Assembly (NCBI GenBank): GCA_010015675.1 | Contig: ML976979.1 | Coordinates: forward strand, 1,023,653-1,087,652 | DNA length: 64,000 bases | Reading direction: 5' to 3' | DNA from: Byssothecium circinans | Lineage: Eukaryota; Ascomycota; Dothideomycetes; Pleosporales; Massarinaceae | In this document: in pieces, positions 1-64,000 of the stretch | How the letters are laid out: each line of letters starts with the position of its first letter | Numbering within the stretch: position 1 is the stretch's first letter | Translations under genes and position numbers: made by a program | The notes under the pieces: generated by a model | What the model was told of the DNA's origin: nothing | Databases searched by the model: none | Seen by the model: the letters and a program-made list of their open reading frames with translations, nothing else

Positions 1-1596
1 CCTAGCCTCTTAAGCTCTATGAATTTCGTAATGTTAGGCATCTTCACACCGTTATTATAGCCTTGATGGGGAACCTCTAGCTTAATACCTTCTATTACAT
101 CTTCTTCCATTTGCACACCTTCCATTGGTTCGCCTTGGGAAGTATTCTCTGTAGGAAGTTCTACAATGATATGGTCAAGTAGATCTGCAGCATATCCTGC
201 ATTCTCACCCTATACCTTAGGGAAATGTGCGCTATAGTCTTTAATAGTGCGTAGATTATACGCACTAGGAAGCTTGCATGCTTTACCATCGCGAAAGAGT
301 TAGATAGTAGAGTCTGCATAATCCCCATCACGCTGTGCTTGGTAGATTAGAGAGAGTAGCACGCGTTATTATTAGGGGAATAGCATAGGGAATAGTAGAA
401 CAGGCATCTTTGACTTAGTGTTAACGCTGATCAGGTATCTATAAGGCACTTCTAACTTCTGTAGTGCTAACCTTATAGTGATAATCTATTATAGTTAGCT
501 TATACCTAATACCCTAACTAATACTACACTTACTTAACCCTATCACATAGGTAGCTTTAATTTAGTCTTCTTAAACACCTTTTAAGTAGCACCAGCCTAT
601 TAATGGTTAGTTCTAGACTAATACCAGGTCTAATACCCCACTTACCTATCCTAAACGCACTAGCTTCTTTCTAGCCACTAGAAGAGCGACTTAGTTATTA
701 AGTGTTAGGTTAAGCCACTAGATATAGCGCTGCTTAGTATTAGCTATAGTATTAGGTTAGTTGCGTTACACTTATAATAAACATGCCTTATGGCATGCGT
801 AGAATGAATCCCTTTAGCCCTTAATAATAGAGAATCCTTAACTTTTCTACTATAATGTTAAGCTCTCTATTCCAGTATCTCTTCACCTGTAGCTAGTAGC
901 TAAGCTCTGTCCATTCTTCCCTCTCTTTATTACTCAGGTTAGGCACTATTATATCAAATTTTTCTTTTTTCTCCTTGATGTCCGTCGTCTTTTTATCCGC
1001 TTTGCCTGCGTTAGATTTGCCCTTTTTGCTTGACTTGCTACTCTCTATACTCTCATTGATAGTAGACGAGGCAGCGTTAATAATATACTAAGGTGGCATG
1101 AACTCATCTTCTAGTGCCCAGACCTTTTCTTAAGGCTTAAAGACCAATCTCATAGTTTTGTAGTTAGATTCTAGCTTTCTAGTGCGTGCTATAGCTAGCT
1201 ATATCCAGAGCAGATTCTGACTCTCCCTATGTATTATTAGTTATACCTAATACCAGACTAATACTCTTCTCATACCTGGCCTTAAGCGCTGCATTGCGAC
1301 TCTGAATTCGAAGCATGTCCTCAAGTTGCTTACGCTTATTTTCATCTGTAGCGCTATCAAGCAGGTGCTAAATACGTGGCAAGAACTTCTTTGTCTAGAA
1401 AGTAGAGCACGCCTTTACTAAGTTAGTATATAATTATTCAGGTATGGGGGGGTTGTTATACCTTATTATCAGCGTTTTTTCCCTTTTGAATCATGAAGTC
1501 TTCGCCCTGCTTGCTTGCGCGAAGTTTGTTATTTTTAATGGTGCTTGCATTTGATGAGTATGCATCAGCAGCCTTCACCTTCTTCCGGTCTGCCAT
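1..1596 (-). pseudogene. RIP-damaged multi-exon gene of unknown function, runs off left edge
   Basis: I do not recognise the product. The frame starts at an ATG at 1596-1594 and can be followed through five introns that all preserve phase: 1461-1395, 1275-1227, 769-730, 645-597 and 533-486. Exons are 1596-1462, 1394-1276, 1226-770, 729-646, 596-534 and 485-1. The start encodes a Lys-rich segment (MADRKKVKAADAY). A Ser/Lys-rich stretch lies near 1050-960, followed by a hydrophilic helical segment. The last exon reads as normal acidic protein up to the window edge, so the gene is 3'-truncated by the window. Each later exon has several in-frame TAG, TAA or TGA codons, nearly all explained by C-to-T change of Gln codons; I saw no frameshift. 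It is divergent from the H3-like gene at 2413 and shares its intron motif. The exon model rests on phase and coding appearance only. Confidence 0.6.
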
Positions 1597-2412
1597 TGCA
1601 GCGAGAGGGCTTAGCAGGATGTATTAGGTAGGTATTAGGCGTTATTTAGTAGTGGGGCAAAGTTGCGTGTAGTGCGTAGACGTTGTATAAGGAGTGTATA
1701 GGAAGTAGTGTTAAGTAGTAAATTTTCAGTAATAAGTTTATTTATAGTTACACGAAATTGAAAGTAGGGCTAGGCAGCAATCATGGGAAATTATTACTAG
1801 CCTGTTATGTGCGTTAAATGCGCCCAACACTTTACGACATGATTCTGGCATGAGCGTGTGCAGCTTAGTCAGCTGCATAAGTACATACTAGAATCATAGT
1901 ATTAGGTTAGGTATTAGTCTCTCTTTAGAAGCCGTTTCCCATCTTTATACGTGGTTTTCTCACTGACGTAATGTTTTCTCTCTTATTTCACTTCTCTTTG
2001 CGCCCTTACCTTTACTACTTACCTTTACTGCTCACCCTTACTAGCTACCTTCACGTTACCTTCTTACTTCTCGCGCTTACCTACCACCCCGCACTTTAAC
2101 AACTCTCGATCTTTGCGATTTTGCTGTCTTTGTGGTCGCAAAGCTTTGCAGCTGCAGTATAGCTATAACTAAAGTATTAGGCTTAGTATTAGCCTTTCTA
2201 TGTGTATACTCCCCTATAATTTCCCCTTCTATTGCCTACTAATTTCGACTTCCTTGCGTACTATTACTATTCCTATTTCTCACTTTTACTATTCTTATTT
2301 CTCACTTTCACTTTCACTATTAACGTCATTGGTTTTCCGTCTATTTTCTAACCAAAAAGTAGTCAGTTTACGTCTATCTTATTTTCTTTCATACACCTTA
2401 CAACATACCATC
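1597..2412. promoter_or_regulatory. divergent intergenic region with CT-rich promoter tract
   Basis: This 816-bp gap separates two divergent broken genes. On the plus strand 1975-2095 is strongly pyrimidine-rich with repeated CTTACC/CTTTAC motifs, as is common upstream of highly expressed fungal genes. A second CT-rich tract (2205-2400) leads into the ATG at 2413 of the H3-like gene. Paired GTATTAG motifs occur at 1621-1638, 1899-1917 and 2174-2192, outside the coding exons; they could be remnants of 5'-UTR introns. The promoter role is inferred from position and composition. Confidence 0.4.
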
Positions 2413-3159
2413 ATGGCCGCTAAGAAGAATTGAGGCAAGCTGCCTACAAAGGCTCCTCGTGGCAGAGCTGGCAAGGGTAATAGCGCCTAAGGTAGACTAG
2501 GTATTAGTCTTAGTATTAGCTACATGTTAACTGTGTCTAGCTTTAGGTCCTTGTAAGAAAGGCTAGAAGAAGCTTCCTACCAATACTGGCACGAACCTAT
2601 ATAAGGGTCGCAAGAAGAAGGGAGGGTCACTGCCGCTAATACGGAAGCTAATAAGCTACGCTATGTAGAAGGAGCGTGCTCCCATCTACAAAGGCCCTAG
2701 CAAGGGAGGCCCTCACATTAGGCGTTGTAAGCCTAGCAGTAAGTTTTTAACCTATATTACTATAGCTAGACTAATACTAGTATTAGCCTTTGCTCTAGCA
2801 GAGATCTATTTCTACTAGAAGACTCTAGGTGACTTAATTCTAGTAGCGCCATTTAGGAGATTAGTTCGCGAGGTGCTACAGAATAATCAAGAGGGAAATA
2901 GTGACCCTATGTCCTATTTCCAGTCTGGGGCTTTAGACGCCTTACAGGCTACTGCTAAGGCCTTCCTAGTAGACATCTTACAAGGTATTAGTCTAATTTG
3001 TATAGTATTAGCCTTTACTAATAATAGTGCCTAGCTATAAACCTTAGTGCTATCCATGGGAAGCGCGTCACTATTTAAGCTAAGGACGTTAAGCATGTCA
3101 TTAGTGTTGGCAAGATTCTTGCTCCATACAGCAAGATTCTGCAGGACTTGCCCGCCTAA
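2413..3159 (+). pseudogene. histone H3-like (possibly CENP-A-like) gene, RIP-damaged
   Basis: Four exons (2413-2491, 2547-2738, 2799-2984, 3035-3159) total 582 nt, exactly 194 codons including the stop. The C-terminal half follows the histone H3 fold: PFRRLVREV (H3: PFQRLVREI), FQSGALDALQATAKAFLV (H3: FQSSAIGALQEASEAYLV) and NLSAIHGKRVTI (H3: NLCAIHAKRVTI), then an AKDV segment like H3 PKDI. Differences from canonical H3 (135 aa): about 193 aa in all, a Lys/Gly-rich tail of about 90 residues, loop 1 longer by about five residues, and a C-terminal extension of some ten residues. Six in-frame stops (2431, 2488, 2564, 2666, 2816, 3076) are single-base changes, five of them TAG/TAA fitting CAG/CAA. 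There is no frameshift and splice signals are intact. The H3 assignment is firm; whether it is a CENP-A type or a novel variant is open. The second acceptor could be 2801 instead of 2798. Confidence 0.75.
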
Positions 3160-3297
3160 TGCTGTATCTCACTATGCTACCTATCTCCTACATGTCAAGC
3201 TTAAGGGTATTAGGCGGTATGAGGCATGACTACTAGCGTTAAATGGATATTATCTGCAAAGTATAGCTTTCTATACTACTTAATTTGAGGAGTTATA

Positions 3298-3896
3298 ATG
3301 GACTGGAACACAGAAGGTTTCTAGCATACTAGCTAGGATAGGTAGCTTAACTATCTAAATAAAAAAGCTTTATTGCGTAACTACTCTTCTTCTCTACCCT
3401 AAGTGATAAATCGCTCCGCAAATTCTAATTCCCATTTACGAAAATTAGAAGGATCTTACACTAATCTTCTATGGATAAGCTAATCATTATAAAACTAAGA
3501 GTAAGCCTAGAGCTAGTCATAGCTATAAGTAAGAAAGTTACGTAGTAGTTTAAAAAGGAGTCCTTAATTAATATACACTTTAACTAACGTCCCGCTGAAA
3601 ATCTAGGCCGTACGCCCTATGAACATGACCTAGAATTACCTAAATACTATGGACCTTTACCTCCTAGCGACTCAACGAAGCCTAGTTGTGGGGATGTTAA
3701 TGAAGCTAAAGATAGAGACTTCAGAAATCTCATGCGGCCTAGAGAAGACGAAGATGAGCATGAAGTAGCCCTTCTATCCTATCAAGAGTACGTCACGAGC
3801 AGACTTGTTAATAATCAAGTGGCTTGTAAGCGCTTAATTGATAGCTTAATAACTATTAATCCTATTAAGTCAAGCTCGCCTATACTAATTTTTTAG
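3298..3896 (+). pseudogene. broken gene of unknown function next to hAT left end
   Basis: An ATG at 3298 opens a frame with many TAG/TAA codons up to about 3480. From 3471 another frame continues with few stops and is fully open from 3588 to 3893, about 102 codons of ordinary mixed composition containing RTPYEHDLELPKYYGP and an acidic PREDEDEHE stretch. A short intron between the two parts would be needed to join them, but I could not fix its ends. The frame runs into TAG at 3894-3896, where hAT-like sequence begins, so the 3' end may have been cut off by the transposon. I do not recognise the family. Premature stops fit RIP, as in the two genes to the left. Confidence 0.35.
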
Positions 3897-4142
3897 CAAT
3901 CTATGCTAAGGAGGGTTAGCTTAATTGTTTAGCTTAATAGGCTTAATTAAGGTAGCGCGTAAGGCTGCTTATTTTGTAGTAGGAGTAATCTTATAATAGG
4001 TTTTTAGTATTATAGTTATTATAGTACTAGTATATAATTAGTCTAACTTTTATAATACTATACTCCCTCTACTAGCCACCTAAATAACCTACTATCATGT
4101 TATTTTTTTTACTTTTATTACCTTTATTATATTACTACTACT

Positions 4143-6692
4143 ATGCCTCCTATAAAACGCGCCTCTAATAACCTTACTTACCTAAAGAAACGCGTTAAAT
4201 CCTCTACTACCCGCGGTACTATTAGCTAGCCTATAGCTATTAATAGTTAGCTATTGCTATTACTATTACGTCTGTTACCTTATAGAGGTCTCATAGAAGC
4301 GTCCTAGGCTTTAACTTTTAAGTTATAACTACGCAAATTATAGCCTAAAGACGTTATCATTACGCCTACTAAGGGTAGTAAGAGGGTAATAGCAGCCTTA
4401 TTAGTAGTAACCCTAAATAATAAGACCTTATAAGAGGCGCTAGACGTAAGCCTTATAGATAACTTTAAGGGAATTAATTAAGGGCGTTTACGCAAGTATA
4501 TGAAGCTACTCTTATTATAAAAGTTACGTAAGAGCTAGATCTATTACTATAGCTACTATGTTACGCTACTAAAGGACCTAAGTAAGCTATACTTTATATG
4601 CTGTTACTACTATAAGTATAAGTATATAGATACTAGCGTTAGGATATATAAGATAACGCTCTTAACGTTATTAGCATAGTGACACTTAGAGCTGCTTAAG
4701 CGTAGCTATAGCTATAGTAAGTTAGCCATTACTATAAAACCTACCTAGCTATAACGCCTACTTAAAGATAGTAATAATAGCGTGTTATAGAAGGTAGCTA
4801 ATAAGCTTACTAGCTTTAATACCTAGCACTTCTAGCTAGTAGCTATTAGCTAGCTTATTAAGAATAATTACCCTCTCTCTAAGTTTAAAATACTAGCTTT
4901 TTAATGCTTCCTTAAAGCTTCTAACCTACTAGTAGAACAAGCGCTTTAGACGTCTTATATAAGTGTTTCCTAGTATATTACGCGCTTATATAAGTACCTA
5001 AAGCCGCGTGTTATCTTATAACTATTATAGGTACTTAGTAAAGTATACCTTAGCTTTAATAGATAGATGATAAAGGGTAGTAATCATAGCTTTCTAGGCA
5101 TTATTACGCACTTTATTAATAGTAGAGGCGACCTATAGGACTTACCTATAGCGCTACCCTAGCTAATAGGCGCTTATAGTAGTAAAAGGATAGCTAAGGT
5201 TATTATAAAAATGCTATAGGACTTTAAGATTATATTATAGTTAATTAGTTACTTTATGCTTAATAACGCTACTAATAATAATAGTACTATTCTAATATTA
5301 GCTTAAGAGTATAGTTTTAATGTTACCTACTAGCACCTCTACTATAGACCTTACATACTTAACCTTATTAGCTAGACACTCCTCTAGGGCAAGGGCAGCG
5401 CCGTCTTATTTAATAATAACGTATAAGAGCTTACTAACGAGCATAACTTTATAGTAGAGTAGAGGCGCGTAGGCCTACTTAGTATACTACTTAGTATTAT
5501 AAACTATATTAAAATGCTATAATAGTATAAGCTCTTTAAGGACTTCTAGCACCTCACCTACACTAAGCTACTATCTAGCGCGTTAGCTAATAATCGCAAG
5601 ATCCTTAAGCCTATTAAATCTATTATTACGTGGTAGAACTTATACTACTTATACTTTAAGCGTGCTATAAAGCTATAGTTTATAGTTAACGCCTACGCTA
5701 CTTACTATATATAGCGGGTGCAAAGGGAGGACACGTTTGCGTAAAGTCGCGGTAATAAGCTACTAGTTACGTAGCTATAGATGTGATTAGACGGCCTTAT
5801 AGGTGCTAATTAGGTAGTAATTATAGAGTATATAGATATATTAAAACCACTTAAGACTACTATAAAGCGCCTTAAAGGGCGTGGTAAAAGTAGTAGCTTT
5901 AGGGCTATTACTAAGATAATTCTAATATTTAAATACCTCCTTACCTACTATGAGTAGCGCGTTAACGCGTATGAGGTGGTTAACTACAATAAGCACGATA
6001 AGTCACCTAAGGATTACATTACAATTAACTTGCGCGTAGCTTAGTAGAAGGCTAATAACTACTACTCTAAGCTAGACGACTTGCCCGCGTACTACGCTGC
6101 TATAATACTCTATCTAATGTATAAGTACTACTATGATAAGGCGTGGGCTAAGAAGCCCGACTAGCTTAAGGCCAGTAACGCTAGCTTTCAGGCGCTCTGG
6201 GCGCAGTACAACACCTCACCGCGCGCGGTAAGGCCGTCGGCAGTAATCCCAAGCGATATAGACGACGCGATCAATAGTATACTCAACCCTAGTACTGCCA
6301 GCAGCCTTACCGCTAACGAGGACGAGTTTAAGAGGTGGAAGCGCAGCGAGCCAGCAGCTGAGAGAGGTACAGAACACGCAGATAACCCTATCAAATACTG
6401 GGTGAGCATGCGCGATTGCTACCCTAGCCTCAGTAAACTTGCGCTTGACGTACTCTCTATCCCAGCGTCAAGCTGTGAGTGTGAGCGCCTGTTCAGTGAG
6501 CTGGGCGACCTCTTAGAGCCGCGACGACGACGTCTAGGACCTCAACTTCTAGCGGCAATACAGTGCGTACGACGGTGGCAAAGAGATGGCCTCAGAGGCG
6601 ACGACGAGGTAGTAGAGGAGGAGGCAGCAGACGACGACAATATGGAGCTTTTGTGCGGGCTGGCGACTTGGGACGACGAAACTCAACACTAA
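4143..6692 (+). pseudogene. hAT transposase with C-terminal dimerisation domain, many RIP stops
   Basis: One frame runs from an ATG at 4143 to a TAA at 6690-6692, 849 sense codons with no net frameshift. Dozens of internal stops are almost all TAG or TAA where Gln is expected, plus a few TGA/TAG at probable Trp codons. The last internal stop is TAG at 6162-6164; the final 175 codons are clean. The clean part contains the hATC dimerisation motif (SIPASSCECERLFSELGDL, about residues 778-796) followed by the Arg-rich RRRRLGPQLLAAIQCVRRW, typical of fungal hAT transposases. The element is dead in this copy. The abrupt change at about 6.16 kb suggests that only the upstream part was recognised as a duplication by RIP. 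Confidence 0.85.
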
Positions 6693-6769
6693 GGCTAGCG
6701 CTAGTACAGGCTATCAAGCCTATTAATCAAGCCTCAATCAAGCTCACGATCTCAGCTTGTTAGCCCCAA

Positions 6770-6829
6770 CAATCCAAGCTGACGCCCTCAAAAAACGAGC
6801 AATCCAAGCTAACGCCTCAGCTTGGATTG
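6770..6829. repeat. subterminal direct and inverted repeats at hAT 3' end
   Basis: CAATCCAAGCT occurs at 6770-6780 and 6800-6810, each followed by a near-identical GACGCC/AACGCC. Its exact reverse complement AGCTTGGATTG lies at 6819-6829, giving a perfect 11-bp hairpin with an 8-nt loop. Related CAATCAAGC motifs lie at 6735-6743 and, inverted, at 6831-6839. Clustered short subterminal repeats are known transposase-binding sites in hAT elements; that role is inferred here. Confidence 0.6.
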
Positions 6830-7003
6830 GCTTGATTGTTGACAACTATGGTCACGAGAAGTCCGGCATACCTTTGGCTGAAGTCCCGAATACGGCGCAA
6901 TATCGCAGTCTCCATACCATCCCCCAACGTTATGCGATCCATCGCCGATGCAATATCGAACGGGTTATCTCGCGCCACTGAAGCCAGAACACTTAGTCGA
7001 AGT

Positions 7004-9436
7004 ATGAAACCACATACTTTTGTGGTCGAATTCTCACTTAATTGGCTTCCTGTTGAGTTCATTCGAGAACAAGGGTACTCTGACCCACCAGAGGACGTAC
7101 TCGGAAAGATCATCACTCTTACTGGTACAGTATCTGATGCGCAGGCATTGACTGTTGAGGAATACATTCAGCATATGTGGCCATTGACCGGAATTGGAGT
7201 TCTTGAATCTGTGAAGGATGCTATACGGCAGCACATTGGTGCGAAACGTATGCTTGAAGAATGTAAGTTTGTTGCTTCCCAGCAAGCTTATCCCCATGCT
7301 AAAAGTATACATAGACAAGCTATATCACGGTGCCGTTGTCCGGTCAACTCTATCAGACACTGCCGTCTACATCAGTGCTCGTGGCACATTAGATGCCATC
7401 GCCGAGATCGGTGAACAACTTGCCTGGATGGTGGCCGCTATACGTTCATCGAGAGATGATACCAGACTCACGTACTGCTCACCGCTCGTTCGCAAACTCG
7501 AGACTGGAGTAACCTTGAGTAACGATCAAACAACGGCAACTTGCTACATTGACTTCGTTTTGGAAAAGCATCAAGAACAAAAAGCTTCAAGCGGTCAATG
7601 CTGGCACGCCTTGTTTCGCAACGCGGTAATTGCACAAGGCTTCCCTGTTCCGGTAAAGGCAGAGAAAAACACTGGCATGGAAATACCGCTCAATATTCTA
7701 GCAGCATTGGTACGAGCACATCGCATTCAAGAGTTTGGTGGCAACTTCTTCATCAAAGTCTTTAGTGCTCTGTTAGTCCTCACTAAGTACGCCGCAGATG
7801 TTGCAGTCTGGCATCTACTGTACAACCAGAATGGGGAGCACCTATCTTACACCAGCCCCAAGGTAGTAGCAGCTATTAGCGCAGTTCCACAACCCGTCCA
7901 GCTCCACTCGCTACAATCAGCCCGCCACGTTGTTGGTTGGTGTTCCAAAGTGTCTTGCTTTGCGGGTATGATCATAGTCGTCGTTGAGTGGAATACACTG
8001 ACAAGTCCAAAGGTTCACCTAGCGCAAGCGACCAAATCGATCGGCCTGACCTTCCAAACACCCATCAAGGGTGTGTGCTTGAGAAAATCACCATCTCTGG
8101 AGGCCAATTCATTACAGCAGGCGCTTCATTCGTTATCGGCAAGAAGGATAACCCAGTATTTCTCAGACCACGGGATGACTACTTTGAGCAATTGAGCTGG
8201 ATATCGAAGAAGTTTGTCATATTTCATGACATCGGAGATCGAAGAGCTTGGATGGTTGATGGTGCCAGCGCCCTGCTTCACCTTGTGCGGGCGTCTCTTA
8301 AGCATAATCAGGATGATGACTTCAGTCATCTTTTCCTTTTTGAGCCAAAAGATCTAGTAGAAGCCCCACCAGACTTATTAGGAAGGAAGGCAGCCATTGG
8401 TGTTCTGGCTAACGAAAAGAATTTGGATATCAAGCTGCGGCAGAGAGCGGTTGAAACTTCGGAGGAGGAAACGACCAGAGCAGATGGAGTGATAGAAAGA
8501 ACCACAAAGAGAAAGGTGACTTACTACTCCTTCAAAGATCGAGTCGACCAAATCTGCCACTTCATGGAGCAAATGATGGCCCATCAATCGCAGGTGCTCT
8601 CTCAAGATGGCGTTGGGTTCAAGATCAGGGGTAGCGCACGAAGGCAACTTGAGGGTTTCGACTTCAAGGATATAGCCGAAAGCAGAGACCCATTGCGGCC
8701 TCGAGTTGCGACGCTCGAATCTACCGGAGTAGGCTGGGTTGACTTCACCCGTGCTATGCATGCTATTACGCTCTTTGGTCGGGGTTTCGGTGAGCTATTC
8801 AAGCCGTCGAGTGGTGTCCAGATCTGCAACCACTGGAAAGCCGTTCCCAAAGCTATGGATTATCTTACAGTGAGAGTTTCAGACCTCCAGGAGATTTTGG
8901 AGACGAGAGGTAGTACTGGTGCACTTCCGAGCCTCGACGATAGTCCGAAAAGTTCAACCAGCAACTCTCATTGGAGACTCGTGGACGACATCCATTGGCT
9001 CAACCCTGGTACGATCTTTGGACCCTGTAGGACTTCGCGTAAACCTAAGGGCCAAAAGTGCTGCGAAAGAGCTCAAATCCTGCTTCCGACCAGCGTGCCT
9101 CGCATCCGGGCAAAATACAACAGCCCTACGGCCCAAGACCTACGGGTCGCTCACAGCGGTGCCATAATCTTCGGGCACAACCGGAAGCTATCTCTATGGT
9201 GGCCGGACATCGGTGATCCAGAAGACGGAAACTCTGAGGACTGCGACATAGTGGCGTCAAGTAACAGCATCTCACTGACGCCCACTGATAGCGGTATCGG
9301 TTCCAGTATCGGCTCCACACAGTTGAGTAGCCAGCATTCCCCAGGCTCTGAGACAACGGATAACACACACCGGGGAAAGAAGCGTGGGAATATCTTTGGG
9401 ATCAGTCGTACCAAGAAGCAAAAGCGCAATGGATGA
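7004..9436 (+). CDS. large-family fungal protein of unknown function (about 777 aa)
   Basis: Three exons: 7004-7262, 7315-7965 and 8013-9436. The introns (52 nt, GTAAGT...TAG; 47 nt, GTATGA...CTGAC...AAG) are fixed by exact phase. The product matches, from memory, a big family of uncharacterised proteins in Dothideomycetes. Family-type segments are TLTGTVSDAQALTVEEY (about residues 32-48), IAEIGEQLAWMVAAIRS, ARHVVGWCSK, a segment around VLEKITISGG, and the best conserved block ATLESTGVGWVDFTRAMHA followed by ITLFGRGFGEL near the C-terminal third. The tail is Ser/Thr-rich and ends in a Lys/Arg-rich stretch that could be a nuclear signal. No enzymatic motif is visible. I chose ATG 7004 because family similarity starts right after it; an in-frame ATG at 6848 is possible but would take in sequence next to the transposon. 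The hAT 3' end lies only about 165 bp upstream. Confidence 0.7.
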
Positions 9437-10112
9437 GGAGTTGGGAAGGATAATCCCTAACTGTGCATCACGTCGTATGCGATCGACATTGTTCAACCCG
9501 CAGCGGAAACCTCCCGCTCGCATTTCACGAACGATTCAGCCCACAATAAGGCAAGCCTAAAAGGTTGGAGAGAATCTACGCACTAGAGAGAAGCCACGTG
9601 AGGGAAAGACTGCTACGAAGAGCTTTGGGTTCTGAGACAAGCGAATAGTGAAAGAAGCAATGATGTGAGACAGACCGACTCCACAAGTCGGTAATCACAG
9701 TTAAGGAAACAAATTATGTCCAAAAGAAGAAATGCTATGTCACATCATCAGGGAGCTGCACAAGGAGTTTGGTGGTGCTTTACGGAATAGGCGTTCTAAT
9801 TAGTTATTATAAGTTAAAGTACCCTTTATTTATCTCGCCACACAGTGTCTTGCTACGCAGAGAGAGATGTCAGTTTAATTGTTTTGCGTACTTTGTAGCT
9901 TATGTGTTCACTTGGTAAACCTCAGGGGTTAAAACCTCTCTATAGCAAGCTCTGAGACTTTAGCCTCAACTACTAAAGACAAAATATGCCAATAGAATAT
10001 CTACTAACACGCCCTTAGATGAGCTCCCCTAACTTTTCACTTCCTTTTTCACTTCCTAATGAGATCAGTAAACCAGGCTAGAAGCTTGCAAATGACTTCA
10101 AATACAACCATC
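9437..10112. other. intergenic, no gene seen
   Basis: This 676-bp gap lies between convergent genes. It is AT-rich towards 9780-10020 and has no convincing reading frame, repeat or RNA gene. Confidence 0.6.
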
Positions 10113-11033
10113 CTACACATCCCGCGACCCCACATTGCGGGGATCCCATTGTTCATCTACATTACGGTACACCCTCCCACTACCGTACTCGACCTCGGCA
10201 CCATCCGCAGAAGATACGCGACGGTGAGAATGACGAGCAGCAGAAGCGGGTGAGGAAGGATGTGCGCCTGGCTCGGGAGTGTATCGAGTTGAACGCCCAC
10301 CTGGGCCCAAAAAGTCGTACGTATCAATACGGGTATGCGATCCAAGAGGCTTCCCACTAGCAAAGAAATGTGAATAGCTTGATCCAGTGGGACCATGATT
10401 GAGCCTATCTGCAGAATAAAGAGAACCGTAGGCAGAACGTCGTCTGGACTCAAACTCACGCGAAGGAAGAGAACGAGCGCGACCGTATCCAGAGCGATGG
10501 CTAGGAGTCTCAGGGCTGAAAGCAGGAGATGGGACATGAGAATACCGACGGCGATATCCACCGAGCTCCTCACGCCCAGGACAGAATGCGGGTTGAGGAG
10601 AAGGAGCGCGACCACGACGTCGATTATCCTCAAACCCACGTTGGGGAAGAGAACGTGGACGAGCACCTCCACGACCGCGCCCAGAGCCGTCCCCGCGAAC
10701 CTCGGGATTAAAAGCAGGATCATGAGGAACAGAACGAGGATACTCGAAGATGTATCCGCCGGGGCTCTCACGCTCAGCATGAGTAGCCCGCGAAGGCCGA
10801 TTAGAGGACACACCTGCGCGGCGCTCCAGACGAGCATTCAAGGCCTCGAGACGCTGAGACACTTGCTCCATAGCGCGCATGCTAGGCCTAGGGTCGCGGT
10901 CCAGGATTTCCATTTCCCCTCTCAGGGCATGGAATTCGCGGAGTAGGTCCGGCCACTCGTTGTCATCGTTGTTGGCGTTGGAATAGCGGCGGCGGGGGCG
11001 AGAAGAACCGGCGTTGGGACCGGAGTGGGACAT
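10113..11033 (-). CDS. Arg/Ser/Pro-rich orphan protein, 306 aa
   Basis: A single open frame from ATG 11033 to TAG at 10113-10115. Residues 1-25 are polar, residues 27-75 form a probable short amphipathic helix or coiled coil ending in QRLEALNARLERR, and the rest is low-complexity, rich in Arg, Ser, Pro, Gly and Tyr, with repeated RARSLP and PSPAFSPE-type phrases. Such sequence suggests disorder and perhaps RNA or nucleic-acid binding, but nothing proves this. It has the same layout and orientation as the gene at 11795-12613. High Arg content makes long shadow frames on the other strands. I do not recognise the family. Confidence 0.55.
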   Translation of the reverse strand: MSHSGPNAGSSRPRRRYSNANNDDNEWPDLLREFHALRGEMEILDRDPRPSMRAMEQVSQRLEALNARLERRAGVSSNRPSRATHAERESPGGYIFEYPRSVPHDPAFNPEVRGDGSGRGRGGARPRSLPQRGFEDNRRRGRAPSPQPAFCPGREELGGYRRRYSHVPSPAFSPETPSHRSGYGRARSLPSREFESRRRSAYGSLYSADRLNHGPTGSSYSHFFASGKPLGSHTRIDTYDFLGPGGRSTRYTPEPGAHPSSPASAARHSHRRVSSADGAEVEYGSGRVYRNVDEQWDPRNVGSRDV

Positions 11034-11794
11034 GGTGATAATGTCTAGAGAGCTGTATGTTAAGTGTGTGTGTTAAGTTGAACGTAGTGTATACTTATGT
11101 GTTTGTAGAATGACGGTGTGATGGGCAGGGTGTGATAAGTTGGTTGAATAAGGCGTGATGGGTCCGTGATATATGTAATTCTGCGAAATGGCGATGTGCG
11201 ATAACAGTGACAAGCCAGAAGGCTATAATATATCATGAGTTCAAAATAGATAGTGGTTCGTAGTAGGTGTACAATGTTGTAGAGGCGTAGAGTCACGTGT
11301 CCAGAGTCTCGCGGCTATGGTAAATTTTAGCTGAAGTGCAGGACGACTTTGCATTAGTAGCGTACACAAGTCAAATGACTAGGAGATAATTACCTTGGAT
11401 AATGGGAGTGAGCCGTTTACCTAGAAAAACGGAATGCGGATTTATAATTTCAACTGTGATGTGTATGTAGAAACTGATGTTTGAACTTGTCCGACTCTCT
11501 TCACAACGAGGTCGAGGAAAGCGTTACGAAGCCTTGAAGCGGTCTATAAAATTCGGGCTGTAAAAGAAGATAACGAGCGAAAACAATGCATAGAGAAGAG
11601 GTCAAGAGTGGATTTGCAAATGATACAAATAATTTGATTCGATACCAAGCCGAGAAGTGATGGCAGACTTCTGTTGTATTTGGTTATAACATATCTATAA
11701 CCTGCGGTAACAATTAGTCATGCCAAATGACGAAAACTTAATGTCCGTCATTAAACAGGCCCGGAAATCCGCATTACTGTACAACAGTCATCAT
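11034..11794. other. intergenic between two similar orphan genes
   Basis: This 761-bp stretch is AT-rich, with the presumed promoter of the 10113-11033 gene next to 11034 and the 3' side of the next gene near 11790. No other gene or repeat was recognised. Confidence 0.5.
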
Positions 11795-12613
11795 TTACGG
11801 TGCTCCTGCATCGTCACCAGACCTCCTCGCGGCGTTGCCCCCAGTCCGCTCACTACCTCGAGCCCGCCCAATCTGTCCCATGGCCACTGGTCGGCTGCTA
11901 GAGCCTTGCCGATTGCCTTGACCATTACCTCTAAGATTTTCCCGAGCACCTCCAGAAAAGGCGAAGTACTCATCGTACAATCGCTGTTCCTCGAGCCGCT
12001 CCAATTCATGATGGGTTGGAAAAGGGGACGCGTGCGAAGCACCCTGCGCCGCATTCCGGCGAGCGGCAGAATGAGCAGGACGAGGACGAAGTCTAATATG
12101 AGGAGCACGAGGAGGTGAATGACGAGTAGGACGAGGTGGTGAAGGAACACGGTCTTGTGCCCAGCGGGGGCGTCTCTCCGGTCTACGGCCCATAGGCTCC
12201 ACGCGTTGGTTCGCGTCACGGAATCTACGCCCATGCTCTAGGCGTTCATTCACTTCATGAATTCTCTGCGTCGCGCGTTCCACTTCTGAATGCCTCATAC
12301 GCACCATGTAATCCTGTAGTTCAATGACCGCAAGCTCTAGGCGTTCTACGTGCGCACGCTGGTCACTTATCTCGCGCTGCCGATACCAGTCGTCACGAGT
12401 AGGGAAGCTACGGTCAATGTCATAGCCATCGAAGTAGGCGTCTTCCTCTGCTTGGTCTTGCTGTCGACGCTGCTCGGCAAATTGCTCAGGTGTGGATGCA
12501 GTGGAGAAGGCCGAGCTCGGGGGTAGGGGAAAGTCCTCGACGAAAGGTTGTTCGCCTCGAGCCAGAGGGTTAGCAGAGTGCCCTGGCGGAGGGTTGGATT
12601 GACCAAAAGACAT
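11795..12613 (-). CDS. coiled-coil plus Arg-rich orphan protein, 272 aa
   Basis: A single open frame from ATG 12613. Residues 1-45 are Pro/Ser-rich, residues 40-130 are charged with a probable coiled coil (QRAHVERLELAVIELQDYMV, then RIHEVNERLEHGRR), and the C-terminal half is rich in Arg, Pro, Ala and Gly. The order of a short helix ending in an NERLE/NARLE-like motif followed by an Arg-rich disordered tail matches the neighbour at 10113-11033 on the same strand. The two may be diverged tandem duplicates. No known domain is visible and function is unknown. Confidence 0.55.
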   Translation of the reverse strand: MSFGQSNPPPGHSANPLARGEQPFVEDFPLPPSSAFSTASTPEQFAEQRRQQDQAEEDAYFDGYDIDRSFPTRDDWYRQREISDQRAHVERLELAVIELQDYMVRMRHSEVERATQRIHEVNERLEHGRRFRDANQRVEPMGRRPERRPRWAQDRVPSPPRPTRHSPPRAPHIRLRPRPAHSAARRNAAQGASHASPFPTHHELERLEEQRLYDEYFAFSGGARENLRGNGQGNRQGSSSRPVAMGQIGRARGSERTGGNAARRSGDDAGAP

Positions 12614-13549
12614 GGTGCTTACCTGGTGTGGGTAGGTTGAAGTGCTTGCCTGAGTGTCTAGAGGTGAGTACTTTTCAATACGTGATTTTAGAAAGATTGG
12701 ATGCGAAGTTTGTGGTTGTTTGAGAGTGTTGGTGAGTGGAGGGTATATAACTTACGAACGCGGTGACTTATATGTAAATGATGAATATCGATGTTCGTTA
12801 GCAAAGATGCCGTATATTCAGAACGTAGACATAGTGTTTAGACGATGTTTAACGTTATATAACATTGTGTGAAAAGGATGTAATTAATGCCCGCAATTAC
12901 TGGAGGACTGTGGCGTCTGGGATAGACGGACTTGGTGGTCTTATTCAACTCAACACGTTGCAACTCTTTAATGTGAAAGATGGGGGAAGACCGGCAGTTG
13001 GTTTGGGGAACAGGGCAGCCGCCAGGGTGATGTAAAAAACAAGGAAACAAAGCATCTCAGGTGCTACAGGAAAATGTGCCGTCCACGATGCAGATGATTT
13101 CATCCGTGGTCAGTTTTGTTGCCAATCTTCTCGATCGTGTTCGTGCATAGGTCGTGATGTGACTTGCGAGAAGAAGTGCTGCCAGGCAGTGATGTGACTT
13201 GCGATTGAAGTGCTGCAAGGCAGACGTCCATCAACTCAACGGATTTCCGGAAGAATTTATAGATGTGAACAATGAAACAAAGGCGCCGCTGTCAAACGGG
13301 AGCAGTCAGAAGACGCCACAACGGGGGCGGTCTTCTCTCGTCTTGGCAGGAACCAATCAGATGAACACGAACGTCAACGTCCGTCGCTCTCCGCGCGGCG
13401 CAGGAAAGGCCACCTTCTCCCAAATTTCGCCGATTCATCGTGCCTTCTTCCCGATACTATTGTTTTGTTTTTAACTGGCTCTGCGCGGGCTCGCAGAAAG
13501 GATGCTTCCGTAAACAGAGGCTGTCCACTATGACGCGCGCATCACCGCC
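12614..13549. promoter_or_regulatory. divergent promoter region
   Basis: This 936-bp gap separates the start codons of divergent genes. A partly duplicated GTGATGTGACTTGCGA phrase occurs near 13155-13170 and 13189-13204. No gene was found. It should hold the promoters of both neighbours. Confidence 0.45.
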
Positions 13550-16063
13550 ATGGACTGGAGCGACCCTTGGGCAGCCGATAATGACCCGGACGACAACGAC
13601 GAGAGACTTCCGACGAAACCGACGGTGACGAGTGTGGCTGCGAGTGTGACGCTTGGGCTGGGCAATGTGTGGGATTCGCCGTGGGGGAGTAATGAGGACG
13701 ATGGCTTTGGAGGGTGGACGAGTGATGTAGGCAAGGACGCGAGCTGGGGCGATGTCCCCAATGAAAAGGACGCGGAGTCACATGTCAGAAAGACGGAGGA
13801 TGCCCTACCGGAGAGCAATACGTGGGACCGAATTGAGGAAGATATCGGAGAGCACAAGGAGTCAGAAACCTCGGATTCGGCGACTACGATACAACCCGAC
13901 GAAGTACCTGCATCCGTTGCAATTGAGCCCACCGATTCATTACATCCCGACGATGATCTCTCCACGCGCGCGTCTACGTCTCCGTCCGATATCAGCCGCA
14001 ACGAGACGGCTACTGAGTCGCCACGGACATCTTTTGAGGAGGAACGGGCAGCTGGGAAAACTGCGGCTGCGGAGCCAGAGTCTACAGTCCACCTCGAGGA
14101 AGCGTTGAGGAACACAGAGATAGAGGAGGCCGAGTTGGAGGCAAAACCCAAATCCAACGAGCTCGAAGAGGCGGATGACTTTGGCGATGTCGGGGAAGGT
14201 GCCGTACAAGACACGACTACGGATCATGCCAAAGTGGATCCCTTGGAGCAATCTACTCCCCTATCGGGATCGAGTGCTGTTGAGAAGGCTAATGCAGATG
14301 AGAGTGACGCGGAAGCGCCTTCTGTACCTCCCCTCCCTACCAACGTCCGCCCGTACACCTTGGATTCAGAGCTCATGAGCCAACTCTTCCCCTCCACCAA
14401 AGACGCCGTAGAACCTGGGGAAGCACCAGACGACCCTATTTACTCTTCATCCGAAACGCGAAAAGCCTGGTACCGTCTCACCCGCAAGGAGACCCTGCGG
14501 GAGTACAACAGTGGGCTCGATTATGACACTTACATACGCGTAACATGGAAGACATCGCATATACGCTCCGAAGTCAACAAAGTGGTATCAAGATGGGCAA
14601 CTGAAGATCGTATGGCTGGACGCGGACCAGGTGCGAGAGCGTCGTTCTACTGGGATACATCCGCACCCAAGGACCAGAAGACACAATTCCACCCTCGACG
14701 CAAGTCCACCGTATCGGTGTCGAACCCGATTGGGCAGACTACACAGCTGATCACGAGTGAATTGCCGGCCGCGTTTAATTGGAGCTCTGCTGCGACGGAG
14801 GCTGGTCCGTGGAAGGACGAGAACGCCAGGCGATCGATTTCGTCGCCTATAACACCGAAGCATAGTGTCGTAGCTAAGCTCCAACGGGAGGGAGGAAAAA
14901 GAAGCTCTGTAGACCTCACACCCCGTCCACTCGATCCTACAAGCCACAAGAGGAACTCTAGTTCAGTCAGCTCGCTCAAAGAGACTGCACCCACACGGTC
15001 AATTTCGCTCATCCTACCCCCGCCGCCCAAGCCCTCAATGAACGGGGAGGTGAACCCCTGGACCGGTCTCGACGCTCTCGATACCAATACACCATCTAAG
15101 CCAGAACCCGCAACGTTCAAATCCGAACCAACAGCTGAAGAAGATGACGATGAGGACTGGGGCGAAATGGTGGAGTCCCCAGCAGTATCCAGCACACAAA
15201 CCCCCCTCGCGGACTTCTCAGAACCGCCGACACGCGACAACACACTCTCCACACCCGCAACGACACCTAAATCCATAAAATCTTCCCCGGTTCCTGCTCA
15301 CGTCGTTTCGTCCGGCTCCAAACACGCATCCCCGATCGTTCGTCTCAAAGGCGCAGTATCGCCCACTTCAGCACTCTTCAAGCCCAATGCCTTCGTACCC
15401 GCTGGAACCGAAGAAGGCCCAATAGGACCAGGTATTTTGAAGCCGCGAAACGTCTCAGCGAGCTCTACACCGGAGAAGATCAGGACGCCACCACGACCAG
15501 TGGCGCAGTTGGACGAAGTGCTCGGGGATGGAGTAGCTGGCAGCGGATCGCCGAAGATGAAATCGCGTGCCGAACCTGAGGATGGGGATACCGACGACAA
15601 CTTCTCCGCTTTGGAGTCCTCGACCCCCGAACCCCTCTCCGAACCTCCGAAATCTCATACGCCCTCACCCGCACCCGCCCCCGTCTCTCCTCCTCGTCCA
15701 ACCCAAGACCCACCACCCTCCTGGGCAGACACGGCGGACTTCTCCTTCTTCGAGTCCTCGCTCCCGACCACCTCTCCACCATCAGCATCAGCATCAGCAT
15801 CAGAACTAGCACCGGCACCGGAACCAGCAGTACAACAACCCGACCCCTCAGACCCATGGTCAATCTTCGAAACTCCCGCTCCTGCTCCTGCCCCACCACT
15901 AGACCCATTCACGCGTCCACCACCGCGCCCACTGTCGCCAGCGGCAAAGCAACCGCTCACGGGCGCGACGAACGCGGCGCAGAGGCGGAAGATGGAGGAG
16001 GATGAAGTGGTCCGGACGATTGTGGGGGGATTACCGGATTTGGGGTATATGCTCAGACGGTAG
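13550..16063 (+). CDS. conserved ascomycete protein, largely disordered, DPW/DPF-type motifs, 837 aa
   Basis: An intronless frame from ATG 13550. The N-terminus starts MDWSDPWA and has a second tryptophan motif (WDSPWG, about residues 42-47). A folded-looking core at about residues 270-365 contains PLPTNVRPYTLDSELMSQLF and AWYRLTRKETLREYNSG, then a Trp-containing segment ending in ASFYWDTSAPK. The rest is Ser/Pro/Thr/Glu-rich and probably disordered, ending with NPWTGLDAL, DPWSIFETP and DPFTRPP phrases and a conserved-looking C-terminal helix (MEEDEVVRTIVGGLPDLGYM). I recall related proteins across Pezizomycotina without known function. Repeated DPW/DPF and NPW motifs resemble short motifs by which endocytic proteins bind AP-2 and clathrin adaptors, so a trafficking role is possible but inferred. 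Confidence 0.7.
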   Translation: MDWSDPWAADNDPDDNDERLPTKPTVTSVAASVTLGLGNVWDSPWGSNEDDGFGGWTSDVGKDASWGDVPNEKDAESHVRKTEDALPESNTWDRIEEDIGEHKESETSDSATTIQPDEVPASVAIEPTDSLHPDDDLSTRASTSPSDISRNETATESPRTSFEEERAAGKTAAAEPESTVHLEEALRNTEIEEAELEAKPKSNELEEADDFGDVGEGAVQDTTTDHAKVDPLEQSTPLSGSSAVEKANADESDAEAPSVPPLPTNVRPYTLDSELMSQLFPSTKDAVEPGEAPDDPIYSSSETRKAWYRLTRKETLREYNSGLDYDTYIRVTWKTSHIRSEVNKVVSRWATEDRMAGRGPGARASFYWDTSAPKDQKTQFHPRRKSTVSVSNPIGQTTQLITSELPAAFNWSSAATEAGPWKDENARRSISSPITPKHSVVAKLQREGGKRSSVDLTPRPLDPTSHKRNSSSVSSLKETAPTRSISLILPPPPKPSMNGEVNPWTGLDALDTNTPSKPEPATFKSEPTAEEDDDEDWGEMVESPAVSSTQTPLADFSEPPTRDNTLSTPATTPKSIKSSPVPAHVVSSGSKHASPIVRLKGAVSPTSALFKPNAFVPAGTEEGPIGPGILKPRNVSASSTPEKIRTPPRPVAQLDEVLGDGVAGSGSPKMKSRAEPEDGDTDDNFSALESSTPEPLSEPPKSHTPSPAPAPVSPPRPTQDPPPSWADTADFSFFESSLPTTSPPSASASASELAPAPEPAVQQPDPSDPWSIFETPAPAPAPPLDPFTRPPPRPLSPAAKQPLTGATNAAQRRKMEEDEVVRTIVGGLPDLGYMLRR

Positions 16064-16582
16064 GTAGGAGGGGTGGTTGCTTTGGTTTGCTTTGGTTTGG
16101 GTTCGGGTTTGGGTTCGGTGGATGTTTTTCGGGGGGCTAAGTGTATGGGAAATAGAAGAGGAAGAGGACAACGGGAAGGAAGTGTGCTTTTTGCTTTTTG
16201 CTTTTTGCATGTTTCAAACGGCGTTGGCTTTTCCGTCTTCCATACTTTGGGGCTTTGTTGCATATATACTTGCGCTTGTCATTGTTTCTATTGATGTTCG
16301 AGGTACACGCGTCGCGTATCTAGCGGCATCAGGCACCGATGCTGTTGTCGTTGTCGTTGTTGTGGTTGTGGTTGTTACGAGTACGGTCTTAAGTCTCGTG
16401 CAGTACACATACGTACTCAACGTTTCCCTCTAGGAGTTTGTACATGTATAACAAATTATAGATCTAAAATCTATCTATCTATACACTAGAGAAAGTCATT
16501 GCATATACCAAACACTAAGCTTGCCGCTATCAAAGAGAAAAAAAGAAAACCTCGCCCCCTGTCTTCAAAATCACAATGCCAA
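16064..16582. other. convergent intergenic with GTT-rich microsatellite
   Basis: The 519-bp gap between convergent stop codons contains an imperfect GTT/GTC trinucleotide tract at about 16342-16378 and a GGTTTGGGTTCGG-like tract near 16085-16120. It is expected to hold both 3' ends; no gene was seen. Confidence 0.5.
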
Positions 16583-19500
16583 TCACACCAACCTCGAAGG
16601 TCCCCCCCTCCCAACCTCAACATCATCCCTAACCTCCTGAATCTCCCTCTCACTCTGCACCTCCGCCTCTCTCATCACCTCATTCCCCGCCTCCCTCTCC
16701 CTCTCCCTCACACCACCACCCCCACCATCCCCAAGAGCCGTATTAATATCCCTGCGTTTCCCCTCGCCTCTAAGAAGCGGCTCCGCGCTCTCGCCCACAC
16801 TATGCCCCTCGCTGCGATCCTCAGGCTCCTCAACATCAGAGTCATCGCTATCATCGTCCTTACCCCCCTCAGTGGCAGCGCCAAGTTCAGGTTTCTTCTT
16901 CTTCTGGAAGTCCTGCGCGTGCGCTTGCCTGAGAATCGTGCCCATGCGTGTGAGACCGCGGGCAATGGGTGAAGGGCGGGAGACTCGCGATTCAGAAGCG
17001 GAGCGGCGGTGCCGGATCGAAGTGTGAGAAGGCGCGGGCGCGAAATCCGTAGCCGTGGTGTGCGGTGGGGGTTGTTCTTCGTCGGTACCGGGACGAGCGT
17101 GCTGCCGTTCGTCGGTCGAGGGGCGGCGCGTCGGGGGTTCGGTGGGGGCGATGGAGTAGGGTAGAGGGACGTCGCGGGAAGCGCGGAAGTGGCCGACGTT
17201 GGAGCAGTGTTCGTTTTCGACGCGGAAGAGGGACCACATGCCCCGTCTGCAGACTTCGCTGAACGACACGCCGAAGGATGTCACGGCTGAGTGTTGCAGC
17301 TGGAGGGGTATGATGGCGTATAGGATCCAGTTGAATCGCAGGATGGGGTCGATTATCATCGCGCCGTAGTACCACCAGGTTCTCTTATAGCCTAGGGTTT
17401 GACGGAGGAAGCGATGTTTGGCGTTGGGGTCGCCGAGACTCCAGTCGTAGTACACGTCCCAGAAGCTGCAGTATATCGAGTTGATGATGGCGAAGGTGAT
17501 GAAGAGCGCACGGTTGGTCCCGCTTTTGTCAATGCGGTAGATGCTGAGGACCATGTAGAAGATAACGGTGGCGGTATATTTGCCCAGATTGAGAAGATGG
17601 GGGAATGCGTTGCCGGTGTCGTAGTACCGTCGGAAGCATTGGACCGCACGCCATATGCCGGGGAGCGTGGTGAAGAAGCCTAACAGGCGCGAGCTTGATG
17701 AGTTGCATTGCCCTGGAAAATTCCAGTCGTTGGCGTACAGGCAGAAGAAGAGCTCGATGTTCTAGGGAGGTCAGATAGAAACTCAAATCCGAAATCCGGC
17801 GTACTTACACCTGTGCTGTAGGTAAGGGAACAAAACATGTCGCCCATATAGAAGTCTCGCCACTCAACGGGGTAGAACCCTGCACAGACTAGGCGCCACT
17901 GGAGAACAATTAGCTGATGACATGGAGAGGAGCTCTAAAACTCACCATAGAGAAGAGTAACCACATCCGACTCCTAAAGTACAATATCTTGATAGGGTTG
18001 AAGAGTAGTATTGTTGTAAGTCCAAGGAGGATAACCGGATAGTACAGGAAGAGAGACGGGCCACCATATTGACTAAAGTTGAGCCAAACGAAGAAGCCCA
18101 AAAGAAAGAGGAAGAAACAAGGAAGCTGCAGGACGTTAGCATTACACAGCGCCATCATCTCGAACAGACTTACTTCAAAAAGCTGCCTCCAATCAAGAAA
18201 GTGGCGGGTATCGTATTCGAAAACAAAAACATAGTTAATTTTGTGGTAATGCCAGACGCGGCAGTCCAGGCAGAATAGAAGGAACAGGAAGTTCATCAAA
18301 AAGTAGCCGGCATATATCTGTGACCTTGTTAATAGGAACAACTTGATCGGATGAAGAGTCACATGCCTGTAAGAGGTAGCTTGTGTTTCTGCCGAGCACA
18401 ATATTCTCTGAATCGAGCAACTGAACGCCCTTGACGAGGCCTTGCACACCGAACACGGCGCCCAGGCCAAGCATGAGGCCATTGCGGAACGAGTTTTCGG
18501 TATAGTCGCCCGCCCGAGCAATCTTGATGCGGAGCTTGTTGACAGCAACCTTATGATTTCCCTTCTCAAAGTATCTTGCGTACAAGTCTTCGACAGCACG
18601 GATATGTCCCTCAATCACATCGCTGTTTACGAACCAGGCCGAGTTGACCTTTTCCGATACATATCGGAGCGAAGGCCGGGCGTTTACTGCCTTGTCGAAC
18701 TTCTTGTTGATCTTGCGGAACGCAGTTCTATTGAGCAACGCATACGACTTGAGAAGTTCGAGCCCTCGGTAGTATTCTTGCAAAGCAACCTTCAGTTTTC
18801 TCTTGGCTGTCTGGTAAGAAACTTGGGGCTGCTCGGGACGGCGTTCGTAATCGTGGCGATCTTCCGGACGCTGTGGGCGGAGCGCTGATGGGGTAGCAAG
18901 ACCCTGCATAGCTTTCGTACTCTTGCCATACTTTCCAGCTTGTACGGCTTCGAGAGCAGAATCGATTAGCCATGAGTTGTGGCCAGTGGCTTGGTCGTGT
19001 CCATTGGCGTCCTCGTCATCGCTGCCGTTATCATGACCATTCATCAAAGACTTGTTCGCGTCGCCATGCTTATCTGCTCGTGCTTTGATCTTGGCGGTGT
19101 GCCGATCGATGAGGTGGGATAGACGTCGATCCGCCATGACATGCAGTTGTTCCCTCAGCACCGCCAGCCGTTCCGTAGCCTCCTCCTCTTTTTGCTTGTA
19201 GAAAGCTTCTACCTTGTCGAGCTCCATATCGAGAAAGTGGAAGAATTCAGCCTGACGTAGGTCGAGCTCACGATACGCTTCGAGGGGAACGTCGCCGGGG
19301 CTCGGTGGCGGCGGGCCATGCGACATGGAGAAGACGCGCTTCAAGAGTGGCGGAGGCGTCGGAGCGATGGGGCCACCTGGCGACGAGTTCATGCGCTTGG
19401 GGGTGAAAATGCTCTTGTACCTAGCTGGGAGCGACTTCGATGCCGGCGGTGATCTCGTTTTCCCGACTTCGAAAGCGTTTTCCCCTGCCACGTCGCCATG

Positions 19501-20186
19501 TGAGGGTGGTGTAACCGTCTGCTTAGTCGGAGACCGCGCAGGTGAGAGTCTGGGTGAGTGGTTCTCGGGATCCAGTGCGGCGCCTGGGAGCTTCAAAGAC
19601 GGGGGACGGTCTCCTCTTCCTGGGGACTTTGCGTCTGAATGCGGCGTTCTAATGATGCTTCCGTACCTCGTCAAGCCAGGATATCTCGGATCCTCTGCAC
19701 CGTTCAACGGCGCCTCTTCGTCTTTCTTTGCGGAAGGCCGTCTCCCATTTGTCTTTCCCTTCAAGCTAGATTGGCTGTTCCCTATCGCAATATGTCTCAA
19801 ATCCTCGGGATCCCTCGACGTATCCGTGTGCTTCCCATAGTTGCGATTCAGGAACGAGTATTTCGGCGCAGAGTCGAACGGCGAGGGTGTGAAGGCAGCC
19901 GTTCCGCGGCGACGTATCCGTGGAGTTTGATTGACTGTCCTCAAAGCGCGACGGATGGCTTTGAGCTTCTTCTTTCCTAGCTAGACATCGCATGTTAGCG
20001 ATGCGAGATGTTCGAGGGGGCGGGGCCAGGCTGTCGGCGCAGGCACAGTGTCTCACCTTGTAATCCAGGTACTTGAGCCGCCATTCAGGAACAAGATCGC
20101 GTTCCAGTTCCCTAAATTGTTCAGCCCTATGCGCAAAAATGTATAATATAAAATATTACAGGGGGTATGTACTTTGCGAACTTCAT
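16583..20186 (-). CDS. SYG1: SPX-EXS domain protein, SYG1/XPR1-type phosphate exporter or signalling protein, 1096 aa
   Basis: Seven exons: 20186-20173, 20126-20057, 19980-18367, 18317-18174, 18125-17946, 17898-17809 and 17761-16583. All phases close and give 1096 aa. The N-terminal SPX domain starts MKFAKAEQFRELERDLVPEW and has the inositol-pyrophosphate-binding lysine clusters (LGKKKLKA near residue 29, FRKINKKFDKAV later). Transmembrane segments begin at the end of exon 3. The EXS domain follows in exons 4-7 (CLDCRVWHY, PCFFLFLLGFFVWLNF, WRLVCAGFYPVEWRDF, YDTGNAFPHLLNLGKY). The C-terminal 170 residues are a charged disordered tail. XPR1/Syg1 proteins sit in the plasma membrane or Golgi and export phosphate or sense inositol pyrophosphates. 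Intron 3 (18366-18318) can only be spliced with a GC donor. The first exon is just 14 nt. Confidence 0.92.
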
Positions 20187-20598
20187 CCTGGGGGTTAGGA
20201 CGTGGCGCGACGTGAACGAGTGGGCACGTAGGTGGGAATAGGTGAGCGACGCGCAATGAGCGGGCGCGACATGAGGAGTTCAAACGGATGCAGCGCTAAT
20301 CATTGGATGGGCGAGAGGATCGAAGTGGGAGGTTTGTCACGACATGAGGCCGATTTCGAAGGCCTGAGGGGCTGCGATGAGATGAAAACGCGATAGGCCC
20401 GCTAGTCTAAGGCGGAGGTACGAAGTCATCGCTAAAAACGCACAATGAGCATCAATTTTAAAGAGGCCGAAGGTGAGCATAGGTTTGGCCGAGGTCTCCC
20501 TCATATCTGATTTAACTGCCGTACGTTCACATGCTGAGCTCTGATTCGTCTCTTTACAATACAGAGCATCCGAGTGTATTCGAGCGAAGGAACGTAGT
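20187..20598. promoter_or_regulatory. short intergenic, promoter of SYG1-type gene
   Basis: This 412-bp gap lies between two minus-strand genes. It must hold the 3' end of the CipC-like gene and the promoter of the SPX-EXS gene. No other feature was recognised. Confidence 0.4.
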
Positions 20599-21103
20599 TT
20601 ACCACCCACGGCGGTCAAAGTGCTCGGGGCGACTGTACTGGTTTGGGTCATACTGGTCGGCGCCCTGGCCTCTCTCGTAATGCTCCTCATACATGTGCTC
20701 TGCGTTCCTCTTTGCCTCATGCTTCGCCTTCTCCCTGTCAAACCAATCCTCGCCCTTGGTCTCAGCGAGCTTGTCGACTTCAGCACCCGCGAAGCCTGCG
20801 AGCAGCTCCTTGGCAAAGGCGTGGGAAATAGGCTTGCCTAAGTGGGGACATTAGCAGTTGCTTCTGCATTTCGATAGGAGTAACTGACCCTCCTTGCGTT
20901 GGTGGTCCTCGAATGCCTTGAAGCCGGCAAAAGCAGCTCCACCAGCAACGAGCTCGTGGCCGAAGGATGACTCGTGCTTTTCCTGCTCGAAATTGCCGTT
21001 CTCGTACACCTTGTTGTATGCGTCCTCAGAGTCTCCTAGACGGTTGTCAGTCGTTCGGCCCCTACTTAATATCATTGAGGAACGTACCCCAACCGAAAGG
21101 CAT
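20599..21103 (-). CDS. CipC-like small protein (DUF3759 type), 133 aa
   Basis: Three exons, 21103-21088, 21035-20889 and 20837-20599, separated by 52-nt and 51-nt introns (GTACGT...TAG and GTCAGT...TAG), give 133 aa. It starts MPFGWGDSEDAYNKVYE and contains HESSFGHELVAGGAAFAGFK and AFEDHQRKEGKPISHAFAKE, the hallmark of the CipC family, named for a concanamycin-induced protein of Aspergillus. The C-terminal part is charged (ETKGEDWFDREKAKHEAKR) and ends with a Tyr-rich tail. Family members are small soluble proteins induced by stress or antibiotics; biochemical function is unknown. The length fits the family. Confidence 0.88.
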
Positions 21104-21962
21104 GTTGATGATGCGTGGTGGTGATCGGCGTACAAAGATGGCTTATCTAGAGTCTGCACTGAAACCGAATGAGTTGGAATTGTGATGTTGATGTCAAAGG
21201 ACTTGAGGTGGGAGCCACAGGCTTTAAGTATGCCCGCTCAGACGGCTGTCTTCAACATCCGGTCCGAATTTGCAGCTGACCAAGTCTTTTCATCCTTTTT
21301 TAACCCTTTCCACCCGGGACCCAATCGCATCTCTCTTGCCCCTCATCTTCAAACACGCTCAACCAGAGATGTCCTCGAAGTGGCTCAGCGGAGTGCTGAG
21401 ATGCAGGATTAGCGTATTGAGCCACTTCCAAACTTGAGAAGCATTACGCAGACGTGTGGTATCGAGGGCATCGATTGGTTAGGCTCCTGTGATTCCGAAG
21501 CTTCGGACAGGGTGAGTGCGGCATGTTGGAGCTCCGGGAGCGCTGAGATGATGGAGACACCATGACGGATCGACGCCCAAGACAGGGGTCAATGTAGCCA
21601 AGTCCTGTTAAGCACATCTTGATGGCTGGGCGAAAGCTTGTGCTCCCGAAAACCGAATGCTAGCTCACTTGGGAAGCGCCGCGGATACCGGCACCTGAAA
21701 TTACACAAGTGTCGTCATATGTCGAGGGGTAAGCAGGACCATCTGTGAGCTTTGGAAAGTCTTCGCTTCATCGCAATCGAGAATAGCTGAGTACAAACGG
21801 CATACGATGGGTAAGCTGAGAGCAGTTCTTTCCCTCAAGCTTCCCTGTGAGACGCTAGCGCAAACCTGGTCGATCATCGTTCAGCTCCAGCATTCAATGC
21901 ACATGCCCATGCCCACACAGCAACATGCCCAGCACACGCAACGCGACATATTCGCAGCCGCC
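21104..21962. promoter_or_regulatory. divergent intergenic region
   Basis: This 859-bp region lies between the starts of the CipC-like gene and the hydrolase-like gene, so it carries both promoters. No gene, RNA or clear repeat was seen. Confidence 0.45.
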
Positions 21963-22757
21963 ATGCCTGGCCGACTCCCCACAAAGAGCGACTTTCCGTC
22001 TTCGGTAACACTCAGCATAACGCCTCGTAAGTCATGACATGTGCACGCTGACATTCCCCGCAACCGACTGACGCAATCAGCGCCTGCCTCGCAACCACCC
22101 ACAAATGTCCTAATACTGCTCCACGGCCTGGGAGACAGCAACACATCATTTGTACGCCTCGGGCAGCAATTGAACCTCCCTGAAACAGCATGCATCGCCG
22201 TCCAAGCGCCGAATCCTCTGCCTTTTGATCTCGGCGGTTTTCACTGGGGCGACGACCTCATCTTCGACCAGAAGACGGGCGAGATGGACATGGATACTGG
22301 CTTCAAAACCTCGACACGGCTTGTGCTCTACACCATTATAAAAGAAGTCCTTATCGGCAAATGTGGCTACAAGGCGCGGGAGATTCTACTCTTTGGGTAT
22401 GCGCAAGGCGCCATGGTCGCACTACAGGTCGCAGCGGAGCATGAAGGCGAGGAGTTGGGAGGTGTCGTCAGTATTGGCGGGATCCTGTCGCTATCGATGC
22501 CGTTGAAGGCTTTGGATAAGAAGAGCAAGACGCCGGTCTTGGAGTGCAAGGCGAGCAGAGGATCTGCTGTCACTGACGGCGCCGTGTCGAGGCTGAAAGA
22601 CGCTTTTGACTTCATTGAGATCAAGGAGTGGTTAGGGAAGAGGGATGGAGATGGCATGCCTAGTAACAGGGACGAGATGATGCCGATAATGCAGTTCTTC
22701 GCGAGGAGACTGCGGAGTGTGCGTGGTGTGCCTGCCGGAAGCGTCGAGCTCACCTAA
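21963..22757 (+). CDS. phospholipase/carboxylesterase-like protein lacking the catalytic triad, 246 aa
   Basis: Two exons, 21963-22026 and 22081-22757, with a 54-nt GTAAGT...CTGAC...CAG intron. The fold is Abhydrolase_2 (acyl-protein thioesterase / lysophospholipase type): NVLILLHGLGDSNTSF near residue 34 gives the oxyanion strand, and LFGYAQGAMVALQVA (about residues 147-161) is the nucleophile elbow. In active enzymes the elbow reads G-F/Y-S-Q-G; here alanine replaces the serine. The usual Asp (DP-V-P loop) and the late GH-motif His are not visible either: the matching segments read ASRGSAVTD and GDGMPSNRD. It therefore looks like a pseudoenzyme. The frame is otherwise intact, so it is probably expressed. 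It lies 232 bp before the PPX1-type gene on the same strand. Confidence 0.82.
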
Positions 22758-22989
22758 TGAGAAGGTGCAACCAAGTACGCTTGAATGTTGCATTCGCTAT
22801 AGATATCCATCTATTTGGTACGGGAAGCTGATTTATCACTGTTTCCCTCTCGAACACAATCAGATAACTATTTACCGTCTTTGCTTGAGCCAGTCGCGAT
22901 AGGCGAGGCTTCGGAGGTGCGTCATCCCCCGCCCTCAAAACTCAACACCCAGGCCCGCGGCTCCGACTTCGTGCTGTCGATACTGCGCC

Positions 22990-24346
22990 ATGGCCGTACC
23001 GAGAACCTCACTACGTAGCTTTTTAGCCACTGCTCGAAGCGCCCTTCGCACTGCAGTTGATTCGAGCCAGAGAATCACCTTCGTCATTGGCAATGAATCT
23101 GCAGGTGAGCACATTCGAGATGATGGGTTTCTGCGGTGAGTGCTGACGAGTACCGGATCTTGATTCTATGACCTGCTCCGTTCTCTATGCCTACATTCGC
23201 TCCATGGCCCCGCCCCGGGATGCCTTCACTTCCGTCTACGTGCCGATAACAAACATACCCTCATCAGGCATCCAAGTGCGCCCCGAGTTTGTAGAACTAT
23301 TTAAATACGCCAACATCGAATCACGGCATCTCATAACGCTTGACGACTTGCCTGACTTGTCCGTTATCAAGTCCAAGCTCCCACCCGAGAACACGAAATG
23401 GGTACTCGTTGACCACAACGCCCTGCAAGGCCAGCTGGGTAAGATATACTCAGGACGAGTCGGCGGCGTGATCGACCACCACGACGACGAGGGCAAAATA
23501 CCTACCGATACGGGCAATGAGCCTCGCATAGTGGACAAAAGTGGCAGTTGCACAAGTCTCGTCACGGAATACTGTCGAGAAGCATGGGACCTGCTTTCGT
23601 CTACGGCCACCGCATCTGGCGCTGCCCACGCCCAAGGCGACAGCCTGTCAGACGATAGTGCCGCTGTCGAAAGTTGGGATGCAGAAGCCGCCCACTTGGG
23701 ACTGGCCAGTATTTTAATCGACACGTCTAACCTCCAGTCAAAAGACAAAACTACCGAGCACGACAGAAGAGCGGTCGAATACCTCGAGGCCAAGATCGTT
23801 GCATGCCCGCGGTTTTCCACGAGCTATGACCGCGACCAGTTCTACGGGGCGATTGATACAGCGAAGAAGGATATTGGACCTTTAAAGCTGCAGGACATCT
23901 TAATGAAGGATTATAAGCAGTGGGACGAGAAGGAGCGGAAACTCGGCGTCAGCTCAGTGGTCAAGCCCATCGCCTTCTTGCAGCAGAAGGCTGAAAACGA
24001 AGGTGTAGAGGCAGATTCAGCGGAAGACGCATTCTTAGGGGCGCTACAACTCTTCGCTTCGGAGCGCAAGCTGGACTTGTACGCGGTGATGACCACGTCT
24101 ACATCGACAAATGGCCAGTTTCAGAGGGAGCTCCTTCTTTGGGCCTTCAACGACGCCGGCGTGTCGGCGGCGAAGCGATTCGCTGATGAGTCTAGAGATG
24201 AGCTGGGACTTGAGGAGTGGACTAGCGAGGGCAGCAAAACATATAACAATCAAGGAGATGGGTATTGGAGACGTGTCTGGTGGCAGAGACAGGTACATCA
24301 CAGCCGTAAACGTGTCGCACCGCTACTCAGGGAAGCTATGGCATGA
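22990..24346 (+). CDS. PPX1: exopolyphosphatase, DHH family (PPX1 type), 436 aa
   Basis: Two exons, 22990-23104 and 23151-24346, with a 46-nt intron. DHH-family metal-binding motifs are present: FVIGNESA then DLDSM after the intron, VDHNAL, and GVIDHHDDE (the DHH signature), followed by a DHHA2-type C-terminal domain ending SRKRVAPLLREAM. Yeast Ppx1 removes terminal phosphates from inorganic polyphosphate in cytosol and mitochondria; the Arg/Ser-rich first 30 residues could be a mitochondrial presequence. With the only available AG acceptor, two residues (Val-Pro) fall inside the normally contiguous NESADLDS motif, and the CTGAC branch site lies very close to that acceptor. The splice site or one base here may therefore be wrong. 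Confidence 0.87.
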
Positions 24347-25790
24347 TAAGGCTAGAGCCTTATGGAGGGTGAGGTCTGATGGAATGCCTCTGGCATTTGA
24401 TGCCTATACATCAGCCAGATGCTCGCAACCTGGGGTTTTGGGTTTCGCTCACAAGGCGGAAGGGGCGCTGGAGGTTCTCGTACAGGGCTTCTGCTTCTAG
24501 AGCCCAACATCCTGGTCAGATATTGCAGCCTCAATATTCAACATTACCCGAGCAAAACAAACAAACACCCTCTCCAGCATGCTCTGAACACATGTCTCGT
24601 TGCCAGATTTGACGACTGACGGTATCGCATCTCGTAACACGAACACGCTTCCTCCACTCAAAGGCAGAGGCAGCAGTGCGCGTCGCATGCCGACAGCGGT
24701 CCTTTTCCCCAAACAAATGTTTGCAGCAGCAACATGCAGCGTACATCTGTCGCGCGCAAGTCTCGCAGATGTTGACAAACAGCCGCGACTCATTGGTGCT
24801 CAACCACTGTACCACTGCAGCTGCAGATGAAGTGGGAATAGAGTATGCGCGGCATTGCTAAGCGCGTGGTTGGTGCACAGCTAAGGAGTCTTTTCTGATG
24901 CATGCGATGGTCTTGGAGTGCCAGCGCATCAGTGAAAACAGGGGCTACGGAGCCACTGGTTGGGCTTCACGTCAAGAGCTGGCAGGAGCTGGACGGGAGC
25001 TGGGACGCCGAGTGGTTGGGATGAGTCTTGCGACCGACTATGCAGATGTAGGTGAGGCTTTTTCGCTTTCTGCTGCTGCGAGGCTAGATGGGTTGGTGAT
25101 GGGGGAGCGAAGTTGCGGTGGGGGTGATGGTGATCATGGTGGATGGTGGGGCATCGAAGGGCCCAGTCGCCACGAGCCGCATGGGAGAAGTCCGAACGGC
25201 GAACGGCGCCAGAAGGGAATGAAAGGGTAGATCGCGTTGATGAGCTGTTCGTTGGGCGACACGGCGAATCCTGAGAACGCTGGGATGGGCTGGGTATATA
25301 CTGGAGCCGGTGTCGTTGCAGCTGAGGGGCATGTCCCCGGCGCTGATTCGTCTCGCCGCGTACAGGACTCTAGATGTAATGTCATGTATGTGCTGGCAGC
25401 AGGTAGGCAGGGTGGCCTTTCATGTAGAGGAGACAGGCGGTCTGTGGTCGCCACCAATCTCTCGCGTCCCCTATATCGCCGCACCCTACGGCGTGTACCG
25501 AAGTTACCACGGGCGTATTATTGACAGATTGCTCGGGTGCGTGATCGCAATCGTGACTTGTCGCTCTCCAGCTCGGGCCTGTTGACGGTTGACTTGACTC
25601 GAGCTCCCCGCCAATCGTCGCGAGCTCGTCTGTAGTCGACCAGTTCAACGACGCCTGCCAACGCATACCTGCCGACAGACCACCTCCAGACGACTTCGTA
25701 CATACACCAGCCTTACCTTGCACTGCCGACCTGACCGACATGCTGCGGTAGAGCGCCCAAACCTCTGTCGAGCGCGTTTGCGACTGGCCG
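24347..25790. other. intergenic, 1.4 kb, no gene seen
   Basis: I found no convincing gene between 24347 and 25790. Open frames here, on both strands, have no family features or fungal coding appearance and overlap one another. The right part should contain the promoter of the gene starting at 25791. Confidence 0.5.
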
Positions 25791-28700
25791 ATGCCCTTTC
25801 CCTATGGCCATGATACGACAGGCGACAGCATGCTGAGAAGACATGAACCCTCTGACTCGCCTTTGCCGGCGCCTCAGGCCGCATCGCCCACTCCCCGTAT
25901 GTGCTGTGTCTCCCATGCCCTCCCTACTGCGCTCAGCGCCGCACCGTCGATGTGCTGGCATAAGTTGATCTGACTGACACGCGCAGCCCCAGCTCCAGCC
26001 GCCTCGCCCTCCATCACTCACGCCTCGTCCAGAACCCACACGCCGCACACGGCTACTTCTACAACAGCAGTCGATGACCCGCCAGTAGAGCCTCCGCCCA
26101 GGTCGTCCACTTCCTCCGAGCCCCCGCACGCTACGATGGAAGTTGGAAGCCGGCCTGGCGGACCGCACGACCAGCATGACCCGTCGCAAACCGCACACCA
26201 GCCCTCGAGGCCCCAGATGCCCTCCTCCATCTCGGCCCCGGCTGGACGTCTGCCCCGTCTGCTCCCCGCCGACCTCTCTTCGTACTCGGACGCCTACCTC
26301 CCCACCGTTGCGATTCCCACGGCCGCTACGTCGCTCGCTGAACTCGCCCACCTGATCCGCCTGCAGGGCTATCAGGAGCAACGCAAGGCCCATTCACGCA
26401 TCCGCCTGCACAGATGGCTCGTCTCAAGCGCTCTCTCCTCACGTCTGGTACATTGTGGAGAGCTCGCCTACCGCACCTTGGTTGACAACTTCAGGTCCGA
26501 CGACAAGAAGAGCTTTGGCATCCTGTACAATGCACTCAATGACGTGCGCAACTCCTGCGATGCTACGCGCCGCTATGCATTGCTGGAACCTGATTTGGAA
26601 CTAGGGAAGTCGAACAAAACTATCAAGATCGACAGGTCTCCGTCTTTTTCTACTTTTCTCAACGAGGTGCCGTCCAAGATTTTGGACCAGTTACTAGCCT
26701 TCATTTCCGAAATCAGGACCAATCCTGATTTCCTCGCTACTCGCATTCACAGTCTTTCGCAGCAAGAGCTTACTTCTCTTACCTCGTTTCGTCAAGCTTT
26801 GGATCCCATTGATTCTGTTATGGCCATGCAGGCCCGCGGCAAGGCCGTCGGCACCCAGAAGCCGACCCCACATGGTCCCAGTCCGGTAGAACGTCTGCTC
26901 TCTTTCCAACGCCACGATCCGTTTGCTGCTCTCATTTACACCATCTTCGCCAACTCATCTGGTCCGGACTCGGCCGAGGACCTGAGGAGAACCGACGCCT
27001 GGGCTACCACCTGCGCCAGGCTGATTATGGAGTCTAAGCCGGGAACTGAGAAGTTCATCAAGTCAGTTCTTGATGTTTGGGCCGGAATGCGAGAGTGGCC
27101 CGGTAAGGCGAACCTTGAGCTTTACCTCATGCAGATGCTCCAGGACGGCCAGTTCTTGCTGGAGAGAGCCGAGGAACAATCCGCACGAGGAGCCGCACCC
27201 GTTGTACCAAGCACCAAGGATACCATCGCTGCCGACGAGTACTTTGACAAGGCAGTGAAACGCCTTTTCGAGGTTGTAGACGATGAGCCCAGCGCCGGAG
27301 GGATCCCTGAAGGTGTTCTAGAAATCGGAAATGCTATCCTGCGGAAACTGGACGAGACCAAGAACCTCCGCAAAGGCGCGCAGAACTTTTTCGTTTCTCG
27401 CTGGTTGTTTTCAACTTTCTTGCTCAACGCTATCATCCATCCAGAGGCACGTCTTTTTCCCGTCTTTTTTCTTTCATCGTTCTAACTATGTTCAGACGCA
27501 CGGTATCATGATTGGACACCACATTACGGAGCATGCCCGCCAGAAGATTCTCAAGGAGATTGCCATCCGCGCCCAGAAGCACGTTTTGGACATGACCTAC
27601 AATTGGTACGAGCGCACATTTGGACGCTTTTATATTCCGGCAGCTGACATTCTTCATAGGCGGCAGCAAGTCCCAATTCTCCCGGAAATCCGCACCCACA
27701 TTGAGAGCATTTTGGCCCGGTTCAAACACACCAAAACTCACGCAAAGCCCGTCCTTCTTCCAGCCAAGGCCATCACTTCGCCGCGTGAAACCGTCGAAGT
27801 GCAGCCTTGCCTCGTAATCTGCCCATCGGATATTATTACCTTGGTTAATACATTGTTTCCAGAGCGCCGCCCAGCGTCAAGCCATCTTGACAAGGACACA
27901 CAACGACGACCTACTGGACTCGCCTCATCTGCCTCTTCCATGTCTGGCATATCGGTCCCTTTCCGGAATGTAGCCACGTCTGCGGGTGATGCGAGCTCGA
28001 TCTTGAGTGCCAGTGCTTCTTCCATGACCAGCGACACCACGTCTAGAGAGCCATTGCTAGACACAAATCTATCTCTTGAGCGCCACGGCATGCCTCTAGA
28101 CGAGCACCATTCTGAGAAGATTGCGCCCACGGAAGCCTATGGGAGACGCCTGAGAATGGCGTGTTCCGAAATGACGCGTATCCTTGGAGCTGATGACACG
28201 TCAGGTTCCTGTCACCCTTGCGCAGAGCGTTGGGCTGTTTTGTACATCTCGCCAGATGGCAAGCAGCTCAAACCGCGGATGCGCAAGGATTCGGATGACG
28301 AGGACGAACATGACGAGGATTCTCCGGACAGTGACAGCAGTGATGATGAAGGTCCGGTTGAGAGCCTTGATTTGCAGAGCGACTACCACCAGCTCAAGGA
28401 GGCCATTTCCAAATTGGTAGAGGAGTACGAGATTCCCAAGGAACTTGCACCGGAAAGCGAATCCAAAAACTTCAGCAACAGGACCTCGACGCACAGGCGA
28501 GGTGCAAGAAATGGAGGCCCAATTCGAGCTCACAGTGAAGGCTTCGGATCCAGGAACCCGTACAACCAGGGCCAGAGCCAGCTCACCAATCTTATTGCCA
28601 ACCAAAGAAATCTCCCAACGCGCCATCGCTCACCGCAGCATCCAAGAAGCAACAGCAATCCCAAAAATCCGGAGAAACAGGAGAATTCTGTCCTTGTGAC

Positions 28701-31257
28701 GATGCTAGAGACCGCCATGTATCAATGCCAGGCCCGCTCAGACTACGTCAACGCCCACCTCTACTTCAAGACACTCCAGATCCTGCGGAAGCTCAACTCG
28801 CCATCGCTAATCAAGAACGGATATGCTGCTCTTCTCAACTACTTTTCCCGTGGTCCACGTGACTCCCTCGGCAAATCTGCGAACGCCATTGAAGAGTTTG
28901 AAGCTTGGTTTGTCTGGCTGAAGCAATCGCAGGAACGCCACGATGCTGCAATTGATGAGATGATGATTGGGTTGAAGAATCTGCGAGACAAGATGTGGTA
29001 CATCACCGATGTACGCAACTCTGGCACATACGAAGACGCTAGGAACGTTGCGCTGGCGCTGAAAATCATGGGCCAGCCAACCAAAACGCTCGATGGAAAG
29101 CCGATCCATGCGCACCGGCCGCGAAACTCCTCCAAGTCGGCTTCCAACAACTTCCTGCTCAAGACGGAAGCACAAATATTCGACATGATGTCTGCCCCGT
29201 ACGACTTTGGTGGTCCTAACAAGCTGTCGGACGAGCAATCCGACATGACAGCGAAATGGCTCAATCAATACGGTGTCGAGAACTTTTGCAAGGGCGAGGA
29301 GCGAATTCACCGTTTCTGCCTTGAGATCGACAAATGTGTTAACAAGCTCGTGGGTGACAGTATCATGGAGAGCCCAGTTCTCTGGTCCAGCGATCTCTAC
29401 AAACGCGACAAGGAGGTTCTCGATAGTGGAAGGCAGAAGGGAGACCTCTTCCTTACCGGTGTGGGGACGCTTTCGATCGCGGGCGATGAGGAGTACGAAA
29501 CGCAGGGCCGACCTGGCTCTCGCAGCCTCGACTTTGCTCAACGTCCGAGCCAGAGCAGCTTGCGGTCTGTTTCACATCGCAACGGATCACAGCAGAGTTT
29601 CGACATGAGCCCCTGGGGACGGTCTTCAAACGACCCTCACGACTACTTCGGCGGTACTAGCCCCATCTTGTCGATCGATACAAATGCAACCTTCTGGTCT
29701 CCATTCCAGACGCAGGCCCAGTCACCAACGAACGCTACAAGCATCCGACCCCGAACCGCGTCATCCTCCAAGGGTACAGTCATGCTGAAACAGTCTACCA
29801 CTGTCAATGAAGACAAGCGGAGATTCTTGCTAGATCTGAAGCAGACGTTGACCGGCTTACTACTCAGTGATCTCGGCACGATTGTGTTCTCCAACGGAAG
29901 CGAGACTGATGCTTGGTTCTCTGGCGATCTGCTCGAAGACTGCATTCAGCGTAGGCGGGACGAAGAGGAAGAGCGAAGGCGCAGGAAGCAACTTGCGCGC
30001 AAGAAGAGCATGAAGAGTCTGCGAAAGCAAGCTCACATAGAGCATCGTAACAGCCCGTTGGAAACGCTTGGAAGGACAGAAAGAGGCCAGGCGGCTCCGC
30101 CAATCGCCACACTTCAGCACGCTGCGGCTTCCGAGTCGCATCACTCCGCTGGTGAGCATTCGTCCTCGAGCGACGCTACGACAAGGTCCGCTGGTACTTC
30201 GGCTGCGAAGAAGGCAGGACTCCTGGAGTTTCCGTACAACGTCGCTTTCCGTCGCCTTCTAAGCAAGTTCGCTACGCACCCGAACCCCTACTCTAAGCTC
30301 CATGCCCTCTACGAGCTCGAATTGCTCATCATCGCATCGCTTTCTTCTCGCTCCGGTCGCGCTTTCAATAACCGTCGCGACACGCTCCCGCCAGTGCCGC
30401 AATCGCCTACGCTAGGTGCCATTCCTGAATACAGCTCCCGAGAACCAACTGCAAACACCAACCGAGCCAAAACCCTAGAAGAAGCGATTGCGAATTGTGA
30501 AGAGCGCCGATCGTACTCCATGAACCAAGAAGGAGCCAACAGTGCTTCACCACAGCCTTTCCGCAACGGTGCTCGCTCCCCAGTTGGCCCACCCAGCACC
30601 GATATGATTGTAGAAGTCATCCAAGGCCTCTTCCGCGATGCTGGCATCCGCCCCAAGACACTCTTCAGAGATCTCCAGTACATCGCATCCTTTGTCCCAG
30701 CGCAAATGCTCGACAAGACCGCTCGGGGGAAAGCCTTCTGGGACGTCGGTCTCGCAGCTCTCGGTTTGAAGCAGGACGTATGCCGCATTATGTTGGAAAT
30801 TGTCGACGACATCATCGCAAAGAACTCGCAACGTGACATCGTCCTTCAGCCAAACTCGACCTCCAACCCCGATCCCTCACAGTCCACCACTGCTGGTGCT
30901 GAACAGCCGCCCCACTCCCGCTACACGCTCGAAGATGCTGCGCGCATGCTTCTCATCACTGCCAAAGAAGGCGATGCCGCCGCCGAGCGCGAACTAGCCA
31001 CCATGTACCTCACTTCGCCTGAGCTCTTGCATCGCACTATCCTTCCGCTCACAAAGCCAAAGGATGTGTTCAAGACGGAGCTCCTAAGGGGTGACCGCAA
31101 GGCAAGCGTCGAGAAAGACAGAGACTCTGCGAGGAGCGACCCACTCATCATGTGCATCGCAACGCACTGGATGGAATGGAGCATGAAGGGCGGAGATCTG
31201 CTAGCGAAGCAGTATCTCCGACAACGCAGCGATCTAGAGAGTATCCAGCAGCGATGA
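25791..31257 (+). CDS. large conserved fungal protein of unknown function, 1775 aa
   Basis: Three exons, 25791-25896, 25987-27446 and 27496-31257; the phases close exactly. The first 110 residues are Pro/Ser/Thr-rich. A helical domain follows (LAELAHLIRLQGYQEQRKAH, SSALSSRLVHCGELAYRTLV). Across intron 2 the sequence reads FFVSRWLFSTFLLNAIIHPE then THGIMIGHHITEHARQKIL, which resembles the end of RasGAP-type helical domains; this is a weak visual resemblance. The middle is charged and disordered with an acidic run (about residues 785-800), a second helical region follows, then a Lys/Arg-rich coiled segment (EEERRRRKQLARKK). The C-terminal block has SEL1-like character (AAERELATMYLTSPELLHRT). 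Intron 2 (27447-27495) needs a GC donor. I recall orthologues only as unnamed proteins. The start at 25791 is the first plausible ATG. Confidence 0.75.
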
Positions 31258-34200
31258 TGACGCGCAGCATCGCCCCACCCCTAGCAGACGACCAGCGCGG
31301 TGTGGTTCCGCTCCGAGATTTTTCTTGCTTGAAACCTTTTTTAACGCCGTTTTTATTATATACCCCACCAACCCTCCGCATTTGATCGTTATTCGTTTAG
31401 TGCCCCTTTTTGTTCTGCTTGCGTCGCATTGCATAGCTTATATCCCGTTACGGCCTACCCTGCCCTGCCCTGCCTGCTTTGCATAGCGAGGAGTTAGCCC
31501 CCCCACTCAGCCTTTTTCTTCTTATTCTTTAATCCTTTACCTTACAGAGCTTCTTGGTTTCGTGTTTACGCCAGCATGATTCCCTCTGCTTTTCGAGTAG
31601 GCTTCTCTTATACACCCCTTTTATTTTGTCATTCAATTTGATACATACCATTTCAGCGGCCGTCTTGGGGAGGAGAGGGGGGTGAGACATTGTGGGGTAG
31701 GGTGGGGTGGGGTGCAGGTGGCGGTTTGTAGATTTCTGGGATATATGGGGTGGGTTGCTGTTTTGCGTTTGTTCCAGCTCAAAGAGAGACAGAAAGTGGG
31801 GGAGGGCAGAGGAAGAACGGTGGCCTGGAGATATATACTGGGTTTGCTGTTTGATTGGGCACATGGACATGAGAGTCAGACCAGATGGAGACGGGGCCAC
31901 AGGGACGCTGTGTATACGGACGGTTTTGGAAGGCGGGAAGGATGGGCAAGTGTCTGCACACCGTTTTTTGACGGGGTTTAACGAATCTCCTTCCTAGGTC
32001 GTCATAAAGATATGAATCGGGATTTATATGGATGGGATGGGATGGGATTGGATTGGATTGGGTTGGGTTGGGTTGGGTGGGAATGGTATACGGCAGAAAG
32101 GCTTATCGTATGTAATGACATGAATCATCATCACACTTCACCTACCGCTATCACGTGGATCTATCTGTACAATGATGTTTACGGACGGGAGAAACGGGAA
32201 TGGGAATGGGAATGCGTATTTGAAGAAGCGTTCCCTTTCCTGGGAGATCTTTTCTTCTCACACTTTCGGTTTTTGCTTTTTGCTCTTTGCTCTTTGCTTT
32301 TTTTTTTCTTTGAGGGGATGCTGTGCTGTGCCGTGCCGTGCTGAGTGGGTGCTGCGGCTGCGGCTGCGGCTACGGCGGGGCGACTGAAAACCCCCAACGG
32401 CCCCTGGAAATGTGGTGGGGACGCGCTTGGATAAGCAGAACTGACGGATTTGTTTCCGAAACTTGGACGCATAGGCATGGACGAGGATGGCATTTGCGGG
32501 GCGTTGGGAGGATCTAAATTGTGTAGTGGTATAGAGTAAGGGATGAGGGAAAGGGGGGAGAAAAACACGGGAGCTAAAGCATGCGAAGGTGTGCGAAAGG
32601 CGGCTTAGGCGGTAGGTTGTAGTGTACTGTACGAGTGTGATTTATGCTGAGGGTAGCAACTCCAACTCCTTGAGCTTTCTACTTCTGGGTACGAAAGCGA
32701 GGGAGGGTTCAGCGTGTGGTATTGCACCGGGGGCTATGGGAATGGGTGTGCAATGCTTGTTCGCTGATATCAAATAGTGAGGGCGGGGATTGTCATGGAG
32801 GTTTCTCGGTGTGGGAAAAGGGTATAAAAGGGTGGCTCTGGAGTGTGTTCTAGGGGATTGAAATGGCTTGTGGGTCTTTGCGATGGTGTCGCATTTGTTA
32901 AAGGGACTGAGGACACGCATGGGTGCCTTGCTTCAGAGATTTTAATCAAAACAAAAACAATTGGAATGCTCGATGAGCTCGTCTCGGCGTTGCTGGACGG
33001 GACGAGCTAGCAATGAAATCGAAATGTACAACTCCTTGACTGTGTAGTCTCAGTCGTGCGTTTTTTATAATATCACACTGAATGTGAATATCAAAAACAT
33101 ATGTCGTTCAAGCCATGGAGATTCGTCGCTCTGTCGTACTTGAAGACTGGAAGTTGATCCCCGCTTCCAACATGGTGGGTGTTACGGAGTGAGCGACATC
33201 CAGAAATCTGGTGCAACAGGCGAAAAGCATCCAACCCATGAGGAGTGAGGATAAAAAGTCCACCTCGTTTTTCCGTATGGGTTGGTCGAGTAGTTTTGGA
33301 ATTCTCGTCGGATACGCAGACTGTAAAATTAAAAAGTACTCCAGCTCCTATATATGTAGTTTTGGGAATAAGGTCCAGATATGTGGTGTTGTGGGCCGGA
33401 AAATCAAAAGTGAGAAGGTCGAAGCACATGGTGGCGTGTGTTTAGTGTGCTGGGACGGAAAACAGGGATAAGAGCGCTTGATGTGCGTGATTTTTGGTTT
33501 GGAAACTTACCCGGTTCTGACTGCGGATTGTAAATTCCGAACTTGAGTTTCTGGGGTGACGGTCTTGAACAGGGAATTATTCAAAGTTTTTGATGCTAAA
33601 ATTAACCGTACGAAAAGACCTTCGGTTCGAGTGCCTGTTGGGTCGAAAAAGATTAAAACAAATAGACTCTGCCATTATGACTTGTTCGTGTACTTTCACG
33701 GGGGTTTCTCGCAGACATTCTGAAGCTTAATGAGCTTGAGACTACGAGTTTTGTGGTTTCTGGAGCGTTCCGGACTTCATTCGTAGTCGGACCACGTGGT
33801 AAAGGATTTGCCGTACACTAAAGCCGATGTAAAGGGAGAAAAGTGAAACTCGTCCATGGCTATGAATCAGCATCACCCAGTGTTATATGGAGTAAGAGAG
33901 ATGTTATGATGTGGAAATAGTCTTTTAGGATCAAAAGGAGAGCATCTAGGGGAGTGACCGAGCGAGTTGTTGTGAAAAGTGAAATCAATCGGAGTCGTCG
34001 ACTGCACAACCCTCATGTGTGGCCTTGGTAGAGCTCCAAAAGGAAAGGACGCCACAATTCATGAGTGAGAAGCTCAATCATAATCTAAAATAGAGGTTGC
34101 CAGGAGAAGCTAAAAAAATATTAGGAATCACTGGTCATTGTCAAATTTAACCAATGAGTCCGAAACACGGTGGCATATGGCATCTAATCATTTGTCAAAA

Positions 34201-34259
34201 GTCTAGATACGCTCTCCATAGTTTACTAAAGGAGGAACATTTCTTCATCATCAGCATTC
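31258..34259. other. 3-kb intergenic region with G-rich simple repeats
   Basis: No credible gene was found between 31258 and 34259. A G-rich strand with GGGAT/GGATT/GGGTT pentanucleotide runs occupies about 32028-32081, and GGGGTGGGGTG runs lie near 31690-31715. A (GCTGCG/GCGGCT)-type tract lies at 32350-32376. Frames here are short and driven by composition. Confidence 0.5.
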
Positions 34260-35367
34260 CTAGCGCCAATACACTGGAGCCCTGGCCTTCGCAACCAACG
34301 CCGCGCGATCCAGCGCCTCCACAACATCCCCAGGCAATGGTCCCTTCTCAAGATCTCTCAAATTCCCTTCCAGCTGCTCAAAGTTACTCACACCGATAAT
34401 AACGCCGTCCTTACCGCCTTTGCCTCTCGATTTGGTGTCCAGTGCTGAATGGTGTATGTTCCACCTCAATGCCGTTTCCAGCATCGTCAGATTATGCTTC
34501 TGCGTCGCCTCCTCGATGATCTGAAGAGCCTGCATATAGGCATTGTTAAGGAAGCGCTCACGGTATAAACTACCCCATTGGTACGAATCCGCGAATCGAC
34601 CGGTCGTGGGTGCTAGGTCTGCGGATTTAATCTTGCCCGAGAAAAGGCCTCCTGCTAGTGGGTTGTACACTACAAGCTCGAGGCCGTATTTCCGGCAACA
34701 TGGGATGAGCTCTGACTCGATTTCTCTTGCTGCATGTTTTCTCAGCTCTGAACGTTTGTGAGTGGAGGGGTAGACTTACTGAGCGCATTGTACATGGCTT
34801 GATAGATAGTCGGTTTCACCCACCCACGCTCCTTCGCGATATTATATATCTCGGCGACCTCCCAAGACGGATAATTCGAGAGCCCGAGTTGCTTGAACTT
34901 TCCTTCCTGGTACAGCCTGTTTACTTCGGCGAGTGTGTCTTCGAAAGGCACGGTGCGATCTGGCGCATGCAGGTAGAAGATGTCCACCTGATCGGTGTCC
35001 AGTTCGGTTAAGGAGATGGTGAAGTGTTTGCGTAATTGCGTCGGTTCATGCCAACCTTTCCCTTCGGGAAACACTTTGGTCGCTAGCTTTAACCCACGTG
35101 ACTTCCAGTTTGCCTGGCGCGTCCATGCTTCTTGCTTGCCGTTGACGTACATGCGTGCGGTGTCGACTTCATTGTAGCCTTGTGATTGGAAGTAATCGAG
35201 GTGGCGGTTGAATTCTTCGAGGGTGAGGATGCGGGATCCTGCTTCGTCGTCGGGACCTGTGCTTCGTCAGTGTTGAATGCTTTAGAGGGTGATAGGGATT
35301 GAGCGGACTTACCATAGGTCATCAATCCGAGGATGACACGCTCTTTGGTTGATGCGCTTGACGCCAT
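34260..35367 (-). CDS. aldo-keto reductase, AKR7-like (aflatoxin aldehyde reductase type), 333 aa
   Basis: Three exons, 35367-35313, 35256-34780 and 34729-34260, with 56-nt and 50-nt GTAAGT introns, give 333 aa. AKR landmarks: VILGLMTYG at the N-terminus, the catalytic Asp and Tyr in EVDTARMYVNGKQE, Lys in LATKVFPEGKGW, His in VDIFYLHAPD, then the NADPH-binding barrel end (YNPLAGGLFSGK, GVIIGVSNFEQLEGNL). The layout and the C-terminal VYWR are typical of AKR7/YakC-like reductases that reduce aldehydes and dialdehydes with NADPH in the cytosol. It is divergent from the SDR gene at 35912, with 544 bp between start codons. The substrate is unknown. Confidence 0.88.
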
Positions 35368-35911
35368 TTTGGAGACTTCTCGGAGACGCAAACAACGGAG
35401 TTGTCGTGATACCCTTCAGAAATCGAAACGTCGCTTGTGTGGGGAGCGTATTGTCGAGATAAGTTGCTCGCAACTGTAAACGTAAACCTTTCCGACCCCG
35501 ACTTAGATGCAGAGACGATATAACATGAACATCTTTTCTCTTCGGTAATTGTGTATATATCCGTGTATTGCCTTGAACACGCGATGACCAATCGCATCGC
35601 ATCGTTTCCCACTACTGCGTCCAGCTCCCCCGCCAGAAGTAAAGCTCACTAAGATGGCTATCACCATACAGGACCATTTACAAATCGGCGGCCTTACTTT
35701 GGTGATTACAGGTTTAGAGCTAGCTACTGCTTTCCACTGTTGATACGTAATCTGCCTTAGCGTCGATGGAAAGTTGGGTGATTCTTGGGACGCTACGGCA
35801 AGCTCAAAGAACACTGCATAGTACTGCATTCCGTATCGAGTTATAACTGCCCTTACCTATCTTCTACTCCTTTGAGGAAGCGTTATCGTAAAGTAACCGT
35901 ATTTCCTCAAA
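35368..35911. promoter_or_regulatory. shared divergent promoter of AKR and SDR genes
   Basis: This is 544 bp between two divergent oxidoreductase start codons with no gene inside. A shared control region is plausible from the geometry; no specific binding site could be assigned. Confidence 0.45.
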
Positions 35912-36857
35912 ATGGCCGCAAAATTCCAAGACCAAGTCGTCCTGATTACAGGAGCAGCAAGTGGAATCGGGTACGTAGAACCCCTCTTCCCCTCACTCCC
36001 CCTCCCATGATTTTGGACCAAAATCGCAGATTGCTGAACAAACAGCCGCGCCACTACACTCAAACTAGCCACCCTTGGTGCCTCCCTCGCCCTCTGCGAC
36101 ATCAATGACACGGCGCTCTCCACGCTCTCATCCTCACTTCCCTCCCAAACCCCAGCACTAACCCAAAAAGTCGACGTCAGCTCCGAAGAAGACGTGAAAT
36201 CATTCGTCTCCGCCACCGTCGCCAAATTCGGTCGCCTAGACCATGTCTTCAACTGCGCGGGCGTCAATCCAACCAACATCCCTTTCCAAGAAACGACTCT
36301 GGAGTACTGGAACAGGCAGGTGGATGTGAACTTGAAAGGCGTTCTCCTGGTCACGAGGGAGAGTTTGAAGCATTTGCAGAGAGGTGCTAGTATTGTTACT
36401 GTGAGCAGTATGTCTGGATCGAGGGGGACTGCGCTTCAGGGCGTGTACAGTGCGTTATTCCCCGATATAGCTTCGACAATGAGAATCCAAGAGCTCACTG
36501 ATCTGAATGTACCTTGACTAGACACTACCAAGCACGGCGTCATAGGCATGATGAAGAGCGTGGCGCTCGAAGTCGGTTCAAGAGGGATCCGTGCGAATTG
36601 CGTTGCGCCGGGCTATATTAACACGCCTACTAACTCCGGGATCGTGACTGGAGGCGAGATTGTGGAGAAGTGGGCAAAAGCGTAAGTTCAGATTGCTTCT
36701 CACGTGAAAGTTATCGAAGGCTGACAGAAGCAGGTGCGCGTTGGAGAGGTGGGGAACGCCTGAGGATGTTGCGGATGTAGTCATCTTCTTGTTCTCCGAG
36801 GAAGCGAGGTATGTTAGTGGTGCTGTGTATGAAGTCGATGGAGCTGTCCGTTGGTGA
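35912..36857 (+). CDS. short-chain dehydrogenase/reductase, 248 aa
   Basis: Four exons, 35912-35970, 36046-36449, 36522-36681 and 36734-36857, give 248 aa. Classical SDR motifs are present: the cofactor motif TGAASGIG (residues 13-20), CDIND at the end of beta-3 (acidic residue, suggesting NAD preference), NCAG in place of NNAG, catalytic Ser in VSSMSGSRG, and catalytic YNTTK, whose Tyr and Lys are split by intron 2. A PGYINTP segment and the C-terminal [11 protein letters not shown] end complete the fold. The length is typical. It lies divergent from an aldo-keto reductase, so both may act on related carbonyl substrates; this is inference from position. Confidence 0.9.
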
Positions 36858-38107
36858 TGGAGGGAAGGGGAATGAGGGAATTACAGATAGAGACGCTTTG
36901 GAGAGTGATTTTCTCCCCTACCACCTTTCGTGTCGGGTGAAGTTCTAACGGACTATTCTTAGGCTACGGGATCGTGGGTATCAACTCCCGGTGCTCCAAC
37001 AATGCTCTCTCCCCATCTAATTCTCTTTCGTGAAATTTTGCAGGCCTTTCCAACTACAGATCCGGAAGTGTATTGTCACGTGACAAAGATAAGCCCGCGG
37101 GTCCGCAAGCCAAGGCCTTACTTTTAAATGGCTGGTGTTTCTATCACGCTAGCACCTTCTCCTATCATCGTTAAACATTACATCCATCTCTATAATATGG
37201 AACCAGCAGATATAGCGACTATCCAGGTGTTCATATGTTGTGGCAGAGACTAGAGACCACTGCTACCTATGGTACTGCACATCCTCACGAGGTCAACGAT
37301 CTTAACAACGACGAACGTCCCAGCTTGACACATACATCTCCGCCGCATAATCCTTCCCCTCCCATCTCCAAGAACTCGCACCAAACATAGCGATCGCCAT
37401 GTTTCAAAACACAAACCCCTGGACTCGTTTCCCCAACATCACGCTCTAATTGGCCAGCGCATTCACCTCAACACACAACCCCTTCCGCCAATTTCCGCAC
37501 GCCCTACCCAACTCCTCATTCCACGGCATGAAGCTCGATCCGCGCCAGCCATATTTCACAACACGGGCTTTGCTCGACGCTTAGGGCTGTAGATGACCTC
37601 ACGGGTACCCCGGAAGGAGATTGGCGGGGGATCCACTGGTGGTTGGATGCTCTCGATGGATTTATACTGAGCTCTACTCCAGCCTCCTGGTACTTCCACC
37701 TTTACTCCGTACTGCATCTACCGCTGCACGGTGAAGTCGACGTATTTTCTGGGTCTTTCTGGATCCTGTCCATTCTTTTTTCTCTGTATTTATCGCGTTG
37801 TCGGGTCCAACCACCAGTGTCACTTCCTACACTACCTTCACGCACCCTTCTATGCAACGGGTTTATTTATTACGCAAATTATCGAAAAGTTGGTTACACA
37901 CTGTGTAACTACTAGGTACGTTTTCTCTTACTTCACTTTTACTTCACCTTTCCTCAACCCCTCGTCACAGCTGCGGCGTATTAATATAATATAAAACAAT
38001 CAGCGGATAAAATCCCGACCACCACCTACTTCTGCCAACTACCTATTCCCCATCTCAACAACACCTAGCGACATCCCTACCATCACATATCCGAAACACA
38101 CAAAAAC
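36858..38107. other. intergenic with possible decayed minus-strand coding remnant
   Basis: No intact gene is present in this 1.25 kb. On the minus strand about 37580-37260 short stretches look coding (YGWRGSSFMPWNEELGRACG, then in another frame MFGASSWRWEGKDYAAEMY), broken by stops and frame changes. This could be a relic of an enzyme gene I cannot name. The segment 37950-38107 should be the promoter of the secreted-protein gene. Confidence 0.3.
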
Positions 38108-38914
38108 ATGCGCGCCAGCATCATCTTCAGCGCTCTCGCGGCTACGGCCTCCGCGGCCCCTCTCGCCCTGCGATACGCTTGGGCGCCTCTACCCGGCACG
38201 AAGGCGACATGTGGCGACCGCGAGAAGTACATGTCACTCGTCATCGGACCCGAGAACGCTCAATCTATCCTCAAGCATTCCTGTGCTGCTTTCATGCCGC
38301 CTTGCGCCTACCCGGCTGAGAACAACCTCGACCCCAACACGGTCTGCACTGCCGTCGATACGTACCCGCTCGACGGCCCCAAGAACGTGACGCTTCCCGT
38401 TCTTGTTGAGAGCGGGGGCCACAAGCTTAGCAAGTGGGGTGTCAACTGTAAGCCGTCTTCATTCATTCATTCATTCATTCATTCATTCATTCATTCATTC
38501 ATTCATTCATTCATTCATTCATTCATTCATTCATTCATTCATTCATTCATTCNNNNNNNNNNCATTCATTCATTCATTCATTCATTCATTCATTCATTCA
38601 TTCATTCATTCATTCATTCATTCATTCATTCATTCATTCATTCATTCATTCATTCATCCATGTTTGGAATTATACTAATTTGGGATACAGTCTTCGTGGT
38701 CCCCAAGACGCAAGAGGGAGGTATCCCAGTGCAATGGACGGCTGAGGATTGCGAGGGCTACATCAACGAACTCGTCTCGCAGACTGATCCTAACGGCTGC
38801 ATGATTCCGGGAACGGGACCGGGGGCTGGCAACTTGACTGTTGGCGCTCCAACGGATGGCACTACGAACTCTCTGACGGGCACGATCGTTGGCGCAAAGT
38901 TTGTGGAGAAGTAG
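38108..38914 (+). CDS. small secreted six-cysteine protein (effector-like), 187 aa
   Basis: Two exons, 38108-38447 and 38691-38914, joined across an intron (GTAAGC...CTAAT...CAG) give 187 aa. Residues 1-17 are a signal peptide (MRASIIFSALAATASAA). The mature part has six cysteines (ATCGD, HSCAA, PPCAY, NTVCT, EDCEG, NGCMI), enough for three disulfides, and likely N-glycosylation sites (KNVT, GNLT). It has no transmembrane segment and no recognised catalytic domain. Size and cysteine content are typical of apoplastic proteins or candidate effectors of plant-associated fungi; that role is inferred. The intron is abnormally long because of a CATT microsatellite with a 10-N gap. Reading through it unspliced gives a spurious Ile-His-Ser-Phe polymer. 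Confidence 0.78.
   Translation: MRASIIFSALAATASAAPLALRYAWAPLPGTKATCGDREKYMSLVIGPENAQSILKHSCAAFMPPCAYPAENNLDPNTVCTAVDTYPLDGPKNVTLPVLVESGGHKLSKWGVNCKPSSFIHSFIHSFIHSFIHSFIHSFIHSFIHSFIXXXXIHSFIHSFIHSFIHSFIHSFIHSFIHSFIHSSMFGIILIWDTVFVVPKTQEGGIPVQWTAEDCEGYINELVSQTDPNGCMIPGTGPGAGNLTVGAPTDGTTNSLTGTIVGAKFVEK
38460..38656. repeat. CATT tetranucleotide microsatellite inside an intron, with 10-N gap
   Basis: Near-perfect tandem CATT/ATTC units fill 38460-38656, interrupted by ten Ns at 38553-38562. The gap shows that the assembler could not span the repeat, so the true length is unknown. The whole array lies inside the 38448-38690 intron of the secreted-protein gene, before the CTAAT branch site and CAG acceptor. 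Confidence 0.97.
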
Positions 38915-39723
38915 GGAAAATGACGGGTTCTGCGGGTGATGTGACGACTTCCTTCGTCATGAGCAGCGGTCGGTGGTTAAAATGGATCGGAAATGGGGAA
39001 TTAGGGGCCATGATCAACACCGAGCTTTTGGAGTTCTGGTGATATTGGGGGTCTTGATATGCGAATCTCGGGATCTCTCATCCTACTTTCTATCATCTAC
39101 TTTTTTATATTTCCTTTTCTGCTTTCCTTCTTGTCCATGATTCAAAAAGGCCGGACTGGTTCCCGCATTCTCGAAAGCTTTCCTTCTTCTCGAGCTTTTC
39201 TGTATATGCATGGGCGAAATGTTCTCGTCTGTGAAATCCACATGTCACATCTCGCCAGCTCCGCTCAGTCCCCATCACATATCTCTTAGCTTGACACTGG
39301 CACAGGACACCGTCTCCGCTTCCCGAATTTGCGGACCAGACTTTGACAAACCCCACGGAACCAACAGGATGGCTAGAGAAAGGAGCCTGAGAAGGCTAGT
39401 TCTCCCAGGCAACAACTAGTGCGTGGTATACTGAGTAAGAGCAGGGCCTTGGAAGTGTTCTGTATCTACTTCGCACAGTAAAGAGCCGAAACACATCACC
39501 AAGCGCATATCTCAAGGTGCCGTTCGTCGCAAACCGCCGATGCTCCACCCAAAGGCCCGTATACAACGACCACGCACAAACACTGCAGAGATATTCACAC
39601 CTCAAGCCCGTCACTTCTCTATTTACCAAGTCAAGTTCGACACACAGTCAATATTCATTCTCAACATATACTACACTAAACACCTTTACGCCACCCACCA
39701 CTCCACCACCCAAAACCCCTCCC
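38915..39723. other. convergent intergenic, no gene seen
   Basis: The 809-bp gap between the convergent secreted-protein and DHA1 transporter genes has no convincing gene. Frames that overlap the transporter 3' end are antisense shadows caused by its C/A-rich complement. Confidence 0.5.
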
Positions 39724-41493
39724 CTACCCCAACGCCTCCACCATCCTCCCCCTCCACTTCGCCCCAAACCTCTGCATCGCCCAAATACACAGCACCCCAC
39801 TCCCCACACACCACACCCCCAAAACCGTCATAACCCAACCATTCCCCACCGCCCTAATAACCGGCTCCGCCACCACCGCGCCCGTAAAACTAAATATATT
39901 CCTCAAGAAATTATTAATCGCGATACCCGCCGACGCGCGCTTCGGCATGAACTCGGTAAGCATCGTAGTAGCGACCGCGAAAATAAGCATGGAGCCGATG
40001 CCGAAGAAGAAATTCGCTATCATGGGGACGAGCCAGAAGACGCCGTGTTGCACGCTCCAGCCGTACCAGATCAAGGCGCCCGGGTACAGGATGGCGGCGA
40101 GCCAGGCGTTTTCCTTCATGCGGTCTTCGGGGCGCAGGACGAGTTTGCCGCCGGCGTCGTAGCGGCCCGCTTTGCGCGCTTCGCGGAGCATGATGCGGTC
40201 GATCCAGCGGCCGCCGAAGAGCGAGGCGATGAGGTAGCCTAGCGAGCCTGGGATGTAGAGCAGGCCGAGGATGAGGGTGGAGAAGTTGTAGGGTGCCACG
40301 GCGAAGGTGGCTTGGATGGAGATGTTGAGGATGTAGAGCGTGCCGAAGGTTATGCTGGCGTAGTAGACGGTTAGGGCGACTGGGGGGTAGCGGAGCCAGG
40401 TTAGGATGATGAGCGGGTCGATGAAGATGCGTCGGGCGGTTTGGGCGATGGATTTGGATTTTTGCTGTACGGATTGGCGGGTTGAGACGCGGGTTAGTTC
40501 GGGTCTGGTGGTGTCTTTTTCGGTTGGTTGGGTAGGAGGAGGGGATGGTTGCTTGGAGCGTAGGGTTTCTGGTAAGGCGAAGATGATGCCGATGAGGGTG
40601 ACGCCGCCGTAGATGGCGAGAAACCACTGCGTACTTCTCCATCCCAGCGTCTTTCCGAGGATACCGCCTATAATAGGGCCCAACAGAGGTCCACATAGAG
40701 GTCCCATGTAGAATAAACCCATAGCACGTCCGCGATCTTTCGACTCCCACATATCTGCCACGCTTCCCGCGCCCACGGCTTGAACACTGGCTGCTGCTCC
40801 GCCAGAGAGCATCCGCACGACGATCAACATGATGATGTTCGTGGCGACAGCTGAAAGGATGGCAAAGAATGTAAATAGCCCAAACGAGACGATGTATATG
40901 GTTCGTCTCCCTACGGTCTCTGAAAACGACGACCACCAGAGCGGGAAAATGGACATGCTGAGCATGTACGTGGCGACGCTTAAGTTAGCCACTGTGGACG
41001 ACGCTCCAAAGTCCTTTGCAATGTCTTGAAGCACCGGCATGTTGATCGCCGAGCCCATGGGTGCTGCCATGGCGCAGAAAGCCACGATGGTCGTGATGAG
41101 CCATTTCGTTCTCCGCGCGTAGTGGTAGCTGTTTTCGACTTCTGGGATAAGCGTGAAGCGGCTAAAAAGGCCTCTTCTTTTCCGTCGTTCTATGACCACT
41201 GCATCGGGCGAGACTGATATCGATCGTGCAAGCGTTGCTGGCCGTGGGTTTGTTGATGATGCGTCATTTTCAACGTCGTGCTCGGATATTGTGGAGGCAT
41301 GCGAGGGTGCTATAGATATGTCGTCGTCTTTCGATGATGTATTTTTCACCTCTTTCTCTGTGCTCGCAGTACCCGGTTCCACTGACTCGACGGTCGCACC
41401 GGATGATCGACCATATATCGGAGTTCCTGTCGCTGATGTCTTTTCAGGCTTCGACATGATGCCCTGAAATAACCCGAACTCGACGGATCCCAA
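39724..41493 (-). CDS. MFS transporter, DHA1 family (drug/polyamine:H+ antiporter type), 589 aa
   Basis: An intronless frame from ATG 41493; a second ATG at 41457 (residue 13) is also a plausible start. A Ser/Thr-rich cytosolic N-terminus of about 125 residues is followed by twelve probable membrane segments. The first begins at about residue 129 (WLITTIVAFCAMAAPMGSAI), the loop 2-3 motif reads SETVGRRTIY (MFS motif A type), and motif C-like YMGPLCGPLLGPIIGG marks DHA1 antiporters. A central cytosolic loop of about 60 residues contains SKQPSPPPTQPTEKD and a basic stretch. The second half includes GGRWIDRIMLREARK and TEFMPKRASAGIAINNF, resembling QDR/TPO-type exporters. It probably sits in the plasma membrane and exports drugs, polyamines or a metabolite; the substrate cannot be told. 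Confidence 0.9.
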   Translation of the reverse strand: MGSVEFGLFQGIMSKPEKTSATGTPIYGRSSGATVESVEPGTASTEKEVKNTSSKDDDISIAPSHASTISEHDVENDASSTNPRPATLARSISVSPDAVVIERRKRRGLFSRFTLIPEVENSYHYARRTKWLITTIVAFCAMAAPMGSAINMPVLQDIAKDFGASSTVANLSVATYMLSMSIFPLWWSSFSETVGRRTIYIVSFGLFTFFAILSAVATNIIMLIVVRMLSGGAAASVQAVGAGSVADMWESKDRGRAMGLFYMGPLCGPLLGPIIGGILGKTLGWRSTQWFLAIYGGVTLIGIIFALPETLRSKQPSPPPTQPTEKDTTRPELTRVSTRQSVQQKSKSIAQTARRIFIDPLIILTWLRYPPVALTVYYASITFGTLYILNISIQATFAVAPYNFSTLILGLLYIPGSLGYLIASLFGGRWIDRIMLREARKAGRYDAGGKLVLRPEDRMKENAWLAAILYPGALIWYGWSVQHGVFWLVPMIANFFFGIGSMLIFAVATTMLTEFMPKRASAGIAINNFLRNIFSFTGAVVAEPVIRAVGNGWVMTVLGVWCVGSGVLCIWAMQRFGAKWRGRMVEALG

Positions 41494-41628
41494 GCGGTAG
41501 ATATGTAATTGTGGGCGTCTTATCCGGATTTTTCACTCGCTTTTCCGGCGTGCATTATTCCCGCTTTCACCGCATGCAACCTCGGTCTTAAAGGACTGAT
41601 TAGTCGGGCATATCCTTCTCTTACCGCA

Positions 41629-42097
41629 CGTAAAGATTGTGAGCCTAGGATTAATAAATCGGTGTTTTAGTTAAACGCCCAGTCTAGGTGGGCCGAGGCC
41701 GAGGCCGCGGCCGAAGCCGCCGGAGATGCCAGAAGGGCGTTTTTGTATAGAGAAAGTGGTTGTTTTGCATTCCAGAGGGTTTAACGCGTAGGGTGAGACT
41801 GCTGGAGGTGCTAGAAGGGCGTTTTTTATATAGAGAAAGCAGTAGTTTTGCATTCTAGAGGGTTTAACGCGTAGGGTGGCCTCTAAGGAGCCTTATACTA
41901 TTAGTGTGTACAAGCCTAAGCGCTGCTAGATAACAGATTTTTCACATTACTAAGGACTGCTAACCAAAATAGTAATCTAGGTCATCTAAATACGCCCCCG
42001 GGAAATACGCCCAGGCTCTCTATTACGCCCAGTCCCCAAGGCGTCTCAAAACAACCGAACTGGTTAAACGCCCAGGGCGTAATACACAATCTTTACG
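41629..42097. mobile_element. candidate MITE with 13-bp terminal inverted repeats
   Basis: CGTAAAGATTGTG at 41629-41641 is repeated in perfect inversion at 42085-42097, enclosing 469 bp without coding capacity. Both ends sit next to a TACCG-like phrase, so the true inverted repeat may be a little longer. TTAAACGCCCAG occurs near both ends in direct orientation (41672 and 42064), and internal tandem repeats follow. It looks like a non-autonomous DNA transposon; a target-site duplication could not be defined. Confidence 0.5.
41716..41878. repeat. 82-bp tandem duplication inside the MITE candidate
   Basis: Two diverged copies with a period of 82 bp share AGAAGGGCGTTTTT (41731 and 41813), a TAGAGAAAG phrase, TTTTGCATTC and AGAGGGTTTAACGCGTAGGG. 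Differences are mostly C/T and G/A changes, compatible with RIP or simple decay. Confidence 0.75.
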
Positions 42098-42593
42098 GTA
42101 GGTTGATGTCAGATGGAGGAAGGAATTGCGGGGTAAGCATATAAGACGCCATCTTGCGTCTTCTGCGCTTGAGGGAATTGAATGGGCGAGGCTTCCTCTC
42201 CCTGCAAGGTACCGGACACAACCCAGGTGGGCGACTATTCTGCCGCCGCTTACCGCCGCGGAACCGGGCCGCGTACGGATCGATCCCATCGCGGGGTAGA
42301 CGGAGCCCGTATCTTGCTATGAGCCATAACCGATCTTGATGGTGTATTGAAAGAAGAAACTGAGAAAGGAGACGTGGACGGAAAAAGATGGAGATAGATA
42401 TAGGCATAAAGATAGAAGTTTATTATGAAGAACTTGAACACCACAAGAACCCCGCCTCTAGGTCAACGACGTAACACATCTCGGAGTTGAATCCTAGTCA
42501 CCGTATTCGTCCCGCTTAGCCTTCACCTCAATCCCAATTCCCCCACAATCACCATCCCATCTTAATTGCTCATAAGCCCTCTCCAACACCACA

Positions 42594-43498
42594 ATGTCAA
42601 GCGCTCCAGCTCCCTCACAAAATCAAGACCGCCTCCGCGCCCATTTCGCTGGCCATGACGCCTCCGCACATCCACAGCGCTGGGACGAGCTCTGGCAAAA
42701 AGGCGACTTCATCCCTTGGGACCGCGGCCACGCCAATCCCGCACTCATCGACGCCTTGAATCAGCGTAGCGACCTCTTCCCCTCTCCAATTTCCCAATCC
42801 GATGGAAAGCGGAAGCGCGCGCTGGTGCCAGGCTGTGGGATAGGATACGATGTAGCCTTGTTTGCGGCGCATGGCTATGATGCGTACGGGCTTGAAGTTA
42901 GCGCGAGTGCTGTCAAGGCTGCGAAAGAGTACTTGAAGGATGTAGGGGAGGGACCGTTGGAGGGCGAGTATAAGGTTAAGGATGCGAAGGTGGGTGTTGG
43001 GAAGAAGGACTGTGTGTTGGGGGATTTCTTCGACGATGCATGGTTAGATGGCGTTGGGGGGCGAGGGGAGGGGTTCGATGTGATATATGACAATACTGTG
43101 GGTTTTTCTTGGTTGTCTGGGTATACATGGAGGAATACTGATTATTGATGCAGTTCCTATGCGCTCTCGAGCCTTCGTTGCGCCCTCGCTGGGCTGCCCG
43201 GATGGCGCACCTACTCGCTCCTACTGGCGTGCTCATCTGCCTCGAATTCCCCACGCATAAACCCCCATCCTCGGGTGGCCCGCCGTATTCACTCCCCTCG
43301 CTGGTGCACGAAGAATTGCTCAAACGACCGGGTGAGGAGATATCGTATGATGATACTGGCAAAGTTGTGCAGACGGATCGAGCAGAGGGCAAAGATGCGC
43401 TGGTAAAGGTCGCACATTGGACGCCGGAAAGGACGGTACCAGTAGGAATCGTCAAGGGCGTGGTGACAGACCGCGTGAGTGTGTGGCGACATAAGTAG
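42594..43498 (+). CDS. thiopurine/thiol S-methyltransferase family protein, 282 aa
   Basis: Two exons, 42594-43097 and 43154-43498, with a 56-nt intron (GTGGGT...CAG) in phase 0. The TPMT-like Rossmann methyltransferase is marked by RWDELWQKGDFIPWDRGHANPA at about residues 28-49, the SAM-binding motif ALVPGCGIGYDVALFAAHGY near residue 80, the acidic EVSAS segment, a FDVIYDNT/FLCALEP segment spanning the intron, and RPRWAARMAHLLAPTGVLIC. Fungal members methylate small thiols or halides with S-adenosylmethionine in the cytosol; the natural substrate is not known. Its stop codon lies 23 bp from that of the OTU gene on the opposite strand. Confidence 0.88.
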
Positions 43499-43521
43499 TC
43501 TTCTCTGTGGTATAGTACTGT

Positions 43522-44454
43522 TCAAGGCGTCTTTCGCAACGAGTTGTAATGCTCGCCCAAGCCGTGACTGTGCCGGTAATAGCCCAGCCAAATCTCCTTT
43601 GTCGCATCTTCACCCTCGCTAGGCGTGATCTTGTCCACTCTGCCATCGCCATGCAACACGTTGATAGTGACACCATATGTCTTCGCCAACGCCATGAGCT
43701 CCATATGCCCGCCCCATTCCCCCGTCTCCCTAATCTTAGCCAAGTACTCCCCAAGCGGCTCTTCCATGAAGCCAGCAAAATCTTCCGGATTCTGCTCAAT
43801 CCACTCTGCTGCCGCATACCTCACCTTCTTGTAATCTGGCAGCGTGTCCTCCTCGATAGCCTTGACTTGTATCCGCGGCTTGAGCCCCAGTTCCCGCGTC
43901 TGCATCTGATCTGCCACGGCCGCATACAGACAATGCCCATCTGCGCGTATCTCCTTGCACTGTAGCCCGTGTTTGGAAAAATGCTGCTCCATGCGCTTGC
44001 GTTCCTGCTCGCGGAGGTCAGGCATGTTGGCGGCTTCTTCCTTTGCCTGAGCAACGAGGGCATCGTGTTCGGCGGCGCGGCGTGCGAGACGTGCTTTTGC
44101 GCGATTCAGTTTCTTGCGTGGGCCGTCGCCGTTTTGCTGCTTCTCATCCTTTGAATCGTCCGTCGATAGGTTCCCTGTCTGTTCTTCTACATGTTCAGGT
44201 TCCGCCTCAGCTTCAGCCTCAGCTTCAGCCTCAGACTTTTCCTCTTCAGAGCCGACTCCCTTGTTATGTGTCGCAAGCTCTCGGACCTGCCGCTCCTTGA
44301 GTTCGCGCTCGAGCCGTTCGCATTCGTCGTTGACGCCCTTTCGCGTCTTCTTGGTGGCTTGTTTCTTCTTTTGCGTGATGCGGGAGACGAGGTCGCGCTG
44401 CTCTTTCCGATGGCGGGTTTGGAGGGCTTCGAGGGTCTCGGAGGCATCCGCCAT
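43522..44454 (-). CDS. OTU-domain cysteine protease (OTU2/OTUD6 type deubiquitinase), 310 aa
   Basis: A single exon. ATG 44454 was chosen over an upstream in-frame ATG at 44586 because MADASETLEALQTRHRKEQR matches the start of OTU2-type proteins and gives 310 aa, the usual length. Residues 1-75 form a Lys/Arg-rich coiled coil; an acidic Ala-Glu repeat follows; a second coiled segment ends at about residue 150. The OTU domain has the catalytic Asp and Cys in ADGHCLYAAV (about residue 170) and the His in GLGEHYNSL (about residue 302). Such enzymes cleave ubiquitin chains and in yeast act on ribosomes. The gene converges closely on the methyltransferase gene. Confidence 0.92.
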   Translation of the reverse strand: MADASETLEALQTRHRKEQRDLVSRITQKKKQATKKTRKGVNDECERLERELKERQVRELATHNKGVGSEEEKSEAEAEAEAEAEPEHVEEQTGNLSTDDSKDEKQQNGDGPRKKLNRAKARLARRAAEHDALVAQAKEEAANMPDLREQERKRMEQHFSKHGLQCKEIRADGHCLYAAVADQMQTRELGLKPRIQVKAIEEDTLPDYKKVRYAAAEWIEQNPEDFAGFMEEPLGEYLAKIRETGEWGGHMELMALAKTYGVTINVLHGDGRVDKITPSEGEDATKEIWLGYYRHSHGLGEHYNSLRKTP

Positions 44455-44585
44455 GGCGAGGTAGAGGTGCGGGGTGTTTCTGGTGGGGTGAGACAAGTAG
44501 ACGGAATGGGAAAGTTTTACAGGTGCCGCGGAAGAATGTAGGGCCGAAAACGTGATCTTGGACGTCTGAGAAGACTGACTCCTCA

Positions 44586-44719
44586 AGGTAGCAAAATCTC
44601 GGGATATAAGTTAATGCCCATTCTCTGCAAAACTTATCTAAAGTTGGTTCAGTCTTTTATACTCCCCCTGATTTCTAAGCTCTGGTGGGGATGTGACGTT
44701 CATTAGCTTATTTCCCGAG
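44586..44719 (+). mobile_element. 134-bp MITE, copy 1
   Basis: It starts GGTAGCAAAATCTCGGG and ends AGCTTATTTCCCGAG; the two ends are imperfect inverted repeats (core ATCTCGGGAAATAAG). The same ends and the same length occur at 48907-49040, and inverted copies lie at 54695-54830 and 55147-55280. No coding capacity. It sits between the OTU gene start and the next gene. Confidence 0.65.
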
Positions 44720-45259
44720 TTATCTTCTACGAGAGACCGACCTCCCTACATCCTCAATCAAGTATGGTGCTATTACCTTGGAGTTGCTATTTGCTCCAGT
44801 ACTTTCTCATACCTCAGTCTCACTATCATAGCATCCGAGAAGCTTAGTAGCCGCTGCTTGTTTTTTCCCTCATACGCCTCTACGAAGACATCTTTTCAAA
44901 TCCATGGACATGTTTTCCTTGCAAGCTACATGCCATGACTGTTCCCAGTGAAAACGGAGCTTTTTCTCTTATTTCGATGTTGCTAAGCATCCACTCGTGG
45001 GCTTCCATCTCCTATTCAACGGCTATTTGTTTACTTCTTCTCTAACTTTATCTAATTATACCGCCTATGTAGCCGCCGTCTGAAAATGCTAATTATAGTT
45101 TTTCCTAATTACTGCCACTTCCTCTCGTATCTACCTTCTTGATTTTGTGCTGCTCTAGGTCCCGCGTTTGTCGTGCCAAACGCTCTTTCCCTTTCTACTA
45201 ATAGCAGGAAAACACACAACGCTGCAACACAAACCCTCCACACTACGACAACCACCAAC
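44720..45259. promoter_or_regulatory. intergenic, presumed promoter of gene at 45260
   Basis: 540 bp without a credible gene. The sequence is pyrimidine-rich close to 45180-45259, which suits a fungal promoter and leader. Confidence 0.35.
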
Positions 45260-46243
45260 ATGTCAGTCGATCCCATTGAATGGGAGGAGTTGCAGCGCGA
45301 CTGCCATCCGTTTCCCGCCTACATCGACTATCTCCACGGCCAACCCACGCCGTTTGACCTCGCTGTGCAGCAGGTGCGATCGCGGATGGTAGCACCGCCT
45401 CAGCAAGGATTTATGTAGGTGTATCTTCAGCCATGAATGCATCCACTAACAAGATATAATAGCCAGTATCATGGCTACAACACGAGATCCTCTGCGCTTC
45501 ACATGCCGGTTCCGAACAGCTCTTCGCGCCAGTTCCAGCAAAAGCAGGAGGGTAGGCCGCTCGCCACAGCATCAAGACAGTCCTTTCCCCAATCCAATCC
45601 CCTGCCTCCGGAAGCCGGGGACACACAACTCCCCTCCGAAGGCCCCGTCCACATCCTACGCCGAAACGAGATCCTCCAGCCGCGCTACTCATGGATGAGC
45701 GAGCAGAACCGCCACATGATAAACGACAAGCTCAACATGGCCTACGACTTCCTGGGCCAGAACGACCGCCCCGATCTCATCCACCAAGCGTCCGCCACCT
45801 TGCACGCCATATCCAAGCGGGTCGGCGAGATGTACACAGTGTACCTGCAGGCCGAGACCACGAAGCGCAACGTGCAGGCCGCGATACCGGAGATCTGGAG
45901 GGTATATAAGGCGCGAGATGCACTGCCGCCTATGCATCCACACAAAGACGCGCTGACAAAACACCTTCGCTTGCTGCTCGGGCGCTTCAGTGAGCCGGGG
46001 AAGATGTATGCGCGCGGCTTGGTGACGCAGTTGTTGGACCAAGAACGGCTTTCGTATGGCAGCAGTTCGCCGCAGAAAGCGTATGAGGCTTCGCCGTCGC
46101 AGATTTCGCCGTCTTTGAAGAGGGAGTATGAGGGTATGCCCCCGCCCGCGCTTCCAACGCGTGGATATGGAGCGGTGATGCCAGATCAGGTATACCCATC
46201 GGTGGAGACGAACCATGGATACGGGATGGTGGCTCTGGAGTAG
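45260..46243 (+). CDS. uncharacterised protein, 311 aa
   Basis: Two exons, 45260-45414 and 45463-46243, with a 48-nt intron (GTAGGT...CTAAC...TAG). The start MSVDPIEWEELQRDCHPFPA was chosen because the ATG context and phase fit. Residues 70-125 are polar and disordered. A helical, probably folded part (about residues 125-245) contains HILRRNEILQPRYSWMSEQN and a possible helix-repeat region through LHAISKRVGEMYTVYLQAE and LRLLLGRFSEPGKMYARGLV. The C-terminus is Pro/Tyr/Gly-rich. I do not recognise the family; a scaffold or nuclear role cannot be excluded. Confidence 0.65.
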
Positions 46244-48906
46244 CGGCGGGGAGATATGCGGGCAAAGAGGAAGCGGCACGGCTGGGTGGGTTCGTGCCCG
46301 CGCTGTACAGTGCGGTGTAGGTATCTAGAATAGCCAAGTAGCTTCAGGCATGGTATATCATGGCAAGTACGCGAGGGTGGAAAAGCGATGTTAAAAGCCT
46401 GACAGCCCTTTGTGGAGCCAAATCAGTGAAGGCGGGGCCAACATTTTCCTTTTGATTCCTCTCTGCACATGTACATGTCACTTCATACACACAATACCAT
46501 AATTACATTTTCATGTCCAGTCATGTCTTCCGCCTTCAAAGTCATCGCCTGGCACTTTCTCAATTACTTCAGACGGTCATGGCACTTCATAACATACATC
46601 ACACACATCATCACAGCAAAAAGGCACTGTAGAGTAAGAGAGTTACAAAGATTGATTATAGTGTTAACGGCCCCATGCATGCCAGTTACGAACTTGCACT
46701 CCCTACCATGACTCGCACCGCGGTGAAGGATCCCCTCCGTTAACTTCCCATGAAGACGGCCGTAGACGCGTCCCGGTAAAAAGAAAGAAGAGAATGACAA
46801 GATGGGGAAGTGGAGATGGAAGGAGGTGTAGTGGGAGAAGTTGCTGAGAGAGACAGACAGGAGAGTGTGTGTAGGACTGTGAGAGAAGGACGGCGGAGAA
46901 TGGCGGAGACTGAAAAGATGACGGTAGAGAAATGACGGTGGAGAAATGACGGTGGAGAAATGACGGTAGAGAAATGACGGTAGAGAAATGACGGTAGAGA
47001 AATGACGAAGAAGGAAAGACGGAGAAGGAAAGGTGAGGAGAAAGAAGCAGTGAAAGAGTGACAAAAGGTGCAATGAAGAAAAAAAGAGAGACGATGTCGT
47101 AAAGTAAAAAAAAAGGAAACGAGCGGAGGGACGGCCAAAGCCGCCAAAAAAGAGTGTAACAACCGAGCCGAGCCGATTCGAGCAAAGATGACCGTAAGAA
47201 AGTCGTCGCAGAGTGGACGCCTCAGCGCCAAAAGAGACATACAAGACGCACTGAACCTAGAGCCCCCGTGTGCTTTTTACACAACGTGTGCTTTTACACA
47301 CAGCAGAGAGCCCATGACGAGTTCCGGAGGCCCTGCAAGCAGAGTAAGCCTCCTGCGGAGTCACCTAAGGATCCGAACTCCCCGAAGGGCTCTAGAGCCT
47401 CCCGAGGGCGAACGATACCCATGCGGGGTAACAATTGGCTCTCAGACGGTGCACCCCTTCGTGTATGACAGACACGATGGCTGGTTCGTATGCGGAGGGA
47501 GGAGGGAAGAGGTGGAGATGTTGGGAAGAAGTTGAGTCGGGTGGAGTGGAGTGGAGGTGGGGGCAGGTCAGCTCTTATACTTTGTCAAAGAGCGCCAAGA
47601 CCGCGCTAACGTCGCGGTAACGCGTCCCAGACGCATCGATTCTGGCGAACTGCGACCTGAAAGCCGACAGAAGGCGATGGAAGAGTACCTTGATGGGTTG
47701 GGTTGGTCTGCTAGGTTCTCTGGGGGTGATGAAGACGAAGGTGAGGGTGAGAGCTTGGGTGAATTGCAGATTGGATAGGTCTGCTTCTCTGGACGGTGGT
47801 AGGATTAACTGGGCTGGATTGACATGAGATGATGGAGAAAGAGTGTAAGTAGGAACAATGTGTTCAGTTTTAATGATAGCCTCTGTTGTGGTAGAATTGC
47901 TTGAGTATATTGCTAGTTCTTCGCGAGCAGTCACCATGAACTCACTGACTTTGCATGAGCGCTATTTGCTAGTTGATGCACTAAATTCAAGCAAAACTTG
48001 TAGTTGACGACCCATTTCATTGCGTCACCTTCTCTCAACGGCGCCAGAGACATCGTGACTTCTGACCGTGATGAATTGAATAGCAGTCTGCATAGCTCTG
48101 CTAGAGTTTTGGCAGCAAGCTCAATGTAGGGTTATTACTATCGTAACTATGTCGCCACGTGGGTCATCAAGATCAACCGAGCCGGCCTTGGAGAGGAACA
48201 TATGAGTGGATATGAGAATGGAAATGTGGTATTGTGAGTGAGTGAAAAATTTGACCCGCCATCACTGAGTTTTCCCTGCAAAGTGCTGCCAGACTTTTGG
48301 ACACACGACTGGAACGTTATAATCTCTCTATCCTTGCGTACTTTGGTGAGATACCCTATGTAAAGCTATTTTAGAAACTCTAGTCTCTAGATACCTACAC
48401 TGTGCGGTGAGGGCAGGAACACAGAGACACCCGGCCATGTGGTTTCCTCCTTCGTTCGCATATTCCTATGGCACTACTTCAAAGGGTGACGAGTGATGAC
48501 TTTGGAGAGCAAAGCGTGGATGGATATGAGCGTGAAAATGTGGCATTGTGTGCGCAAAGTCTCCGGGATGAGCACCCAGTATAGCGCAGCTGTGGCTTTT
48601 GATACAGAGGAGGTGGTTCATTAGGGCCTCATCATCAATGCGGTGGGTGCCCATCTTTGCGGTGTATCAACTTTCAACCACACTGTTAACCTTTTTCACG
48701 CTTCCAAGCACACTTCAAAGCCTGCGAAGCCACAATCAAGGCACATAATGGGACGAAATGGAACTTGAAATTGCGCCAACACTGATAAGACTTTCTTAAC
48801 GAAGTATTGAATGCTTTCTCAGGCTCATCCTTCGAGCTAACGTAAGTATATTGTCTCGTGTGAACCAAGTATCGTTTTCGCTACCTGCAGTATACCAAGC
48901 ACTTAC
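46244..48906. other. gene-poor interval, 2.7 kb
   Basis: No credible gene. Long frames on the minus strand at 46560-47240 are artefacts of purine-rich repeats. Two diverged copies of a phrase containing GGATATGAG and AAATGTGG (48205-48230 and 48520-48545) suggest an old duplicated repeat. Confidence 0.5.
46917..47010. repeat. 14-bp tandem repeat, about six units
   Basis: GAGAAATGACGGTG/A is repeated from 46927 to 47010 in six units of 14 bp; the last unit is imperfect, and 46917-46926 is a partial unit. Since 14 is not a multiple of three, all frames across it are shadows. Confidence 0.9.
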
Positions 48907-49040
48907 GGTAGCAAAATCCTAGGAAATGAGGTAAGAACCATACTGTGCAAAGCTCATCTAAAGGGGATTCAGTACCTAGTCCTCTGCATCATCCTTAAGC
49001 TTTAATAACGGCACGAGTTCTGATAGCTTATTTCCCATGG
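48907..49040 (+). mobile_element. 134-bp MITE, copy 2
   Basis: It has the same ends as copy 1 (GGTAGCAAAATCCTAGG at the left, AGCTTATTTCCCATGG at the right) and exactly the same length. The interior shares TGTGCAAAGCTCATCTAAAG and a TTCAGT phrase with copy 1. Confidence 0.65.
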
Positions 49041-50899
49041 TTATGTTTTTGCACAACACCGAGCCCCAAGTTTCTTACTAGACGCTGTGCACGGTTTCAT
49101 GAAAATCTTCATCCAGGATCCAGGGCATCAATACGCATCTTGCTATCTGCAAGGTCATCTTTCCCTCCCATGGACAACGCCTCGCAAAACGGGTGCACTA
49201 AGGGGGAATGTGACAGACATGTCACTCTTCATTGATTCATACATACGGAGGTTATCCGATCTTCCAGTGTCTTCCAAGTACATAATGGTTTACATTGCTA
49301 GCCATGGGCGGCAGAAGGCGATCAGTGAACTACAATATTTCCGTTCTCGCTCGCCAATATATCTGCAGACATAATATTTAGGCAGAGTGATATCCGTATA
49401 GCGGTTTTAGGGGTGCTGATCAGCTTCGTTGTTTGAAACCTGAGGGCCAAAACACAGATAGCGAATGCGTCCCAAGAGTCCTGGTTGGGTTAAAATTAGA
49501 GTAGGAAATTGCGCAGGGGTAAGGTAATGCAGTTAAGGTGAATGGGGTTGTTGGTGCGAGGTCATGTTTCCATTGAGTTCCAGACTTGGGGAACATATTC
49601 CCCCAGTCAGCTCAAACAAAGAGAGAAGCCTGAATATCGACGGATTAGGGCAGGTATACATAGCTGAAGATATCTTCAGATGATCTCAATCTATATTTTG
49701 CTTCGTTATCTAGTTATTCACCCAAAGCCTCCTACCTCCAATGCAAGCTTGTCCACTACTCGCTGATATTGTTGACTTCATACTGCATATAGAAACTTAG
49801 GCAGCTTCTCTGCACAAGCATCATCAACATGATATAGAGAAATAGCAAATTTCTCCCGAGTACGATGCAATGTCGACAGAAGCGCAACGTTCGAATAGAA
49901 TTATGTATTCAAGCTGCCATAGGTAAGCCGGGAGAAGTTAAGCGAGCACGTTGATGCGCCAAATGTAGGAAGAAGGAGTGTGACGGAAAGTTCGTGTAAA
50001 GAATTGATTGATAACTTTGTCACGCAAATGGTGCATCAGTCTCATTGCGAGGCAAAGACATCATTCGTATTGAAGATAGCACGCAGCTAGAAAAGGCTTT
50101 ATAGGATGCAGCACAGTCACTGCGGTTCGCTGACACGGTAAATGACACGTAATTCCTACAGCCGCAATGTTAATAATGCAGGCTCTTACGTAGCGGAAAA
50201 AGTGTAATATAGCGCAGTTGCCCAGCCTCAGTCGCCGCACGGTAAGGGTGCTTCCTCTAAGCAAGGTACTAGGCGCTGAATCCCCCCTAGATGGGGTTTA
50301 CGGGGAATAGTTTCTGTATAATTTCTACGACGTAGGGTTTCTTAAGTACCTACTTTGTGCCCGTGATGCTTCACGTATGCACCGCTCGGTCTTTGTAGTC
50401 ACTCAATTAAATCATGAGTACATGCCTTGCCCTAAATCACCAATTTCTAAGTTGTGTCCAATTGCTACCCTATAAGTTGCACGAAACTCTGATCGTCAAA
50501 AGTAAAATAGCAGTGCGCTTATGCGGTTGTTCGTTTGCTACACTGTATGACACAATCCGAGATGGCGTATCGCACCAAGGCCTCACTGTCACCCCATTCT
50601 GTGCAGAGACCTAGGAAGATCGGTACAATATGCTCTGTCAATTCACAAAAGCGATCAACGTCTGGACATTGAGACCGAGTGGCGTAGCGGAAGCTCAAGT
50701 CGGGCACTCAGCCGCACTCCAAGAAGTGCCTGACGGGGTCAATCCTGTGCCCTGTTTTGTGCACGAGACTTTCGATGAGGAGGAGCAAGACGGCACCCAG
50801 AATCCGTTGTTCTCTTTTGAGATGTATCCGTCCACTTCCAGCAGTGCAAATCTTCCTCGTGTTCCATCATATTCAACCGGGAACCTAGGTGGATACCAC
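49041..50899. other. gene-poor interval, no gene seen
   Basis: 1.86 kb with scattered short frames only; none shows a domain or coding-like composition. Confidence 0.5.
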
Positions 50900-51796
50900 T
50901 CACCTGGATTCTTTTGCCAGAAATTCGTCGCATTCTGCTTGTAACGTACTAACCTGAATATCATCCAAAGCGTTCGTATCGTTATCCAAAAATTCCTCTG
51001 CAAAACTGCGCTTTCCAAGTAGAGAGAATATATCATGTTCCACAGCTCTGATTGAGTTGTAATACCCGTGCCAGCATTTGTCCATCAGGTTGCCGAAGGT
51101 AACGTCTGATGCGGTCGAAGGGAATAGACCCATAATAAGGTTTCGAACTCTGACATGGGGCTCGACATTATGAAAAGGTATGTGTCCGAATCGAATAGTG
51201 AAAATGCAAGATGCTAGCGAGAATTGTTCGCTGAGTGGGCCAGCCAAGGGGGTGTCATAATTTTCATCCAGCTTGCAAAATGGCTCACTGGCCGCCAACA
51301 GCTCGTCCCCCTTCTTAACTGTTGCATCAAAATCTCCAAGTCGGACGTCTTCCATCGCACTAAGGAATATGTTTGCCGGCCGAAGGTCCCCATGGGCGTA
51401 ACCAAGATCTTCAAGCCAAGCTAGGGCACTGGTAATCTGCTGGATCCATCGCTCTTGCTTGTCTGAACTGATAGCTGACATCGAGGAATTCTCTATACGA
51501 GACTGTAGAGTCGTTTCTTGGCGATGCATAAAGAGGCCTTCTGGAACGCAAAGTATGCCATAGACAATGTTGGGATGTCGATGTTCCATCAGTATTTGAT
51601 ATACAGCTTTTTCGTTTTCTAGCTTCCTAATGCTCTCTTCCATTTCTTCTGCTTGTGCTTGGACAGGGTTTTCAAAAAGGGTTGGACATTTGAAAACCAC
51701 ATTCCGGCTGATGGCGTAGACGTGCCCGGCAGTACCTCTGGAAAGAAAATTATCTGCCGAGAGGGAAGGAAACGGCGGTCGCAATCGTGTGATCAT
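50900..51796 (-). CDS. protein kinase-like protein, 298 aa
   Basis: A single frame from ATG 51796. A minimal kinase fold: SRGTAGHVYAIS as a Gly-rich loop, the beta-3 Lys in VVFKCP (about residue 35), the alpha-C Glu in the KLENEKAVY helix, HRHPNIVYGI, the catalytic loop HGDLRPANIFL (about residues 136-146) and DFD in place of DFG (LGDFDATVK). Key Lys, Glu, Asp, Asn and the metal-binding Asp remain, but R of HRD is Gly and G of DFG is Asp. The C-terminal lobe is short. Such small kinase-like genes are common in accessory regions of Pezizomycotina. A C-terminal intron is possible at GTTAGT near 50948. It lies in a gene-poor, MITE-bearing interval. Confidence 0.72.
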   Translation of the reverse strand: MITRLRPPFPSLSADNFLSRGTAGHVYAISRNVVFKCPTLFENPVQAQAEEMEESIRKLENEKAVYQILMEHRHPNIVYGILCVPEGLFMHRQETTLQSRIENSSMSAISSDKQERWIQQITSALAWLEDLGYAHGDLRPANIFLSAMEDVRLGDFDATVKKGDELLAASEPFCKLDENYDTPLAGPLSEQFSLASCIFTIRFGHIPFHNVEPHVRVRNLIMGLFPSTASDVTFGNLMDKCWHGYYNSIRAVEHDIFSLLGKRSFAEEFLDNDTNALDDIQVSTLQAECDEFLAKESR

Positions 51797-52771
51797 TTAG
51801 GGAACGTATAAAGAGCCTCTATTGTATTGATGGGGTTGCCGATATCATTCCGAATGGGCGCTGGTGTAAGAGGACTTGAATGTCGGCGGAGGAGGTTTGT
51901 GTTGTTGGTGGGTCTGAGCCTCAAAGGGACACTAACACGTGCTTGTATGAAACGTTTCGGTATCCGCGGACGAGAGGTACAGTGCAGGGCGACTTAAGGG
52001 TGGAGCAATGCAACGAATTGGTTGTGATGTGGGTTGTGTCAAACCCGGTTTGGGTCCAAGATCGGGCATGGCCGCAAGCGCCTGCAGTCAGCGTTTATTT
52101 ACCCCGCCTTCGCCTCCAATCTTCAGCCGACGTTGCTCAGAAGGGCGTTGGGCTGACTAACAAGCCTATCACTGTTGAGCTAAAATCTGGGCTCCATTGT
52201 CGCGTCGCGTGTTGCGGGCAGAGAGTTGTTTCGGTGAGATCGTGGGCTTTGCGTGTGCGTCCTTACCATGGGGTCAACGACGACCTACGGCCACCAAATC
52301 GACACGGTGTTTCAACATGGGAAACGGTCATGTGATTATATCACATGACTATCACATGACCGTCACCTTGTATAGTTTTCCTCAGTAGTTGCTGCTCGAT
52401 CACCTCAATCAATCACTTTCTCCCACTCACTCGGAGCATTGTTTCAACACACGGAGGGATAAACGACGGTCTGTAGGAATTTCTCGCTGTTTGTGTTGCG
52501 TGTATCCGTCGTGAACCACCACCTGCCGGTGTGCGATCACGTGACATAAATATTCGTTGATGCTTTTGGACGGCGATCTCCGCAAGCTGAAGGAATTACA
52601 GAAGTTGCCCATGAACAGCAACGCTCCCACCGTCCGTTGAATACTCCCGACTCTATCCATCCCCATCAGTAACATGACACGGGTAATTATTTTGTCGAGG
52701 TTCATTTCCAAGCTATTCGAGGTTACCAAAACGCTCTAAATAAAGCCATAGCAGAAGGATACTGACCCAAT
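51797..52771. other. intergenic with perfect palindromic motif
   Basis: About 1 kb without a credible gene; a 151-codon plus-strand frame at 51880-52335 has no family features. It contains the inverted repeat described separately. Confidence 0.45.
52324..52363. promoter_or_regulatory. 13-bp perfect inverted repeat with CACATG cores
   Basis: ACGGTCATGTGAT (52324-52336) is perfectly inverted as ATCACATGACCGT (52351-52363). A further TCACATGA at 52341-52348 lies between them. Three CACATG/CATGTG cores in 40 bp resemble a binding site for a dimeric, bHLH-type regulator; function is inferred. Confidence 0.45.
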
Positions 52772-53086
52772 GATGCAAGACATCGGCACGAACAGGACGA
52801 AGTCTTTGCTCTGAGGTACGGTACACCAACAGATCAACTTATAGTCCCTGACAATGAGATGCTAGGGGGGGTGGAGGATCCCCATTTGATTGATCAATCG
52901 GCGCCCTTCGATATGAACTCCATCATGATGTACTCGTCAAAGGATTTTGCAGCAGACAGGCAAGCTGCTGATTTTGATGCTGCCGTTGGGCCGATGTTTG
53001 CGATTATAAGGGATTGTCAGTGTAACAAGATTGGAACTGTGTTCATGGATTCGAATAAAGTACCATTAGCTGGCGATGTGCCCTGA
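52772..53086 (+). pseudogene. fragment of an astacin-like zinc metallopeptidase
   Basis: One open frame from 52772 to the stop at 53084-53086. It begins with ARHRHEQDEV, which looks like the end of the astacin zinc site (HEHQR-D type), runs through ALRYGTPTDQL, and has APFDMNSIMMYSSKDF, matching the astacin Met-turn region (FD-NSIMHYSS). The upstream part with HExxHxxGxxH is missing or lies in another exon; an in-frame TGA lies at 52763 and a CTGAC branch-like site just before it. About 105 codons are far short of a full enzyme, so this is most likely a relic. Confidence 0.45.
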
Positions 53087-54113
53087 TCAGGAGGAATTAT
53101 CCATGGCCTTGATGTAGTAATAGAACATCATCAATGCAAAACTTTACCAGATCCCAACAGCGGAAAGCTAGACGGGACTTTTGGCGCGGGACTTCACTGC
53201 ATGGGCAACTGTCCGTACCAGTTGCTCCACGGTTCCTTCGTATACCAAGGAATGATTTTCGCTCAAATAGAAAAAATGAGCGTTATGGTTGAGTGGTTGG
53301 CTAGCTCTAGAGGAGTGATGCTTGTGATTACCAATGCAGGAGATGTACGCGTTCTCTCGTGTAGCAGAAAAGGTAGGATATAAGTGTACCTTAGGGATGA
53401 TTAGGTGTGGACAAATCTTTCTGAAGATACAGGACTCTTATTCTCCAACATGGTAAGATTGAATAAATCCAACGGACGCATAGTAGTAATTTGATGAGAC
53501 TCTGTATGTGATCAATGGAAGTCATTCTCTATGTAATTTGAAGGTCCACTCGCTAGCCGTTCCATATCTCTATTGTGTCGGCCTAAAATTCCATCTCTAT
53601 GCCATATATGATGCCAAACCTGAAGACTAATTCTCGCATCACCCGGCCTAGGAATTCATGGTAGCACAGCCGCTAAGGTACCTAATTCACTGTACGACAA
53701 ACCAATTTTTCATTTTTCAAACCTGCGTTATCAGCTACTGTAGCTGAGGTGCCTTAGTGGCTTAGCATGGCGGGCGAGGACTATTTTGTGTTGTGTAATC
53801 GATCCTTACTGGATTGTCGTAGTTACCAATATCTCTGCACGATGCGGCAGCCCCTTGATCACGGTATGGTGTGCTATTGTACTACGAATGCCTGGCACAC
53901 TTAGCTTTTACTCAACGAATATTACTTCAAGCGATGAAAGTACAGTGTAGTGGCAGCCGAGATTTTGTAGATTTTCCCCAACATACTTTGAATCTTTCGC
54001 CTTTCCACGCTTGTCTCCTGCCAAGAAACAATTATCAAGAACGTTGGACTGGTGTTAGTTAAGGCACTCACGTCCGCTTATGGACCATGAGCCATCGAAT
54101 CCTTCAAGGTATC

Positions 54114-54540
54114 GGTATTTTATACCAACCAAAAGCTCCCGAGGTGATAGATTCTGAGCGAGTGGGAGTGCCCTCACTGTAACATCAGAAAGAACGACAT
54201 CAACTTAGCTTGGTCGCAATACATAGACTTAATGGCCATGCCTTCCAATTGTGGACGCATAGGCAGACTGGAGTAATGTGGCTTAAAGATCTTTCACCTG
54301 AAGAGCTTCCGCGCACCCGCATCAACGTGTGGCTACGATGCCAGACCTCGGGATTCCGCTGCTTCACCGACCAACAGGACCTTACCGACATTTCTCTACA
54401 GCTACTTTTTGATCTAGCACAGGAACGAAGGACGGATGAAGTATAAATGCCTCTCGCATTCTCACCACTGATATTAGGAGTCGACACGCCCTATATTGTT
54501 CGTATGCCATAGCCTTGGCGGAGTGGTTGCGAAAAAGTCC
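54114..54540 (+). pseudogene. truncated alpha/beta-hydrolase (serine esterase) N-terminal fragment
   Basis: The frame reads GILYQPKAPEVIDSE, a stop (TAA 54180-54182), then AIHRLNGHAFQLWTHRQTGV and LKDLSPEELPRTRINVW, LLFDLAQERRTDE (to 54440), a short intron (54441-54477, or to 54480), and ESTRPILFVCHSLGGVVAKK. This order (HGLNGHP-type oxyanion motif, WLRDLLP, ERR, FVCHSLGG nucleophile elbow) is that of the DUF676-like hydrolase domain found at the start of many fungal NLR or ankyrin-type proteins. The first Gly of the HGLNG motif is Arg here. Coding similarity ends near 54540, so the gene is truncated and dead, though its intron is still recognisable. Confidence 0.6.
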
Positions 54541-54694
54541 GGTCTACTGCCCCAACTAACATTTCTACAACGCTTACACTAGACGGGCCTTGATCCTTCC
54601 TCCACCCTCTCGGCAATAAGCTGATTTTCAGTGTGCCGTCTATGGGGTTCTATTCTTAGGCAAGCCCGTCCAACCCGCCCTCTCGTGGAAAAAT

Positions 54695-54830
54695 AATCTC
54701 GGAAAATAAGCTATCAAAATTCACATCCCTAATAAAGACCAAAAATTGGACGAGGTATACAGAACTAAATCACGTTTAGATCAGTTTTACGGAGTATGGT
54801 TGATGGCTTATTTCATGCGATTTTGCTACC
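54695..54830 (-). mobile_element. 134-136-bp MITE, copy 3 (inverted)
   Basis: Left end AATCTCGGAAAATAAGCTA, right end GGCTTATTTCATGCGATTTT then GCTACC, the reverse orientation of copy 1. It lies 150 bp after the hydrolase relic. Confidence 0.6.
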
Positions 54831-55146
54831 GCGAGGGCCAGCCCAGTCAGAGACTCGATTGTTAATACGTTCCAGCAACCCCTCACACCAAGGTAGTAGA
54901 AAATCCAAGGCGGATGAAATGCGGAGGCGTCGTAGCACGAACGAGCAAGTGCCTCCATGTAACCATTGCGCAAATGAGTGTTCTTGACCGACTAAATGCT
55001 CACCCTTGTGTGCGTGAACAGCCCTCCACGGCGGAGGTGAGGGGGAAGAGCGCGCGTTGGAGGGCGGCATCGTTGGTTTTCATGTTCTCCAAGGATGATA
55101 AATGTAGGTATTCCAACCCAAAGACGTGCGTTCTCGCGGAAAGATA

Positions 55147-55280
55147 CACTCGGGAAATGAGCTATCAATAGTCACATTACAAGTAGAAGCCAACAATGAG
55201 GGGGAGGATAAGCGGCTGAATCACCTTTGCATAAGTTTACTGTGTGCAATTGTTGGCTTATTTCCTGAGATTTTGCTACC
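55147..55280 (-). mobile_element. 134-bp MITE, copy 4 (inverted)
   Basis: Left end CTCGGGAAATGAGCTATCAA, right end GGCTTATTTCCTGAGATTTT then GCTACC. Same length and orientation as copy 3, 316 bp downstream of it. Confidence 0.65.
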
Positions 55281-56210
55281 TGGGTACCGCGAGGCGTGGG
55301 CATCACCGTGCACTCTCTGATACCTTTAGATCCGCTGAACACCCAAAACATGGCCATAGTTCACTGATCGAAACATATTCAAAGATACGAGGTCATCGTT
55401 CGCCAAGGGAACCTTGAAGTTGGCGGGAAATTGAGCACGGAAGGATGCAAGTGTGTTTACACCCGCTGGCTTCGTTGATGACCATATAGATATTGGCTTT
55501 AAACTTTCGCTGACGTAAGAAGATGAGAGGGATAACCTTTTGTTGGCGGAAACGTTCACCTGCCCGATATTGTAGCAGAAATGCACACTTCAAGTCAGGG
55601 CGGTCACTAAGTGAAGTGGACTTAACAGATAATGAAAGCATGGCAACGTGGGCTGGTTTGGGCGTAGAGTATATTCCGATGCTGATGGGTAGAGCAAAAC
55701 TGTGCTCAGTTATGAAAATGACCGAATACCATGGGTCGACAGAGCTGTGGATCTGGTAGCCTGGAGGGATTGCTGAGAGTATACTAGGCTAGAACTAGCA
55801 GGATCCATGGTTTCTGTAAGTGTGTCACTTTTTGCTGGAGAAGTGGCTCCCACAACGAGAGGTGGGTGAATACTTTCTGGGACTTGAGAGGAAGTCATCT
55901 AGAGGAAGGGTTAGGATACGTGTTGGAAGTCTGGAGGCGTCTTGCATAGATTTTATAAGAGGATATTGTTGCTAGAATTTTGCGGTAATACAAACTACTA
56001 CAAGCGGGAATTACACGCAAGTCCTGTATACGAGGTACTCTTTCGTATTACTATGCACGATCACGGTTATATAACACCTCGACAAGCAACTTGTGTTGTT
56101 CCGTAGATATGTCAACTATCGTCCATCATGCCGTGCAGTGGCGAGATCTCAACACCAGCTAGCAGACCCAAGTGCCTAGAGCACTCCGACTCCCCCGACC
56201 ATGCCTAGCC
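55281..56210. other. intergenic, no gene seen
   Basis: 930 bp without a credible gene. Short frames on both strands show no family features. Confidence 0.5.
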
Positions 56211-57551
56211 CTAGTCCACCCACACACCCTCCCCCAAAGCATCCATACCCAAGTCAATCCTCCCATAACTTTTCAACTTAACGGCCAGCACGTCGGCACC
56301 CCCATCCACTCCAGCTTTCTGATCCTTCGTTCCCAACGTCCAGATCTCTTCCAAAAACCCATCACCATCAACATTCACAACATCCTGTTCTCCCTTCCCC
56401 ATCGCCTTGGCACTCACATCCAAGCCCAAAAACGCTACTATACCAATCGGCGAATTCGTCACGGCAATCAGGTCACCCCCGGTAAACGGCGCTGGCGCAA
56501 GATGTGCATGTCCGAGCCCGCCGGCGCCAGTCCACGCCGCGCGCGCTACGGAGGTGATGACTTCGCCGGTCTTGGGATCGAGACTGAAGACTGAAATGAT
56601 GGCTTGTACGGAGGATTGCGAGAGCGTCCATAGAGAAGTCTTGGAGGAGGAGATGGTCAAAGCGATGGTCGTGAACTGCGTGGCGTCAATGGTGCTGGGT
56701 AGGATATTGAAGCGTTTGGGCGTCGATGTGGCATCACCTGCGCCCTTGTGTTCCTCCAGCGGAATAGTGACTAGTTCGTTGGTATCCTTCAGCACCACAT
56801 AAACAATGTTCGCTGTAGGATGCGTGACCATCTCCGAAGCGCCTGTGACGTTTGCGAGAATGTCGGTACCGTTTTGGTCGTTGAGGTTCGCATCCTCGGA
56901 GATGTAAAAGTTGAAGATGGAGGTTGCCGGCGACGAGGAAGAACGTGAGTCAAGAGCGTGCAGGTGTCGGCCGTTAGGGGACCAGGCCAGTGAGCGGACG
57001 TCGCCGGCGATATCCTTGGAGCGCAGGAGTCTAAAGCCAATAAGAGAGCTGGAAAACAGGGTACTGCATGTGCCAGTGGATGCCGAGCCGAAGATTGAAA
57101 AGGGGGCCAGAGGACTGGAAGTGACGTGGATGGAGCTGAATTTGGTTGTATTACCTGCCCGAAGTGTGAGTTGAAGTATGAGCGAAAGACTATCTGTGGC
57201 GTACATGAAGCTGGTATTTTTGCAGTGCCTTCAGTTTTCAATGAGTAATCTGACTGCACCGCATATCTTGTCAACATTCCATCCTGCGCTCTGCTGCCGA
57301 ATAGATACTTTTTCGAGTGCTATATAAAGTCAATCTCAGTGGATGTATGCGTTAAAGGTGGTCAGGCGTACGTCTAATGCCAGTGATGGCGAGGCGCCTG
57401 CTGGAACCATTCCCATTTCATAGGGCGTGCGGGCCGCATCGTCGAGCTCCAAAACGTGTATGAAATTGCCCTCATTCTCTCCGACATACAGATGATGCAG
57501 CGCCGCAGTTGCGTACCCAGCAATGGAAACGAGGTGAAGTAAATTGTGCAT
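56211..57551 (-). CDS. secreted lactonase / carboxy-muconate cyclase-like beta-propeller, 412 aa
   Basis: Three exons, 57551-57372, 57319-57205 and 57154-56211, with 52- and 50-nt introns that both start GTACGC, give 412 aa. ATG 57551 opens a hydrophobic signal peptide (MHNLLHLVSIAGYATAALHH). The rest has repeated propeller-blade signatures: HHLYVGENEGNFIHVLELDD, SKKYLFGS, DVRSLAWSPNGRHLHALDSR, THPTANIVYVVLKDTNELVT, FTTIALTISSSKTSLWTLSQ and a C-terminal VLAVKLKSYGRIDLGMDALG. This matches the fungal 7-bladed lactonase / carboxy-cis,cis-muconate cyclase-like family. The signal peptide suggests export rather than cytosolic aromatic breakdown; the substrate is unknown. Confidence 0.8.
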
Positions 57552-57805
57552 TTTGGCAATGATGGTGGCAGACAGCGAAGTTGAAGTGTCGAGTGAACAG
57601 CTCACTTGAACGTCGGTTGAGATAACGCTCAATTATCAGCAGTTGGTCCTTACACTGGTCTACTAATGCCCTGGATTGTGGGGTGCAGATCATGTGTAGG
57701 GCGACAGATTTACCGGTCCTAATATGGGTAGAGTCGTTCGGCGAATGAAGTTGGCGAATAAAGCTGACCCCTGCATAGTGAACTCTTACACCATAAAGTG
57801 AAATC

Positions 57806-60316
57806 TCAAACCGCACTCAAGACCTTTGATGGGGGGTTCGGCACTTCAATGATTGATACAGGAATGTGCGGGGTTGGGCATGGTGTGAGCGGTCCAGCAG
57901 CTTCGAAATCCTCGGGACCACTACGCATGGTGCAGCTCTGGCAAGGGAAAGGTAGATGGGGGTCATCGGCGATTTGTCGGACGGCTGGTCGTTTTCTTGC
58001 GTCGGTCTGTAGCATTTGCATGGTCCATGTTCGAACTGCACCCAGCTCGGGCTCATGTATCGGGAGTTGCTCGAGCCATATGCGAATCTGTTCGGTGGTC
58101 GCATGGTAAGGGCGGAGTCCCCCCTCGGGTCTTTGCCGAACAGTGCGAAGAGTTTCCCAAAGTGGTGCTCCAGCCACTTCCCCTCTACAAGGTTCGGCAT
58201 CAAGGATAGTCGCGAGCATTTCAACAAAAACACATCCTAGAGAGAATATATCTGCTGACAGATCTCGAGCCTCTTGTAGAACCACCTCCAGGGCAGCATA
58301 TGTGCGCGTGAAGGAAGTAGGTGTCTCAGTCTCGCATTGCTCAATCGACTCGTAAGATCGTGATATCCCGAAATCAGTGAAGTATATCTTGTAAGGGTTC
58401 GTGTCGTGTACATTTGAGTTCCTCACATCGCGGACGAGGAGGTTTTGGGGCTTGATGTCCATATGCTTGAGTGGGTATGAGTGCATGAAGTCGAGAACCT
58501 TGGCCAAACAAGTGAAGAATCGACGGAGCGATGCGGATTGCCCGGCAGAATCGTCCATAGTGCGTGTCAGCTCCATGAACTGCTCCAAATTCCACTCCGC
58601 ACAAGGGTACGTGAGGATTGACAACTCCGCTCCAATGACATATGTGCCAACGAGTCGAACAATGTGGGAGTGTTGAAGCCTATAAAGATGCTGTACCTCG
58701 CGAAGAGCGTCTTCGCGTTTTAGACCACTCCATTTAGTGCATCGCATCGTTTTCCTCACTAAGCGGACACGTTTACATCGCACACTCTCCACCAACGCGT
58801 TACGTGTTCTTCCGAGCACTTTCTCGAGTTGAAGGGGAACATCGGCACGATCCTCGAATTCCACATGTTGCCCTCGGTCAGACCAGTTTGTCTCGATAGA
58901 AGTATCTGGAATCAGATCATACTCGTTGAGTAAGCTTTTGTAGGCACTGTTGTTCAGTGGATCGGCAGAGGGGGTCGTCAGAGACACAAAAGTGTCAATA
59001 CTAGTACGCTTGCTCGTACGACTGCTCTCGCGCACTATCGTAATCTGTGTGCGCGCCGTGATAAAAGATTGGTGACTAGACAATCCCGACTTGATGCTCT
59101 TTGTCGCGGTGGAATCGAGTGAGGCTCTGTCATCTACTAGTCTTATTGCGCTAGCCGGCTCGAGAGAGTTACGCTTGGACGTCTGCTTTGACTGAGTCTC
59201 GTTTTCGAGAAAGTCGAATGAGGTGTCGATGCTCTGAGACGTTTCCTCACTATCCGAGCTGAACCAGCCTTCATCCTCCACCAGAGTTTGCCCATCTCCA
59301 GTAGACTCTTCCGTGATGCTGGTGAGTGTGCGACTGGGGGCTGGAAAAAAGTTGAAAGGATTCGTTGATGCTACTATCGGTCCGGGTACTGGCTTCGCAG
59401 TGGGAGTTCGTAACGCTTTCGGGACGGTGATAGAGAAGTCAGTGGTGCTCCGTCTTCCCAAATTAGGCTTATTTGTAGTATATGCTGCTGAAACAAGCTT
59501 TGGGTCGATGTCACCGAGAAAACTGTTCCTATGAGACTTGGCACGGTTGCCCTTGGATGAAGTTCCTGACCCAACGCTCAAGGCTCTTCTCAGAAGTTTC
59601 TTAGGTAAGTCAAATATCGTTTCCGGAGGAGCTTCAGGGGCTTTTGGTGATGGCTGCTCCTTGACCCTGAATCGAAGAAGAAGAGTAACATCGTCGGGCG
59701 AGAGCTCAACGTCCACAAAGCGTAGGATGCCTAGATTTGTGCCATTGCAAGGGCTCCATGGAGGCGACAAACTTCCAATCGATTTGTTGTGCCGAAACGC
59801 GTTGAGCAGGGTTCTCTGATTGAGTTCATTCGTGATCTCGGCGAGCAGGAGTTGGAGGCTGTGGAAAGACAGGATAAGGAGATAGTCACGGGTCATAACT
59901 GGAGAGCGAGTCCGACAGAGTAAAACCTCATCATCGGTGGGAATGAAGCCAGCAAAGCGAAAAAGGACCCAAAGCACATCTTTCGTGAGGTATCCAAGCT
60001 GCGGGATGTCCAAATTGGTGATGTAGCGAATGCGAGGTGCGCGAGTGGGGTCCGAAGTCACGACCAGTACACCATCCTTGTGAGGAAAATATGCGCACAG
60101 GTAGACCGTGAGGAGTACGGCCAAGTTCCTCCACGCAATTCGATGTGATCCGTTCTCGCAAAAGACGAGATAGGCTTCGTATAGGTCCTGAAGGTTGAGG
60201 CGGTCGCGGTCATTCTTCAAGACTTCTTTGGGGGTTGGGCGGGAGAGCGACCGCGGTCTCGATGGTGACTCCCGCACTCTATGCATCGCGTCAATTGGGC
60301 AGCATGACAGGAACAA
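57806..60316 (-). CDS. fungal protein kinase with large N-terminal region, 836 aa
   Basis: An intronless frame from ATG 60316; Met-11 at 60286 is an alternative start. Residues 20-240 form a folded-looking helical region (DRDRLNLQDLYEAYLVF, WRNLAVLLTVYLCAYFPHKD, VELSPDDVTLLLRFRVKEQ). Residues 250-480 are Ser/Thr-rich and disordered. The kinase domain covers about residues 490-790: loop LGRTRNALVESV, beta-3 Lys in RLVRKTM, alpha-C Glu in ALREVQHLYRLQHSHIVRL, catalytic HMDIKPQNLLV (about 617-627, Met in place of Arg of HRD), TDFGISRS, and ALE in place of APE with SADIFSLGCVFVEML. Key catalytic residues are all present, so it is probably active. Substrates are unknown. Confidence 0.85.
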   Translation of the reverse strand: MFLSCCPIDAMHRVRESPSRPRSLSRPTPKEVLKNDRDRLNLQDLYEAYLVFCENGSHRIAWRNLAVLLTVYLCAYFPHKDGVLVVTSDPTRAPRIRYITNLDIPQLGYLTKDVLWVLFRFAGFIPTDDEVLLCRTRSPVMTRDYLLILSFHSLQLLLAEITNELNQRTLLNAFRHNKSIGSLSPPWSPCNGTNLGILRFVDVELSPDDVTLLLRFRVKEQPSPKAPEAPPETIFDLPKKLLRRALSVGSGTSSKGNRAKSHRNSFLGDIDPKLVSAAYTTNKPNLGRRSTTDFSITVPKALRTPTAKPVPGPIVASTNPFNFFPAPSRTLTSITEESTGDGQTLVEDEGWFSSDSEETSQSIDTSFDFLENETQSKQTSKRNSLEPASAIRLVDDRASLDSTATKSIKSGLSSHQSFITARTQITIVRESSRTSKRTSIDTFVSLTTPSADPLNNSAYKSLLNEYDLIPDTSIETNWSDRGQHVEFEDRADVPLQLEKVLGRTRNALVESVRCKRVRLVRKTMRCTKWSGLKREDALREVQHLYRLQHSHIVRLVGTYVIGAELSILTYPCAEWNLEQFMELTRTMDDSAGQSASLRRFFTCLAKVLDFMHSYPLKHMDIKPQNLLVRDVRNSNVHDTNPYKIYFTDFGISRSYESIEQCETETPTSFTRTYAALEVVLQEARDLSADIFSLGCVFVEMLATILDAEPCRGEVAGAPLWETLRTVRQRPEGGLRPYHATTEQIRIWLEQLPIHEPELGAVRTWTMQMLQTDARKRPAVRQIADDPHLPFPCQSCTMRSGPEDFEAAGPLTPCPTPHIPVSIIEVPNPPSKVLSAV

Positions 60317-60768
60317 AAGGAAGCTGACATCGCCCCAGCGAGGATGGGGCGACAGCAGGCTGAAGTATAGAGAGAGAAATTAGCGGCATCAAGAGCTGAC
60401 GATGGGGCGCAGGCCGTGTGGCTGTAAATACGGGCAGCGGGCCAATCAGCATCGTGAACCCCAGGTGTTCGTGGCTTCTAGCCTCAGTCCTCGGTCTTGT
60501 CCTCATTTTCGCACAGAATTTCGCCAGCCAGGTAGATATCCGTCGCGATGAAAAATGCAGACATCGTTGAGGTTCGTCAGGCTTTGTGCGAAAGATCAAC
60601 TCGTTGATGACACCTCCTTATCGATAACGGACGCAACGACTATCCCACTTTTGAACTGAATGTAACTTCGCTATCTTTATCACGCCGACGTCGGCACGTT
60701 CAGGAGATATGTAACGAGGCTCCTCTCGCATTGCTCTCCTTGCATTGATATCCTCCCCCGAAAACACT
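60317..60768. promoter_or_regulatory. divergent promoter between kinase and ACS-family transporter
   Basis: 452 bp between divergent start codons. Nothing beyond promoters is expected or seen. Confidence 0.4.
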
Positions 60769-62292
60769 ATGGCAGACTCTGATCAGTCACAGCCTGTCTC
60801 CACCGACAATGCCACCCCAAGGTCTGAGATCGATGAGCGTCGCATCATTCGCAAGATCGACTACACCATCATGCCCATCCTCTTCTTCACTTACCTCCTC
60901 AACTTCATGGACAAGACGATCCTCTCCTCTGCTAGTGTCTTTGGACTGAAGAATGATACCCATCTGGCCGGCCAAAACTACTCCTGGGTCTCCTCGGTCT
61001 TTTACTTTGGCTACTTATTTTGGACCTACCCGACCACGCTCCTCATTGCACGACTACCGGTTGCAAAATACGTCACTGCCAATACGCTGTTCTGGGGGGC
61101 TGTGGTGGCACTCACGGCAGCATGTACGAACTATGGCGGCTTGATCACTGTTCGGTTCCTGCTAGGTGTCGCAGAGTCTACCACCTCGCCTGCATTAATG
61201 TTTATCACGACCACTTGGTACACGCGCGATGAAGTCCCAACTCGCACCGGAATCTGGTTCGCAGGGAACAGCGTCGGCGGGATCGTAGCATCTCTTCTCG
61301 CATACGGCATCGGCCACATTCAGGATCACGTGCATCCATGGCGCTGGATGTACATTATCCTCGGCATCCTCACCTTCCTGTGGGGTTTCATCATCTTCTT
61401 TTGCCTACCAGACAAGATCTCGACCGCCAAATTCCTCACCGAAGAAGAGCGCCAATGGGCTATCGACCGCGTGGTTATCGCCGGCACGGGATACACTGAC
61501 AAGACAACGTGGAAATGGGCGCAGATGCGCGAATGCTTCATCGACCCGAAAACATGGTTGATCTTTGTCCTTGCGCTGCTTTGCCAGATACCCAACGGGG
61601 GCACACAGAACTTTGCAAACCTTGTGATAAAGAGCTTTGGCTTCTCAAGCCTTGAAAGCACGTTGATCAATATACCGTACTCGTTGATTGCGGCAGGGTC
61701 GATTGCGGGGACTGGGTATCTGGCTGGGAGATTTCGACAGCTCAACTGCATACTCGCAGCTCTTGTTGTTCTCCCACCGGTAGTGGGTAGCGCGCTCATT
61801 GTGTCGCGTTCTTCGATCCCACACGGTGTCAGCTTGTTTGGCTACTTCCTGCTCTCGACGGGGTCCTCGGCTCTCCCTCTGCTGCTCGCTCTTGTCCAGA
61901 CCAACTTCCGTGGAGTGACCAAAAAGATGACTATGACAGCTTTGATTTTCATCGCATACTGTGCGGGCAACGTCGCCGGGCCCCAACTGTTCAAGGAATC
62001 TGAGGCCCCTCATTATTGGACTGCATTTAGGGCGATCATGATCTGTTACGCTCTCGTCGTCCTGCTCTCTATCACTCTGAGGCTGTATTTGCAGTTCATT
62101 AACAAAAAGCGGGACAGCGATGAGGGTATTGTAGGAAGCTCGGGGACTGCAGGCGCAGTAGGAGGTGGTAAAATTGTCGATACAAGTGCTAGAGGAAATG
62201 TTACCGAGGCGATGGATGGAGTGCAGCTGAGGTCCGAGGATTATGAGGACGTTACCGATTGGAAGACATATGGGTTCCGATACCGTCTGTAA
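60769..62292 (+). CDS. MFS transporter, anion:cation symporter (Dal5/allantoate permease-like) family, 507 aa
   Basis: An intronless frame; ATG 60769 (MADSDQSQPVS) gives 507 aa. The start RRIIRKIDYTIMPILFFTYLLNFMDKT is the family's TM1, followed by YSWVSSVFYFGYLFWTYPT (TM2), RFLLGVAESTTSPALMFI with WYTRDEVPTRTGIWFAGNSVGG (TM4-5), and HPWRWMYIILG. A central cytosolic loop contains TEEERQWAIDRV. The second six segments include GYLAGRF, TNFRGVTKKMTMTALIFIAYCAGN and GPQLFKESEAPHYW. This fits the ACS family, which takes up allantoate, nicotinate, pantothenate and similar organic anions with protons. The substrate cannot be fixed. Confidence 0.92.
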   Translation: MADSDQSQPVSTDNATPRSEIDERRIIRKIDYTIMPILFFTYLLNFMDKTILSSASVFGLKNDTHLAGQNYSWVSSVFYFGYLFWTYPTTLLIARLPVAKYVTANTLFWGAVVALTAACTNYGGLITVRFLLGVAESTTSPALMFITTTWYTRDEVPTRTGIWFAGNSVGGIVASLLAYGIGHIQDHVHPWRWMYIILGILTFLWGFIIFFCLPDKISTAKFLTEEERQWAIDRVVIAGTGYTDKTTWKWAQMRECFIDPKTWLIFVLALLCQIPNGGTQNFANLVIKSFGFSSLESTLINIPYSLIAAGSIAGTGYLAGRFRQLNCILAALVVLPPVVGSALIVSRSSIPHGVSLFGYFLLSTGSSALPLLLALVQTNFRGVTKKMTMTALIFIAYCAGNVAGPQLFKESEAPHYWTAFRAIMICYALVVLLSITLRLYLQFINKKRDSDEGIVGSSGTAGAVGGGKIVDTSARGNVTEAMDGVQLRSEDYEDVTDWKTYGFRYRL

Positions 62293-63080
62293 GCAAGCGT
62301 AGAATGCCATGGAGATCCGTGACTCTAGAGATAACGTGATGGACGTCTTTGTTCAAGTGCGGTAGAGTAAACAGTGCAAGGCGCCAAAGCCATGGATGCT
62401 TATTCAGGCCCGATCTGTTGTGGGAGGGGGTAAGCATCAGGATTCTATTCAACTTGGTGTTATGGGCTTCAGAGGGAGGCGCCAACGCGATTGAAACAAT
62501 TCGCCGCACACTAAAAAACTTTACCTTACATTTACCTACACCCAAAGAAGCCCTTTTAACCTCTTCTTACTCCTACGTAATAGAGCAGGCCTAGCTTTAC
62601 AATTCTATGTTTTGTTAAAGTAGAGAGTAATTAACGCGTTAGTTATCGTAGGTAGTTTTTAGTGAGAGAGTATTATGTGTGCGGGGAATTCTTTCAACCG
62701 CGTGGCGCCGTCTCGTTGGCGTCGTGCTAGTTCCAATTACGTCATCGGTTCAAGCTTATACAGTCGGGCTCAACGTCAAGACTCGCTTCAGCAGCCAAGT
62801 TCTTGGTCTCCAGATACCAGTCTTCTTGTTCATGCACATACGGCGCAGTCCCCGTCCAATCAGTCCGTGAACTTCATCCACGTTCCTTCCACACTTGGCG
62901 CACAGTACAAATAATGCCCCGTTGAAGAATCTACACTAAAGTTATAGGACGAGATCCAGAAAAATAAGAGTGAGCGCATCATGTCGCACAGCCACATGAC
63001 GGAGATGCTTCACTGCGCTCGATAACGTCGGCTTTGCGCTCTTCCCAAATTCACTGATCTGCGAATGACATCTGAGAAAG
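62293..63080. other. intergenic with AT-rich, RIP-like tail
   Basis: 788 bp between same-strand genes. The stretch 62510-62670 is AT-rich with TTAACGCGTTAGTTA-like sequence reminiscent of the RIP-mutated DNA at the left end of the window, possibly a repeat relic. No gene was seen. Confidence 0.4.
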
Positions 63081-64000
63081 ATGGCATCGGTTTCTCCCGA
63101 AGAATATCAACGACTGAAGGCGCACTTAAACACATCGCAGGTCAAGGACTGGAAGCCCATTATAACACTGGTCGTTTTCATACTAACGAGTAAGTCTACA
63201 AAATCAACATTCCTATTCCAGAGCTAACCCTGAAGACATAATCGTGCTATGCCCCTTCACGATACCTATTCTTGTCCCGAAGGTGCTCCTGCGCGCCGTC
63301 TCAAAGTCATTGGCCACTCTTCGTATCGCTCGACTACGTCGCCATGCACAGGAGCACAGCCCATTCGTGTGGATCCAATTTCCCATGAACTCAGTCACAG
63401 CGCCTTTAATGGCCGACCTCTTCCTCCTAGCCATCCAGGCAATCGGACACCGCGAAGTCCACGACGGGACCATTGGATCAAGCAGCATCTCGCCGTACGA
63501 CATCATGGCGTTTTTCCTCTCACTCGCCTATATCGCCATCTCAATTGATGCTTCGGGCCTGATTCGCTATATGGCCTATCGAGTGCTGCAGTCGGGCGGC
63601 AACGCTGGTCATCGTCTGTATCTATCGCTGTACACCTTTTTCTTTGTCCTGACAGCCGCCATCGGAAATGATCCAATCATTCTCTCGGGTACACCACTAT
63701 TAGCATACATAACCCGTGTTTCTTCCAATATCGCCCACCCACGTGCTTGGATTTATAGCCAGTTTGCAGTGGCAAACATTGCCTCGGCAATTCTCGTTTC
63801 TTCGAACCCCACGAACCTGGTGGTTGCTGGTGCATTCAGCATCAAATTCATCAACTACTCCGCCAACGTTATCGTCCCGACGATTGTCACCGGTATCGCT
63901 CTCTTCCCTGCCTTATTGTATCTCGTCTTCCGAAATGATACCCTCATCCCTAAGCATATCGATATGCACGAACTTCCGGAGGAGGCAAGAGAAAGAAAAC
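63081..64000 (+). CDS. ArsB/NhaD-type permease, partial (runs off right edge)
   Basis: Exon 1 (63081-63189) encodes MASVSPEEYQRLKAHLNTSQ and the first membrane segment. A 46-nt GTAAGT...GCTAAC...AAG intron (63190-63235) is followed by an exon open to the window end. The protein shows several membrane segments with family-type motifs: PYDIMAFFLSLAYIAISIDASG, TAAIGNDPIILSGTPLLAYI and ILVSSNPTNLVVAGAFSIKF, the paired ND/NPTN re-entrant motifs of the arsenite permease / Na+:H+ antiporter (ion transporter) superfamily. Fungal members are plasma-membrane or vacuolar ion pumps or antiporters. The C-terminal part lies outside the window, so substrate and length are unknown. Confidence 0.82.

Follow-up and report, generated by a model that had tools for sequence, protein, structure and literature searches.

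The window, meaning the whole 64,000-nucleotide stretch of Byssothecium circinans DNA that was analysed (C3:1023653-1087652), carries what is probably a RIP-killed histone H3-variant gene that belonged to a Helitron2-type rolling-circle transposon and was kept there under protein-level selection. Copies of the gene and of its carrier were sought in the genome assembly (48.4 Mb, 109 contigs), and within the window the element and its parts are arranged as follows.

1-3457, plus strand: right-hand part of the Helitron2-type element, with its 3' end GGATCTT at 3451-3457 and the target consensus A^TA
1-1596, minus strand: gene B, a second, multi-exon cargo gene (ATG at 1596-1594), which continues past the left edge of the window
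1597-2412, no strand assigned: intergenic sequence between gene B and the H3 gene, retained in copies
2413-3159, plus strand: H3-variant gene, exons 2413-2476, 2547-2738, 2787-2984 and 3035-3159
3411-3422, no strand assigned: TCGCTCCGCAAA, the 3' member of the pair of asymmetric terminal inverted repeats, which stops some 35 bp short of the 3' end of the element
3423-3450, no strand assigned: subterminal hairpin, TTCTAATT...AATTAGAA, with a predicted 8-bp perfect stem

The first-pass annotation had read positions 2413-3159 as a four-exon gene for an H3 variant, and this was borne out, as was the spliced protein itself, although its length is 192 and not 193 amino acids. The 192 codons of the window copy contain five internal stops. 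In the C62 copy, the NCBI protein P0001 has the same exon 2-4 structure as our gene model, which uses the intron 2 acceptor of that protein. The intron 2 donor GTAAGT is found in 27/27 copies and the intron 3 donor GTATTA in 26/27, the remaining copy being truncated; the intron 1 donor is not constant across copies, and the borders of intron 1 are the part of this predicted structure of which we are least sure.

When the proposed profile check was made, Pfam Histone (PF00125) matched exons 2-3 of the C62 copy with 47.3 bits (E 3e-12) and also the window copy, with 31 bits (cut-off 26.4). In a PDB sequence search the C62 protein was best matched by histone H3 (E 7.5e-18), and the protein-database search gave 30 hits from 249 candidates, among which the best outside Byssothecium covered 47% of the query at 49% identity; the queries for both searches, made with a later CAG acceptor of intron 2, missed five residues before EIRFYQK. 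The element-borne protein has, by Pfam and PDB sequence search, a histone fold with the H3 signature, and the best Foldseek matches of a weak predicted model (pLDDT 65) were nucleosome entries.

The departures from canonical H3 noted at first sight (a tail of about 90 residues, a loop 1 enlarged by about five and a C-terminal extension) were also seen in our comparison with host H3, the tail being about 85 residues long, loop 1 longer by five residues and the C-terminus longer. The variant retains the AIH.KRVTI loop and the D of KD, and has A and P at the residues that we take to be R49 and R63 of H3. ARTKQTARKS and AARKSAP are the canonical H3 tail motifs; this modifiable tail is present in host H3 and absent from the translations of the variant. 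The two proteins share 61 of 117 aligned residues and the introns of host H3 lie at other positions, so that the variant is distinct from host H3, as the annotation had suspected, and on both grounds host H3 was rejected as a recent source of it.

That the gene formed part of a repeated, RIP-mutated sequence proved correct. It occurs at no fewer than 27 places in the genome, with 90-100% identity and one copy truncated, and the sole matches of P0001 outside the elements are host H3 and CENP-A. Of the 218 variable columns in an alignment of 26 copies, 210 are pure transitions, with A the most frequent base after the C/T columns (56/105). Internal stops were counted in 25 copies (the truncated L035 and L031, which has a small deletion, were left out): there are 171, and a C>T or G>A change from a sense codon of another copy explains all except one, located in the C62 copy. 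No codon is a stop in every one of the 25, as would be expected if the reading frame was open until RIP struck; judged from these alignments, the gene in the window is RIP-killed.

A mobile carrier had also been suggested, and it turned out to be of Helitron2 type. Comparison of the copies on C41, C62, C14 and C3 revealed a colinear element, about 9.5 kb long on C41 and C62 and about 11.7 kb end to end on C3, where it was read in part. A Helitron Rep/helicase (RepHel) coding region is present: Helitron_like_N gave 20 matches, 19 of them above the cut-off and all 20 with stops inside, and a PIF1 helicase match was obtained with Pfam (E 5.7e-11). For the window copy the 5' end and the RepHel region lie to the left of the window, with Helitron_like_N at C3:1017727-1018379. 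The partner of TCGCTCCGCAAA is TTTGCGGAGCGA, which sits at the 5' end of the element, outside the window. The hairpin predicted for TTCTAATT and AATTAGAA does not exceed shuffled sequence in stability: its z-score is only -0.87, and 40 of 200 shuffles fold equally well.

The 5' terminus was recovered at 28 of 30 left loci (25 of the family and three of short relatives, the other two having no pattern match), with A preceding TTTTGCGG or its RIP variants at all 28, and the 3' terminus at 26 of 27 right loci, with A after GGATCTT in all. When the flanks of 20 insertions were joined, eight matched paralogous sequence across the junction (those of C31, for instance, matched window positions 5523-5722 over 200/200 bases at 89.5%); these are empty sites, indicating that the element makes no target duplication. 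Its target is a short A/T site, ATA (A^TA). Insertion into a TT dinucleotide, given for Helentrons proper in the accessible text of PMC5148889, was not seen, ATA being found instead, and we therefore class the element as Helitron2-like and not as a Helentron proper. Features of hAT transposons were likewise not found: the 8-bp target-site duplication of that group is absent from the empty sites, and Pfam returned no hAT family in six pieces of the element. Since both RepHel and these termini are present, we infer that the element would transpose by rolling circle.

Short relatives with the 5' end of the element, probably non-autonomous derivatives, occur on C33, C3:1148353, C10, C37, C5, C16 and others. 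The C62 element, 9,521 bp long, contains 41 occurrences of the heptamer GTATTAG/CTAATAC (Markov mean 1.85, maximum 6 of 200), often paired about 12 nt apart and located inside introns and between genes; there are 22 in window positions 1-3459 versus one in 6800-64000. An element protein might bind the heptamer, or it might be a unit that made the introns of the element.

The H3 gene is a constant cargo of this element. There are 26 full 3' ends (294-298 matching bases), and each adjoins a different one of the 26 H3 places that are not truncated. Of the 25 long 5' ends (at least 90% identity), 21 are followed downstream by H3 in matching orientation, including one at which H3 lies some 20 kb off and the matches are interrupted, and one with a truncated H3. 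At the other four (C30, C14, C23:107100 and C99) the match to window positions 1-2400 ends at 1555, 2245, 908 and 516, respectively, with neither H3 nor a 3' end downstream. Four further, short 3' matches are on C107 and C7, which represent an older family, and on C33 and C17. A locus at C17:346167 was considered as an H3-bearing sister and rejected, as only its first 0.94 kb or so matches and C17:352500-356000 has no match.

Gene B is oriented divergently to the H3 variant, and the intergenic sequence between them is a probable divergent promoter. It had no Pfam match at E <= 1, in a search whose sensitivity was lowered by a query that had been spliced approximately and carried X in place of stops, and a query of the same kind found no homologue at E <= 1e-3 among 7234 protein-database candidates. 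To the right of the Helitron, adjoining it and not part of it, window positions 4143-6692 or so hold a RIP-degraded element, presumably hAT-like, whose C-terminal part is open and which contains the empty-site paralogue of the C31 insertion (5523-5722). An open frame of 482 codons (7988-9436) lies directly to the right of the repeat block.

The older family in the same genome allowed the period before RIP to be addressed. On C7 and C107 a similar 3' terminus, 83-86% identical, lies beside a recognisable, diverged H3, whose exons 3 and 4 adjoin it; the older family is known here from that part. The H3-carrying frames were above 1000/1000 shuffles in five of 12 frame tests; the other seven, in other frames or upstream, were not above shuffles, nor was anything in the upstream part of C107, where tail exons were sought. 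Intron positions agree between the families at the acceptor of intron 2 (C107) and, to within one codon, at intron 3 (both loci).

Because RIP makes transitions and not transversions, transversion counts reflect the time before RIP. By codon position, H3 transversions number 18:10:32 between C62 and C107 (third-position p 0.0011, one-sided binomial, 89 codons) and 18:10:34 between C62 and C7 (p 0.0004, same test), two comparisons that are not independent, C7 and C107 being 92% alike. From the amino-acid alignment used, one loop (10 versus 8 codons) was left out, as were the final codons of exon 4, and one splice site in it was shifted by three bases; in exon 4 taken alone the third-position excess did not reach significance (p 0.09). 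L042 (C47:33041-33442), which is related to gene B but diverged from it, has exon 1 open over 43 codons with the same splice donor, and its comparison with gene B exon 1 gave 5:4:14 in those 43 codons. The third-position bias suggests that selection probably acted on the H3 protein before RIP, and we infer that this took place on the element. Selection might alternatively have acted in a host gene captured twice; two captures are made less likely by the position, the intron sites and the 3' terminus that the families have in common.

The place of the variant in the H3 family is unsure, since it forms a long branch. The long tail and enlarged loop 1 had been read as a hint of CENP-A, and the element-borne H3 does share an enlarged loop 1 with host CENP-A, the centromeric H3 (translated from C13 and 97% identical to the NCBI B. 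circinans protein P0031), as well as 66 of 138 aligned residues. However, the element H3 falls outside a single group made up of the 20 CENP-A rows, both in a 39-row tree (97/95) and in a 32-row tree from which seven long rows had been dropped (95/83). In the former the variant joins H3like_lgn4 (89/77), a pairing flagged as long branches meeting, and in the latter it stands alone on a long branch. The AU test rejected neither a joint clade with CENP-A (p 0.11) nor one with fungal H3 (p 0.12). The CENP-A hint is thus not supported, and we regard this identity as improbable.

What the element did with its histone can be approached through the reading set out at the start. The element would have acquired the H3 gene prior to the split of the two families and retained it under protein-level selection, the histone doing something for its carrier, as both the selection and the constancy of the cargo suggest. 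Its last burst may have been recent, given the few transversions between copies, with RIP then inactivating it. A Helitron could instead have taken up an H3 gene and amplified it without any use to itself, in the way suggested for the housekeeping H3 of hAT elements (transduplication). Pleurotus Helitrons bear captured genes, downstream of RepHel (PMC4289320), and the published H3 captures were interpreted as transduplication (PMC6710886), according to the sections of these papers at hand. Against such a passenger speak the related H3 at the same place in the older family and the third-position bias in two cargo genes, which points to protein upkeep, if perhaps in a host gene prior to two captures; we therefore consider it rather unlikely. 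Histones are also encoded by some large DNA viruses. That the gene came from an endogenised virus and not from a transposon is nevertheless scarcely credible in view of the Helitron termini, the RepHel region and the clean insertion sites, and a viral-contig scan found four stretches matching the pattern, none of them a relative.

Taking the histone as a protein used by the transposon, we tentatively propose a mechanism, the likeliest we see, though the odds are somewhat against it: variant nucleosomes on the DNA of the element, or on a circular intermediate, might escape H3K9 methylation and so lessen heterochromatin silencing. With the H3 fold kept and the canonical K4/K9/K27 tail missing, such nucleosomes could not be H3K9-marked, and it is this missing tail, together with the repeated appearance of H3 on elements unrelated to each other, that led us to the proposal. 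A broader version, which we hold to be doubtful, would make H3 variants a convergent weapon of fungal transposons from unrelated superfamilies (hAT, Helitron2), kept under selection because an H3 not methylatable at K9/K27 shields the chromatin of the element, or a circular intermediate, against heterochromatin and RIP-linked silencing. So far H3 on transposons has mainly been interpreted as capture of a housekeeping gene; another type of carrier, an association spanning two families and a sign of selection independent of RIP make a testable case for histones used by transposons. If true, the contest between element and host would extend to the nucleosome, in fungi whose main defences are RIP and H3K9 methylation.

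To call an element-borne histone a new type of cargo was too strong, since hAT-borne H3 has been published for Pyrenophora (PMC3538342) and Mycosphaerellaceae (PMC6710886); the comparisons below draw on the available portions of the cited papers. The hAT element of Pyrenophora tritici-repentis resembles ours in being a DNA transposon with a divergent H3-like gene (H3L, reportedly represented by ESTs) and a second ORF, of unknown function, and is present in tens of copies (PMC3538342). It has TIRs and nearly identical copies, whereas the Byssothecium element is of Helitron2 type and RIP-killed, and its H3 is set apart from H3L, as described, by introns, a long novel tail, a loop 1 enlarged by five residues and the two-family signs of selection. 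In Pseudocercospora fijiensis and five further genomes an H3-like sequence was similarly multiplied by a DNA transposon, a hAT, and destroyed by RIP; in P. fijiensis, though, it is intronless and was interpreted as a copy of the host H3 transcript (PMC6710886), and the Byssothecium gene has introns and is not close to host H3. Repeat R25 of Parastagonospora (Stagonospora) nodorum is also RIP-degraded with similarity to histone H3; its element type is unsettled, however, and its authors re-classified it as presumably an endogenous gene region (PMC3017866). Among Helitrons, the FoHeli elements of Fusarium oxysporum are likewise Helitron2-like, with asymmetric terminal inverted repeats of which the 3' one lies about 20-40 bp from the end, as in our element (about 35 bp), and FoHeli1/2 insert between TNAT and A; they differ in their termini, ours being TTTTGCGG...GGATCTT, and a histone gene goes unmentioned in the accessible parts of the paper (PMC5148889). 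We found no Helitron-borne H3 in the portions seen of open-licence PMC text. As far as these searches reach, what is new in Byssothecium is a Helitron2 carrier, a strongly divergent and intron-bearing H3 variant, and evidence of selection at the protein level.
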